The notes under the pieces: model-generated | The model's input: the letters and a program-made list of their open reading frames with translations, nothing else | What the model was told of the DNA's origin: nothing | The model's database searches: none | Position numbers and translations under genes: made by a program | DNA from: Dryococelus australis | Lineage: Eukaryota > Arthropoda > Insecta > Phasmatodea > Phasmatidae | Assembly: GCA_029891345.1 (NCBI GenBank) | Contig: CM057005.1 | Location: 60,839,760-60,903,759 of the forward strand | Length of the DNA stretch: 64,000 nt | Direction: 5' to 3' | Shown: piece by piece, positions 1-64,000 of the stretch | How positions within the stretch are numbered: position 1 is the stretch's first letter | Layout of the letters: the number at the start of each line of letters is the position of its first letter

Positions 1-23
1 CTGCCACATCATGAAGACAGAAT

Positions 24-523
24 TTATGACTTGTCACCTGTTACACAGCCAACAGCAAGGGACCCTGAAGCATTACGGTATACACTACGATTGCATACTT
101 TGCTACCATATGAACATGGTTGAAGACTTACCATCTGTAACACCATCAGAAGAGTCACTACTTTATCAATGTTACCTATTGCTGTGGAAATACATTTACT
201 AAAAGTTGTCATACACAACGACATGAAAGTAGTGTTCAGCCCAGCATACAAGACATTCCACTCTGTGATGTAGTGCTTACCTGCTTCCTTGTTCAGCCCA
301 GGTGTTCCACTGCGATGCTGCTGCAGCAATAGACATAACAAGAAAGGAAATGTTCTTCGGGAAGCAAGTGCAAGACGTTTGGTAAGCGCACCAGTGCCAG
401 GCTTCACAATCCATTTGTCACCGTCTACCCACGTGTCAACTGCTGTGTAGGAATAAGAGTGCCTGGCAGCAGGAATTGTTATGTCTGTTTTTTGCTCGAA
501 TGAAATGAGCATGTATTGCATAT
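24..523 (-). CDS. Unassigned open frame with a possible splice donor
   Basis: A 165-codon frame is open on the minus strand. I do not recognise the product and see no domain. The part nearer the start (about residues 10-80, containing VDTWVDGDKWIVKPGTG) has a protein-like composition. After roughly residue 81 (LNKEAG) the minus strand reads GCAG|GTAAGC near position 286, a good splice donor. If real, the exon would end there and the remaining codons would be intron read-through. No matching acceptor or second exon can be placed because the window ends. It could equally be a chance frame or an old transposon fragment. Confidence 0.2.
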
Positions 524-840
524 TAGTATGCAGTCTTGTGTCTGTAAATAAAGGTAAAGTGTATAAATGATGTCTATTTTATTCATCTAACAAAACCCCC
601 ACTAATATTACGTCCACCTCCATCAATAGAAAAAAAAATTACCAGATTTTGTCTGAAAGAGAATAGTCTCGAACTCAGCTCCCTACGAACGACTGTTTGA
701 AACAGATGTTCTCGCCATCTTTGTTTCTCCACTTGATTGCTAGAGTGGGCAGGCTCAGTACACCGAGACAGGCAGGGCTCTTGGTGTGTGGTGAAGGGGC
801 AGGGGGGGCAGAGACGACTCTTTTGGGCTCCGATAGGTCT

Positions 841-1033
841 CAACAGGTGCTTAACAGGGGCCCAACAGGGGCTCATCAGGGGCTCGACAAGGGCTCAATG
901 GGGCTCGACAGGGGCTCAGCAGGAGCTGAACAGGGGCTTATAGGGGCTCAACAGGGACTCAACAGGGGCTCAGAGTGTCTCCATAGGGGCACGGCAGGGG
1001 CTCAACAGGGGCTCAGCAGGGGCTTGACAGGCT
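841..1033 (+). repeat. GC-rich ~12-bp minisatellite (CAACAGGGGCTC units)
   Basis: About 15 imperfect head-to-tail copies of a ~12-bp unit, consensus CAACAGGGGCTC, with single-base and small-indel variants. The unit length is a multiple of three, so it opens a spurious plus-strand frame full of QQGLNRGS-like peptides. I read it as a minisatellite and not as a gene. Confidence 0.85.
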
Positions 1034-1990
1034 CTATTGTACTGGGCACCATCTCGCCAGTCATCGGATTGACAGAGCAGGCCACTGTGACTGATATGGC
1101 TCCCCACCATCTTGCCGACCGGATTGAAAGAGCAGGTCACTACTGTCAGCCAGTGCCAAAATGGCCGGCACCGTGTGCCCGCCGCTGCCAGCCAGTGACA
1201 AGATGTCCGACAGAGCAGGTCTGGCCAATGCGCAAATTCTAGAAGGACGCCACCAGGCAGTGAGCCATCCGCCAGACAGTGCGACTTCCAAGATGACCGC
1301 CGGCTTACTGGTCAGCAACATGACCGCGGGTAGTGACATCCCTCATGGGTCAAACACTACAATGTGGGACACACACAACCGCTATCTTGCCAGCCAGCAT
1401 CACCACATAGGTTCACACACCGACATAAGGACACCAAGCTGACATAGGGACACAAGATTGGTGGCATTATCATAGGGACACTACCAGTGGGTTGTGCCTC
1501 TATAAGGATACAGCAGCTATATTACCAGCCAGCGTCACGACAGGGACGCATCCGCCATAATGTCAGCCAGCAACACCATAAGGTGGCGCCGACATAGGGA
1601 CACACGAGCTGACATAAGGAGACATCCTAACATAGGGACACAAGCTGGGTGGCGCCGACATAGTGACTGCCATCTTGCTAGCCAGTGCATGGAAGGGCTA
1701 CGTCTTAGGGAGACAGCTGCCATCTTGCCAGTCAGCGGAAAGCTTCCAGACCTGGCATCTGCTGCCTGCCGACCAGTGCCGGCAGCCTTCTGAGGGTACC
1801 CCTGCACTGGGATGATAGAGCAGGAGATTCTGGTCCGAGATGGCCGCCGGGAGCGGTTGCACAGTAATTGCACACTTCATTGTGCAAACTGTCAGCCATC
1901 TTGCTAGCCAGCGTCATCGCCATCTTGCTAGCCAGTAATAGCATTGACAGAGCAGGAAGTTCTGCTCAATAATGGCCGCACATCCCACAT
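1034..1990. repeat. Degenerate GC-rich repeat field
   Basis: Short phrases recur without a fixed period. GACAGAGCAGG and close variants appear near 1071, 1127, 1208, 1815 and 1948. CCATCTTGC(C/T)AGCCAG appears near 1390, 1672, 1719, 1895 and 1921. GACATAGGGACAC recurs between 1425 and 1645. The block is much more GC-rich than its surroundings and looks like an old, scrambled satellite continuing from the minisatellite to its left. Open frames on both strands here are by-products. Confidence 0.6.
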
Positions 1991-2805
1991 CCCACATGAG
2001 TAAAAAACCACAATGTGAAGTCATTGAGAAATTTACATCCAAATTCCGCAATCTCGTGAAAAACATGATAATTTCGCGAAGTTTTGCTAGTTTTCGGCTG
2101 TTTTCTGTGCAAAAAACACGTTTTTTCCCACAAAATCCAAGATAACTGCCGTGTGTCCTGTGTCCTGCGCCAGGCGCCAGTGTCCCAAAAGGAACTATAT
2201 ACAACTACTGGCCTCATGTGTTACTTTAAGTTTGTGTAAAGTGAAATCCTACAGTATATCTAATTATTCTTGTTGCTACCAATGTACCATAGTTGCAGGT
2301 TACTCGCGATACAGTATTGTAAAAGTGCTTTAAATAACGCCAAAATAATTGCTCGTCTGATATTTTTGTATTAAATTATGTAAACAGCGCTAGCATTGTA
2401 ATTTTGATATGCTTAACAAATGCTCTTTATTTCATGTAATTTACGTTCCTTTAGTAATTAATCGTATACGAAGTTCACCACTAAAGACCGCAGACGATAG
2501 CGAATCTCACTAATTTTGAAAGCAGAAGCCAAATTAAATTCCCTCATATGCACACTTCTAAGGCACCTATATCACAAAGTTTAATGAAATATCAGACAAG
2601 CAGCAGATTAATAGGGAAACATGTAGCTACAAACTACGTTAAAGTGAAGTGCTCTACCAAGTTAATCGAACATAAACGAAGTATCTGCATCTGCAATGGA
2701 GTGTGTGTGTGTGTGTGTGTGTGTGTGACAGAGAGTGTGAGGAAGGGGGGTAAAATAGATAGAGACACAAAGAGAACATTGAGATATTTTTAAGGTACAT
2801 AGCTG
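1991..2805. other. No gene seen; one (TG)n microsatellite
   Basis: AT-rich DNA without a recognisable feature apart from a (GT)n run of about 14 units at 2701-2728. Confidence 0.6.
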
Positions 2806-3017
2806 ATTAAATACAATACTTTTATTTCACATACAATTATTTAAGGAAATCCGCACGGTTCCTTGCAAACGCGACTGTGCATGCAATCGCAATACCCTTA
2901 GAATTAGTATTAAATACAATACTTTTATTTCACATACAATTATTTAAGGAAATCCTCACGGTTCCTTGCAAACGCGACTGTGCATGCAATCGTAATACCT
3001 TTAGAATTAGTATTAAA
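2806..3017 (+). repeat. Two tandem copies of a 103-bp unit
   Basis: The unit starting ATTAAATACAATACTTTTAT at 2806 is repeated from 2909, with only about three differences. A third copy starts at 3012 but breaks off after a few bases. The high identity indicates a recent duplication. No function is evident. Confidence 0.9.
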
Positions 3018-4736
3018 TTTAGTATTAGTTCTCAGCAGGAAACGATCACGACCTTTGGTAAGGAAAGGGGAATACAAGTTTCTCGAGAAAATTAAAACTG
3101 ACCTTCTGGGCGAGGAGGGGGGGGGGGTGAGTAAACGTGGCGCCCGCTGAACTATTTAGGCGCCTAGGCGATAAAATTAGCTTAGTTTTATTGGCCCTAG
3201 CACTCTCGAACACGTTGAATGGGATAACATTTATTAATCTCAATCTTCGACGCAACAGAAGCCAGTTGTATGCTTGAAGGACTGTCTTCAGGCTTATCCA
3301 TCGGAATCTCGCTTCTAAGTGACAAATTGTAACCTACGAGTCCGTTAAAAACAGTGTATTTCGATTTGTTCTACGATCCATAATACATTGAACAGGCGAT
3401 ACGTATAGACTAGATACCCCCCTAGCAGCCAAACAGAAGTGCTTACAGTTATATTTGGTTGACGATAAAGTGATCATTCTTGAAATAAACCGTTGAACAA
3501 AATCAGTGCATCAGTTGTACATATTTTAACACAAGCAATTACCGCAATACTCACAGTAAGTTGGCAGCAAGTTAGAAGTAATTCTAGTCCTTATAACCTC
3601 ACTAGACACAATATTAAACATTAAAGGTCCGTGAAATTAATCACTTTCTCTTTTTTTTTTATGTATATAAGAATAATAACGGCGTAAAATAAAACACGAG
3701 TGTTTCTAACAACTTCATGACATCACTTGGCTGAAGTATCGTTTCAAGTTTTCAGGTCCATTTTTATGTACAGTATAGTCATTTTTAACGTCTTTGCCAT
3801 TCTCGTAGTCACATACTCTTAAATACGGGAATTTATGTTACAGTTTATATCCCGTTCCCTGGTGAGTTTTCGTAAAGTGACCTACGGGGCAGTTCGAAAT
3901 CCAAAATATGAAATAATTATTTTCATAATACCTAAAACATATGGTACGTAATTATAATTACCATTTAGATGTATTTCGACGTATCTCGTTGCGGGAAGTC
4001 TAATATTACACGTTATATGCCGATCTGGGTAATGTGTCTATATGAAATGAGAGTTGGTTATACTAATTGAAAATGTGAAGAAACTTAGTACGAGTGCATT
4101 TGATTATATCTGCGATATTAGATTGCAATAATGGAGCTTCAATTGCGTGTCTTATTATTTACGTAGCCAACAGGAATGGATTACGAGTGAGTCGGTACCT
4201 CGGTACGTAATTCATTTTTTTTAAATAGCAAATAACGCTCAGAAAGAGGTAGATATTAAATGTGGTACATTCCTACTATAAATTTAATAGGCTGATACAG
4301 CTCCTTGACGTTTCGTTCAACTTTTCAGTAAGTCCGAGCCAACATAAACAACGACAATTCCAAGCTGCCGCGAATAACCTCAAGCACGGTCATGAAAATG
4401 ATTATGTATTAAACGCGTGAATGCAATTTCATCAAATACGTTGTCATCGGTTAGGTTTTTTTTTTTTTTTTTTGTTAGTACTGCGGTTAAATTAAGTTCA
4501 CATCGCTGTAGTTATTTTGATTTTCTAAGATAAAAGAGATTTGCTCGTAAGGTAATTTAGACCAAACTATCTTGTCGTTGAACGCTGTGAAAACCAAATG
4601 CACCAGGACGGATATTCATGAAACTTGCATTTAGTGATGAGTATTATCGTGGACATGTGTTCTGAAAATATGAATCAATTTGGTTGAGCCACCGATGTTT
4701 TATGACAACTATTTTCGGCATTCGTAGTATCATAAT
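3018..4736. other. AT-rich DNA, nothing recognised
   Basis: Only a G-run near 3117-3127 and a T16 run near 4457-4473 stand out. No coding signal, inverted-repeat element or tRNA-like sequence was found by eye. Confidence 0.5.
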
Positions 4737-4970
4737 AGGAAAACCGGCCGTTTGCTTAAACATAGTGAGTGCAAACAATTATTAATTTGGGAATTATTGG
4801 AGTTATTTGTGCCTTTAAGTCGCACACTGTTATCAGTAACAATTTCCATAAATTGGGGAATGCTTCTATGAATTTAATGAATGAAGCAGAGGCATAGTAT
4901 TTTGTAACATTCTACTTAAATAAAATTACATGTTATATCAAAGTATTTAAGCCGGCCGTTTTCCTTAGTT
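4737..4970. mobile_element. Possible short MITE with GGAAAACCGGCCG ends
   Basis: The left end reads AGGAAAACCGGCCGTTTGCT and the right end, reverse complemented, reads AGGAAAACGGCCGGCTTAA. These form an imperfect ~20-bp inverted pair 230 bp apart. I could not assign a convincing target duplication, so a chance match of two CCGG-containing sequences remains possible. Confidence 0.35.
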
Positions 4971-6892
4971 CTGCCCGTAAATATTATATCAAATAATTCA
5001 CCTAACATGTAACGACAATTTTACTCGTGTTTACCGTATGACGGAAAAAATACTTAATATTGTCTCGGAGGGTTTCATTCGTATGATACTTAACGACGGG
5101 AGAATATTAGAACCTTGCGTGCATTTTTTAAGGAGGAATGTTCTTAATAGCTTAGCGCTTGTATAAAAACGGGGAGGAATTAGAAAAATGTTCGACTCTT
5201 CTGCGACTGTCGAGTTAGTATAAGCAAAAATAATGACTCTGAAGGTAAAACCGTTTATTTCCAAATAGCGAAATTCGCAAACATCAATGTTCACAAAAAA
5301 ATTGATTATTCACCGAACTTAACGTCTATGTATTCATAGTATGAACTACTATAGGTAATCACTTTTTGCAGTGCTTTGCAAATAAGTGCAGCTGACTTCA
5401 GAACAGCTGATTAAACATACGCCACGTGGCAGTGTTTATACTGAGGTACGGCGGAAGTATACGCAACGTGCTGAAAGTATAAAACAAGCAGGACTTTCCG
5501 AAGTGCTCACTATACCTTCAACAGCCTATACAGTACAAATGACTATAGATTTTCAGAAAGATGTATAACAGAATTACTTCTTGGAACCATTAGCAAAATG
5601 TGACCTTTAGAGCCAAGGTAGCTTATAAATAAATGGGGGACTCTAAAGCTGGTTCCACAATAGTGCGATGCGTTGCGATTAACGGTAGCCAATCAGGATG
5701 AAGCATTTTCCGTCGCAGCGCGTCGGCACCGAGTGCGTTGCACGAAATTCTTGCGGTGCGATTGTCGGCGTCAGCATCCGACGGAGATCAATAAGAATAA
5801 GTGTATGTTTAACCTCTGCATGGATCTGTTCGTATCACAGGCCTGCCCCCCCCCCTTTCTCTCTCCCTCTCTCACTCTCTCTCTCTATTCATTCGTCCTA
5901 CCACATTATCTCCATTCTTACTCTGCTCGAGTATTTCTCTCTCCTTGTTACACACTCCTCCAACCCCTTCAGCCATACATCAATAGGCTTTCCCTTGGTC
6001 AAAGTTATTAATAAATATAAACAAAACTTAAGCTTGCGATTATCACGAAAATATTGCTAACGAATAACTTCGAAGGAAGCTATTTTTTTTCTAACAATCA
6101 TGGTAATAAGCAGTCTTCTTACATGAATTGGGTTATTACAAAAAAAAATGTGCTCTCTTCTGTTACTTGATTTTTATTCCAGTCAAACGAAGTAAGTAGA
6201 ACCGTCTTACTCTACCTTAAAAATAGGTAATAGTTGATTTTGTACTAAAAACGCACAAATACTCTTTTCAGTTATTAAGTGGAACTCTTGCGAACCAGGA
6301 CTATATCCATCCAAGACAATCGACAGTCGATGACAGTCATGGTATTACAGTTTTTAATTGAGAGTTCGCTTATTACTTCGTACAACAGATGTTCAGAATA
6401 TTCCAATCAAACTTTTATTTGAATGAACGATTAATTTTGTGATGAACTGTATTGCTTGTTGTGCTTGTTGTGTAATGCTTGTAACATTGTTTACGATGAT
6501 ATTAGTAATTGACCAAGACTGTAAGAAAAACCAGAGACGAACCCTGCGGCAATAAGAAATAAAGTTAAAGCGTGTTTTAATATTCTACTTGACGTTACAC
6601 GGTTGGAAGATGTTCAATTTACAGAAAAGGTTTTAGAGTGCCGCTGCGTAGCGCCTGGGAGCAGGAATAAAGGGAAATCGCAATGCAGATCTCAGACTAT
6701 AATTATGTTTGTTATAACTGGGGCGTGATAAGGATGCCACATACACGTAGGTTCTTTCCACTTTCCTTACAACAAACGTGTTTCAGTGTGCTTGTTCTAT
6801 ATTAATTTTGTCTACGTCTCTTACGTATACTGTATATCCGCTATACATTACATTGTTTACGTGAATTTGTTTCCCGTACGATATTATGTAAC
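4971..6892. other. No gene seen; pyrimidine-rich tract
   Basis: A C/T-rich tract runs from 5845 to 5890, followed by mixed AT-rich DNA. The 5650-5800 stretch is locally GC-rich (GCGATGCGTTGCGATTAACG) and could be an old transposon end, but no partner repeat was found. Confidence 0.45.
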
Positions 6893-7535
6893 TAAGGCAG
6901 GATTTACAACGACCCGTCACGTCCGTCCGTCAATCACGTGACCAACAGCCAATCAGAGGTGGCCATTAATTCTATCCGTCCGTCCGTCAAAACCTTGGCA
7001 AGCTTTAACTTTTGACGGACGAACGGATGGAATTACAGCCTTCTAAACTTGCACGTTTTGTTACTCGTTCATCCCGAGTTATTCTCAAAGCTGTGTAGTG
7101 TGTGTACAGTGATTTGTTTTAGCTGTCATTTGTTTTCATGTTTGTTTATGTAACTGTAAAATGAAATTATGTTGCATTTTCCCTCAAGATTCATTGGTAA
7201 TTACGTTTGGAAACACGAGCTCCTTTTGTGCATTAGTAAAATTATATAAAATAAGCTTTAATGCGATTTAAAGATTTTTTACAATGATTAATTTCTGTTA
7301 CGTACGTGTATGGATGTTTTGGGTTCTTAGAAACACAATATCACCAAAAATCGTCACTTTTTATGGAGAATTTTTTCGTATTTGTAGACAGTTTTGTTTT
7401 TAATAGTTTGCAGCAATGAACGTACGACAGATGTACGAGTTTTGGTTGTAAATCGCTCAGTTGGGTGACGGACTAACGTATGACGGACGGGCGGATGACC
7501 GACGGACGCGATGGGCTGTTGTAAATCCTGCTTAA
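6893..7535. mobile_element. MITE with CCGTCCGTC subterminal repeats
   Basis: Left end GGCAGGATTTACAACGACCC (from 6896) and right end (to 7531), reverse complemented, GCAGGATTTACAACAGCCC form terminal inverted repeats. Just inside both ends lie clusters of CCGTCCGTC and its complement GACGGACG: near 6920 and 6977 on the left, 7014, and 7479-7506 on the right. This gives the element a fold-back character. TAA/TTAA flanks the ends, so a 3-bp target as in PIF/Harbinger elements is possible but not proven. No transposase is present. Length is about 635 bp. Confidence 0.75.
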
Positions 7536-8884
7536 CATAATAACGGTATAACGCACAAACTTAATCACAATACCTTCACACTTTCTGATATGTTTGGCTG
7601 TTTTTTTAACTTAACTATTGAAATAATACGTTAACGATACTGCGATAATTTGATCTTCTTCTTTGTTGATTACAATTTGTTGTAACTTGCATAATAACCA
7701 GGCGTAAAATACCGCATGAACAGCAGCGTACGCTTATGAATGCGTGTATGGAGCATTAGTGTTGTCCAGTTGAGAACACGTGCTTCATAATTCTCAAAAT
7801 ATTTTGTCACATCGTTGATTTGTCCCTAAATGGTCAGTTAGAACCCGGCTATTTATATGGACCTATCAACTTTATTCGCACGTCTATGAAAAGAAACCTT
7901 TGAACTGTTAGCAGCGCAAGTTTATTTAATGCGCGAATTATACTACTAGGCGCAGAAAATAATGAGAATACAAATAAGATGAATTCACTATCATAAAATT
8001 AACACCGTTTTCTTAATACGATATGAAGACGTTCCTACATCGCTGGAATCTGTATAGGGAGCATTTTATCAATGAAAATGCATTGAGTTGCGGGTAGAGA
8101 ATTTTTTCAAACGTTGACTTCAGGTTATTTGGCATTCGGTATCAGTTTTTTAAGTGAATTTTCCTGATCGCTGTTAAAGCAGATTTTCTGAAGTTCATTG
8201 TTGTTACCTGAAATCCGATCTACGCCAGTAAATGCATTGGCCGAAAAGCAGTACAATTTTGGAACACACAGTGGCTACTATTCACACGTAGAGCGAAATT
8301 TTCCCCATTTTCCATCTTCGTAATAAAACAAGCTATCGCCTTTAAGAACGTGAAATTCAGCCACTCACTCTATCAGTATACTTTGAGTTATTCAAGGTGT
8401 TTGCCGTCAAAATTCTACTATATTGAAGCCATTTTCTCAGTTTTTTTTACTACACAATGTACAATTATCTCAATGTACCTAACTCCGTGAAATGGTAAGC
8501 TTTTTCGGTAAGTCGTTCTGAGATATTTATATAAAATTATTATAATTTCACGAGTTACAGAGTAATGATACTTTTCATGAGAAGTAACCGACAAATACAG
8601 TAATAAAGTTCTCGTTCTCGTCTAATAAAAAAAAAATCTAAAATTATGTGCCATGGCGATTTTAAAGTTTTGAATGGTTCCGCTAGTTTTTAATGATGTC
8701 AATATGTTTCGTGAAAATAAATTAATAAATTGACCTGAAAGTAGGGCTGACATTTTAGCAATATACTAAGTGTTAATGTGATACAAGTAGAATTTTTTGA
8801 GCTCACTTTGTTTATTAGAGAGAAATGAAAACTTGTGATTCTCTGATGATATGTAATACATCGACTGAACTGTAAGAATTTCAT

Positions 8885-8921
<37 letters not shown>

Positions 8922-10732
8922 AGATTGCTCTTTTCAACTGCTGGGAATGTATACATTTATGTGATACTGGGGTTATTTGACGGTTTTAGGCATTCTTAAC
9001 TTTTTATTCTGCCCCAGAAGTTTTGGTAGATTATGGCACCAAGTTGCTTATGACACCTGGACGGTAATAACAAAATCTCTCTGGCATCAATATGACTTGT
9101 GACAGAAATGGAAGTTCGTATCAAAGAAATAAACCGTACCTAGTGTAAATAATTCTGGTCATTCCCCATTATTTTTGTAACAGAAAAAGTGTAAAGGATA
9201 AAAACTATTCTTCTGAAATTGCTGTCTTCTGCTGTCGTCACGAGTTATCAAACTCTATATTTGATGTGGTATAGAAATCTACTATAACCATCACTTATGC
9301 AAAATAGATTTACTGAAACTAGAATTTCTCGTTACTTTAATCGTTGGCTTATGCATGCTAACCACAGCTATTGTGACCACTGATTTGTAACTAAATATTT
9401 GCTTATAATTCACGACAATTTTGCAAATCTTTGAACGTAGAAATGCTGACGTTTAGAAAAGTGGGTAATTTAGTTTGGATCGATGACGTACAGATCTCAC
9501 CTCAATACATTATGTGTATATTTATTCACCCCATGTGTGTGTATATATATAAAACCATATATAATCATATATATAATCTACATAAAATATAAAATATAAA
9601 CAAGTTTTCAATGATACGGTGTTGCAAGCACAAAACTGTGAGAAATCGTGTAACTCCTCCCTTGCCATCATTAGGATGACTACATAACACAAACATTTAT
9701 ATTTATTCAAGAAAAACCTATCAGCATCTCAAAACCTTGCTGTTTCAAGCACTAATAACCCAGCTCCCAATATTGTAGCTTGTTCGTGTGAACCAAAATT
9801 TGTTGAAATCAATCTGTGAAATTATCAATTTACGAAACTGCAGATATTTTAACGTAACACTGGCTATGGTGTTCGCAGTAAGGTTGTCAGCGGGTTATTA
9901 CATTTTTTTATCGTCATCTTTTCTTGTTAATAGTGTGATGTATATGTATATTTAGGAACATTCTAGACTTACTTAACTGACCCACGAATATTCGTCACAA
10001 ATCCACATTAGATGTATTGAAAGTAAACACCATGTACAATTAAGCCCCAATCAACAATGGATACGTATGCAGTAACAATGCATTGTCACTTTTGTGCGAA
10101 GACGTTCTTTTCAATTCTCGTCGATTCCCTGCTCTTCGCACACCCTCGCATGTTCAGTAGGTTCAAATCGCCTGAGTTTTAACGAATACTGCAGAGAAAC
10201 AGACACATCTCTTGATGGTCACGGAAGCTACCGGAAGCTAATGGTAAAAATAGGTGGTCGTTACGACAGAGCGTGCTGTTACTCTACCCTCCGATGACCT
10301 TGGAAAAGATGTTATCGACATGCATTACTTAAAGTTCCTCGCGTGTAACTTCACAGTATCGTCAAGTCGGCCTGTATTTTACATGCCGTTTTCTTCGCGA
10401 ATGTAGCGTGGAACACACTCGAGGAATTTCCAGGCTACTTCACCGGATAACCTGCACATAGCTGCTTCGTCATTCAGGAAGAGATGTTCCTTTTTAAAAC
10501 AAGTTAAGTTTCGTAAGGTAAAATGATTTTATAATTACAGTATGTCAGCGAACAAATGAAGCACCAGAGAGTGGCGGATAAGCACAAATTGCGGATATTT
10601 CATCAAGGAACGAATAGGCTAACGAGCATAGTTCACCCGCTAATGGCAGAGGGAGACTATGCGCAGGGGCGGGTATGCAACCTTGTGTACTTGGCGCTCT
10701 AACCAGCCTACGCGCGGTTCTGCGTACCTGAA
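7536..10732. other. AT-rich DNA, no gene; T36 homopolymer
   Basis: Nothing recognisable except a run of about 35 T at 8886-8920 and a TA-rich stretch near 9541-9580. The T-run could be the reverse-strand poly(A) tail of an old retroposed copy, but no body of a LINE, SINE or processed gene is visible next to it. Confidence 0.5.
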
Positions 10733-10928
10733 AGGGCTGTTCACGGTAAAGTGAGCATTTTTGAGGCCCTAGTTAGTTTTTTTTTTTAAATTTCATTAAT
10801 AAACTAAGTTTGTAGATTCCACCGCACTCGGAAGTTGACGACTAAGACTAAATTAAAATATATTTATGGAGTAGTATTACACATGAGACGGCTAATAAAA
10901 GTGCTCACTTTAGCGTGAATAGCCTATA
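10733..10928. mobile_element. MITE, short subfamily (GTTCACGG family)
   Basis: Left end GGGCTGTTCACGGTAAAGTG pairs with right end GTGCTCACTTTAGCGTGAAT AGCC, forming ~25-bp terminal inverted repeats about 195 bp apart. The interior matches the copy at 46514-46758 (TTTTTGAGGC near the left end; CACTCGGAAGTT versus CACTTGGAAGTT further in). It is non-autonomous. It shares its ends with the longer ~425-bp subfamily. Confidence 0.8.
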
Positions 10929-10964
10929 ACACCGCTTGACAAGAGGGATATGCTCATTATAATC

Positions 10965-11359
10965 CATTTACGGTTACTTCAGACTTTTCTGAAGTCCTGC
11001 TAAAGTTCTACTTCCAAGATATTCCTCCGCCTCAGCTTAACTAAGTCTGCAGAATTACTTCAGCGGACAACGCACCGTATTCCTACGCACCCATTTGTAA
11101 TAATATTTTTTAAGAGAACAGTTTCTTACTAGGCATCACCAACGCACATAGTTTTCTCATTGTTTTAAATTAAATATTATTAACGGAGAAAATATAAATA
11201 ACATTTCAATTTAACCAAAATGAAATATTACTTTTATGAACGCAAGAATTAAGACTCATGTGATACGTGGAATATTTAGGAAATAACTAAACACGTCATA
11301 CATGGGGTGATTTTTCAAAGGTTTGATTAAAAAAATGTGAAGAAACCGCGAATAGACTA
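10965..11359. mobile_element. MITE, second subfamily (GTTCACGG kin)
   Basis: Runs from about ACGGTTACTTCAGACTTTTC to ACCGCGAATAGACTATAG. It is homologous to the inverted copy at 23042-23463, the partial copy near 36090-36240 and the split copy at 47700-49013. One end resembles the CCGTGAACAGCCTATA end of the main subfamily. The inner phrase TCTGAAGTCCTGCTAAAGTT parallels the main subfamily's TTGAAAGCCCTGCTTAAGAT, so the two groups share an ancestor. Confidence 0.7.
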
Positions 11360-11785
11360 TAGGCTGTTCACGGTAAAATGAACACGTTTGAAAGCCCTGC
11401 TTATGATCTACTTGTATGCACGTTGTGAATTCTTCCGCCTTATGTAAAATTAACGTTACCATGGGCCTCATCACTTTATTCATGCGTCGGTCAAGAAAAA
11501 ATTCGAAATTATTGCAAAAGTAAATAATTAGCAAATCTTCTCATTTTTAAACTTCGATATATTAAAATAAAAAAAAAAAGTGAAAGGAATAATTTAAGAT
11601 ATCACAAATGGTTACGTGACACATTTTATTCGACGTTAAGTTACGGAACAACTTTCCATTCATCGTTACCAATTTTACTGGGCGCATGTCACTCAGGGCG
11701 CCCGTTAAATTATATGCAGATATGAGCAGCAAAATTTTTTAAGGTTGATTTCGAAACTGCTCACTTTGTCGTGAACAGCTTTTAT
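11358..11785 (+). mobile_element. MITE copy, main ~425-bp subfamily
   Basis: Begins TATAGGCTGTTCACGGTAAA and ends GCTCACTTTGTCGTGAACAG CTTTTA. It carries the family's internal landmarks: CCTGCTTATGATCTACTTGT, a stretch ending GGGCCTCATCACTTTATTCA, and TACTGGGCGCATGTCACTCA. TA lies at both ends, consistent with a TA target as used by Tc1/mariner-type elements. It directly abuts the second-subfamily copy on its left. Confidence 0.9.
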
Positions 11786-12029
11786 ACGCGGATACGCAGC
11801 GCAGCAGACACCATCAATGCCACGCCAATAAACCTAGCACATATGAGTCGCAACATGCTTCAGCGCTGCAACGCATGTGTTGCCGACGGCGGCCAACAGT
11901 TTGTACAGACACTTTGCCTGAGACGTCGAACAGGTACTCTGTCCCCATAAAGTGTCGATTCATTGCTCTGCCTGTGAGCAAATCATTGTGATTGCCTACC
12001 CGCCCCCGCAACTTTGCGGTGTCTTCTAG

Positions 12030-12395
12030 GGCAGCTAGAAGAGTCTTCTGGAATGGCTAGAACTGTCTGGTGGGACGGCTAGAAGTGTCTGCTGGGACAT
12101 CTAGAACTGTCTGCTGCGAATTCTAGAAATGTCTTATGGGATGGCTAGAACTGTCTGCTGGGACGACTAGAAGTGTGTGCTGGGCGGCTAGAAGTATCTT
12201 CTGGGATGGCTAGAAGTGTCTTCTGGAACAGTTAAAAGTGTCTGCTGGGACGACTAGAAGTGTGTGCTGGGATGGCAAAAAATGTCTGCTGGGTTGGCTA
12301 TAAGTGTCAGCTGGGATGGCTATAAATGTCATCTGGTAGGCTAGAAGTGTCTTGTCGGACTGCTAGAAATGTCTGCTAGAATGGGTACATAGTAT
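12030..12395 (+). repeat. ~22-bp minisatellite (GCTAGAAGTGTCTGCTGGGA)
   Basis: About 16 imperfect head-to-tail copies of a ~22-bp unit, consensus GCTAGAAGTGTCTGCTGGGA plus two bases. Many point differences between units show the array is not recent. No frame runs through it. Confidence 0.9.
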
Positions 12396-12698
12396 GGCGT
12401 GATTGTAAATACGGCATTACTATTACTGGTAATTATTTTTCGGGTATGGTCAGTTTGTTTTCCTATTCGGAGTTGTTTTGTATTTCTTTATTTTAAGGGT
12501 TTATTGTTTAACAATTTTCCATTGCTCTATATAAAATAATTTAAAACAGATTTCAGTTAAATACTAGCGTTGTTCCACTTGATTTCAGAATGAAAAGTTG
12601 CATTCTGGTGTTACGATATATGTGGGATACGCTATTTAAAATTACGAAATAATGTTAATAAAAAGGCGTATTATTTTTTAAATTACAACAATGTTGTG

Positions 12699-12900
12699 GC
12701 CGACCTCCCGTGGCGTAGTAAGGTTTATGCGCCTCCGTTCTGAGAAGCAGGAGGTTCTGTTCTCGAATCCTAGGCAAGGCATGGGTGTTAGTTTACGTTA
12801 GGTCATACGTTCGGCTATAAATTAGTTAGCAAGCCGTACTCTGATAGAACCTTAGTCATAACATCGGAGGAAAAGTCCTATCCATTCCAATACAAACAGT
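12699..12900 (+). mobile_element. SINE-1 copy (tRNA-derived)
   Basis: Starts GCCGACCTCCCGTGGCGTAG, a tRNA-like A-box region, with a B-box-like TGTTCTCGAATCC about 60 bp on. It ends in a CAATACAAACAG tail. It aligns along its whole length with the better-kept copy at 24418-24601, including CATGGGTGTTAGTT and the CATAACA(C/T)CG block. These are retroposed by LINE machinery; no LINE is seen in this window. Confidence 0.85.
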
Positions 12901-14572
12901 GTCGTGTCATACATGCAGAGTTATTTTTAAAACGCAACACAGAGTTTTGATACGCTTGACATGTATTTTCAGAACTGTGGCAAAATTTTACAACATAAGG
13001 CAATATATACCTAGGTCTTTGATAAGTAAAATGAAATAAAAATTTAGAGAAAAAATTGTGAGATGCAGTGTTTCGTCAAATATTTCCACAAAAAATGAAA
13101 TGAAATGATACAATGAAAATCAAATAAAAAATACGATTAAGTCAATTTTCATAAGAATTGTGAACCTGCTATAATGTATTTAATACTTGTGATAAGTCAC
13201 GTTTATTACAATGTATAGCCAGTAATATTAGTGTGAACCTCTTCGCAAATATAGATCGGTGTTTATGTGTATGTTGATTTCTCTGTGTTAGAAAATTCAG
13301 AAGTTGTTCCCAAACTTGGATATACAGCTTATTAAATAACATATCCCGTTAAATTATTTGAACTCTAGCCTATATTTTTCTGAATTTCATTCAATAATGT
13401 GGCATTCACGGTCATTCACGAGCGAAAAGTGATTTTAGGCCAAATCTTGAAATGGTTTTCCTGAGCGTGTTCATTGGATTATAAAGTTTGGGAGGCGACT
13501 CAATACAAGAATTGAAGTAGAAGATACGTGTACCATTTCTGATCAATAATTAATTTTAAGGGAGTTACATACAATTTATACGTAAAGCGCAACATTTTTT
13601 AAAGAGGAAAACGAACATAGATATAAACAAAAATATATTTCGACAATGCATAGTTAAAAGATGATAACTGAGTTGTGTAATATACCGGAAGAGGCATTTA
13701 AAACAGGCCACCTTAATAAATCGGCCACTTGTAACGATAGAGGAAAATGTTTCAGACAAACGTTGTTTGGGGGAAAGGGGCCATAATGTTACGTTAGTAA
13801 ATAGGTGTGTTATACGCCGAGGGGTGGCGGAAATATGGGATTCAACTGCGATATGTTAAATGGGACGATGTGGTTTAATGTTCACATTTATAGTACGTGT
13901 GACACATGTTTGCGTTAATCTTGCGAAGAACTAGTTCAGAGGTGTGTAGTAAAGTATGTCATCCCATTTACAATACCGACGTTGACATCCCTCCCCTTTT
14001 CACCCCTCGAAGTATCAACCAAACTCTTAAGGTCAAATTATGACCTCTTTCACCACAACAACGTTTTTCTGAACCATTTTCTTCTATGTTTACAAGTGGG
14101 CGATTTATTAAGGTGTCCTGTTTTAAATGCCTTGTCCTGTATAATTGTAAACAGTCATTAAGAACCTAGGGGTTGGTATTCTCTTAAAGTATTAATTTTT
14201 TCCCCTGAGTATTTATAATATTTTCAATGCGGTTTATCACTCGCGGGTAGGAGCGATATAAAAAAGCTATATTTCTTTCAAATTTCGGAGTGATAATTAA
14301 CAGGCATTACCTGAGTTGAAAAACTTATAAATACTCTGGGATACAACAATATTCAATAAGACAAGAAGTTCGCAAGCCGTATTTTGCTAATGACGTCGAA
14401 AGTTATTAAAAGTATGTTTTTTGAGTATAATTACTTCATTCAGGTGATGAAATGCCAACGTTTAAACGACTTTTTTTATTTCATCTTTATCGATTATGCA
14501 TACCATCCTTACCAACCACCTTAGGTAAAATTTTGTTCATATTTTATACTGTATCTTTTAAACGAAAACACC
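12901..14572. other. AT-rich DNA, nothing recognised
   Basis: No tandem repeat, inverted-repeat element or coding-like frame was identified in this stretch. Confidence 0.5.
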
Positions 14573-14984
14573 TTAACGGGTCTGCCTACCAAGCTGGCAG
14601 TCGCATACTTCAAATGGGGAATCAATGTTAAACGAAATTCCTTCTTATTGCGCAAAATTTAAAGATAACTGTTCCAAACAAAAAACACATTGACGCTATT
14701 TTCTCAGAGGATATTTGCTACATAAAATTGTTTTTTGAGGAAAAAAAAATTATCCATCTTCTTTTGCTACATGTAACTTTCAATATTTACATTTTATAAA
14801 AAACACTAAACAAAAACATTGGCGAAATATTTCAACGTAGCATCATTCCTTAAGTAATTTCATGTAGAATTATTTTGGTTTGAAATAGTTATCTTTAAAA
14901 TTGGCGCAATGAGAACGATTTTCGTTTAACATTGATTCCCCATTTGAAGTTCGCAGCTGCCGGCTTGATAGGCAAGCCTGTTAA
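14573..14984. mobile_element. TTAA-flanked element with ~115-bp inverted repeats
   Basis: TTAA at 14573 is followed by CGGGTCTGCCTACCAAGCTG; the right end reads TTGATAGGCAAGCCTG followed by TTAA at 14981. The inverted repeats extend about 115 bp each, including CAAATGGGGAATCAATGTTA on both arms, leaving an AT-rich loop of about 180 bp. TTAA target duplication is characteristic of piggyBac and some other superfamilies (for example Kolobok and Sola3). No transposase is inside, so it is a non-autonomous fold-back element. Confidence 0.9.
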
Positions 14985-16904
14985 CGACGTGACATACTTC
15001 AAAGAACACGTGAATATGAAATTAAGTTATTAAATATTTTGTATAACGTCGCAAGATTACTCGCGCAAAGACGGGATTTCACAGTTACGATGGGCTCAAA
15101 ACAACTGGCTTTATGACAGCATGATTATAACGCCCAAGTTGCCCCGGCTGTCAAAAAGCTAATGCAGACTATCGCTGAGTAATACTGCCGATAAATAATT
15201 CAGTGAAGTGAGAACAGAAAACATGGAATACAATAGTTAAAAGCTTTTCATATGTTGGTCTTATTGTCCGAGTTAAATTATTTTCAATGCCATTGAATTA
15301 CTTTTATTACTTTTAGTGTTTTGTGTTTTTTTCGTCTATCCCGTACTCTCAGAACTCACTGAAATCCAGTTTTTTTTGTTTCAGCCTAACCTCTAGCGTT
15401 GTATAGACAACGTACTCGTGATATCGAATATTTCGTACGATTTCATCAGTTCTCCCTTGCTTGCACGAGACACCGGGAAATGTGATGATTTCATCTTCGG
15501 TTCTGCCTGCAATCCCACTCCACCTACAGATGTATGAAGCCATTTAACTCCCTTCTCCTCTCCTCCCTCCTCTTCCGTAGCATTCTCGGCAAGTAGCGTG
15601 GAGTGAATTGGGGGGGGTAATTCCAGTATTCTTACTCTCCTGGTAGCGAAATCCTTCTCGTTGGGGGGAGGGGGGGGGGGGGGGGGTCTTACTTGCACAA
15701 AATAGCTCCTTCCTTTTCCCCTTAACCACCCTCGTTAAGGGGGAGAGGACGTAAGCCTTCTAGTAGCCCGCGCGAGCATCCCCACGACCTCCGCGAGCAG
15801 TTGTGCAGACAACCGGGGCCCCCGTAACTCGAGTAGAGAAAACGAAATCTTACCGAAGACACCCGAAGTCTGCCCGAAGTCGAGGAGGGTCTACGGTCTA
15901 TTGCACAGACAACATAGGCTAATAATTATATATATATATATGTAACAGGTGGCAAGGTGTCTACGATACCACCAACATAACGAGACGAGAATGTGAATTC
16001 TACACTGTGTTCTAAATTTGGCAGTACCACAGAACCTACTTCGGCTCACGTTGATGAGCAAATTTATGGGATTAGATTCTCTCGTGATAGCCCTGAGTTA
16101 CAACCTATCTGTTTGTATGCTCCCTGAAACCCGTCACAAAAGGTGCACTGCAGACCTTTTGCTTGCGAGTTTACTTCTTTGGAGAGATTCAGGAGTCAGC
16201 ATGAAACTAATCCGAAAGTTGTTCATTTCCGTTTAGTTGGTGAGCACTACTGCCGCTATAATATTAAATTTTGTCTCACCGGCTGCAACTGCAGAATTCA
16301 CAGTCGTGAGAATACATGTCACTAACAAGAACTTCAGCTGAAATTGATTTTTCACTCTTTAACGTGATGAAATACAGCCACCACATTTCACAGATACGGA
16401 ATTTTGACATTTAAATTAATTCGTAAGAACTACACCTTACCTCCTTTAAAAAAAAAATCTATATATTTATGATATTATATATTCAAAACCTATATTATTT
16501 TAAAAAAGAAAGTTTCAATTATTATTAGTGTTAATATTCATTTTAAATTGGACATTAGTCGATAGGTTGGCTGTTGAGTTGAACCTCAAATATGGAGCTC
16601 CTATACAAATTAAAAGGTGAAATCTCCATTGCAAGAACATATTTCAACCATCGCATATGCGTATTAGAACTCTCGTCAACAAAATTAACTAAAAAAAAAA
16701 GCATATTAGTTGTGTCCCAAATACTGGATTTCACATTACTCACAAACTTAGCACATAAAATAAGATCTCACACGTTACACAAATGTTCGTATTTTGCTCT
16801 TAACATTTAAATATTGGATAAGTTTTAACATCTTAATAATTGTGTTTAGGATTTCACAAATTACGAACTAATCTTACGCCGGTTATTCCCAAAGGCACAA
16901 GGCT
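14985..16904. other. No gene seen; long G-run and short CpG-rich patch
   Basis: A nearly pure G tract of about 20 bases lies at 15664-15687, and makes a spurious proline-rich frame on the minus strand. A modest CpG-rich patch follows at 15740-15900, which could be regulatory but lacks a TATA box or recognisable first exon. The rest is AT-rich. Confidence 0.4.
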
Positions 16905-17165
16905 ACAAATAACACGCGAAAAGAAAGTGACGGCCAAAGAATTCAGCAAGGCTACTCCAGGCAGCTGGGAGAATTATCATGATGAGACAAGGGTGAACAA
17001 ATGACGGAATGCAAGGTTGGGAGAAATTGGATAACCTCGATAACACTCGCCGACCACTGGCTAAAAGGCAGAAAATATAAATGATGTCGCCTGGGAACGA
17101 ACTCAGATTGTCATGATGTAAGGTTGGTGGGTAAACCGCTCGGTAGCCAAAACGTTTGGGGATAA
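16905..17165 (-). mobile_element. Possible tRNA-derived SINE (minus strand)
   Basis: On the minus strand, TTGGCTACCGAGCGGTTTAC followed about 35 bp later by CTGAGTTCGTTCCCAGG resembles the A and B boxes of an RNA polymerase III promoter. The body would run left to about 16905. I found no second copy in the window, so neither the family nor the left end can be fixed. Confidence 0.4.
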
Positions 17166-18234
17166 AATTTGGTTCTTAAGAAAATTAGTTTTCGAAATTG
17201 AGCTTTACTATACAAAAACATTTTTAATGTATTATGAAATAGTTGTGCGTTACCTGATATGCATATCACTTCTTGTTAAATTTCGATAAAAAGCAAGATC
17301 TTAAAGTGTAGCACATATGGTTTTTATTGTTTAAATATTTAAACACTAACGCAAATGTTTTTAAAAAGAAATCATAGTCTTGCCGAGATGATAACCAATG
17401 ATTTATGATCCGGTAGGCCTGTTGAACAAATGGTGGATCACGTTTTAAAACCTCAGTTCAAAATGGGAGAGTACGTGCTTATCCACTGTGCAAGCCACTA
17501 GCCAATAGTTTATAGAGCTTAAAGAGAATAATAATTATTCTTATAACCAATGTGTTAATCTCTCCAAGAATTAAGTAATTTACGCCGAAATTTGGTTTGG
17601 GTAAGCAGATCTGTCAACGACTGCTTGCTTTTTTCACAGTCTCGTGGTGGATTTTTAAAAGGGGAATGAGTTGTCTAATTTGAATTTGCATTTTATTTAC
17701 GCTAAATATAATAACCATTCCCGCATATCTGATACGTGATAAATATATATTTATTATACCAAAATAAATTAAACATAATCAAATAAATAGGGCTTGAGAA
17801 CATAGTTGAGTATTTTTTGATTTCAGAAACATGACGTCTGAGTAAGTTATACCGCTCCAACCGGAAACTAACTTCTTTGATAACAAATATAAAGGTGTAA
17901 AGATTTTTATTTTATTTTATCAAAAGAGACTAGTGATTTTCGTTATCGTAATTATTTTAAGGCTATTTAAAATACAGTGTCTTAGGTAAATGCTCACATA
18001 TTCACGGTTTTTATTCTGCAACAAAGTTAACTGTTACAGGGAAAATGTCCGTTTTTTACGGTGTTTATACACCATCGAAAGTATAAAACTAAGTTTCATT
18101 TCTTTCCCTTCATCTCGGGACAAACTTAGGCATGTAGTATTATGTCATCAAAAATATGTATGAGATCGAAGTGTCTCAAATTCAAGTCGTATTCCTGATG
18201 TCGCGTTCCTCTCAAATGTCTTTAAATTCATTTT
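17166..18234. other. AT-rich DNA, nothing recognised
   Basis: No feature could be supported here. Confidence 0.5.
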
Positions 18235-18480
18235 AGTATTGTCGATATCTGTGCAGCTGAGATAAGCTGAGGCTAGCAGTAAACAGAGCAGGGTCGGTAA
18301 TAGTCACATTTGTTTAAGTATTGTCGATATCTGTGCAGCTGAGATAAGCTGAGGTTAGCAGTAAACAGAGCAGGGTCGGTAATAGTCACATTTGTTTTAG
18401 TATTGTCGATATCTGTGCAGCTAAGATAAGCTGAGGCTAGCAGTAAACAGAGCAGGGTCGGTAATAGTCACATTTGTTTA
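18235..18480 (+). repeat. Three tandem copies of an 82-bp unit
   Basis: Units begin AGTATTGTCGATATCTGTGC at 18235, 18317 and 18399 and differ at only a few positions (GAGGCTAG versus GAGGTTAG, CTGAGATA versus CTAAGATA). The near identity indicates recent expansion. Confidence 0.95.
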
Positions 18481-19907
18481 AGTAGTCAGTAACACCAGAA
18501 GGTACCAAAATCTTTGTAGTTTTACACAACTTCGTTTTCCGCTACACCGATTCTCTCTTGAAATAGCACAGAGAACTGAGCTATATATATATCATATAAC
18601 AGTCTTGAAATTATAATAAAAAAAAAAAAACAAAATTCCTGCCCTTTCGTGTATCTGATTTAACGTCTACACTGACGTATTTACAAGATGTCTATGACTC
18701 TCTGCCCAAGTCGAAACCACGGCAGCAATTACTGTGGGAAAATAAATCAAATGTAAGGCTTCTTGCAGACCCTCTTAGCATTCGAAATTCCGGGGTTATC
18801 CATTACCGGTTCTTGAACCCTCTCGTATCGTCCATAGGGTGAGAGTTATTCTTTTGTCAAAGACCAGACGAAACTTTCATCATTGTGAATTTTCCACCAG
18901 TAGTAGCACGAAACTTTCCTCAGTCTGACTTTGGGCTGGGTAATCAGTAATAAGCCCAAAAGGGAGCGCATCTTTGGGCTGACCCCCAGTAGGCAGTAAA
19001 CCGAAAAGATCGTTACTCAGTCCAAAATAACAGTCGGTGATGATGCAGCAACCTCGATAGTACGCAGCTGTCCGTACATATGTGTGATACAAGTTGCATA
19101 TTATAAGGCGCTCCAGCCGACGTATGGTTCTTTACTTCCCGTAACACGTACGCGTAAAAACTGGTGGATCGTATCACTATCATTGCGTGAAGAAGTGAAA
19201 ACTGCGAATTTTTTTTGCGATGACCTCGCGAATCCACAGGAATACACCAAATCGCATTGCAGATATGGTAGCAAAACTTGATGCCGCGATCATTACAGTC
19301 TGAGGAGATGCTGAATAATGTGGTAGGCAATATTCTTTGGCACGCGGCCGCATCCCAGCGAATGCACGGTGGGGTAACTTGGAACAACTTATGTATTTCC
19401 CGCCCGTCTAACAAAGTGCTTGAACCAGTATAATGGACAGGTAGTTCGGTTGTTTTGCTAGTGCTGTAAGTGGTGAGGCAATAATGTGCGCTCTCATTGC
19501 GTGATGTATCACATGTGAAATTTTATAATGTACGGTTTAGAGCCTTCATCGCGGCACCAGTTGTACAGTGGGTTCTCTATCCATCGTTTCTCAGTGGACT
19601 GACAAAATTTTTCAATACATATGAACTTTCAATGAATGTAGTCTTAACATGCAGATAAATAAAAAATGGGACCACAGAATATGCTCCACGGATGCGGGAT
19701 TTCAATCCATCTGAGTTCCATACATAGAGGTTCCACTAACTGGTGATGTGCCCCACACACTATCATGCGGTAAACTCACGGGGCCGCTGAAAACATACGG
19801 CTGGCCATATTACAAAATGACTCGAATATTTTCTGCACGGTTTTCTCTTCTCTACACAACTTCGGTGTTACAATCCGCCATTTTTTTTTCACACGGTGCA
19901 TAATGAT
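18481..19907. other. No gene seen
   Basis: Mixed DNA, with a (TA)n at 18583-18594 and an A-run at 18618-18632. A minus-strand frame of 133 codons at 19013-19414 has no recognisable domain and I did not accept it as a gene. Confidence 0.4.
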
Positions 19908-20342
19908 GAAGGCTGTCCACAGTAAACTATGTACTTTTGACATTAACATTTGAAAAAAAACGTTACTATTCCTCAATGCGTGTATTCCAACGCTGATATT
20001 GCATGCACCCAATAAAGTAGGCAATGTCGGAAATGCAGTAGTTTCGCGTCTTAAATTGGAATTCAAAGTCCCAGGTAAAATTTTGTTAATACTGAAATAA
20101 TTTCTTTTGATATCAGATTTTTTAGTGTACAGCTCCTATATAAATGTAAAAATTAGCGAATATCTACAATATTAACTTGTAGTACAAAATTTTCAATGTT
20201 TTACCCGGCCGACGTATGGAGAAAGTGATCAGGCCTCTGGCAATGTTAATTGTACATTTGGTGGTAGAATACACAATGTGCATACAAGTAGATCTTATGC
20301 AGGTCTTTCAAAAGGACTCATTTTATCGCGAACAGCCCATAT
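19908..20342 (-). mobile_element. MITE copy, main subfamily, diverged
   Basis: Reverse-oriented and clearly older copy. Left end GAAGGCTGTCCACAGTAAAC, right end GGACTCATTTTATCGCGAACAGCCC. Internal landmarks include GCACCCAATAAAGTAGGCAA and GCATACAAGTAGATCTTATG. About 435 bp, with many substitutions relative to the copy at 11358-11785. Confidence 0.8.
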
Positions 20343-21484
20343 CTGATTTCTTCCGGCTTTGCTGTGCCTTGTAGTTTGTTATTTTTGAACTGTGCGATGA
20401 ACTTTCCACGGGACACAAGTTTTGTTGGGATTTCGTGATTCTATTGCCTACACATGTTGTAGTTCCACATAGCTTAGGAAAACAACTTGTAACGGTGGCA
20501 GGAAATTTCTAAACTTACTTTTACGACGTAAAGTCTTATAAAAAGTGAATTATTCAATATTAACTGCGAAAAAGGACTTCTAAATTTTTATACGCAGAAG
20601 GATCAGAACTAGTGTATTAGAATAATTGCATTTATTACAATTCATCAGTATCACTTCATAGAAACACAAATAGCAAATTATCATTAAGTCGGTGGCGTGT
20701 TAATTACGTTTATTTATCCACGTAGTGGAAGCTACAAAAATGTGTTACAAAAATACCCGTAGGGCTTTCAAATTGTTTATTTAAACGCTAAGAGACTATA
20801 CATTACCATGTTCGAACGCTTTTTCTGAGTTTGGTTGGTAATATAAAATGATGATTTCTTTGCCACAATCTGTGATGTACTAATAGTCAGGGAAAAAAAA
20901 TTAATCCTGGCTTCTTCTTCTGGCCAAATAATAACACGCAAGGAAATGTTCCGCACATAGCAGACAGTGATTCCTAGCGACACTACGGGCAACAAACGAT
21001 GCGTATAATTGCCACTGAAACTAGTTAAAAGACCTTCACTTACGAATACTGAATGGCCATTTTAAAATCACCTTTTAAAAAAAAAAAAGTGTTCTAGGGA
21101 CAGGTCTGTGAAAGCCGTTATGAGAAATATTGACGATACCAGGGAAAAAAAGATTAGCAGTAAACATTGAAAATCAGAGTTGGTGTCATTTTGATGGGAT
21201 AAGAAGTGAGCTTAGCTCACTGAAGAGGACTCTTCTAAAGTAGAGAAGGAAATAAAAACGCAAATATCTGGCCAAAGCATTCTCTTCAGTAAAGAACATT
21301 TTTCTCCACCGCAAGCCAAGTGTGTATAATGGCCCCCTTCCCATATATTACCCCAGGGCGGCCCAATTTCAGCTGGGTTGGCGCTGGGCCATTAATACAC
21401 GTTAAGTTAGTTTCATCCTCTGCACCGCATCTCTCAAGCGCGCAGGGTAATCGAAGGCCTGTGCGGAGACAAATGTTAAGTCGG
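20343..21484. other. AT-rich DNA, nothing recognised
   Basis: No repeat or coding-like feature could be supported here. A short GC-richer piece at 21345-21440 precedes the SINE. Confidence 0.45.
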
Positions 21485-21644
21485 TGGGAGAGATTTGGGC
21501 GGCCCTTAACAGCGATGTCTCGAGGGACGGTGGTGGTGGACTGAGGTGGGTACGGAGCAGCGCCGGAATACAAGGATGGGATAAATGGGAGACCCCGGGA
21601 GAAAACCGCCTACCAGGGGCATCGTCCAGCGCGATTCCCCCATG

Positions 21645-22158
21645 CACAGAGAAGTAGGTTTTGTTGAATCAAACAAGATTTGTTTTGGTGCAACCAAATT
21701 ATTTGTTTGTATAGGGGCAGTAAAATATTTTGTTGCTGAAACGAACTTATTTTGTTGTTCTCATTAGGTTTGGGGCAAGATTTGTAAGATTTGGTTGGTG
21801 AAACTAAAGATTTGTTCGGATACACGTACATTGAGCAGTTTGGGACGATAAAAATAAATTTTACAAGTTCGGCCGAGTTTTGATCCTAGATCACCTGCGT
21901 CCGAGCAGTAATCTCAACTAACGTGACCACTGTTGACACCGGAAAGCTGTTAAATTGATATACTGTAAATACTGGGCAACATGTGCAAACAAATACATAT
22001 ATCAAGTTTTACAACTTCTCGTGCCAGTTTCTTGATGTGTTGTCTTATTAATGTGTTTGTACGATTGTTAAGCATCAATAGATGCACTAACAAACACGGT
22101 TACTGTCACAATCGTCACAAAAAATACAATCAAACTCTCGAGCTGTCAAATGAGTAGC

Positions 22159-22256
<98 letters not shown>

Positions 22257-22447
22257 GGTTCAACAAAATATGTTTGGTCCAACGACGCAGAGATTTTGTT
22301 TATTCAAACATATATTTTGTTAGAGAAACAGAAGTAATTTTGCTACTTTTCAAATTTTGTTTGCTGTACACAATATATTTTGTTGGGGCAACTAAATATA
22401 TATTTGGCCCTATACAAACAAATATTTTGTTCGATTTTCTCTCAGTG
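21645..22447. mobile_element. CACTG-type inverted-repeat element inside SINE-2
   Basis: Left end CACAGAGAAGTAGGTTTTGT; right end, reverse complemented, CACTGAGAGAAAATCGAACA. Comparison with other SINE-2 copies, which read ATGCGAAAA at this point, shows the insertion and suggests a 2-bp TG duplication. The arms are full of TTTTGTTGAA/ACAAACAA-type oligomers, so both can fold. The centre holds (CA)n and (TA)n runs. CACTG-like ends suggest the CMC (EnSpm/Chapaev/Mirage) group; this is an inference. No transposase is present. Confidence 0.75.
22161..22253. repeat. (CA)24 followed by (TA)22 microsatellite
   Basis: Pure dinucleotide runs: AC from 22161 to about 22208, then AT to 22253. They sit in the centre of the CACTG-type element. 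Confidence 0.98.
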
Positions 22448-22545
22448 TGCGAAAATCCTGGAGCGACCTCGCCGCGAATCGAACGCCAGTTTCGCCTACG
22501 GGGAAGGCGAGTAGTCCGGCCTCTATAACACCGCGGTCACACGAA

Positions 22546-23041
22546 TGTTAAAGGTTCCGCCTGTCTGCAGCTATTTTGCCCGTTCCAGGCATATAAATGC
22601 TTCAGCTCTAAGGCTGACTCTCTCTCTCTCTCACTAACCTTTCGCCTCATCGCCTCTATGCACTGACGTGCAGTATTTCGGTCGGCGACTCTTCTGAACT
22701 TGGCTGAACGGTGAAATCATATTTCTATAAATATAAAAGTATGATGTGTGCCTTAAGACAAACGTAATGCTTCCGCGTTAAAAATTTACCAGCTTTAACT
22801 GACTGAAAAAAAAAAAAAAAACCCTGTTTTAACCATCTTCCCAGCCCAACAATAATTATCCATAGAGCTTAAATGAGTAATGAAACTTGCCTTTGAGTAC
22901 GAAACGTTCCTTACATGCTTTTCTTATTTAGACATCGACATCAGCATAAAATACTCAAACGTTTTTGAATCACCCGTTTCATGCCGAAATTCTGCAAATC
23001 ACTTTCAGCCGGGCGGAGCCATTACTTCGTGGGGTAGTACT
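22546..23041. other. No gene seen; short CT repeat
   Basis: A (CT)n run lies at 22617-22633 and an A-run at 22806-22821. Nothing else is recognisable. Confidence 0.5.
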
Positions 23042-23463
23042 TATAGTCTATTCACGGTTTCGCCACACTTTTTGACTAAAACCTTTGAAACATCACATCA
23101 TGTATAACGTGGTTTGTTATTTCCTTAATACACTATGTATAACAAGCATTTTATGCTTGTATTAATGTAAAATACCTTATTTTTTCGTTAAATTGAACAT
23201 TTAATATTATTTTATCTATAAATTACATTTCATTCATAATAAATATGAAAAACAAAAGGGAGAAAATTGTCGTCTTGGTAATGCATAGTAAGAAATAGTT
23301 CTTATGCAAAATATTAATACACTGAGTGCACACGAATGCGGTGCGTTGTCCCATTGGCGTAATTTTCTACGCATTCTTAAGCTTGGTTTGCATGAGGCGG
23401 AGGAATATTCTGAAAGTAGAATTTGAGTAGGACTTCATAAAAGTTGGCAGTAACTGTGACTGG
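23042..23463 (-). mobile_element. MITE, second subfamily, inverted copy
   Basis: Begins TATAGTCTATTCACGGTTTC and runs to about CAGTAACTGTGACTGG. It is the reverse complement of the copy at 10965-11359, with landmarks TAGTAAGAAATAGTTCTTAT and GCATGAGGCGGAGGAATATT. It lies directly beside the main-subfamily copy on its right, the same neighbour pairing as at 11.36 kb. Confidence 0.75.
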
Positions 23464-23471
23464 AAGTAGCA

Positions 23472-23898
23472 TATAGGCTGTTCACGGTAAAATGAGCATT
23501 TTTGATAGCTCTGCTTAAGATCCACTCGTATACCCATCGTGTATTATTCTGCCTTATGTAAAATTAACACTGCAATGGGCCTTATCACCTAATTTATGCT
23601 TCAATCAAATGAAGCTGAGAAATGATTAGAAAACCAAATATTTTACAAATCTGCTAATTTTTACACTTCGATACATAAAAATAAACAGAAAGCGAAAGAA
23701 ATCATTAAGTACATTACAAATAGTTGTCTAACACTTTTTATTCGACGTTAAGATATGGAACTACTTTCCTTTCAACGTTACCAAGTTTACTGGGTGCATG
23801 TCACTCAGTGCGCCGGTTAAAATATATGCAGGCAGTGGCAGTGACTTTTTTCTAAGATTAATTTCTAAATTGCTCACTTTATCGTGAACAGCCTTTAA
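23472..23898 (+). mobile_element. MITE copy, main subfamily
   Basis: Begins TATAGGCTGTTCACGGTAAA and ends TGCTCACTTTATCGTGAACA GCCTTTAA. Internal landmarks match the copy at 11358-11785. Well preserved, ~427 bp. Confidence 0.92.
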
Positions 23899-24417
23899 TA
23901 TAGATGACTTTGGCACATATTATCTGGCATGATGGAACGGGATCCGTCCTCCATCTTGTTTGACGTCACAGGTGCGGCCGGCGGCCTTGTCCATCTACAC
24001 CCTCGCCACTCCCAACCCACATCCGGCCATTCCAGCGACCCTTAACCCTAAAAATTATTTTAATAAAAAAATTTCTGTAAAAATTATTTTATAATAAATT
24101 TATTAAATTAAAAAGTGCTTGCCCGCCACATTGGATTTTTTAATCATCATATCAGTTTAGTGTGTCATTGCAGATCATAATACCATTTTCCACTTTTTTC
24201 ATGTATGTAATTTAAAAAATGCAATCTATGAGGAACTGAAAAAAGGATTATGTTTGAAGAGACAAAGTAAGGGCATGCAAAAAATGTTTCTGCTTAAAAA
24301 AATAATGGACTATTCACATGTAATCAACGTACAATTTAGTTTATGCAATCTTGCTTATCAAAAGTTAACGTGTAGTTTCCGACTTCTAGTGGTTATTAAT
24401 TGGTTTTACTTTAAATA
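23899..24417. other. No gene seen
   Basis: Includes a small GC-rich patch at 23940-24040 (GACGTCACAGGTGCGGCCGG) followed by AT-rich DNA. I see no feature beyond that. Confidence 0.45.
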
Positions 24418-24601
24418 GCCGACCTCCCGTGGCGCAGTCTGTTGGTACGCCGCCGATCTTGGTTGCGGGAGGTTTGGGTTCAAATCCTAGATAAGGCATG
24501 GGTGTTAATTGAAGTTAGGTTATAAGATAGTTTGTAAGTCGCTTTCTGGTAAGCCTTCAGGCATAACACCGCAGGGCGTGAATAAACCCTTTACAATACA
24601 A
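24418..24601 (+). mobile_element. SINE-1 copy (tRNA-derived), well preserved
   Basis: Starts GCCGACCTCCCGTGGCGCAG with a canonical B box, GGTTTGGGTTCAAATCC, about 60 bp downstream. Then comes CATGGGTGTTAATTGAAGTT and a CAATACAATA tail. The head resembles a tRNA with A and B boxes in the right order. This is the better of the two copies and defines the family in this window. Confidence 0.9.
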
Positions 24602-24755
24602 TACTCTAGAATAAAACTTTTCATAGAAACGGAACAATTAATATAAATACTTACTTTACTTTTCTGTTAATTATTGAGTTTGGAGTTTGCACATTTGAGA
24701 ACGGCAAGAAACACTTCCAGATTACAGTAAAATCCTTTCGCGCAAGAAAATTATT

Positions 24756-24977
24756 GTTACGGCCAAGCGAGTACCAGCTCGTGATATTTATTGTTACGGC
24801 CAAGCGAGTACCAGCTCGTGATATTTATTGTTACGGCCAAGCGAGTACCAGCTCGTGATATTTATTGTTACGGCCAAGCGAGTACCAGCTCGTGATATTT
24901 ATTGTTACGGCCAAGCGAGTACCAGCTCGTGATATTTATTGTTACGGCCAAGCGAGTACCAGCTCGTGATATTTATT
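24756..24977 (+). repeat. Six tandem copies of a 37-bp hairpin unit
   Basis: GTTACGGCCAAGCGAGTACC begins at 24756, 24793, 24830, 24867, 24904 and 24941; the copies look identical. Each unit contains CGAG-TACCAG-CTCG, an inverted repeat able to form a small hairpin. The copies adjoin directly without spacers, which excludes a CRISPR array. The identity means very recent amplification. Confidence 0.97.
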
Positions 24978-25978
24978 TTTCCGTTACCAAAGCTGACCGA
25001 CGGGTAGCAATATCGTAGTTTTATTTCATCAGTGCATTAATACTAAACACTAATTAAAAATAAAATTCTAAAGCAGGCACTCAAATTGGCGGCAAACCAA
25101 TCATTTCGCAGATATCGGAGAATTTACATTCGATTGTTCTGTGCCACTACTTCGAAAATCATAGTGGACGATCAAGAGGGTAAATTCGTTTTCTAAAATT
25201 TTACAAATTACGTACTTTTTCGTTCTGATATATAATAATCGTCTGAAAAAAGGAAAACAAGAGAAAATTACTTTCGAAAACGTATGAAACGTTTTAGAAT
25301 AATGCTCAATTTATATATATTTTCGTACATATGTCAAAATCATGCAAAAGTTATACATTTGTCTAAAACTCAGAATTGCTGCTAATCTTATTAAAACAAA
25401 TATATATATATATATATATTTGCAAAGCGGTTTGCTCGTATCTCAATTTTAACTTTTGTGACGAAGTAAAAAGTAAAAATAGTTAAAATCTAAAACGTTA
25501 CCGCGGGTGAACCAGTGTTCCGGTTTCAAAGAAATTGCAACAAACATCTCCTATTATATGAAACACTTGACCTGAAACTACATATTTTGGTAAAATAAGT
25601 TTTTTTTTATATCTGCACGGATCAGTATTTTAAGTTATAATGAATTTAACTTTTTCATCATTCCAGAAAATCATAGAATATCCTCAATATCCAGGGAAAA
25701 AAATTATTGTCTCGTGAATAGCCTCATGACGCCATTAAATATCGCATGATCGTGGTCGACATACGTGCGAGATTGATCAAGAAATCGACGTTTAACCAGG
25801 ACGCGGCTTTGTCGAGACCATAGACATAAGATGACGTAGACTGCTTATTCGTCTTCTGCGCATGTACCCAACATTGTCCTACCCCAATCCTATAAAACTG
25901 TCAAAATTACATGGTCAACAGTGATGAACGTGTTTGTTTATATCGTAATTTTTAAACCACAAGCACTATTATATTATT
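24978..25978. other. AT-rich DNA, nothing recognised
   Basis: Only a (TA)n run at 25400-25419 stands out. Confidence 0.5.
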
Positions 25979-26850
25979 ACTTGCTGGTAGCTGGCACCAA
26001 CTCAGCTGCCCCGTGCCGTAATCGGAGATCCACCTCGCCCTCCCCTCTTCCTGGAACGATTCTCTCGCAGCCTCCTGATTCCTCCTCCCCCTTCAGGGAA
26101 TCCCGTGACTGCCGGCAGCGGCGAGATTTGCTGGCGTCACAGACCTACTCTCGCCTGCAAGAGTTTCCTATACGTTTAGTGACGACGCAAGGATGTTCTG
26201 GTGAGACTGGCTAGCACCTCAGCCCTCCGCGACGCATCACGCGAGTTGGGGAAGATTCTAGGTGGCGGCCTAAGACCTATATATACTGCCGCAACCCAGC
26301 GGCCGGCAGTCTTTGATGGAGGCCATCTGGCCGAGTGTGCGCGAGCGAAGAGATGTGTGGACGACGACTTGGAGATTGCAAGACGACGGCGAGTGAGGTG
26401 TTCGTGGCGTGAATGGACGAGAGGGTGTGAAACCGACGAGTGAAGCCTACTGTGCATGAGGGCACTTGGAGGTCTCTAGAACGTTTGCAACTGGCGTGAC
26501 ATGGACTGAACTGAGGTGGGACTGAAAGGAAACGTAGTACTGATTTGATTGTAAATATTCTGTCAGTTTGGACACACATTTTACAGAATATCTGCATGTG
26601 GTGATTATAAATTGTATTAAATCGGAGTAATTAGTTGTGAACAGTAAGTGATATCAATTTATTGTGAGATTTTGAGTTCAGAGAATTTTGCTGTAGTAAT
26701 TGTAAATAAAATAAGGAAATTATAATTAATTATTTACTTGATTAAGATTTTCATCCCTTAACGAACTTGGTATAGCCCACTTTCTGGAGAGAGAAATTGT
26801 AGCAATATTAATAAAATAATTTTATCATTTTGAATTTAGTCCAACTGCAA
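25979..26850 (+). mobile_element. LTR-like fossil, boundaries uncertain
   Basis: A GC-rich block (25995-26500) contains a TATATATA box near 26278. It is followed by an AT-rich tail with AATAAA near 26706. This promoter-then-polyadenylation layout is typical of a long terminal repeat, perhaps a solo LTR. No internal coding region adjoins it and I could not find a target duplication. An alternative is a host promoter with a non-coding first exon. Confidence 0.3.
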
Positions 26851-27797
26851 TACAAATCCGTTATATGAAGTATAAAAACATCTCTAAGAACATGTTTAAA
26901 AATCAGTTTTCGCTAGGCGTGTTGGCAGAAAAGTATTTCATTGATGGGACACGGAGATTGGTTGTGCGCAGCCAGCGAGATCAGTTTACCTCATCTTTAC
27001 TCTATGGTCGAGACGGACCTGCCATCATTCTTTCTGCTACATCCGCTGGCTCTTTGCAAGCGATTTTCCCGTGGTTCAGCCTCACGACCTAACACGAGCC
27101 GCTGCTGTTCGGTCAACCATACGCCCGTTAAAAAAAGAAAAAGCTCTCGAAATAGAGCGCAGGGAGAAAAAGTTAGTATTAATGGCATTCTGGGCCAGTA
27201 AAAACGAGAAAACTTTATTAAAAAGGGACCGGTCACCAGGAATGAATGATTCACGGATGACAACACAGTACGCTTTCACCGAAGGATACGTTTGGTGAAA
27301 ATTTTCCTCACTCACAAAGGGTGAAATGACTCCACATTGGACGTGCTCTCTATTTCGCAATTTCTTGAGTTGACATATCGTGAAACTCAATGTCTGATTT
27401 TTCTCACCCACTAATAATATTTTGAATCTTATAAAAATAAAAAGGAAGGTAAGCAGTATAATGAGTCATGCACCAAGTGTGGCAATAAAGATTATTATAA
27501 TAATTGAAATACTTGTATATCTATGCCGTTTGTACGGCCACATATTTTTTTATTTTGAAATTTTTTATTATTTAATTTTTTTATTATTTTAATAAACACA
27601 AAATTAAATAAAACTTACATGCATGTAGCAATCATATGGTATAACACAAATATACAGTCCAGATGGAAGTTGGTAGGAATAAAAATTATTAAAAAAAAAA
27701 ACTTTTTTTAAATTTGACTTATTGACGCTATAAGTTATTACGGTATGCGGACATTAATTCGACTTCTCGCATGAAAACTTTAACTTTAAAAGTCATT
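26851..27797. other. No gene seen
   Basis: Frames of 75-109 codons occur on both strands at 26865-27411, but none shows a recognisable domain and they overlap each other. The rest is AT-rich. Confidence 0.4.
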
Positions 27798-28085
27798 GGG
27801 GGCGACGGTGGCTGAGAGATTAGCCCGCTCGCCTCCCACCTAGGCGAATCGAGTTCAGCCCCCGGCCGGGTCACCGGATTTTCGCAAGTGAGAATCGTGC
27901 CGGGCGATGCCGTTGGTCGGCGGGTCTTCTCGAGGATCTCCCGTCTCCCCCGTCCCTTCATTCCGGCGCCGCTCCATATTCACTTCGATCACCGTCATAG
28001 GCTCTCAAGACCGCCCAAATTTCTTCACTTCATTTTGATAGTCACGCTGCTGCTCCAAGTATACCTGAACACTGCGATAAAGTAA
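27798..28085 (+). mobile_element. SINE-2 copy (tRNA-derived), forward
   Basis: The head GGGGGCGACGGTGGCTGAGA, with A-box-like GGTGGCTGAGAGATTAGCCC and B-box-like GAATCGAGTTCAGCC, is followed by the family body (TTTTCGCAAGTGAGAATCGT, then CTCTCAAGACCGCCCAAATT). It is GC-rich against an AT-rich background. It matches the reverse copies at 21.5, 34.9 and 36.5 kb. Confidence 0.88.
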
Positions 28086-28780
28086 AGTTGACGCAACGAG
28101 CTCCCATCAATAAGAAGAGGAGTAAAGTGCAGCACAGAACGTTACGCTCGCGTAACGTTTAAAGGCGATCCTGAAACTTCTAGCGTGGCACACACGCACA
28201 ATGTTGCACTGTTGCACTAAGCGAATCGGACGTAAACTAACTGCAACTTCGCTTCTTCGAGACTGTCCCTGGAGGAGAAAACATTTCATGACAAACCTCG
28301 AGAAAGTTGTTCGTATTTGCCACGTACCGCGGCTGACACGAAGCCTTTCTATGTCCAATGGTAAAGATTAAAATGAGCTCTTAAATAACAACAAATTTTC
28401 TCGCGGCCAAAGTTAAGAAAACCTAAGTAAATAAATACACTGAAATTGAAACAAAACTAAACCACAGTGGGATACACGGGCAGTGAGTAAAGATATGCGT
28501 AGAGTGGACTTCCCCCAGGTTGAATTTTCTGACCACTCCAGCTGTAGTTCGAGGGATGAACACCACGTCGCGCTAGTCCACTTTCGCGACGTGTGCGTGG
28601 GGAATGTCGGCGGCGTTGCCACATTGTCATCTACCCTCTCTCTCACTCTCATACTCCATCTCTGTCACCCCCAGTCCCAGCTCCGCAAAAGTAGAACGTG
28701 TTCTGAATGTTTGCTATATCCACAAGCTGGGACAGACAAGATGGCGGACCCCCGAGTTCTTTACTGAATTCGTATATATC
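28086..28780. promoter_or_regulatory. Weak CpG-rich promoter candidate
   Basis: A CpG-richer stretch ends near 28740 in ACAAGATGGCGGACCCCCGA. This resembles a YY1-type initiator element or a short start context (the frame closes after a few codons). It could be the promoter and first exon of a gene whose other exons I cannot recognise, or an old repeat. Evidence is compositional only. Confidence 0.2.
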
Positions 28781-29391
28781 CGTTTACGAAAATATTACAA
28801 GTCCCGTAAAACATACGTATGAACAAAATGAAACTTAATTTGTGCTTAAGTAACGGGAAACGTTGCGTATTACTCACGCGGTAATAATAAAAGAATAAAC
28901 ACCACTTAATAAAATTCGCGATAACTGTGGATTTATGTTCTATATATACCTGTAATATACCTTATCACACGTGTGCACTGTAAGTGTTTTGTGTAGCTAA
29001 GTGAAATGGTGCGCAGATCTGAGCCATTTAATTGTAAGTTTTAGAGTTCAGACCTCCAACGGGCAACGAATTATTTTATGTGACACAGTATGGTTTATAA
29101 CTTATTTTATTGTTAGAAAATGTTTATTTCCTGAATATCTTTGCCTAAAAGTAATAATACGCGTGTATCAGCACAGTACAGTCGACGAGCAGTGGTTGTT
29201 TGCTAATCACATCGATTGTTTTCTAAAGTAGATAATTTGAGCTGCATAGCGTGAGTAATGCTAATAGAAACACATGAAAACCTTAAGTTTAATACTGTAA
29301 CAGTTCTGTCTTATTTTGGCCTTATAACCGTAAAAGCGGGTTTAATTACGGAGAGCACAAGATTGATTTCTATGCTCATTAAAGATACGCA
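28781..29391. other. AT-rich DNA, nothing recognised
   Basis: No feature could be supported here. Confidence 0.5.
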
Positions 29392-29399
29392 TTTAAAAA

Positions 29400-29708
29400 C
29401 AGGGGCTTAGTCGGGATGGGGGGTGATATATTGGGACACATCCCCCCCGAATTGAAAATAAAATTGAAAACCAAAATTACAAGTTTTATTTTATTTTATA
29501 TCAAGGAATATGTGATCTTCCTAGAACATGAAGAATGTTTATATCATTTTGTGGTTCCATAACTGTACATAAACCAATTTATTATAAATAATAATATAAC
29601 TATAAATTTGTAATAATACAGGTTTTGTATTTTGTTAAAAATATAAATATGGAATCTCCCCCCCCCCCCCCCACCTCTTACACAAGTCCATTCTTAGCTA
29701 CGCCCTTG
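29400..29708. mobile_element. hAT-type MITE with 8-bp target duplication
   Basis: Left end CAGGGGCTTAGTCGGGATGG; right end, reverse complemented, CAAGGGCGTAGCTAAGAATG. CAGGGGCGTAGC-like ends are widespread in animal hAT MITEs. Flanks are TTTAAAAA (29392-29399) and TTTAAATA (29709-29716), an 8-bp duplication matching at 7 of 8 positions, as expected for hAT. The interior contains G and C homopolymer runs that pair across the element. No transposase. Confidence 0.88.
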
Positions 29709-29716
29709 TTTAAATA

Positions 29717-32700
29717 ATATGCCAATGTTTTAATGGGTGGCGTAAATGTCCGTCGTACATACATTACCTTGTTTTCCATACATAAGCAGTGCCGTTACTC
29801 ATATCATTTTGCATACATTAATAGTACTCATACGTTTAAAACTAAACCAATGCAGTTCTCGGGGGATAAAAGGAACAATCGTCATACGTTGCGTATGCAT
29901 CACAAAGCGTCTACATATAACATTTGGTTGCATGTCCCCTGCGGAATGTTTTGCCTGCCATTCTCAAGTTTCTATTAACAATTTAGGTAACGTGTGGGTA
30001 TGAACGTATACGTTCGTTCTTCCTTCTGCTATAGAAACTCGTATGCCTTCTGCTGTTCCTATGCGTATAACAGAAAGTAGCAGAAATTGCGTATCGTGTA
30101 GGCCGACTTAAACGACTCACGCATCTCGCAGAATTTAGGCACCAGAAAAAACATCGGAAGAAAAACAGTTTTGAAAATATGGTACACTATATTCTGCTAG
30201 TATTATACTACCATAGTACAATTATCATTGTTAAGTGGTAGGAGAATGCTAGTAAAAAGGAGAAAATACCCACAGTAACAGTTTTGAATCTACACTCGCT
30301 GTACGAATTAACACTCCTTGTTATGGAGATGATCGTACATATTATACAATATATTTCGTTAGTATAGTACAATCGTGAAAACAAAATGAATGGTCGTTTA
30401 CGAAAAGAGTATATTCATTCAACACAACATGGGGCACACAGAACATAACTACTTTTAGGAAAAGTAAATTAAAATTATGTAAATATGCCACAAAGTTAAC
30501 ACACAAGAATGTCCTACTGTCACAAATAATCCCAATATTTACATAGCATTCATAAATTGTTGTTATTATTCATTTGTAGGCTAAGAGACAACAAACATTC
30601 TGAACACACGGAAAACTTTTGATTCAGTCATAATATATAATAATATTTCTCTTATTCTGGTAACAACTGTACACTACGAACAGAGAAATGTATTGATTAA
30701 ACTGCGTTTAAACACACCTGCACACCGTATTGCAGCGTAAGCTGCGACGTCTGAAGTAAAACTGGGTTTACAATATAAGTATTTAAGCTTTATATTATGC
30801 GTTAATATGTGTGCAGAACAAACGAATGTGTGTTCTCTTATGTATTGGTTCCAAGTGGAACTTGTCAAGCCGTGTGCGTTTGTGGGATTTCCATAAGCAT
30901 TTAAATAAATAGATGTATTTTACATCTTTAGAAAAAGTTTGAGGTTACGACCAATCAGTGCAGAGCAGTCGGTGTTGCGGGAAACTGTTATTTACAGTAA
31001 TGTAAGTATAACACAATATGACAAAGGCGTGCGTGTTCACATGTTGACGATTATATTTGTTCACAAATAATAAACGTCTCTGATAGCAAATGTCGGCTTT
31101 GAAGTATCATCTGCTTCTATATGGTTGTTTTATACAAAGTCATGTTCGGAACAAAAGTAAACATGACAGGCTTGCTGCCTGTTTCCATTCGCTGGAATTA
31201 AGAACTAAAACATGAATGGAAAACTGCAAATACAAAACGTGTTTCCGTATGACAGAGAAGCTCCTACTGCATAATTCTAAATGCATTAGTTTTTGTATTG
31301 TAAACGTAGGTAGTATCCGAAATGGCAGATTGTGTTGACAAAATTATCACGTGACTCGGTTTTGTATATAAACACTGTGATGTATTTGGTAAATTGATAT
31401 TTCATATCTTGTATGTATAGGATGCTAGCAAAAAACAACATGAAATCAGCGCCAGGTGAGTTTTGACATTCGAAACCCATGCTCGAATGCGTACTTAAAA
31501 CGTCTTTTAAAACAAATAACTGTTCATAAAATACACTAGGCATATTATTAAAAGCAAGTAAGTGTTGTGCTTTGTTTATATAGTTCGCAAAACGTGTTTT
31601 ATTTTAAGTCGTTATTGGCTACTATATTATTTTCTTGTTTATTAACATATTCACAGCATTCCAGTGGTGATTGTAGAAATATTACGTCCATTTTAAGCAT
31701 TTAATTTATATAAAACCAATTTTCACTGTTAATGTAAGAATGTGTTGCCGCGAGTGCTAAACAAGTGACTGTCGACAACGTCCGGATTGAAACCTACGAA
31801 ATGACAAATTACAAAATAACGACTTTGTCCTTACGGACACGGTCTTAGCATAACTATTAGTGATTGGCACCGAGTCATTGCATTCAACTGATGTTTAGTA
31901 AAGAACTAGTTATATTTTGTAATGTACCTAGTCTGAAGTAGAATAATGTGACTCTTTGTTATGTCTAGTTTTCATGCGTTCGTTAGTGTTAACACTCTAC
32001 TAATAAACATTTCAGTGTCAACGTTTTCGCACTGTTACATGAGTCCGAGGTTTCGGTGTACAATATACAATGGTGTGCTGTGTTACACTCGCGTAAATGT
32101 AAACACACAAATCTGCCAACTTTGCAGACAATATCCACTTAATGCACATCATTATTGTAAACTTGGATTTTACACAGACGACAGTTGTATTGTCGCTTTG
32201 AAACTAACATATGTTAGAGTTGAGTCTTATACGTGATCATGAATGTTCTTTTCCCGCAGTCTGCATAAGTGAGTGAGTGAGTGAAGAGATTTGGGCGGCT
32301 CTTAACAGCGAGGTCTTGAGAGCCGATGAGTCTGCATAATGCAGACTGTCTGTCTGTCTACGTACGTAAATGTTTTAGATGTCTCGGGAAATGACATAAC
32401 CACATACACGGAGAATCGAATGTAAGTACATCTCGCACCCTTACAGCTCATAAGCTACTATTTTTAAAATCTAATTATATGTAGTTCATAAACGTTATTC
32501 CTAATATTAATTTTTATAAAAAGTGGAATGGAGGCATTAACTCTCGAGAAACGCCACCGAACAAATTTCTTAACAATGTATACTCTTTAACCTTTAATGA
32601 TCTAGAAGAGCCAGGATAAACATAACCAGTTTTATTCGTGATTTCTTATAAACCGAACGTGGAATTGAATCTATAGTTAGTATGCAGATCAGTGAGAACA

Positions 32701-33917
32701 TTACCAATGTTTTTACAAGGCAAGGCATACATGAGAGAAAACTTTACATCGAAATCCGACATTTAATTTTTATTCATGCTTATATTAATGTTAAAAGGAA
32801 TTCATTCCTTTCTTGTAAAAATATCTATGGTTGGTTAATAGGAACACTGCTTTTGTCATGCGCTTTACAGCTATTGGGTTGATAATTTTAAATCTATGCT
32901 CCTACGTTCCGGCACATATTCAGTATGTGTTTTCCATCAAAATGCTTGTTCAGAATCTTATCAACTAGTTAGTTGCTGTAAGGGATGCAAATAAGTATGC
33001 CTGTCGGAAGGTATATCATATCGAGCCGAATGGAGTATGCATATACACATAAATGCATTCCTAGGTTGGTACACAGCCTATAATGACACTTGAACCGACA
33101 AATTGAACGTACTGTTTATTTGTACGAACAGTCACCTTTTTATTAGATCACAACCCTAAACTGTAAACATTGCGTTCAATTGTAGACCGTCGTGCGTCTA
33201 AAATATATTTCTCCATTATTGAACAATTATTTTCTGTCCATTTCCTTTTACATAAGAACGGAACGAAATGTTTACTAAGATGTATGGCATCATTCATGAT
33301 TAATATGATGTTTGTAATTGTTAGTGCTAACAGTACTCGTGTTTTGCCATGAACACCTAAACTATATTAAAATAATAGATTGTAATTAAAAACAATGACC
33401 GTTTTATATTCATGATAATTAATTTTCGCAGAGTAAATAAAACCAAACAGTAGTTGATATCGCTGCATATTTCCACAAACACATAATCGTACTACATAAA
33501 CGAAACACATGTCATGGACGCCACTAGTAAATCATGAGTTGGGTATTCACAGCTGCAACGAATGCTGGTAACTCGCGTGTGACAGGCTCGCCTTTGGCAT
33601 AACTTGAACGAACAAATGGGTGAGCCGAGGCCAGGGTTACAACATACTTTTACCGACTGCGGAACTGGCAACACCGCGCGGATGACGTCGTCGAGAACAC
33701 TAGCGCTCCTCTGGGTCAACAACGGAACTAACACATAAAAGTGGTCAAACTTTTTCCTAGCTCACGGCCACTCTATTGTATATTTTACTCAATTATAAGG
33801 GTTGTAAGTTAAACTACACTCTAAGAAATTATTCGTAAAATTACCATATCAATGTTTACGGGAAATGAGTACGTGAAAATGGCGAAATATTTCCCCATGT
33901 GTCCATGGTAGTTTTCC
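29717..33917. other. Long AT-rich stretch without recognised genes
   Basis: Four kilobases with no coding-like frame that I accept. A SINE-2 fragment lies at 32287-32332 (GATTTGGGCGGCTCTTAACA), preceded by a (GAGT)n run at 32271-32284. A modest CpG-rich patch lies at 33590-33720. Confidence 0.45.
32287..32332 (-). mobile_element. SINE-2 fragment
   Basis: GATTTGGGCGGCTCTTAACA followed by GCGAGGTCTTGAGAGCCGAT matches the tail end of the reverse SINE-2 copies. The head is missing. Confidence 0.7.
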
Positions 33918-34259
33918 TATATGCTGTTCGCGGTAAAATGAGCACTTTTGAAAGCCCTGCTTTAGAACTACTTGTGTGCACGTTATGTATTCTTTCGCCT
34001 TATGTAAAATTAACACTGCCATAGGCCTCATTACTTTATTCATGCGTCGGTCATGCGAAACTGTGAGATTATTATAAAAGTAAATATAGAACAAATCTGC
34101 TTATTTATATACATCGATGCATAAAAAAACTGAAAACGAAATAAATAAATAAAGCTATCACAAGAAGTATACCTAACAATTTTTATCCCACGTTGAGATA
34201 TGGAACTATTTTCCACCCACCGTTACCAACTTACTGGGCGTATGTCACTCAGTGTGCCC

Positions 34260-34295
<36 letters not shown>

Positions 34296-34444
34296 TTATT
34301 TATTTATATTTATTTATTTATTTATATTTATATATGTGTGTGTGTGTCTGTGTGTGTATCTGCGTGTGTGTGTGTGCATGCTGGGGCAGTGACTTTTTCT
34401 AAGGCTGATTTCAAAAGTGCTCACTTTATCGTGAACAGTCTTTA
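33918..34444 (+). mobile_element. MITE copy, main subfamily, expanded by microsatellites
   Basis: Begins TATATGCTGTTCGCGGTAAA and ends TGCTCACTTTATCGTGAACA GTC. About 100 bp longer than its relatives because the interior (34260-34380) has grown into (TA)n, TTTA-rich and (TG)n runs, at the point where the other copies read CCCGTTAAAATATATGCAGG. Confidence 0.9.
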
Positions 34445-34844
34445 CACTCGCTCACGAAACAGTCAAATGCGTTGGGAAGTCCCAGACCTTGTATAGTAAT
34501 GATGCTCCACACTCCTATATTTTCAGTCTAACATGTACTATTTTCATACAATGCGTAGGTTAAAAACTTTTATTATAATATAGGAAGTTTACCTGGAAAA
34601 TTTTTACAGTGTACGTGAGGCATTTTACGTAATGCATGTTTCACACATTATTTTATAAAATAACAAATCATGAATATTTAACGATATATCTTATCTGTGG
34701 TCATCAAGTCATATTCCTGTGAGCAAAGTACTCTCACGGCATCCAATTACGTCCGTTTGCAGACAGGTCGTGGCCATTCTTGCACAGAGTAGTGAACGTA
34801 GGAAAGGACATCGACCTGTATTTCCTAGTAAAATATTGCGAGGG

Positions 34845-35064
34845 AGTGCAGATATTTGGGCCTCGAGAGCCGATGAGGGCGAAGCGAGGTGAGTATGGAG
34901 CAGCTCCGGAATGAAAGGACGGGGAGAACGGGAGAACCCCGAGAAAAACCCGCCTATCGTACGGCACGATTCCAACATGCGAAAACCCGGGAGCGATCCC
35001 GGGGATTAAAACCCCTTCGCCCAGGTGGAAGGCGAGTAGTCTAACCACTACGCCACCACGATTC
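34845..35064 (-). mobile_element. SINE-2 copy, reverse, nearly complete
   Basis: From TATTTGGGCCTCGAGAGCCG to the tRNA-like head GGCGAGTAGTCTAACCACTA CGCCACCACG. The body GAGAACCCCGAGAAAAACCC is intact. It gives the uninterrupted reference for the split copy at 21.5-22.5 kb. Confidence 0.9.
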
Positions 35065-36089
35065 CTTGTCAAATATTTCTCATTAATCAGTGTGCACGCC
35101 AAAGCGGGTGTTTCGGTAAATACGTGTTCAGGGTCAACGAGTTCTCAAGCAAAGTAAATATTATTTATCTGATGTTACCAAATTTTACGATTGATTCTCG
35201 TGAATGTGTATCAGCGCTGTATAGTACGAGCCATCCTCGTCTTGTTTTGCATTATTTCCGCTTATTATTGGAAAAATGTGCAACTAAAAGTTATGACAGT
35301 AAATTGACGTGCAGCGTGCAGAAAGCTGTGCTATAGCAACAACGGGTGTAACGTTGTTTATTTTGGGGAGGAAACCGGCGTGGCAGGGTGCGAGAACGTT
35401 TGATGCTTGCAAACCATTGAACAATTATTGTAAATAGGAGAATTTCGCAAATTCATACGAGGACAAGCTGTACTTCAAACACATGCACATTTGAGCTGCT
35501 CGTGCAATTGGTTCACAGTTTATTATAAACGCCCTGCAGGCTAGTCTCCGCAGTCCTGTGTATACTCGAGCTTCAGTTGTTTGTTCATTGGCTGCCTACC
35601 CAGTGAGTAGCCAACGTTACTCCGCACCTGGCCGTATAGAATTCGCTATTTGTTTCCTGTCCAGTCTGCTATTGGCTCAGAGTCGTCCAGGGCTTGTCTA
35701 ATAACCTGCGATCCAATTGCAAAGTCAACTTCAGTGTACACATGTTTGACGTCTACCTTGTCCTGAAATGAACTCGCGGAATGTTCCCTATCCCTACTCT
35801 GAGTCAATAACAAAATGTTCAAGTAAACGAGGACGGAATCCGATGGCAAAAAATCTGAGGTAAACAACACTACGTAGTGGGGGCGGCAGCAAATTGAGAA
35901 ATTTCATTATACAAGGACTGGATGGAGTCCAGCTCGCGGCTCTCTTAACCTGCGAAATTCTTCCATCTCTGGCAACATCTGTCTACGTTCGGTGGTGAAA
36001 TATGCACGTTTAGAGCTTGTGAGCCCGGTTTTATTAAGAGGAACGAGGATCGCAGAAAAGGATCGTAGGGAGGAAATAGATGCGTCGGT
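35065..36089. other. No gene seen
   Basis: Mixed DNA with slightly raised GC content between 35340 and 35900. No accepted coding frame. Confidence 0.4.
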
Positions 36090-36240
36090 GACGTCTAGTA
36101 AGAAATAGTTCTCGTTCCATACGTTATCCGTTTGGTGTAATCATCTAGACTTGGTAAAACTTTGTTTGCGTGAGGCGGATAAATGAACTGAAAATATAAC
36201 TTTAGTAGGACTTCAGAAAAGTTGGAAGTTCCTATGAAAC
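36090..36240 (-). mobile_element. MITE second subfamily, partial
   Basis: CTAGTAAGAAATAGTTCTCG, then GTTTGCGTGAGGCGGATAAA and GTAGGACTTCAGAAAAGTTG match the right half of the inverted copy at 23042-23463. The other half is absent. Confidence 0.65.
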
Positions 36241-36431
36241 AAGTATTACTGCGTTATTCCCATTCCGAAATCGAAGTGTGTGTGCGTGTGTGTGCGTCGC
36301 TTCTTTGTTCACGTTCAGGGTAATTGTGATTATGAGTTAGGCATTCCCCATAATAGTTCCCTTGAATAAAGGCGAGGTGTTAACGTAAAACCCAACCAAT
36401 ATTTCTTACACAGGAAATGCTTAGAGAGGAG

Positions 36432-36650
36432 CTGGTGAGTTTTGGGCGGCTCTTAACATCGGGGTCTTGAGAGCCGATAAGGGCGAAGAGAAGTGAGCAT
36501 AGAGCAGCTCTCGAACACAAGGGCGGAGTAAACAGGAGATCCCCGAGAAAACCCGCTGACCGGCAGCATTGTCCGACACGATTCCCACACGTGAAAATCC
36601 GGGAGTTACGCCGCCGAGAATCAAACCCGGTTCGCCTTGAAGAGCAAATG
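36432..36650 (-). mobile_element. SINE-2 copy, reverse, head truncated
   Basis: GTTTTGGGCGGCTCTTAACA, then GATCCCCGAGAAAACCCGCT and GAATCAAACCCGGTTCGCCT. The copy stops within the head, after TTGAAGAGC. Confidence 0.85.
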
Positions 36651-36704
36651 TTTCGATTTATAAATGAAAATGCAGGTAACGTAGAAGCGAGTTATACGAA
36701 CCAG

Positions 36705-36945
36705 AGATCTAGGCGGGAGGATTTTTCAGCGCCGATGAGAACCTAAATCGTAGCAGACGTGGAGCAGCGAGGAACAGAAACGTGGGAGATGTTGGAGTGA
36801 CACGAGAGTAGGCCTTCCTGTTGGTCAAAGGGAACGTCGACAACGATTCTCACATACGAAAATCCAGGCTTGGTCCCGCCGGGAATCGAACACTCTTCAC
36901 TTCGGTGACAAGCAAGTGGCCAAACTATTTTTCACCGCCACTTGG
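36705..36945 (-). mobile_element. SINE-2 relative, reverse, diverged
   Basis: Same order of landmarks but strongly diverged: GCGCCGATGAGAACCTAAAT, ATTCTCACATACGAAAATCC, GGGAATCGAACACTCTTCAC and a head ending near CACCGCCACTTGG. It may be a separate subfamily, lying within 60 bp of the previous copy. Confidence 0.65.
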
Positions 36946-38216
36946 GGTACTTCCTGTGTTGTGCAGAGCAATTAGGCTCATGTATTCTTGCCGTTATGCT
37001 ATTCATACTAAATACCTTCTCCTTGCAAACGTCTTGTACTTTTATTTACCGTTCAGTTACACAAAGAAAAAAAATTGGTACAAATTAATTGTGAGTTCGC
37101 TCTCAAAATTCTTGTTATATTTACATTGCAATGCTGGAGACATGCTTCTTGTTAATATGCATACCAGTCTACATATATGAAATTTTAAGCATGCTCTCAC
37201 GGGAGATTTGCTGGCCAAAGAATTTGATAAACCTTTTGCTCGCTAACGCATCTCGTACAATTTTCTGCTTATCTCGTTTCACGTACTGCTCTTGCCCTGC
37301 AGATATTAGATATAAACCCATCACTTAATGTTTCATTTTTGTAGCCTTCTTGCCTGCCATGGTTAGCCACCCCTCTAGGAATTTTTATCCTGCCATCTAC
37401 TGCATTTAATCCTCATTATTACATCCACAGCAAGCTATCGCTATGCCTGTTCCTTCCAGATAATGAGATTCGACACTTAGGAGCTACACCATCTACTAGG
37501 TACAACTATTTCCTTCCCTCATCACTACATTCCACAACATCCTTCAGCGTTGCCGGTAGGGTGAGTTTTTGTTTTAATTTATTCGCCCTCCATACGATAG
37601 CGTGATAGAGTTAATGTCGTTGCTACGAGCTGAATGGAGCTCGGTAATGAAACTTTTAAGCCCCTTTATTTCGTTTTGTGAATGTAGACTTCATAGTGAC
37701 CATATTTAGTCTGTGCGTGATTTAGTCGCGTTAACATTCACAAAATGCTAATGTTGAAACCTACTGTGTAGTGTTTGCCTATACGAGTCATCTTTAGCGA
37801 TCATTATCTCCCCGAGTTCGTTAGATTATCTTAAGTTATATTTATGAGCGTCCTTTCCATTTGACTTGTTTAAAATCTAACTTGCAAATGAAGTATAATA
37901 TTCCCTGCAGTGATAATGACTGGCTAAAAGGGTAATTACTTTATCACTACCCCATGATTTTTCTTCCAAAACTTGCATCGAAGACGAAATGCAAGCTGAC
38001 CATATATCACACCAAAAATATCAAGGTTATCGTTATATCTCACACCAACAGAACTAAAGATTTTCATAATATGATTGTCTTAAAAATAGTTGTTTCGGAA
38101 TAACATATTCAAAATACACTTATTTAGCTATTTTAAATTATCGTTACATTTCGATTACTAAATGACCATGATGAAAATTTAGAAAGTTTATCAACTGTAA
38201 ACTTCTCGATTTTTAT
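36946..38216. other. No gene seen
   Basis: AT-rich DNA; a 119-codon frame at 36821-37180 starts inside the SINE relative and has no recognisable domain. Confidence 0.45.
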
Positions 38217-38842
38217 TGTTACAATCTTGCTACTCTGCATCGCAATTCTTGTCTCGTCCCACTCAGGCTAGCAAATCAGTAGGTCACAGGTGAGCGATAA
38301 CCCGAGGAGCTCACGGAGATTTACAAAGGAGAGCATCGCAGTTGCCAGATAAGCCTATCGGGACTCGCACGTTCATATCTTTGAGCAGATTGAATTTCTG
38401 GGGTTATCGGTTCAAGAATGTTCCGGTAATTGCTCTAGCCCCTGTCAACTAGACCCGGGGTGCGGGAAACCTTCTAGATCGGGCCAGAGAGACTACTTAA
38501 GCCACGATGGGCCTCCGAGCCGACAGATTAAGAGTTTGGAGCATTGTGCGATCTTAAGCGCGAAATGTGCGAATACAGCGAAGCTACGAGAGGCGTTGAG
38601 AGCGACCAGCGGGAGTGCAGTCTACGGACTGCGAGCATCGATACAGTGAAGAGTGAGACTGACGGGCGGGACTACTGAACTGGATGCGTGAGTGACAGAC
38701 ATTTAAAATGATGGCAATAGACAGACTAGATATGTGTAAGTTACAAATTTGAATTAAATGACTTCAATAAATATAGAAACAGTGATAAGGCTTATAATTA
38801 AATTTAGATAGATCTGAAATATTGGGCTCACTAAGCGTAACA
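38217..38842 (+). mobile_element. Probable solo LTR fossil
   Basis: Starts TGTTACAATCTTG and ends CTAAGCGTAACA, giving the short inverted ends TGTTAC...GTAACA expected of an LTR. A GC-rich front part (38260-38700) is followed by an AT-rich tail with AATAAA near 38766. No internal region adjoins either side and no clear target duplication was found. A MITE lies immediately to the right. Family not assignable by eye. Confidence 0.5.
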
Positions 38843-38846
38843 ACAG

Positions 38847-39272
38847 TAAAGGCTGTTCACGATAAAGTGAGTACTTTTGAAATCAACCTTTAAAAAATTC
38901 TCTGCCCTTGCCTGCATATGTCTTAACGGGCGCACTGAGTGACATAAGTCCAGTAAAATTGGTCACGATGGAGGGGACAGTAGTTCCAGATATTAACGTC
39001 AAACAAAAAATGTTAGGTGACCATTTGTGATAGCATAAATTATTTCCCTCGCTTTCTATATTTTGTAATGCATTGAAGTGTAAAAATGAGCATATTTGTA
39101 GAATATTTACTTTTCTAATAATTTCACTGTTTTACTTGACCGACGCATGCATAAAGTGATGAGGCCCATGGCAATGCTAATTTTAGATAAGGCGGAAGAA
39201 CACACAACGTGTATACAAGTAGATCTTAAGCAGGGCTTTCAAAAGTGCTCATTTTACCGTGAAAAGCCTATA
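38847..39272 (-). mobile_element. MITE copy, main subfamily, reverse
   Basis: Begins TAAAGGCTGTTCACGATAAA and ends GTGCTCATTTTACCGTGAAA AGCCTATA. All family landmarks are present in reverse order (GACCGACGCATGCATAAAGT, GTATACAAGTAGATCTTAAG). It lies four bases after the LTR-like fossil. Confidence 0.92.
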
Positions 39273-40760
39273 CCCGGTGGAGATGGATATTTAATACTGT
39301 AAATAACACCTGTGTAAATATTTAAAGCAGTATAAATAAATTTAAGAGTTCAAATTTATTTCTTTTATTTGTATTAAGATACGCCTCTCTAGCGTTTTGT
39401 AACATTACCCTATTTATTTGCTTCAACTTCATAAAACACAATAGCTACGTAGAACTCAGAATAAAATGTGATTTCCTTCGTTTGATCATATTTGCTTAAA
39501 TTACGATTCTGCACTTTTTATAATTACGTTTTAGTTGATAGCGTGTTTGTTTATTGAAATCACAGGTAATGCCCATATGTACGCTTTTATTTAGTCTATT
39601 CGAGAGATCTGAATGTGAGTATTCTTTATATCTACACAAATGACTTTGCAATAATTAGCTTTCAAACCCAAAACCAGCACAGAGGAGCTGAATTATTATC
39701 GACAGATATGTTAGACTTTCTAATGCCTTTTTTTTTTTTTTTTTTTTTTTGCAAACTGACTTTACGTCAAATAAATGTCAAGGCAAACTATGTTTCATTG
39801 TTTCATAGTTAACCGCTGACAGGGCACGAATGTATTAATATCTTCTTTTTTTGTGTCGTTTGATTTCTTCTGTCAATACCTGAAATTTACGAGAGACATA
39901 CCTTGCATGGTAAAATAGAAAGTATCATTATGAACCTTGTGCAGAGCCTTGTTAAAGCTAAAACACGGTCGGGCGAACCGCGCTGTAAAAAAAAAAAAAA
40001 AAAACACACACACATCGTTTGCGGTCGGTAATAATCCGAGGATAGTAAAGGCACCATTAATGGATGCTGCCACTCTTCGCGGTCTATCAAAGGGACGGTA
40101 AAAACCCAACCGCATAGTTAGTTATTTTCGGAGAAGAGTAGCTAGGTGGCCAGTAAAAGTTTGCCTGAATACTTATCACTTTTGGAACGAGGATGCGGTG
40201 AAATCGTGTACACGGTTCATAGCCATGACGATGCTACACTGCACGAATATAAACGCAAGGGAAATTGCAGTGTTTCAATATTTTAGCAAACAGTTAAACT
40301 TAATTTTGAAATTTTTTGCTGATTTCAGTGTGTATTATATCATCATGACAACGATATTGTAGAAGTAAATCCGTATTGCGGATTCATTAGTTACAATCAT
40401 CGTAAAACATTTCTCGATGTTGAAACTGATTTTGTGCGATCCGTTTATGAGGATATACTGGAATGGGCGGCCTAACGGGGCAGTCACAAAACACCATTGC
40501 ATTTCACAAAATGGATTTTGAGTAGGTACGTATTGTATTGTGTAATAATTTTCTGTTGGGAGAAAGATTTCATGTAGAAAATAACAGTTAGATCAGCTTG
40601 ATATGTTCTCAATCTGTTTAATTTTGACAGTAGGTACTTAACCAATCAACTCTGCGGCCGGAGACTAAATTTACTTTCCTCTCTACTTCGTAACTATATT
40701 TTAAATGAAATGGATACACACTGAAGCTCGATAAGTCTTCAGCGAAGAATGTAATTTGCC
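39273..40760. other. No gene seen; homopolymers
   Basis: A T-run lies at 39728-39750 and an A-run with a short (AC)n at 39986-40012. No accepted gene. Confidence 0.45.
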
Positions 40761-40766
40761 AATGAC

Positions 40767-41075
40767 ATGTGTACGGTATGCGGTGAAGCTGGACGTGGGT
40801 GTATTGAGAAACCCGAGTATCCAATAAGAAATTTTAGCACTCATTGCTCAGATAGAATGATCGTTTTAAAAAACTTTCTCTTGAAACAAAATGAAAGCAT
40901 AGTAGTAGACATTTTAGCTATAAGATATTTTGCTAAATGTTCTAGTTATTTAAGTAACTTTATGGATAAAACAATGTTAAACGAAGCTGAAGCGGGTAAG
41001 AATTCAGTGTTGATTAAGACACAGAGCATTGAGCTCTATCTAGCGTTAAAAAAATGTTGTGGAAATGATTTATGA
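40767..41075 (+). CDS. Unassigned 102-codon open frame, possibly an old coding fragment
   Basis: The product starts MCTVCGEAGRGCIEKPEY, has C-x2-C and further cysteine residues in the first 27 positions, then a predicted helical body (for example SIVVDILAIRYFAKC). It looks more protein-like than the other frames here, with charged and hydrophobic residues alternating and little low-complexity sequence. I do not recognise a family. It may be a fragment of a host or transposon protein, or chance. No promoter, splice site or partner exon could be placed. Confidence 0.3.
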   Translation: MCTVCGEAGRGCIEKPEYPIRNFSTHCSDRMIVLKNFLLKQNESIVVDILAIRYFAKCSSYLSNFMDKTMLNEAEAGKNSVLIKTQSIELYLALKKCCGNDL

Positions 41076-41344
41076 TATTTAACTACTTTGTCTTCAAGTC
41101 AGTCCGTGCCTGGCGAGAAACGAATCGCAGATCCAGCGTAAGCTCACGAACAGCCAACTTAAGTGAGCTTAACGCGGGAGTTCTCCCAAATGACTTAAGA
41201 AACGAGTGTAGGGTAAGGTAAACCCATTTGTTCTTGTTTTAATTGGATTCGTGTCAATATTTTCAAATTCTATAGAATTCCATTAGATTACACATGACTG
41301 CATTTAAGTTTAAAACTGAACTACAGTAAGAATCGCAAAACTTG

Positions 41345-41727
41345 TAAGACCTGACAGCGGATGACTGAGTAATGTAATGTCTGTCACCGTAGACTGCACT
41401 ACATATCGATGCGATATAATGCGATGGTAGGATGTAGTTCTAAGACCTGACAGCGGATGACTGAGTAATGTAATGTCTGTCACCGTAGACTGCACTACAT
41501 ATCGATGCGATATAATGCGATGGTAGGATGTAGTTGTAAGACCTGACAGCGGATGACTGAGTAATGTAATGTCTGTCACCGTAGACTGTACTACATATCG
41601 ATGCGATATAATGCGATGGTAGGATGTAGTTCTAAGACCTGACAGCGGATGACTGAGTAATGTAATGTCTGTCACCGTAGACTGCACTACATATCGATGC
41701 GATATAATGCGATGGTAGGATGTAGTT
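41345..41727 (+). repeat. Four tandem copies of a 96-bp unit
   Basis: Units start TAAGACCTGACAGCGGATGA at 41345, 41441, 41537 and 41633 and are almost identical (one C/T difference in the third; C or G before the unit start). Because 96 is a multiple of three, a 149-codon minus-strand frame runs through with a 32-residue repeat; I regard that frame as a by-product. Confidence 0.97.
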
Positions 41728-41799
41728 ATGTATCCGGTTATTATGCAAGGGATGTGCACTCATCCCGAGCGAACGCCGTGGTGATGTACGTATGTAAGG

Positions 41800-42035
41800 C
41801 AAAAATAGGTCATTTGAGACTTTGCAAATTGCACAGTGAAGAGGGATTGGGGAAGGAATAGGAAGGCATCGGCCATGAACTTCGTGAGGGACCCAACCCA
41901 GCATTCGCCTGGAGTGATTTCAGGAAACCATGGAAAACCTAAATCGGGATGACCGGACCGGGAATCGAACCCGAGTACTTCGGAATGCGAGTCCAGTGAG
42001 TTACCACTCACTCGGTAAGACAGACATAGAACTGA
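41800..42035 (-). mobile_element. SINE-3 copy (tRNA-derived), reverse
   Basis: On the minus strand the head reads CTTACCGAGTGAGTGGTAAC, and the B box CGGGTTCGATTCCCGG follows about 45 bp on. The body contains, on the plus strand, CATTCGCCTGGAGTGATTTC AGG and CATGGAAAACCTAAATCGGG. This body is familiar to me from polyneopteran insect genomes. A second, more diverged copy is at 46330-46495. Confidence 0.85.
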
Positions 42036-42224
42036 TGGGGTAACTTCATAAAAATAAAATAACTCTGTGAACTTAAATATAGCTGTTGCCATATTTCTAC
42101 TAAGGCTGAAGGGGGAGAAAGAGGTGGGTGAAGCCCCTATTTGCCCCTCCCCTTAAACTACTATTGATTTTGATAGATACGACCTTTGTGTACGGACCTC
42201 TGTGTAAGGTTGCAAAGTTGTTGT

Positions 42225-42795
42225 TTAAGGTGATATTTTCCTTTTTTTCATTTGGTTATCTGACAGAGCTTTCGAAATTTGCCCCCTTGATGCAGTTATT
42301 AGTTGTCAAATCATTATAGTTTTCAAAATGCAACACTCAAAAGTCCTAGATATTTTTTTCCAGTCAAATTTCATATAATGTAATCTGTATCGTGTGCAGG
42401 ACTTGCTGATTAAGTATGAGTGCGATTAATAAACATGTGGGCGAGTATTGACACACTGAATATTGTTGAAAATAGGGGTCAGACTTCTCGTAAATATGTT
42501 TTTGTTCCTTCAAGCGAAAAGGTTAACATTCATTTAACAAAGTGTTTAAACCATAAACTGTAGAGGAAAAGTTTTTTTTTTGTTCCTTTCGCAGCTTGTA
42601 ACAGAAATGCAGTATGCCGCGCTTAGACTCTAATTAAACACTTTGAACCTGCCTGTAACACTCTTGTGTTGGAATTTGAGTGTTATATTTTGAAAAATAT
42701 AAAGATTTGACAACTGACAACTGCATTAAGGGAGCACTTTTCAAAACCTCTCTCAGATAACCAAATTCCAAAAATAATGAGAAATATCACCTTAA
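42225..42795. mobile_element. TTAA-flanked element with ~115-bp inverted repeats
   Basis: TTAA at 42225 then GGTGATATTTTCC; right end GAAATATCACC then TTAA at 42792. The inverted arms extend about 115 bp, with shared phrases TTTGGTTATCTGA, ATGCAGTT, AGTTGTCAAATC and ACACTCAAA. The ~340-bp centre has no coding frame. Same TTAA habit as the elements at 14.6, 45.4 and 61.3 kb but a different terminal sequence. Confidence 0.9.
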
Positions 42796-43016
42796 CTCAA
42801 GAAATCATAACAAAAGGAAATTTAATTATCGATACGTCCAAGGAGTTAAAAAAAGTACATAATTTGTAAAAATTTATTAACATACATTTGTGGTTTCGAG
42901 ACACAAAATTGTACTTCTATGTTTATCACCTCAGAAAATGTACGAACGGGAACAAGACGTGGCAATATAGCAATACTAGAAAATAGGACCGCATAAAACA
43001 ATAACTTAATGATAAC

Positions 43017-43442
43017 TAAAGACTGATCATGATAAAGTGAGAGCTTTTCAAACTAACCTTAGAAAAAAATGTACTGCCCCTACCTGGATATATTTTATCG
43101 GGCGCACTGAGTGACATGCGCCCAGTAAAGTTGGTAATGAAGGATTAAAAGTAGTTCCATACATTAACGGCGAATAAAAGGTGTTATGTAACCATTTGTG
43201 ATAACTTAAAATATTCCTTTCGCTTTTCGTTTTTTCAATGCATCGAAATACAAAAAGGAGCAGATTTGGGAAATATTTTCTTTTCCAATATTTCCACGGT
43301 TTCACTTGACAGACGCATGAATAAAGTGGTGAGACCCATTGCAATGTTAATTTTACATAAGGCGGAAAATCCACACAACGTGCATACAAGTAGATCTTAA
43401 GCAGGGCTTTCAAAAGTGCTCATTTTACCGTGAACTGCCTAT
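43017..43442 (-). mobile_element. MITE copy, main subfamily, reverse
   Basis: Begins TAAAGACTGATCATGATAAA and ends GTGCTCATTTTACCGTGAAC TGCCTATA. Landmarks GGCGCACTGAGTGACATGCG and GCATACAAGTAGATCTTAAG are present. The 121-codon minus-strand frame here is a by-product. Confidence 0.92.
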
Positions 43443-43749
43443 AAGGAGCCTACTTTTATCTACATGGGCGCGAATGAATTTCAGTGAAGTTCTTGAAAGC
43501 TTAGATATCAGGTAGGCGTTGACGTCTCATTGACAGCAATATCATTACAGATGAAACCAGAAACATGCGAAACACAACGAAGACAATTAAAATGCACGAG
43601 TGACTTACCAGGGATTCGAATTCAGGAAAACTCGTAAAATTAAGATAGCTTGAATTAAACTGCATCATGGAGGTAGGACTCGGAGCATCAACTTCAGATG
43701 TAATCAGTCTAACGTTTCCAATGATAGGGTTCACTAACCTGAAATATTT
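43443..43749. other. No gene seen
   Basis: Short unique stretch between a MITE and the tandem array. Confidence 0.5.
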
Positions 43750-45860
43750 ACTGGGCCATCATTTTCAAATTTTATGTCTGAGCCACTAAATTATATAAGT
43801 TTACATGTCCTTCCATAACGCTACTTGTGTGAAAAATTTGATGTTATTCGGTTTATAGGTTTCCGAGATATGGAATAAAAACCTTAATTTTCATAAATGG
43901 GGCTATCTTACAAAATTGCTAAAACGAGTCTCTATTCACGATGTTTGTAATAGATAACGTCAGCATAAAAAGTTTGACTGAAATCGTTAAATAGTTAAAT
44001 AGAGTAGTTAAAACATATGAACATATTTATTTGGCTGCAATTTTTTAAATTATTGTCTTCTGTAGGTGTGCAGAATTTTGTGGAAATTAGTTTAATTGTT
44101 TCGCAAATATGACAAAATGTTCAGTTTATTCACCTGACACTACTTTGCAAAAAATCCGACAAAGGAGGATCTCTGGACGCATATCGGTTGATTGGTCCTC
44201 TAGATATGGCATTAAAACTCCATTGATCTTATGACGAATGTTTAGCACAATTGATTACTGTCATAGTGCAATATACAATGTTAAATTTAAATCTGTTACA
44301 TAGTTTCGTGGATGTAGCACACTAAGCTAAAATGTTTGTATACGCGCCATTTTGATAATAAGAATCTTACATACTTAAAACATATAAATTAATATAGACT
44401 ACGATAGTACAACTTTTTCGACAAATTCGAAAGAAACAGGTTTGGTTGTTTCCCGAGATAAGGCGTAAAAACTATATCATTTCATGTGGGGCTATTTTAC
44501 AAAATGGCGGAGAAAATGACGCTTTGCATAGACAATTTTGATTGATATAATTGGTAATATCAGCATAGAAAGTAATGTTGAAATTTGTTTTGCAGTTTCT
44601 TTGATAAGTATTTGGAGTTAAATGTTAAATGAGCGCAATTTTGAAAATAAGTGTCTGACATTCTTGAAACATATTTTTACATATCAGCTGTGGCAGTACT
44701 AGTTGATTGCCAAATTTGGTATGAATCTGTCAATTGTTTCCCGAGAAATTACATAAAAACATTATTAATTCATGTAGCGCTATCTTACAAAATGTCAGGC
44801 CAAATGTGTCATTTTTGGCTTATTTGATGCCAGTAAGAAACACTCAGCGTACAAAATTTGGTTGAAATTAGTCAAAGAGTATGGTAGTTACACCAAATAA
44901 GCCTAAAATATTTGTTTGGCCATTATTTCGAAACCAAGTACCTAATTAAGTTCAATGACTTACATTCACGTTGCTAATCTTAGTATTTATTATCTACTTA
45001 CCAAGTTTGAAGAAAATTGGTTGGGTAGTTTTTGAGATATAAGATAAAAACTTTATTTTTTTTTATATAGCGCTACCTTCCAAAATGATGGGAAAAAGTG
45101 ATTGTTGTACGATTAATTTAATACTTGTACAAAATTTGGTTGAAATTTGTCAAACGGTACGGGGAGTTATAGCTACCAAATAAACATAAAATACTTGTAT
45201 GACCACCATTTTTTAAAAATTAGTGCCTAATTGAGTCCCATTACTTACATTAATCTGGCCCAATAATCAATTACATGAGTGCCAAATTTGGCCAAAATTG
45301 TTTGAGTAGTTTTCGAGATATAATGTAAAAGCTTAATTTTTCATGTGGCGCTTTCTTCCAAAATGGCGGACCAACACTAATATTAACATCTGAACTTAAA
45401 CTTGTACTCTCAGCATACAAAATTTGGTTAAATTCTGTTTAAGGCCAATGAGTCCCCGCCATCTTAGATTTTCGTAATTTTAGCCGTAAATTGCAGTTCA
45501 GATTTTGTATTTTATTTTGGGCTTCTACAAAGCGTAGGAAATTATATTGCACATGTTCTACAACATGTATTGCTTGACCTCTGTTGCCAGGACCATTTCT
45601 GTAACCAAAAGCAAGAAAAAACTCTTTATTTCGTGCATTTAATCGCTAGTCTAAAAAAATTAGGCGTAAGTATATATTATTAATGTCATTTCATGCAAAA
45701 AATCAAAGTAAATGTTCTTAAATGAAACTTATGGCAAAAACAGTAAAATCCAAGATGGCGGGAACTGATCCCTCTTAATGGTTTCCTAAATATTGCATAT
45801 CACGCAAAATTTTATAAAGGCAGCCATCTTGAAAGTATTGGTCTGGTGTAGTGTAAAACA
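43750..45860 (+). repeat. Degenerate ~285-bp tandem array, at least six units
   Basis: A phrase of the type GAGATATAAGATAAAAACTT, followed by a GTGGCGCTATCTTACAAAAT-like phrase, recurs at 43865, 44202, 44455, 44743, 45034 and 45315 (spacings about 337, 253, 288, 291 and 281). Between these, each unit carries an ACAAAATTTGGTTGAAATT-like phrase and a TAGTTTTTGAG-like lead-in. Units are strongly diverged. A TTAA element (45439-45778) is inserted near the right end, after which array-like sequence appears to resume. No coding frame survives; the unit could be the decayed tail of an unidentified retroposon or a satellite. Confidence 0.8.
45439..45778. mobile_element. TTAA-flanked MITE inside the tandem array
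   Basis: TTAA at 45439 then GGCCAATGAGTCCCCGCC ATCTTAGATTTT; the right end, reverse complemented, reads TTAA then GAGGGATCAGTTCCCGCC ATCTTGGATTTT. These ~30-bp inverted repeats each start at TTAA. Length is 340 bp, with no coding capacity. Confidence 0.88.
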
Positions 45861-45950
45861 ATAAAAGTGTAGCGAGTTTGGAGAAATTCGGTTTACGCGT
45901 TCAAAAATTGAAAGAGGACTCACTCGCGCGTACAGATATGCAAACACAGG

Positions 45951-45977
45951 CGCGCGCGCGCGCACACACACACACAC
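45951..45977. repeat. (GC)n(AC)n microsatellite
   Basis: Alternating GC run followed by an AC run. It makes spurious frames on the minus strand. Confidence 0.95.
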
Positions 45978-46329
45978 CCACATACAGGAACGTGATCTCA
46001 TAATCCTTTCTTTCGTTCTGAAAGTAGGCTAAAAATGAACACGGACGATGCAATAAAGGTGAAAAAAATTGCCACGTGAGTATGATGTCCGCATTTCCAT
46101 ACAATAAGTGCGTCTAAACGAATTCAGCATAGACGTGGCGTGAGATTGTGAGTCGTAACGGGGAGGGGTAGTGGAAAACTGGAGAGGGGGTCTAATGCAG
46201 TAAGTTGATACGTTTCAAAACTACACGAAGAGAAGAGTAGAAATGTTAGGATTCAATGTCTCGTCGACGCCGGGGTTGAAATTAGAAGCGGAAAAAATTA
46301 CTGGAAAAAACAGGAAAGGGCGGAGAAAT

Positions 46330-46495
46330 CTGAAAATGCCGGTATCCAAGAAACGTTATAGCATTCGCCTGGAGCGATTTCGGAAAACAAAGTGAAAACA
46401 CGAAATTAGACAGGCAAGACCTAGAATCAAACCCGGATCTTCCCGGAATCAAGTCCACCCGACTCGCTTGGGAAAGCAGAAGCACTCGTCCAGAC
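46330..46495 (-). mobile_element. SINE-3 copy, reverse, diverged
   Basis: Shares GCATTCGCCTGGAGCGATTT C with the copy at 41800-42035 and has a reverse B-box-like GAATCAAACCCGG, followed by CCACCCGACTCGCTTGGGAA. Older and partly eroded. Confidence 0.75.
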
Positions 46496-46513
46496 GCATA
46501 TATGCGTATTGCG

Positions 46514-46758
46514 TATAAGCTGTTCACGGTAAAGTGAGCATTTTTGAGGCTCCAGTTACTTTGCCCTTTCAGCCGATTTTTATCCTTTAACAAACCTTGT
46601 AAAATAAATATCGCCATGTACGTAATAAATACAGTGTGTATATACCACTGCACTTGGAAGTTAGCTTCTAAAGCTAAACTAAAATACATTTGCTGACTGA
46701 CTATTATTCCAAACCAGTGGGCTTTCAAAAGTGCTGACTTTACCGTGAATAACCTATA
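46514..46758. mobile_element. MITE, short subfamily
   Basis: Left end TATAAGCTGTTCACGGTAAA; right end GTGCTGACTTTACCGTGAATAACC then TATA. About 245 bp; the interior is related to the copy at 10733-10928 (ATTTTTGAGGC, then CACTTGGAAGTTAG). TA flanks both sides. Confidence 0.85.
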
Positions 46759-47569
46759 CCCATTAGTTGTACATCAGGCTGAAAGAAACTTAAAAATTGT
46801 ATTGAAAATTTGATGTAGTTGTGCAAAATACTACAAATTCACATGCTTTTTTTTGTGTTACGTGTTTAAGTAAGTTGCCAATTCACTTTTACTTTTCAAG
46901 GTGAATTACTACCCGTAAACCAATCCATACTATATTACTTTGTTTATAAGACCCTTGGCAAATAAGAGCCATTATGTTTCCTTCATCACTGAACCAATTT
47001 CAGTTCTGTTAATATTTAATTTGGGAAGGAAAACAGAAAAGTATATTAACATACAGCAATGAATAGAAGAGTTAGAATGAGGGGATATTTGATTAGAAAC
47101 TTAATGTTTCAGTCTGGGTCACATGCGAGTTGTTTTTTTTTTATAACTACGCTCAACCGAGACTGACGTAAACGCGTAGTGAGTAAAGTCACTTAACCCT
47201 TTCAGACCCACTATAATTTACGCAACATGCAAACAGAATATTTTGTGATGCGTGCTGTACTTAAATCGACACAACACTTGTTTCGTTGTCACAGCCAATG
47301 AGATGTAGGCTATATGTTCGGCTACATCTATATGAACCAATTGTGACATAGACCAGTACGACGTTTTGCGAATCATGTACTCACAGGTAAGATAATTGGT
47401 CATTGAGTTTCGCAGGTGTGCAGTACAGACCAAAAATGACCTACACGTGAGTAATGTACACAATTGTGTACACTGGGTCTGAATGGGTCAATTTAAAAAG
47501 TGGAGGATAAGAAATTTCCAAATCAAGAAACTGCGCCATAATTTTCTTGGAATGAGGATGGGTTAAATG
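46759..47569. other. No gene seen
   Basis: AT-rich DNA with two near-copies of a phrase about fully conserved length (CCCTTTCAGACCCACT at 47197 and, inverted, TGGGTCTGAATGGGTCAA at 47473). These may be the ends of a ~290-bp inverted-repeat element, not examined further. Confidence 0.35.
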
Positions 47570-47650
47570 GTTGGGAAAAATCATCCCCCTGCGAGTGGCT
47601 GGGATCAAAAACCGCGATTTGCCTTTGGCGAGGCGCGCAGACTGCTGTGT
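47570..47650 (-). mobile_element. Possible SINE-2 head fragment
   Basis: TGGGATCAAAAACCGCGATT then GCCTTTGGCGAGGCGCGCAG resembles the reverse tRNA-like head of SINE-2. Diverged, no body visible. Confidence 0.3.
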
Positions 47651-47699
47651 GTCCTAAATTAATCCCTACTCCGAAAGAACACAAGCCAAAGTGTGCTTG

Positions 47700-49013
47700 C
47701 TTTTGATATACTACGGTTACTTCACACTTTTCTGAAGCCCTGCTGTAGTTATGCTTCCAGGATATTCCTCCCCCTCGTTCAAACGGAGCTTAACCAAGTC
47801 AAGGTTTATTATACTCTGTGCTGTGACCCCGCTTTAAGCCAACAGGTCACGCATTTACTAAGGGGGTGACGTAGCCAAGTAAAGTTAATACTTTTTATAC
47901 AAACTCTACGTTTATTGTCTCTTTCGAAGATACATTCAAGCAATCGTAATATGTTCAGTTAATTCTCATAGCTCACATATTGAATGTCAAAAACAATTAA
48001 ATGAAATAGTTTTGCTTTGTAAAAAAAACGTAATGATTGCCTCGCTCGCCCTTGTCCCACATTACACGTAGACGCCCTAATCTGGATGGATATTTACCCA
48101 CTAGGCTCGTCTCGACTGATGTTCCTCACATCGTCGATCTCGGCCCGCTGGACTGGCGGCCCTCTCGATGACGTCGAAGCAGGTGGCCCTCTGGTGTCGG
48201 CAGGAACAAATATGGCCGCGAGCCCCAGAACTCGCTACTTTTATACATCTCTGCCCGGCCTCGTTTAGGATACCCTGCCCCCGGCTGTTGCCAAAACTAG
48301 CGTCGCCATGGCTGACTTCTCGTTGGCTTGTCGCTGCTCGCACGGCCTGGTGCTGCTCACAGCATCGGGTTAGGAATGAAACGAATTTTCTTATGATTTT
48401 GGCATAGGAAAAATGCCTGCCGCTAGGTAAGCGCTAGTGTTCCAAAGATGTCACTTTTAATTAGAATTTTAAGCTACGTGAATAATAAAATAGAAATATT
48501 TCACTTAGTGAAGTAGATATTTTATATTTTATTTATGATTACTGCATATATATTGTTTTGTTTTTAACTTAAAAAATATAAAAAATCCGGTACACGTGCG
48601 ATACTAATGCTTATCTAGTGGCGAAAAATTTTGCTTACCAAACTAAAAGCATTGAACTTCCCGACTTCAGTAGTATAAACCTTAACCAAGAATAAAAAAT
48701 TCACATTGCAATGCATTCGTGGCACTTCGTGTAATAAACTTTTGGAAAAGAACTATTTCTTAATAGGCACTACCAACACTCCTATTCTCGCACTGTTCTT
48801 TTTATATTAATTTAAAATTAAATATTATAATTTATAGATAAAATAAAAGTGAAAGTTCAATTCGACCTAAAATAGGTACTTTTGTTAACGCGAATATAAA
48901 ATGCTTGTGATACATGGCGTGTTTAGGAAACAACGAATCACGTCCTATATGAGGTGATTTTTCTAAGGTTAGATTCAAAATGTTTGAAGATACTGCGAAT
49001 ATATTATATATGA
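47700..49013. mobile_element. MITE second subfamily split by a later insertion
   Basis: The left piece (47700-47798, CGGTTACTTCACACTTTTCT, then GATATTCCTCCCCCTCG) and the right piece (48683-49013, AAGAACTATTTCTTAATAGG, then CTATATGAGGTGATTTTTCT) match successive parts of the copy at 10965-11359. The 880 bp between are a different element, so the MITE was already in place when that one arrived. Confidence 0.75.
47799..48682. mobile_element. TIR element with GC-rich interior inside a MITE
   Basis: Ends AAGGTTTATTATACT (47801) and, reverse complemented from the right, AAGGTTTATACTACT form short inverted repeats. The flanks both contain CTTAACCAAG (47789-47798 and 48681-48690), giving a target duplication of about 7-9 bp depending on where the ends are set, as in Mutator, hAT or P-type elements. 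The interior is AT-rich outside but has a sharply GC-rich core (48040-48380) with short open frames on both strands. The core may be captured host sequence or a promoter; I recognise no protein. Confidence 0.6.
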
Positions 49014-50083
49014 TCTGTTTAATTAATACTCACATTATTGTTCACTGCGCAATGTTTGATCCTCACGTTTAGTAAACATAATAAGCAGGTTCGTTATCAT
49101 CGAGCAAGTGTATATGTATCTTCACCAGTTGTGTTACTAATATTGTGTACGTCACTGCTGTGAAGGGAACGAGGTGCTACGACAGAGATCAACAGCCATT
49201 TATTTTCTTGCCGCTGACAACACATGGCGAGATGATTGGCTGTTAACTTCTTTCGCAGAGTTGTTGTAGCAGCACAGCAGTGATATAACACGTAATTGAC
49301 AATGACCGAGAACAGAGGGACTGTCGCCCTTCAGAAGGAAATAGGTCATGGGCAGATATAAATTACGGTGGTATTGATAATTAAATGTTTCCCTGACAAT
49401 GCTTTGACAAGGTTCAAATATTGCCACATACATTTTAACTACAACATAAATGAATTATTGGCATAAATTCAGCAGACATTTCACTACGGAAAAATGTTCT
49501 GTTGCTGAGGTAGAGCCGCATGTAATCATCTGAGTGTGATATTGAAATTCATATCTATATCTGTGTTATTTTATGGTAGAAACGACATTGCCAGAAATGA
49601 ATAATAAAAAGCAGTCATTAATTGCAAACTGTGTGAAACATTTTAAGAGTATCGTACCTAAAATATACTCATTAGTAGTGACATTCAACGTTTGAGTTAT
49701 TATTTGGAATCAGGCTAAACATCTAAGTACTATATATACCAGAGCCGGTGTCGACTCTCTATTACCTGCTGTACCTGCTGTACCTGCTGTATGAACTGCA
49801 CATTATTGGGCACACAATTGTGAAGCGTTCATTTGTTGGCGCAGAGTTATCCAAGGAGTGTTAGATAAAGTATGGTCAAATGACAAATGTATTACAAAGA
49901 TACATATGTTTGAAGTTTGAGGTGTCCCAAATAATGTCGCGAATCTTTACACCTATTATAGTTCTTTCCTTTGGAACCTATAGCGTTTAGTTAAGAACCT
50001 CCGTGGGATGAATGCAGCCGCACAGTGGCCTGTAAGCTACAAAGTTATTCGGCAAAACGAAAACATTGTTTCGATCAAAGTTT
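49014..50083. other. No gene seen; short CTGCTGTAC repeat
   Basis: Three tandem copies of CCTGCTGTA lie at 49767-49793. The rest is unique DNA without an accepted frame. Confidence 0.5.
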
Positions 50084-50430
50084 TGTGCTGAGTCAAGCCA
50101 GAATCTACCCAATTGTACCTCCTCCCTGGTATGACAAAGCAGCAGCTAACCGGGATACACACTCATAAATTAATACAAAAATCCAGTTATCAAACCCTAC
50201 CATTTTATTTCCATACTATTGTTTTCACTACTACACAAACCATGCATACAAAACCTTGAAACACTTTCAAAGTACATAACATTGCTACCGACATTTGCTT
50301 TTCACGACTATGTATGTTCACTTCAAACAAACAACATTAGTCAGCAGCAAACAGGTATAATGCAACTAAAAAATTTTGACCAACCAACAAATGAAGAATC
50401 TGGATAAGAAAAAGGTCTCATTTCCAAAAT
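50084..50430 (-). repeat. 3' LTR of the BEL/Pao fossil
   Basis: Homologous to 55717-56037. Shared blocks include CAGCAGCTAACCGGGATACA and GAAAAAGGTCTCATTT. The outer edge is fixed by the GTTT duplication at 50080-50083. Confidence 0.85.
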
Positions 50431-53400
50431 GCTCCCACCTTTTGATTGTAGGACTACTAATCAAAACACATAACCAAATTTCTGTCACTAAAGAACAATT
50501 GGAATTCAATTAGATACAACACAGAATGCTGTCTTCATTCAGATATAAAACCTTAGTGGTAATCTCACCAGTCTGCCACTCACACGGACCGCCACCTTCT
50601 ACCTTACAGGAGCAGGAACAGCTACAAGGTCTTAACTTTGTTCAGATGCCTCCAGTGGACCAAACACTTCCAAGGGATGAAGTCGCTGCATGGGTCTCAT
50701 TATCTCGCCATATGTGGTCTTCACACGTGCCACCCTCACCTTGCCATCTTGCCAAGAAAATACCTTGATCACCTTAGCCATGGGCCAGTACATTCTTCTC
50801 CTACTGTCAATGCTGATAATAACAGAATTACATTCCTTAATGTTTCTGTGGCAACCTCGCTCTCCAGGGCGTTCCACAAGTTAACTCAGATACTCCGCCC
50901 TGAATAATTCCCTTAGACTGTAGCGGAGGCGTTGCAGGTGACAATATCTCTTGGCTAGGTTACATTAATCTAAGCAGTCCAGATCAGCAACTCCCACCGT
51001 TTGTAAGTCCTGTATGAATATCGCTGGTGTCAAGGATATTAGATCTGGGTCACGTGACATGTAGGCTAGATGCCTAGACATTATAACTGCCTCACCACCA
51101 CATAACACACTCAAGACTTCTTCATAACTCAATGATGCTCTACCTAATGTGCATCATAACAATTTATTCACCATTTTCACCATGAGTTCTCACCAACCAC
51201 CCCGCCAGGCAAGCTGTTGGTGGGATAAATTTCCATTGAATCTGAAACACAGCAGCTTCCTTTTCAATGAAATTCCAGTCGAGAGCCGTGAACAAATTAA
51301 CTGTTTCTGTAAAATTGGTTCCATTATCGCTGTACACACTCTTTTGCCTACCACGACGAGCAATGAATCTGCGAAGTCACAAAAGAAAACAGTTTGTGCT
51401 GAGAGAAGTGACTAATTCTACGTGCACTAGCCTGTAAACTGCACATGTAAAGAGAACGAACCATGCCTTGCATTCATCACGGAGTATCAGTGGTCCTGCT
51501 AGGTCTACACCAATGACTTCAAAAGATGACGCGTCCCGCACTTTATCCTCAGGCAAGGGCACAGGGACAGTCGAAATACCTCTTTCTTTGTATCTTTTGC
51601 ACTTCATACACTTTGAGAGAACATTACGAACGATCCACCTTCCTCTCAGGATCCAGAATCTTTTTCGTAGTTTCAACAAAAGGACATGAACTCCTGCATG
51701 TGCATTTTTTGTTCTCCAAGAATCAGAAGTATGGTTAACTAGTAGTCACTTGGCAGGATCATCGGACACCGGATATTCTCTTCATACTATCGTAAGATTA
51801 TTTTTTTTACCGTGCAAAATGTTTTCACCATCTTAGGAAATGCACAGTGTCTTTACGTCAGCTGATTTATTCTTTCTTAGTACTTCTCAATTTGTTAACT
51901 TTCACAAGTGTCTTCTCTGCAACTAGTATTTCATCTGCAAAAAAACCCCATCTGCCGTTCTTCTGGTTTGGAAAGTGTATTTTTTCTAGAACCCTAAAAT
52001 ATATGCCACTAACCTTACTATCTCTCTGTAACTAGAAAGGTAGGTCATTTAGCATTTTTTTTTTTTTTTACTGCTACAAATCATGACAGATCCCGATAAT
52101 TTCGGTCACCAACCACATTTTCAGCATTGAGGACACACCCACACTGCGGCCAGTTTTCTTCTGTAAGCTTCAGCCAATCAGGTCCCGCCCACCGTCTTGA
52201 CTCCAAAAGTGTGTCGATTGTATGTACATCCTCGAGAGGGAAGATCAGATGGATTGAAGCATCCTGGAATATGGCGCCAATCGTTTACATTTATTATTGT
52301 TTGTGGCTCTGTAACCCTATTGGTTACAAATGTTCCCCATGGACCATCTTTTGTAAACCAGTATCGCGCAGTTTATGAATCTGTCCAAAAATACACAGGC
52401 ATATCACACAAATCCATACATTTCTTCATGGACATTACAAGTCGGGCCTCAATACAACAGGCTAACAAGTCCAAACGAGGAATAGTAATTTTCTTTAGGG
52501 GGGCTACTCTTGTATTTGCATGCAACACCTGGAAATAGGAGAGGCCTTACATATATTCGCAAAGCATGCAGGCTGTGTTTCACTGTTATGTCTGGCAGTG
52601 AACCATATCTTGGGATTTTCACATAAGATAGCTTTGACAAGTCTTTCAACCACCCCAGAAACTTTATTTTCAGGTCTTCAGACACTTCCAGGTCCCAGAC
52701 TACCTTTTCTTTACTAACCCTCTTGTAACCAAAGTTTATATGTTAAAGTAACTGGGCAGGAGAAACCCATGGGATCGAATACCTTATGCGTCTTTGACAG
52801 AATAGTTCATCGGGTTACAAGGCCCTCAGGCACACCTATGTCTCTCACAAAACACTAAAATTAATCCTTCTGTCTGTCCCATAACAGTACAAGGACCATA
52901 GATAGCTCACTGCTCAAATCCGCTGGGTGTAGCACAGTCAAACATGGCAGTTGCCATCAACTGGGAACTTTCCAAAAAAAAAATTAATCCCTCTTCACTG
53001 TCTACTGATATTACACAATAGTCTACATAAAATAATTTTTTGAGCTCCTCTGCTACGGGCCCCAGTTCAGGGGAATACTTGTCCAAAGGATTGTTGATTA
53101 CTGATCCCAGAATAAACGGACTACAGTACACTCTGAACACCACATGACAATGACGAAAAAATTTTATTTTTCTGCCATCATCTGTCCACCATAAAAACCT
53201 CAGGCAGTCACTGTCACTTTTACACACCGAAACTTGCAAGAGAGCCTTCTTAATATCAACTGTTACCCGTATTTTCTTCTGTTGGATTCTAATTAGAAAA
53301 GAGGGAATTCATTCCAACATATTTGGACCCTTTGTCAAACAATCATCAAGTGATCGTGACCCTTTCATTTTACACGAAGTAGAACTGCTCTTGAGAACTC

Positions 53401-55716
53401 CTTTATGTGGCAAGTGGCCAGTATTGCCAAGCTAACCCTTTGGAACCTCCTCAATGACACCTTCCTCTATCCATGTTTTGAGAACTTCAATATAAACATG
53501 AAATCTACCTTCTGATTTGAGTTTTGAGTTTGTGGAAACCAGCCTTTTCTCTGCAACTTCTTTGTTCTCACCGAGATCTTCACGATTATCCAACCATGGG
53601 AGAATAACTTCATATCTGTCATCACTGTTCGCAGTCACAGTTTCTTTGAAGTTGTCCAACCCCACAATGTCCATTTCTTCCTTTGTTTTCGTCTCACATG
53701 GGTATATGATACCTACAATTTCAAAACTCCACATATCAGGTAGACAGAAACTGTTGACGAGTAAAAATGTCACCGCAGTAGCACAACTGACACTATTTTT
53801 TTGATCACGCTCTCTTCCCATGATCACCCATCCAAGAAGTGTCTCCATCGTGGTGAGTCCGCCTTGCAGTTGATGGGCATTTCCTGGAAACAATTTTCCT
53901 GTGTTGTCCGAACCGATAAGTAATTCATTAACAGACTGTCCTTCACCATAATTACTTAGCCATATTCCCTTATTTTTCATTTGTCACTAGAGGTCCACCC
54001 ATAATTCTGGGAATTCATCCACAATTTTAGGCTGCTCGAGCACATAAAGGTTGCATGACTTACCCGCTTTCAAGCTGACAAGTGTTGCATTGTAGCGTTG
54101 ATCCTCTTCTCTTTTGGACCTAGCACCCCCAAATAGCACTTGCACTAAAGTTTCCGAACCAACAGGCTCACAAACCAATACCTCAGCAGTTATCTTCAGA
54201 ATATATGAGCGCTGAGAACCACTATAAATCAGAATTCTCACCGTCCTGCTCTACCCATTTGCTTCAAGTTTCACAGGCAAAGTTTGCAACAATACTGCTT
54301 GAGAGCCGCATTGATTAGACAAAGCGTTAGAGTTCTCTTCTTCTGTTTTTTTTTTTCATTTCGATTTTCCATCCCAGGATCCTCCTTGTTAACATGTAAG
54401 TCAGTACATATCACTATGTGGTGTCGCCTCCCACAAATTCCACATCTCATACTGATTATACAGTCTTTGGATCTGTGTCCTATTTTCAGACCCACAAACA
54501 TGATTTGCCTTTCAACACTGCTTCCAGTTTCTTACTGAGTGGCATTTTTGTTTCTGGAAACATTCTTTGCTCTCATCTGACTTCTCTCCGAATATACTAT
54601 TTTCGCATCTTTTGCTGTATTGCTCTCCAGAAAACAACTTATTTGCCGTAGAGGCTGTTTTTGTTTTATCTTGTTTTCTTGGTCTTCTGACATTCTGATA
54701 CCAGCTTTTGCCAGAGAAATCATCTCTTCTCCTTCCACTTTACTCCGCAGAAATGTTAACAACTGTTGCAACTTCTCACTATAGGTGTTATCATCACCCA
54801 CATTATTGTCATCAACAAATGTTCGACTTGTAGCCTTCAGAATATCTTTTGGAATACATGACTCTACAAGAGGAAACATCATGTCAGCGTACTTATCCTG
54901 AGTCATTCCTATTCACTCTGGGGCTCTTAAATGGGATTCCAGGTGGTCATACAACTGAGACATTCCAACTTTGCCTTTACTTCATGTTATATTTTTAATT
55001 ACATGACCTTAAAACTGTCTCACATAGAACTCGATAATTAACTCTTCTCTCCCAAACCTCGTACACACGCTGTCGACTGCTTTAGTAAAATTCTTGGCTG
55101 TTGGCGGGAAACTGTGCACGATTTCGCGCGCTCTCGTACCTGCAGCTGTTCCTAGAATTAAGTACCAGTATTTGTCTTCGTCCTTGTGTATCCTCTTGAA
55201 TTGACTCCAGAACCTCAGTCAATCCTTCACTTCTCCACCGAACATCTTCAATTCTATTTTTGGTAGTTTCAACCTCTTCCTGCGCGAAGTTAGCGACAAA
55301 CATGTAGAATCTACCCCAGTTTCACCAGAAATGTTTGTCACATTTTCGTTTAATAGTGCTTCCACTTTTACTCTGGGTGTTTAAATTTTGTATTTGTACT
55401 CTTCAATGGCGGAATACTCTACTACGTAAAGTTTACCATCTTCATCTTCTTCTTGCAATGTGAGGTCAGGTACTTGCTCGTCCAGCGAGCACATCTCTTC
55501 CGACAGTCTTTTTTGTTTGCCAAACAAAAACTTAACTTTTTCTTCACCATGTTCTCGTTCCCTTACCTGCTCACATATGACCTTATATGTTTTCGTGAAC
55601 GATATCCTGGCAGGCTTTCGTCGCTTTGCGAAACCTTTCACGTTTGCTTACGATGCAAGTCGCACTTTTACTTTAATCAACGATAAATAATAGGAATCAC
55701 TTCGGGGTCACCACAA

Positions 55717-56037
55717 TGTTGGGTGCAGCTAGAATTTACCCGACTCTGCCTTATCCCTGGTATGACCATGCAGCAGCTAACCGGGATACACGCCCATAAA
55801 CTAATACAAGATGTTCAGATATCACAACTTACCATTTTATTCTCACCACAATGCTTTCGCTACTGCAATGACCACACTTACAAAACTTTAAAACACTTTG
55901 CAGGTACATTAACATTACTACCAACATTTACTTTTCACGACTGCATATGTTAGCCTCCAGCAAACAGGTAATATGCAACTAAAAAATGTTGAACAAACAA
56001 CAAATAAATAATAAGAAAAAGGTCTCATTTACCAACA
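55717..56037 (-). repeat. 5' LTR of the BEL/Pao fossil
   Basis: Runs from TGTTGGGTGCAGC to TTTACCAACA on the plus strand. It is followed by GTTT, which matches the four bases left of the other LTR. Confidence 0.85.
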
Positions 56038-57159
56038 GTTTGATTCAAAATGTGTTGAGAAAACTGGATTGTTACATTCGCTACCGACATTATAAACAAC
56101 TTTTCGTAAAATGACGGTAAAGGTGCCATGTGACCCTAATCAAGACGAGATCAGATATAAGAAACGCATTTAGAATTGCAGATTTTTTAAAGCTGTTACA
56201 ATTTGTGATGTAATAACTGTTGGAAAACTGTCACCAGGAGAAAATGCGCATGTTGTGCTTTGACCCTGAATTATCAGCGTATTTACAGAGAGCAGCAGGT
56301 TAGATACAACATTTTTTTTTTATTTAGCTGCAAATATTATACTTATGCATACACGTCTATCACGTGAGCTTTTCGAACCAAGCTGTATACTTGGGTGTGT
56401 GCTGCTATCAGGCTACTGTTAGCGCCAGACATCTTGGTACTTGAGATCTCTAGTGAGGGGATGTCGATATTCATAAAAAAAAATATATCATCATTATTTA
56501 TATTGGTTATTTATGACAGTATCGTTTTACGAAACGATATATCGAAAGAAAAATATCGATTTTCGGTACATCGGAGTCTAATTTTTACACATTAAAGGCC
56601 TCGACAAATGTAAAATTACTTGAAATATTTCATATCGAGAACACGGGGCATTGCAGAAAGATTTGGCGCCTATTATTGGCGCATGTTGCCAGAGTAAATA
56701 TAGCAACATTTTAATTCAATTTTCGTATTCGGAATAGAGCCTATTAAAAATTATTAATTTTTTTTTTTATTTACGAAACCTATATAACAGATATTTATTT
56801 CAATTAAACCTCCTTGACATATATAGACGATTTATGTCGATTTACCGTTGATATAATGTCTTCATTTAGATGTATCGCTATTTTTTCAACATCCGTACTC
56901 TAGTGCTACAGTAACGGGACAAGACAAATGTTGCCTATCGTAGCCATGAAAAGTAGAAAATTGTACCTAACATCGAAAATGGTAATAAATGGCTAAAATT
57001 CTGTTAACATAGACATTCGCACAGGTGCAAAACAATTGTAAATGAGATGTGCGCCAGCCAATACTTATTAAGTGATATGACAATTTGGTATTTTGTGTTG
57101 TTTATTATAACAAATAGTAAAAACATAAATAACTCAATTATTATATATATATATACACA
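56038..57159. other. AT-rich DNA, nothing recognised
   Basis: Only a T-run near 56312-56321, another near 56758-56768 and a (TA)n at 57142-57155 stand out. Confidence 0.5.
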
Positions 57160-57590
57160 TGCATGTACGTTGTGTATTCTTACACATTATGTAAAATGAA
57201 TATTACCATGCGCCTCATCACTATTAATGCGTTGGTGAAGTGAAATGGTGAAATTATTAGAAAACTAAATATTTTACCAATCTGCTCATTATCACACTTC
57301 AATTCATTCAAAAAAGGACAGAAAGCGAAAGAAACAATTCAAGATATTACAAATGGTTTCATAACACTATTTATTCGACGTTAAGATATGGAACTACTTT
57401 CCGTCCCTCATTACCAACTTCACTGGGCGAATTACACTCAGTGAACTTTATCGTGAACAGCTTTTACTTTTGTAACTTCATTGTTAACTTAATTGGGATC
57501 ATGTCGGTCAGTGTGTAGGTTAAAATGTATTCAGTTTATTACAGGGGTGTTTTTATAAGGTTGGTATTAGAAGTGATAAAAAAAACTGAA
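57160..57590 (+). mobile_element. MITE main subfamily, truncated and partly duplicated
   Basis: GCATGTACGTTGTGTATTCT through CTTTATCGTGAACAGCTTTTA (57160-57466) matches the right three quarters of the family, with the left terminal repeat missing and part of the tail deleted. Directly after it, 57472-57590 repeats a second, diverged tail piece (GGGATCATGTCGGTCAGTGT, then TTTTTATAAGGTTG). This suggests two overlapping insertions or a rearrangement. Confidence 0.75.
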
Positions 57591-58162
57591 AACTAGTCAC
57601 ATCAGTGTTAAATTTGAGTAACCCAGTTTCAAAACTCGTTATGTCCAAATAAACAAAAGTTTCAAGAAGTGCGAAAAACTGCCAATTCAGTTGTATTAAA
57701 AATAGAGACATGAGGTTTTTTTTGTATAATTACTACGAAAAAAAACCCACAGATAATCACAAAGCGACAACAAAATGGAATACATAAACCTCAGGAAAAT
57801 GATGAAAAATATTTGGACATGACGAGTTCTGCTGCATTGGCAAATACATAATGGGTTTTGTATCAGTTCAGATAGTTGAAGGCCATTGAAATATTTGGGT
57901 CAAACAGGAGTAAACAAAAATTGCCTGTGTTTACGTTCGTGAAATGATCATCTGTCGTTCCTCAGCAGTGAATGTAACACAGAAATCCTTTACCAAGATG
58001 AAATATTGTTAATTTATTTATTACTGAACATACAGGAAAAAACAATCCTTCTTCTAAAAATCAATGCTCTCTCCTAGTAATGGTGTAATATAAGAACTAA
58101 ATAACTGACAAAATGTAAAAGTAGCAAGAATAATAAAACAATACACCAGTGAATTTATCACT

Positions 58163-60341
58163 TTACAGAACCAAGCCCTCCTCCTCTTCAAAAATGTCTC
58201 CAAGATCACAGCTATATTCTGTAGGTGACTCATTTCTAGCTTCCTGTTGCTGAAAAATGTTCTCAAAGAAAACTAATTCTTACTTTTCCATCCAATTTAT
58301 TCCAAAGAGATTTGTTTTCAGTGTTTGTGTATATAGAATCTTTTCTTTCTTCAGTACTGTCCGTACATCTGTTAGTCTAGGTGACATGGAAATTAAAAGT
58401 TTACCACGTTTCAAAATGCTTTTCCCTTCCCCGGTGTCCACGTTATAGTTCATTTCACATCTCACTACACAGCTGCCTGTTTAAGTTTTTCGAAGAATGA
58501 TCCTTTTACAGGGTTCCAGCTTAAAATGCCATGAACCAGGCTCTTTTGCTACATGGCTTACAGCCTCCTTCCATTCTAACATAGGGCAGTCTTTTCCAAG
58601 TCGGATGACAATTGCATGCGATTCTATTATGTCAATATAACTTTGGTCGATTAGAAGGGTGGAATGCTACTTGACGTCAGCTTCAATGTGACCAAAAACC
58701 CTGTCGAGATGAATGAATGAATGCCCCACTACTAGGAACATCACCTTTACCTCCTTCACAGAGAGTGGAGCATCTTGGGATAACAACTTCTCTAATGTAC
58801 CAATCAAAATATTCTTTTTATCTTGGCCTCCGCACCTATCGGCCACCAATTTAAGAGTATGGAAACTTGAAAGATCGGTGGAAATCAGTATGTGGTAAAC
58901 AGCAGACGCTTAGGTAATTCATTTTCCAACCAAACATAGGCAAAAGTTCTCTTTTTGCCTTGAGGATCTGTAGAAGCACCCTGACAGATGGTAAAATTGC
59001 ATAGGTACATTTGGCGCGAAAAGTAAGCAGCTTGGCCTGGTATCCTCAGTATGGGTTGATTTTTTTTGGCAATCAAAACCAAAAATGATCTCACCATCAT
59101 TATTTTGACATAAATGTTCATAAAACGCATTTGCTCTTTTTTTGTGTAGATTTAATTCTGTTTGCAAATCGTGCTTCTTGCCTGCATCTTTGCACGACTT
59201 AATTTGTTCCGTGAGAGAAATACAACTATAACAGCAGTCTGTAGGGGGAGAGCCAAAACCAATATTGTAATCAATATCGAAAATTGAGCGGAAATAATCG
59301 TACTTCACCCGTAGATCTGGATCACACGATTGTAGATATAGGGACCACAGTTTTATTAATACTAAGTTCACTCGGAAAATATTGACGGGTTGTGTTCTTG
59401 CTTCGGCAGTAATGGGATTCTAGTACCTGAATAGATTCAATAAACATTTTCGCTTCTGGCTTCTTTCCAGCATAAAGAGATGACTTTTCTGTCACCACAT
59501 CGTTGCTCAGCTGGAGAATCACTAGTCTCAAGTAACTGTATCCACAGTAATTGCACCCTGTATCTTGATACACCCAACGTGTTAATAAAGAGTTGTTTAC
59601 ATACAGGCACATTCTGAACATTGCTGTCTTTCAAGCACGGCATAAAATACTTCGCTGTTACCTTTTTTCTACGCGTTTTTGTGTTACCACTGTGGCTTCT
59701 CTGATGATGGGGGGGGGGGGGGTGGTTCCACCTAACATGGCGTAGTATGAAGTTACTTTGTACTTGCCGGTCTGCATTAAAGTAAAACTTCTGATGGAAG
59801 CGCATCACGTCTTGCATTGTCACTTCGCTGCACCGATAAGCATCTACTGCCTTGTGTTGACAGGAACATCGTGGTGGAAATGAGGATGCTGAATACCTGC
59901 AACATAAAGCAGTAATGTAATAATTTATTATTTTGCGAGACACTAATATGTGCGACTTGAAGAAAGGCTAGTGATTCGCAGCACAACTAACATTTTCAAG
60001 ACTGCTACAACACTAGAAATTATAGTTGAACATACTACTACCAGAAGAAATAGGTTAGGTGTAAGCCTACATTCTATCATGCACGTATGAATGTGTAAAC
60101 GGAAAACTCAAAGTAATAAAATAATTGGATCATTAAACAGCAGCACACAAACATGACTTGTTTGGTACTTCTTGTTATAGACATTCTCACCTCAACCTGT
60201 TGCTGTTATATAGATGACAGTAAAATTAGGTCACAGTATAAGGTAGACTTACCTCATTCGTTTTGCAACATTTCTTTTCAACATTTCCTTGCTTTTCCTT
60301 TTCTTACGCCCTTTTCCAAATTTCGCAGGTTGAACTTGCAT
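58163..60341 (-). pseudogene. DUF7869-like protein, decayed probable transposase
   Basis: About 600 codons in two exons. Exon 1 (60341-60253) opens with a short basic segment (KGRKKRKSKEMLKRNVAKRM). Exon 2 (59896-58163) continues in the same reading phase with a cysteine-rich segment (RCSCQHKAVDAYRC), then VCKQLFINTLGVSRYRVQ, ESHYCRS near 59420, a C-x2-C pair near 59236 (FGSPPTDCCYSC), FDCQK near 59070, ADRCGGQDKKN near 58840, GHSFIHLDRVFGHIEAD at 58726 and a C-terminal part with NVDTGEGKSILKRGK. From memory this order matches a multicopy insect family annotated as DUF7869. The three acidic positions (FD, AD, LD/IE) suggest an RNase H-like nuclease. The copy is dead: about four frame changes, two of them at A-runs, and three in-frame stops. 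Identity of the family is recalled, not searched. Confidence 0.8.
59897..60252 (-). other. Intron of the DUF7869-like gene
   Basis: The minus strand reads ATGAG|GTAAGT at 60253/60252 and TTATGTTGCAG|GTATTC at 59897/59896, canonical GT-AG borders 356 bp apart. The split codon (AG+G, arginine) keeps the frame, and family-like sequence resumes directly after the acceptor. Retention of an intron shows the copy was not retroposed from mRNA. Confidence 0.75.
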
Positions 60342-60859
60342 AGGATTGATAATTACACGAGTCTTAAAACTAGTGAAAATGCTGAGATTAAATACTCCAC
60401 AATTTTCTCTGTTCAGCTCAGATGAGGTCCCGAAACGAAATTTACATTTTTGCAATATCTGCAAGGACACCAACCCAGAACCTAAAAAATTCACCTCATA
60501 ATACACAAAGCAAAATATATTAAACTGCACAACATAAATTTCTATGCTGTAGTGAATATAGGACAAAACGAGTTTTGCAACAGTTTCACACATAGCTGAA
60601 GTAAATACTTGGGACGTGAGTTATGTAGCAGTTTCCACTCCATGTACATAACGGCTTCTGCAGCATTATGGGTTGTGGACATAACGAAGTCTGCTGCAGT
60701 TGCTAGAATTCATCGCGCAAATACGCATACAATTAGCGAATTTTGACACATTTCTCTACTGTAAAAGATGCAGATTTTTATTCTGATCAAGTTGGTAGTA
60801 CAACATCAAATTCGAATATTTTTTTTTTGGACATGAAGAGTTTTGCAACAGGACTACTC

Positions 60860-61268
60860 TTTAGTGTGACGGTTACACAATCTGCAGAAACGAGAAACTA
60901 ATAAATGATGTCTAAAATGTTCCATTTTATGCGAATGAACCAGGACGAAAGGTCTTTGATAGCGTAAATTTAACAGGCTGGAGCCTGATTCATTAGATCG
61001 ATTAGTCCGACCAATAGGCAACCCACCTATTAGTGAGAGTTCCGAGTGTGGTGCCGAGTTCGGTAAGCATTCGATCGTCCGTGCGGTTAACTGCATGTTT
61101 CCTCTTGACGTTACCTTTGTCGCGTCTTTCCTCTTGAGGACCGTTTCAGGAGCAGATACATGAGCGCTGCGATCGCAGTATGCTAGGAAGACTCTTTATG
61201 CTGCCATGTTATACTTTTCATGGAGCGTAACTGAAAAAAAAAAAAATCCTGCAGCGCATGGCAGCGGA
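60860..61268. other. No gene seen
   Basis: Mixed DNA with an A-run at 61230-61242; no feature could be supported. Confidence 0.45.
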
Positions 61269-61745
61269 TTAAGAGTGGAATGGACCCCCGTTTGGAACCC
61301 GGCGTCCAAAGTCAAGAAGCGAGGGAGCGATACGGGCGACAATAACACGCGCGCCTAGTGCCTCAGCGCCCATACGCGCAAGGCGTGTAGTGTTTCCGTC
61401 GTGACGCTGCACTGTGCAAATTATATCTGTAACAGCTGGGGTTTTATTACGCGCGATGAAGGACCACAGATTAAACTACGCCCGTATCTTAGTACTCTTC
61501 TCTTGCCGTTTAAGGAAACTGCATAGGCAAGGATTAAAAATGCAATAGTTAACCATTTTCATGATTTTTTTTTCTGCAAGAATACGCTTAATATTACAGA
61601 AGTAAAAAAAAAAATAGGTCATAGATATCAGTTTTTTTTTTCTTTCTGACAAAAAGTCGTATTTGCATAACGTTTTTTACCAAGATACGCGTATTTGCGG
61701 TAACAACTATTTCACAGAAAATTCGGGGGTCCATCCCACTCTTAA
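61269..61745. mobile_element. TTAA-flanked element with GAGTGGAATGGACCCCCG ends
   Basis: TTAA at 61269 then GAGTGGAATGGACCCCCG; the right end, reverse complemented, reads TTAA then GAGTGGGATGGACCCCCG, an 18-bp inverted repeat with one mismatch. The 477-bp element is GC-rich on its left side and AT-rich on its right, and has no coding frame. Confidence 0.88.
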
Positions 61746-63599
61746 AGTAATTTATGGAGTGGCAATTTCCTTATGTCAGAGCTTAATATGGAGTTTACTT
61801 AAAATATTGCAGCTTTTTAAGATGGGGCACTTAGTAGTTTAACAAAGCTCTGCACTCTAAACCTGAAAAATTAAGAATTGAGCCAAATCTATGAAAACGA
61901 GTGAAAATTGAGCAACTGATATTCAGCGTCAGATAACTATTTTGTATTTATGGCTAAATTTCACTGATTTATTTGTGATTCCCACTGTATGTCGAGAATT
62001 AAACTGCCAGAAGTCACTAGATCCCAGTTCATTTGCTTGATTCAGCAGTCGGGAGTAGCTTATCAACTGACTTTCAGTGAATGTTAGTTCACTGATCGAA
62101 ATCACTGGTTTGGGCTTAGAATGTGCAACTACACAAATCCTGTCATCTTCATCAAATTATATGATTGATATATAGGGTTACCACAGACTATTTTGTTTTA
62201 TTTACTGTGACGTAGAAGCATAACAGGTTTTTAACGACGGGTCATTGACTAGAATGTTAAAATTAGCAATATGTAGAGACCTGCAAAATTCAAGTTATTA
62301 TTTGGGGACACGTTAAACTTCAAACATGTGTACCTCTGCAATAAGTTTCTCATTCGACAGCACCGCCAATAAATGAACACTTCACATTTGTGTAGTCCAA
62401 TCGCGTGTAGCCAAATCAGAAAGGGCGTGACTTCACATCTACGCAGCAGCCAGTGTATAAACGACGCCAGGTCGAGTATATACAGTACTGTGAAGTTTAG
62501 CCTGATGCCAAACAATAACACGAAATTTGCAGTTCTGTAGTAATAAGTGATCAGGGATGCCTGCATATGAGCAACAAATATTATTTTCGGCGCGCTAATG
62601 AATCGCAATGCCGCACTGCTGCCACATTTTTACAACCAAGTTGTTCTGAAATTAATGAAAATTTTCCTAACTCAAAAATGTACTGAATTCTTGAATGGAG
62701 GAATCCTGTTTACGTTATTCAAAATATATACCGTAAACTGGGGATAGTTTGTTCCTGCTGGAATAACACTTCACCACTTGTGTTTTGAAGAAATAAAGAG
62801 CGCAGGTTTGCATCATACTTCATTTGACTCAGTTTCTGTTTCTTGATTTATTTTGATGTGAATGCGTTTTTAAATTTACGACCATAGTGGGAGGTAATCC
62901 ATAAAATCCGATGATAACAAAATCGGGCGATAGAGTTTGGCATTGCAGCTCCAAATATTTCGTCTACATTCAAAATTCAATTACACCACTCGATTGCCAA
63001 AGGATCAAAGAATATGTTACGTTCACTAAGAACTGCTAACCTTCGTGCGTGGTGTGAAGAAGGGGGAAGGGAGCGAGGGAGGGGACGCCGCAATTTTCAG
63101 TTCGTTTCACCGCGTCTCATAAATTCCGCGTAGTATAACTTTTGACTAGGAGAAACTACGACGCTCATTTAGGTTCCAATCGAAAGCTCCCGTCAAGATC
63201 AATCGATTGCGTGTATAAAAACATTTTTGTGGCGTGGTTATGGTGAAATTATATGCGTTTAGTTTAAACAATGAAGAAAATTTAACACAATTTCGGTCTA
63301 TACTAGTTAAAAAGCCATGTCCAAATTCAGAAATCGTATACTGTTGGAAAGAGCATCTCGAAAGCAACCCAGCGATATCCATAAAACCCCATCTGATCGA
63401 GTGAAACGGTGCCGGGAACGTAAAAAAAAAAAAATCAAGGCGTCCCAGTGCGTCAACGTAGACGTATTCACACAAAACAAACGGCCGTGTCCCCAACACA
63501 GCCAAGCCCAGTCTTTCCCCACACTAGTTTTGGCATTTTCTGTCAAGTATATACGAGCCTCTGTTTTGATCGAAGACGCTGTTGCTTTTTTTTATACAA
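61746..63599. other. No gene seen
   Basis: AT-rich DNA with a purine-rich tract at 63056-63087. Overlapping frames near 63146-63765 have no recognisable domain. Confidence 0.4.
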
Positions 63600-64000
63600 C
63601 TGTTGCGGGATTGCAACTACGCATTGCGAAAAGCCAGGTACAGAATCCCCCCTCCACCTTCCAGTAATCGGGGACGAAAATGTCAAACAAAGCGACCTAT
63701 ATAGGCCAGCGTCACGCTGGGATCAGCGTCTTTCCTCATCAGGCCATCGCCACGAGAATATATGAAGATGGGGATGTCCGGCCTTCGATAACCGCCAACC
63801 ATAAAGAGCCTCCGGAACTATGATTAAGGAGGAGATATTCCATCTAGTTTGGGGTAGTGGTGGTGTGTGATAAATAATCATAACAGGTTAAATTAGAATA
63901 ATGAAATCTCCTATAAACTCTCCCGAGTAATAATCGCGTAATATGTTATTGTAAGATATTCTTGTTAATAAACCCCATCATTCACAGTTGTGCTCTACCA
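63600..64000 (+). mobile_element. Possible LTR-like fossil at the window edge
   Basis: A TATA-like CCTATATAGG at 63698 is followed by a GC-rich leader and, 270 bp on, AATAAA at 63967. This promoter-to-polyadenylation spacing is LTR-like. The right border is beyond or near the window end and no partner repeat is visible, so this is weak. Confidence 0.22.

Follow-up and report, generated by a model that had tools for sequence, protein, structure and literature searches.

A decayed DNA transposon in Dryococelus australis with DUF7869 as the probable core of its DDD transposase

Introduction

The original description of the Sola transposons is said to be that of Bao et al. in 2009. In the available text of one source, Sola elements encode DDD transposases, generate 4-bp target duplications, measure mostly 2–9 kb, end in inverted repeats of 11 to 1124 bp and have been found in bacteria and metazoans among others (PMC10741241). 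The Sola2 elements of slime moulds are described in the available part of a second source as having a duplication of the form AWWT, e.g. ATAT, AAAT or ATTT (PMC3627910). For piggyBac and Kolobok, the target given in the accessible text is TTAA (PMC7351741, PMC9587614), and the Repbase criterion is stated, in the portion available, as an E-value below 0.005 after PSI-BLAST iteration (PMC4455052).

Here we describe an element found in a stretch of 64,000 nucleotides of the Dryococelus australis genome, referred to as the window, together with its relatives in the same genome and in bacteria, all of which carry a gene of the DUF7869 family. These DUF7869 elements resemble Sola, as characterized in the available text, in their DDD triad (30 of 32 aligned rows have D as the third residue), 4-bp duplication, inverted ends and size, as well as in their presence in bacteria and in a metazoan genome, and the AWWT form of the duplication is like that of Sola2. 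The 4-bp duplication shared with Sola is seen in other DUF7869 families and is inexact in the window's own family. The slime-mould Sola2 elements have, in the part of their description available, inverted repeats of 12–21 bp and an 888-aa transposase, whereas DUF7869 elements have repeats of ~26–64 bp and proteins of ~600–730 aa. By comparison with the printed description of Sola, DUF7869 elements probably belong to this superfamily, and most likely to type Sola2; we treat membership as likely and not as established because the match is one of printed traits and not of reference Sola sequences.

Other described systems share single features with these elements. Tc1/mariner, represented by Mos1, gave the best fold match of the DUF7869 catalytic core, but its TA duplication was not seen (the 2-bp register agreed in 2 of 29 copies of one DUF7869 family, family A, against a mean of 2.7 for permuted partners), identity was ~10% and there was no mariner Pfam match. 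The 4-bp duplication is shared with piggyBac and Kolobok, whereas their target TTAA occurred in 0 of the 19 exact DUF7869 duplications.

Ends and Gene of the Window Element

The window contains a 3,244-bp transposon copy in which imperfect terminal inverted repeats flank a single decayed gene. A preliminary description had proposed, from the letters alone, an inverted pair bracketing one decayed gene of about 600 codons, and both were recovered at the place it gave: ungapped pairing matched 33 of 41 bases (28 of 34 over the stretch length first proposed), and the single recognizable gene between the ends, on the minus strand and spliced once, has ~600 codons and a match to DUF7869. The element is delimited as follows.

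57616..60859, minus strand (that of the gene): whole transposon copy of 3,244 bp, delimited by shared ends and sister copies
57616..57656, strand not assigned: left terminal inverted repeat, from pairing; left boundary common to five other copies
60819..60859, strand not assigned: right terminal inverted repeat, from pairing; right boundary common to seven other copies
57612..57615, plus strand: ATTT adjoining the left end, a possible worn target duplication with no exact match (TTTA on the right side)
60860..60863, plus strand: TTTA adjoining the right end; window copy without exact duplication

When the 5.5-kb region was resampled 40 times under a Markov model, the best comparable inverted pair reached 27/41. 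Eleven further 5.5-kb stretches from the window, the last of them overlapping the left part of the element, were scored in the same terms; ten gave 24–27/41 and one, 22001–27500, gave 32. The 33/41 pair taken alone is therefore unlikely but not unique in the window, and the ends are taken as real because copies outside the window stop at the same points. No exact target duplication flanks the window copy (ATTT on the left vs. TTTA on the right), and no empty site for it was found among 40 scored of 4,451 candidates.

The gene matched PF25273 (DUF7869) above the Pfam cut-off of 26 bits, both in one open piece (E = 9.2e-8, 32.3 bits) and in a read-through of the frame (E = 4.5e-8, 33.4 bits), and no other Pfam family exceeded its own cut-off in the gene pieces. 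Read by eye, the gene has suffered no fewer than four frameshifts and contains two or three in-frame stops. A single intron interrupts it, and the borders of this intron (GTAAGT...CAG) are conserved in two sister copies. In a test for selection on the gene, divergence within the window family showed no clear excess at third codon positions. Its parts, including the codons of three aspartates considered below, are:

60253..60341, minus strand: exon 1, encoding a basic N-terminus; putative start codon from the open frame
59897..60252, minus strand: the sole intron, with GTAAGT...CAG borders conserved in two sister copies
58163..59896, minus strand: exon 2, decayed DUF7869 transposase frame; 3' end putative
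58667..58909, minus strand: open piece that contains the DUF7869 core (E = 9.2e-8 to PF25273)
59072..59074, minus strand: codon of the first triad aspartate (FDCQ), placed by eye, the piece being misaligned at that column
58838..58840, minus strand: codon of the second triad aspartate (ADRCGGQ), from the alignment
58703..58705, minus strand: codon of the third triad aspartate (GHSFIHLD), from the alignment

Mobility of the Element and Its Families

A search of the 3.4-Gb host genome with the DNA of the window element gave 23 candidate places, all of which were scored. Matches ended within a few bases of the element ends, at query positions 3360–3363 on the right in seven copies and 110–119 on the left in five, and the flanks differed beyond these shared ends; the remaining scored places were fragments or copies diverged at one end. 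The element thus moves as a unit with fixed ends, and its ends and gene are shared at a constant distance.

The DUF7869 Pfam model gave at least 150 scored matches in the host genome, with 1,555 first-look candidates and many open frames. Twenty of these loci, each of 10 kb and picked mostly for open frames (a non-random sample), were read individually. Copies of the gene lacking these ends, or ends unrelated to the gene and at no constant distance, had been named beforehand as evidence that would refute a transposon, and neither was encountered. Family-specific inverted repeats surrounded the gene in 17 of the 20 loci, two (L009 and L010) were missing the left end that their siblings possess, and in one (L013) inverted repeats were not found. 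A blind search for the best pair of 28-mers chose the element ends in 14 of the 20 loci, picked other inverted repeats in L010, L014 and L019, and was not clearly above a shuffled control in L009, L013 and L016. End sequences agreed within DUF7869 families and differed between them. In family A, a better-preserved sister family searched with one element (40 of 122 candidates scored), at least 27 places, the query included, spanned query positions 1–6 to 2855–2866 of 2,866.

Target Duplications and Empty Sites

Target duplications were read after placing each inverted repeat by its own sequence and then comparing the 4 bases outside it. Family A was represented by 29 copies, consisting of 20 chosen for completeness and nine of the ten among the 10-kb loci, the left-truncated L010 being left out. 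An exact 4-bp duplication was present in 19 of the 29, whereas permuted partners gave a mean of 3.8 and a maximum of 10 in 1000 permutations; the other 10 copies had no exact duplication. Registers of 2, 3, 5 and 6 bp agreed in 2, 1, 2 and 1 of the 29 copies, respectively, and those of 7–10 bp in none, which rules out a target duplication of a length other than 4. The exact duplications were AATT (seven), AAAT (three), ATTT (three), ATAT (two) and AAAC, ATTG, ACAT and AGTT (one each), and 15 of the 19 were thus of the AWWT form (AATT, AAAT, ATTT, ATAT). Among seven other untruncated elements, the duplication was exact in L023, L017 and L022, agreed at 3/4 positions in L027 and L019, and at 2/4 in L015 and L026. 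A further locus, L024, has inverted repeats and no exact duplication.

Empty sites were recovered in two families. The joined flanks of one element (L028) run unbroken through a relative located in L016 (~70% identical) with a single ATTT-like tetranucleotide, and the joined flanks of L026 span relatives of the repeat that it targeted. The nearest sister of the window copy, C4 (89% identical), sits in a dispersed repeat, and six empty relatives of that repeat place the insertion between the inverted repeats. The overlap between C4 and these empty relatives is 3 alignment columns (ATC/GTC), one short of the 4 expected from an exact 4-bp duplication. Another sister copy, C17a, lies within a repeat, in a T/A tract of variable length where the duplication is ambiguous (3/4 agree), and C13 lies in an AT repeat. 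No copy of the window's own family (window copy, C4, C13 and C17a) showed a clear exact duplication.

Predicted Catalytic Triad and Fold

Three aspartates stand out in 36 aligned pieces of DUF7869 proteins, with the common spacing D-75-D-41-D. The first was conserved in 10/13 aligned rows, the second in 29/33 and the third in 30/32, with misaligned pieces of the window scored as misses. Spacing between the second and third is 40–44 residues, being 41 in 23/29 rows and 44 in the window's family, and these two residues are invariant in 20 aligned bacterial and host-genome rows. In the window copy all three are retained, the second and third according to the alignment and the first as judged by eye. 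PF25273, listed as of unknown function in the Pfam copy used, was matched by 28 of 31 host-genome alignment rows, and the second and third triad residues fall within its model.

An AlphaFold2 model of a 435-aa host-genome frame (31 rows, mean pLDDT 71) has the predicted order strand-strand-strand-helix-strand-helix-strand-helix, in which the aspartates fall on the first strand, just past the fourth strand and where the last helix begins. This predicted order of strands and aspartates would be that of the DDE/D nucleases with an RNase H fold. Foldseek gave two PDB matches at E ≤ 0.001, Mos1 transposase (1.3e-4) and PFV integrase (7.5e-4), with TnsB, Hermes and other RNase H-like proteins close behind in the list; TM-scores of the top transposase and integrase matches were low (0.21–0.46). 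A full-length model of one bacterial protein (L126, pLDDT 82) had no Foldseek match at E ≤ 0.001; its best match was TnsB (2.1e-3), and TnsB and Mos1 matches ranged from 2e-3 to 1e-2.

Nothing convincing was found in a sequence search of the PDB, in which no relative with a solved structure was recovered. No transposase family of Pfam, NCBIfam or PHROG exceeded its cut-off for the DUF7869 proteins tested, which for Pfam comprised the 31 host-genome alignment rows and 13 bacterial proteins; one bacterial protein touches DDE_Tnp_ISAZ013 (14.5 bits vs. a cut-off of 26.9). Of the three matches at E ≤ 0.001 in a fold search among viral models, two were MutS-like and the third has no name; an IS4-like transposase ranked 24th.

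Relatives in Bacteria

Twenty-three prokaryote contigs carried a match to a degenerate DNA pattern for DNC-x-[GA]-QNKN, and 11 of them encode DUF7869-like proteins; the other 12 were six Pelagibacter proteins and six short chance frames. The Pfam model added two loci (L146 and L147), for a total of 13 different loci in bacteria, whose proteins all exceeded the DUF7869 cut-off. Two weak matches below the cut-off (L149 and L152) were excluded from the relatives. The sources are Desulfocicer, Thiomargarita, a Nitrospirales, a Legionellales, a Verrucomicrobia and other assemblies. DUF7869 is rare in bacteria, with 4/192, 7/389, 1/369 and 1/198 genomes above the cut-off in four samples that overlap and include seed genomes, and 0/14 among control genomes.

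The anatomy of the bacterial loci is the same. Inverted repeats of 39–64 bp surround the gene in 8 of the 13 loci, pairing at 43/43 bp in L126; they were not found at L121, L136, L139, L146 and L147, some of which are cut by contig ends. The ends were placed manually, at the G-rich outer start that both share; an AWWT 4-mer then lies beside 15 of the 16 ends and the pair is identical in 3 of the 8 elements, five having no exact duplication. Two of the eight call for caution. L124 holds between its ends a second transposase, of the ISL3 type, with an ISL3-like end of its own, which is best read as a nested insertion, and L131 is doubtful in that its contig repeats its own end inverted. Leaving out L124 gives 3/7 identical pairs and 13/14 AWWT, and leaving out both gives 3/6 and 12/12. 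In L128 the gene is split across two frames.

In a 39-row tree, from which rows shorter than 90 residues, including the window piece, were dropped, bacterial and host-genome rows formed two groups (support 100/98) with a long-branch warning. Viral contigs searched with the proteins of the window element and L126 and with two motif patterns gave no relative, nor did plasmids searched with L010 or L126 or phages searched with L126.

Weighing of Alternative Explanations

DUF7869 very probably corresponds to the catalytic core of a DDD transposase of the cut-and-paste kind, and we hold with high confidence that the window element is a decayed cut-and-paste DNA transposon with a single spliced gene for such an enzyme. 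The preliminary description had proposed a DNA transposon with a DUF7869 transposase, perhaps related to a described superfamily such as Sola and perhaps separate, and had suggested comparing the protein with known transposases and reading the target duplication from empty sites. Shared ends, duplications, empty sites and the triad with its predicted fold lend support to this proposal; the DDD triad lies on a predicted RNase H fold like that of Mos1 and PFV integrase, and duplications and empty sites proved readable in relatives of the window copy. Under a contrary explanation, the inverted pair would be a product of chance or a fold-back in a decaying multi-copy host gene family. The imperfect ends (33/41) and the 32/41 reached by another stretch of the window would fit this, but fixed ends in scattered copies, the target duplications and the resampling maximum of 27/41 speak against it and the empty sites refute it, leaving it a negligible probability. 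DUF7869 could also be a passenger or a host-derived gene in transposons moved by another protein. Transposons do capture genes, decay has left the window copy uninformative about function, and one bacterial element, L124, has an ISL3 transposase beside its DUF7869 gene. That ISL3 gene, however, has its own ISL3-like end and looks nested, and the DUF7869 frames are the longest in the seven other end-bearing bacterial loci, in the window and in the 14 host-genome elements scanned, where the remaining open frames of at least 120 aa are all shorter. Families with unrelated ends all carry DUF7869, which in addition has a DDE/D triad and a predicted fold to match; a passenger role is accordingly very improbable, somewhat less so than the chance pairing.

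A further question concerns classification. DUF7869 transposons might form a DDD superfamily of their own, apart from Sola, that reached its AWWT preference independently; it would have two branches, a large and diverse one in eukaryotes and, in bacteria, a rare family of insertion sequences whose inverted ends are G-rich and whose targets are AWWT. We consider both the separate status and this two-branch picture unlikely, while giving them appreciable weight, as no Pfam, NCBIfam or PHROG transposase family recognizes the tested proteins above its cut-off and the likeness to Sola comes from descriptions and not from reference sequences. Against a separate superfamily, the DDD triad, the 4-bp AWWT duplication, the size and the occurrence in bacteria are all marks of Sola or Sola2 in the available text of their descriptions (PMC10741241, PMC3627910), and assignment to Sola is the reading that we prefer.

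Implications

The kind of element described here is known, while DUF7869 as a transposase core is apparently unannotated in the family libraries used, and the end-bearing bacterial relatives are apparently unannotated there as well. No mention of DUF7869 was found in the literature searched; most subscription papers lie outside it, so this is weak evidence of novelty. DUF7869 proteins, very many of which are encoded in the host genome, would be selfish DNA, and gene counts and expression tables that include them would be counting transposons. The enzyme is directly testable, given that the ends are fixed, the targets are 4-bp AWWT sites and full-length frames are open in bacterial relatives, and the bacterial elements could serve as a small system for learning how a Sola-like DDD transposase works.

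Predicted Mechanism and the End Motif

In the mechanism that we propose, the DUF7869 enzyme would bind a 22-bp motif, which makes up the inverted ends and recurs a short way inside them, and would cut the element out; joining of the excised element to AT-rich, AWWT-type sites of 4 bp would then duplicate those 4 bp. Catalysis by the DUF7869 protein itself, its binding to the motif and a cut-and-paste route in preference to another DDE pathway are predicted steps of this scheme. The motif occurs at the following places.

57625..57646, minus strand: end motif within the left inverted repeat, likely transposase-binding site (predicted)
57815..57836, plus strand: subterminal end motif, left side
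60561..60582, plus strand: subterminal end motif, right side
60644..60665, plus strand: subterminal end motif, right side
60677..60698, plus strand: subterminal end motif, right side
60829..60850, plus strand: end motif within the right inverted repeat

The recurrence of the end sequence within the element was overlooked in the preliminary description. The motif, which is the inner part of each inverted repeat, was found at these six places of the element with 19–20 of 23 matches, where 0.02 would be expected per shuffled element; four of the places have three mismatches or fewer, with 0 expected. At a threshold of at least 17 matches it was found nowhere else in the window, and the same threshold gave eight occurrences in the sister copy C4 and four in C17a.

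Related sequences in the host genome and the window

Copies of the dispersed repeat into which L026, another DUF7869 element of the host genome, is inserted were found within the window itself (23135-23464 and 10960-11164), and both of these copies span the joined flanks of L026. The window's own element family is also represented by a solitary right end at L044 (G000:C7:165908150-165908600), where the match extends over about 209 bp without an accompanying gene; this lone end is either a remnant or a non-autonomous form. Further inverted pairs were observed in the window. An additional inverted pair of 41-mers, matching at 32 of 41 positions with a spacing of 2.5-4.5 kb, lies within 22001-27500 and may represent a second element. 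Another inverted pair, whose 22-nt arms (61269-61290 and 61724-61745) are 95% complementary, is located immediately to the right of the DUF7869 element.

Within the decayed reading frame of the DUF7869 element, a long run of G occurs at approximately 59710-59725.

Bacterial loci and motif searches

In the Nitrospirales DUF7869 element (L124), an ISL3-family transposase gene (239-1579) is situated between the inverted ends. Since this gene has its own ISL3-like end, L124 is probably a case of one insertion sequence nested within another. The Thiomargarita contig (L131) carries its own end again, inverted, at the contig start (1-75 versus 3598-3672, 75/75 identical); this repeat is probably an assembly artefact, and the right flank of L131 is therefore doubtful. 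Two divergent bacterial DUF7869 proteins were encoded at L146 and L147 (frames of 731 and 659 aa, respectively), and inverted repeats were not found in the short loci examined at either. The motif DNCLAQNKN is also present in a conserved Pelagibacter protein with frames of 330-344 aa (contigs L119, L122, L123, L132, L133 and L138), where its occurrence is a coincidence, making this protein a pitfall for motif-based searches for the DUF7869 family.
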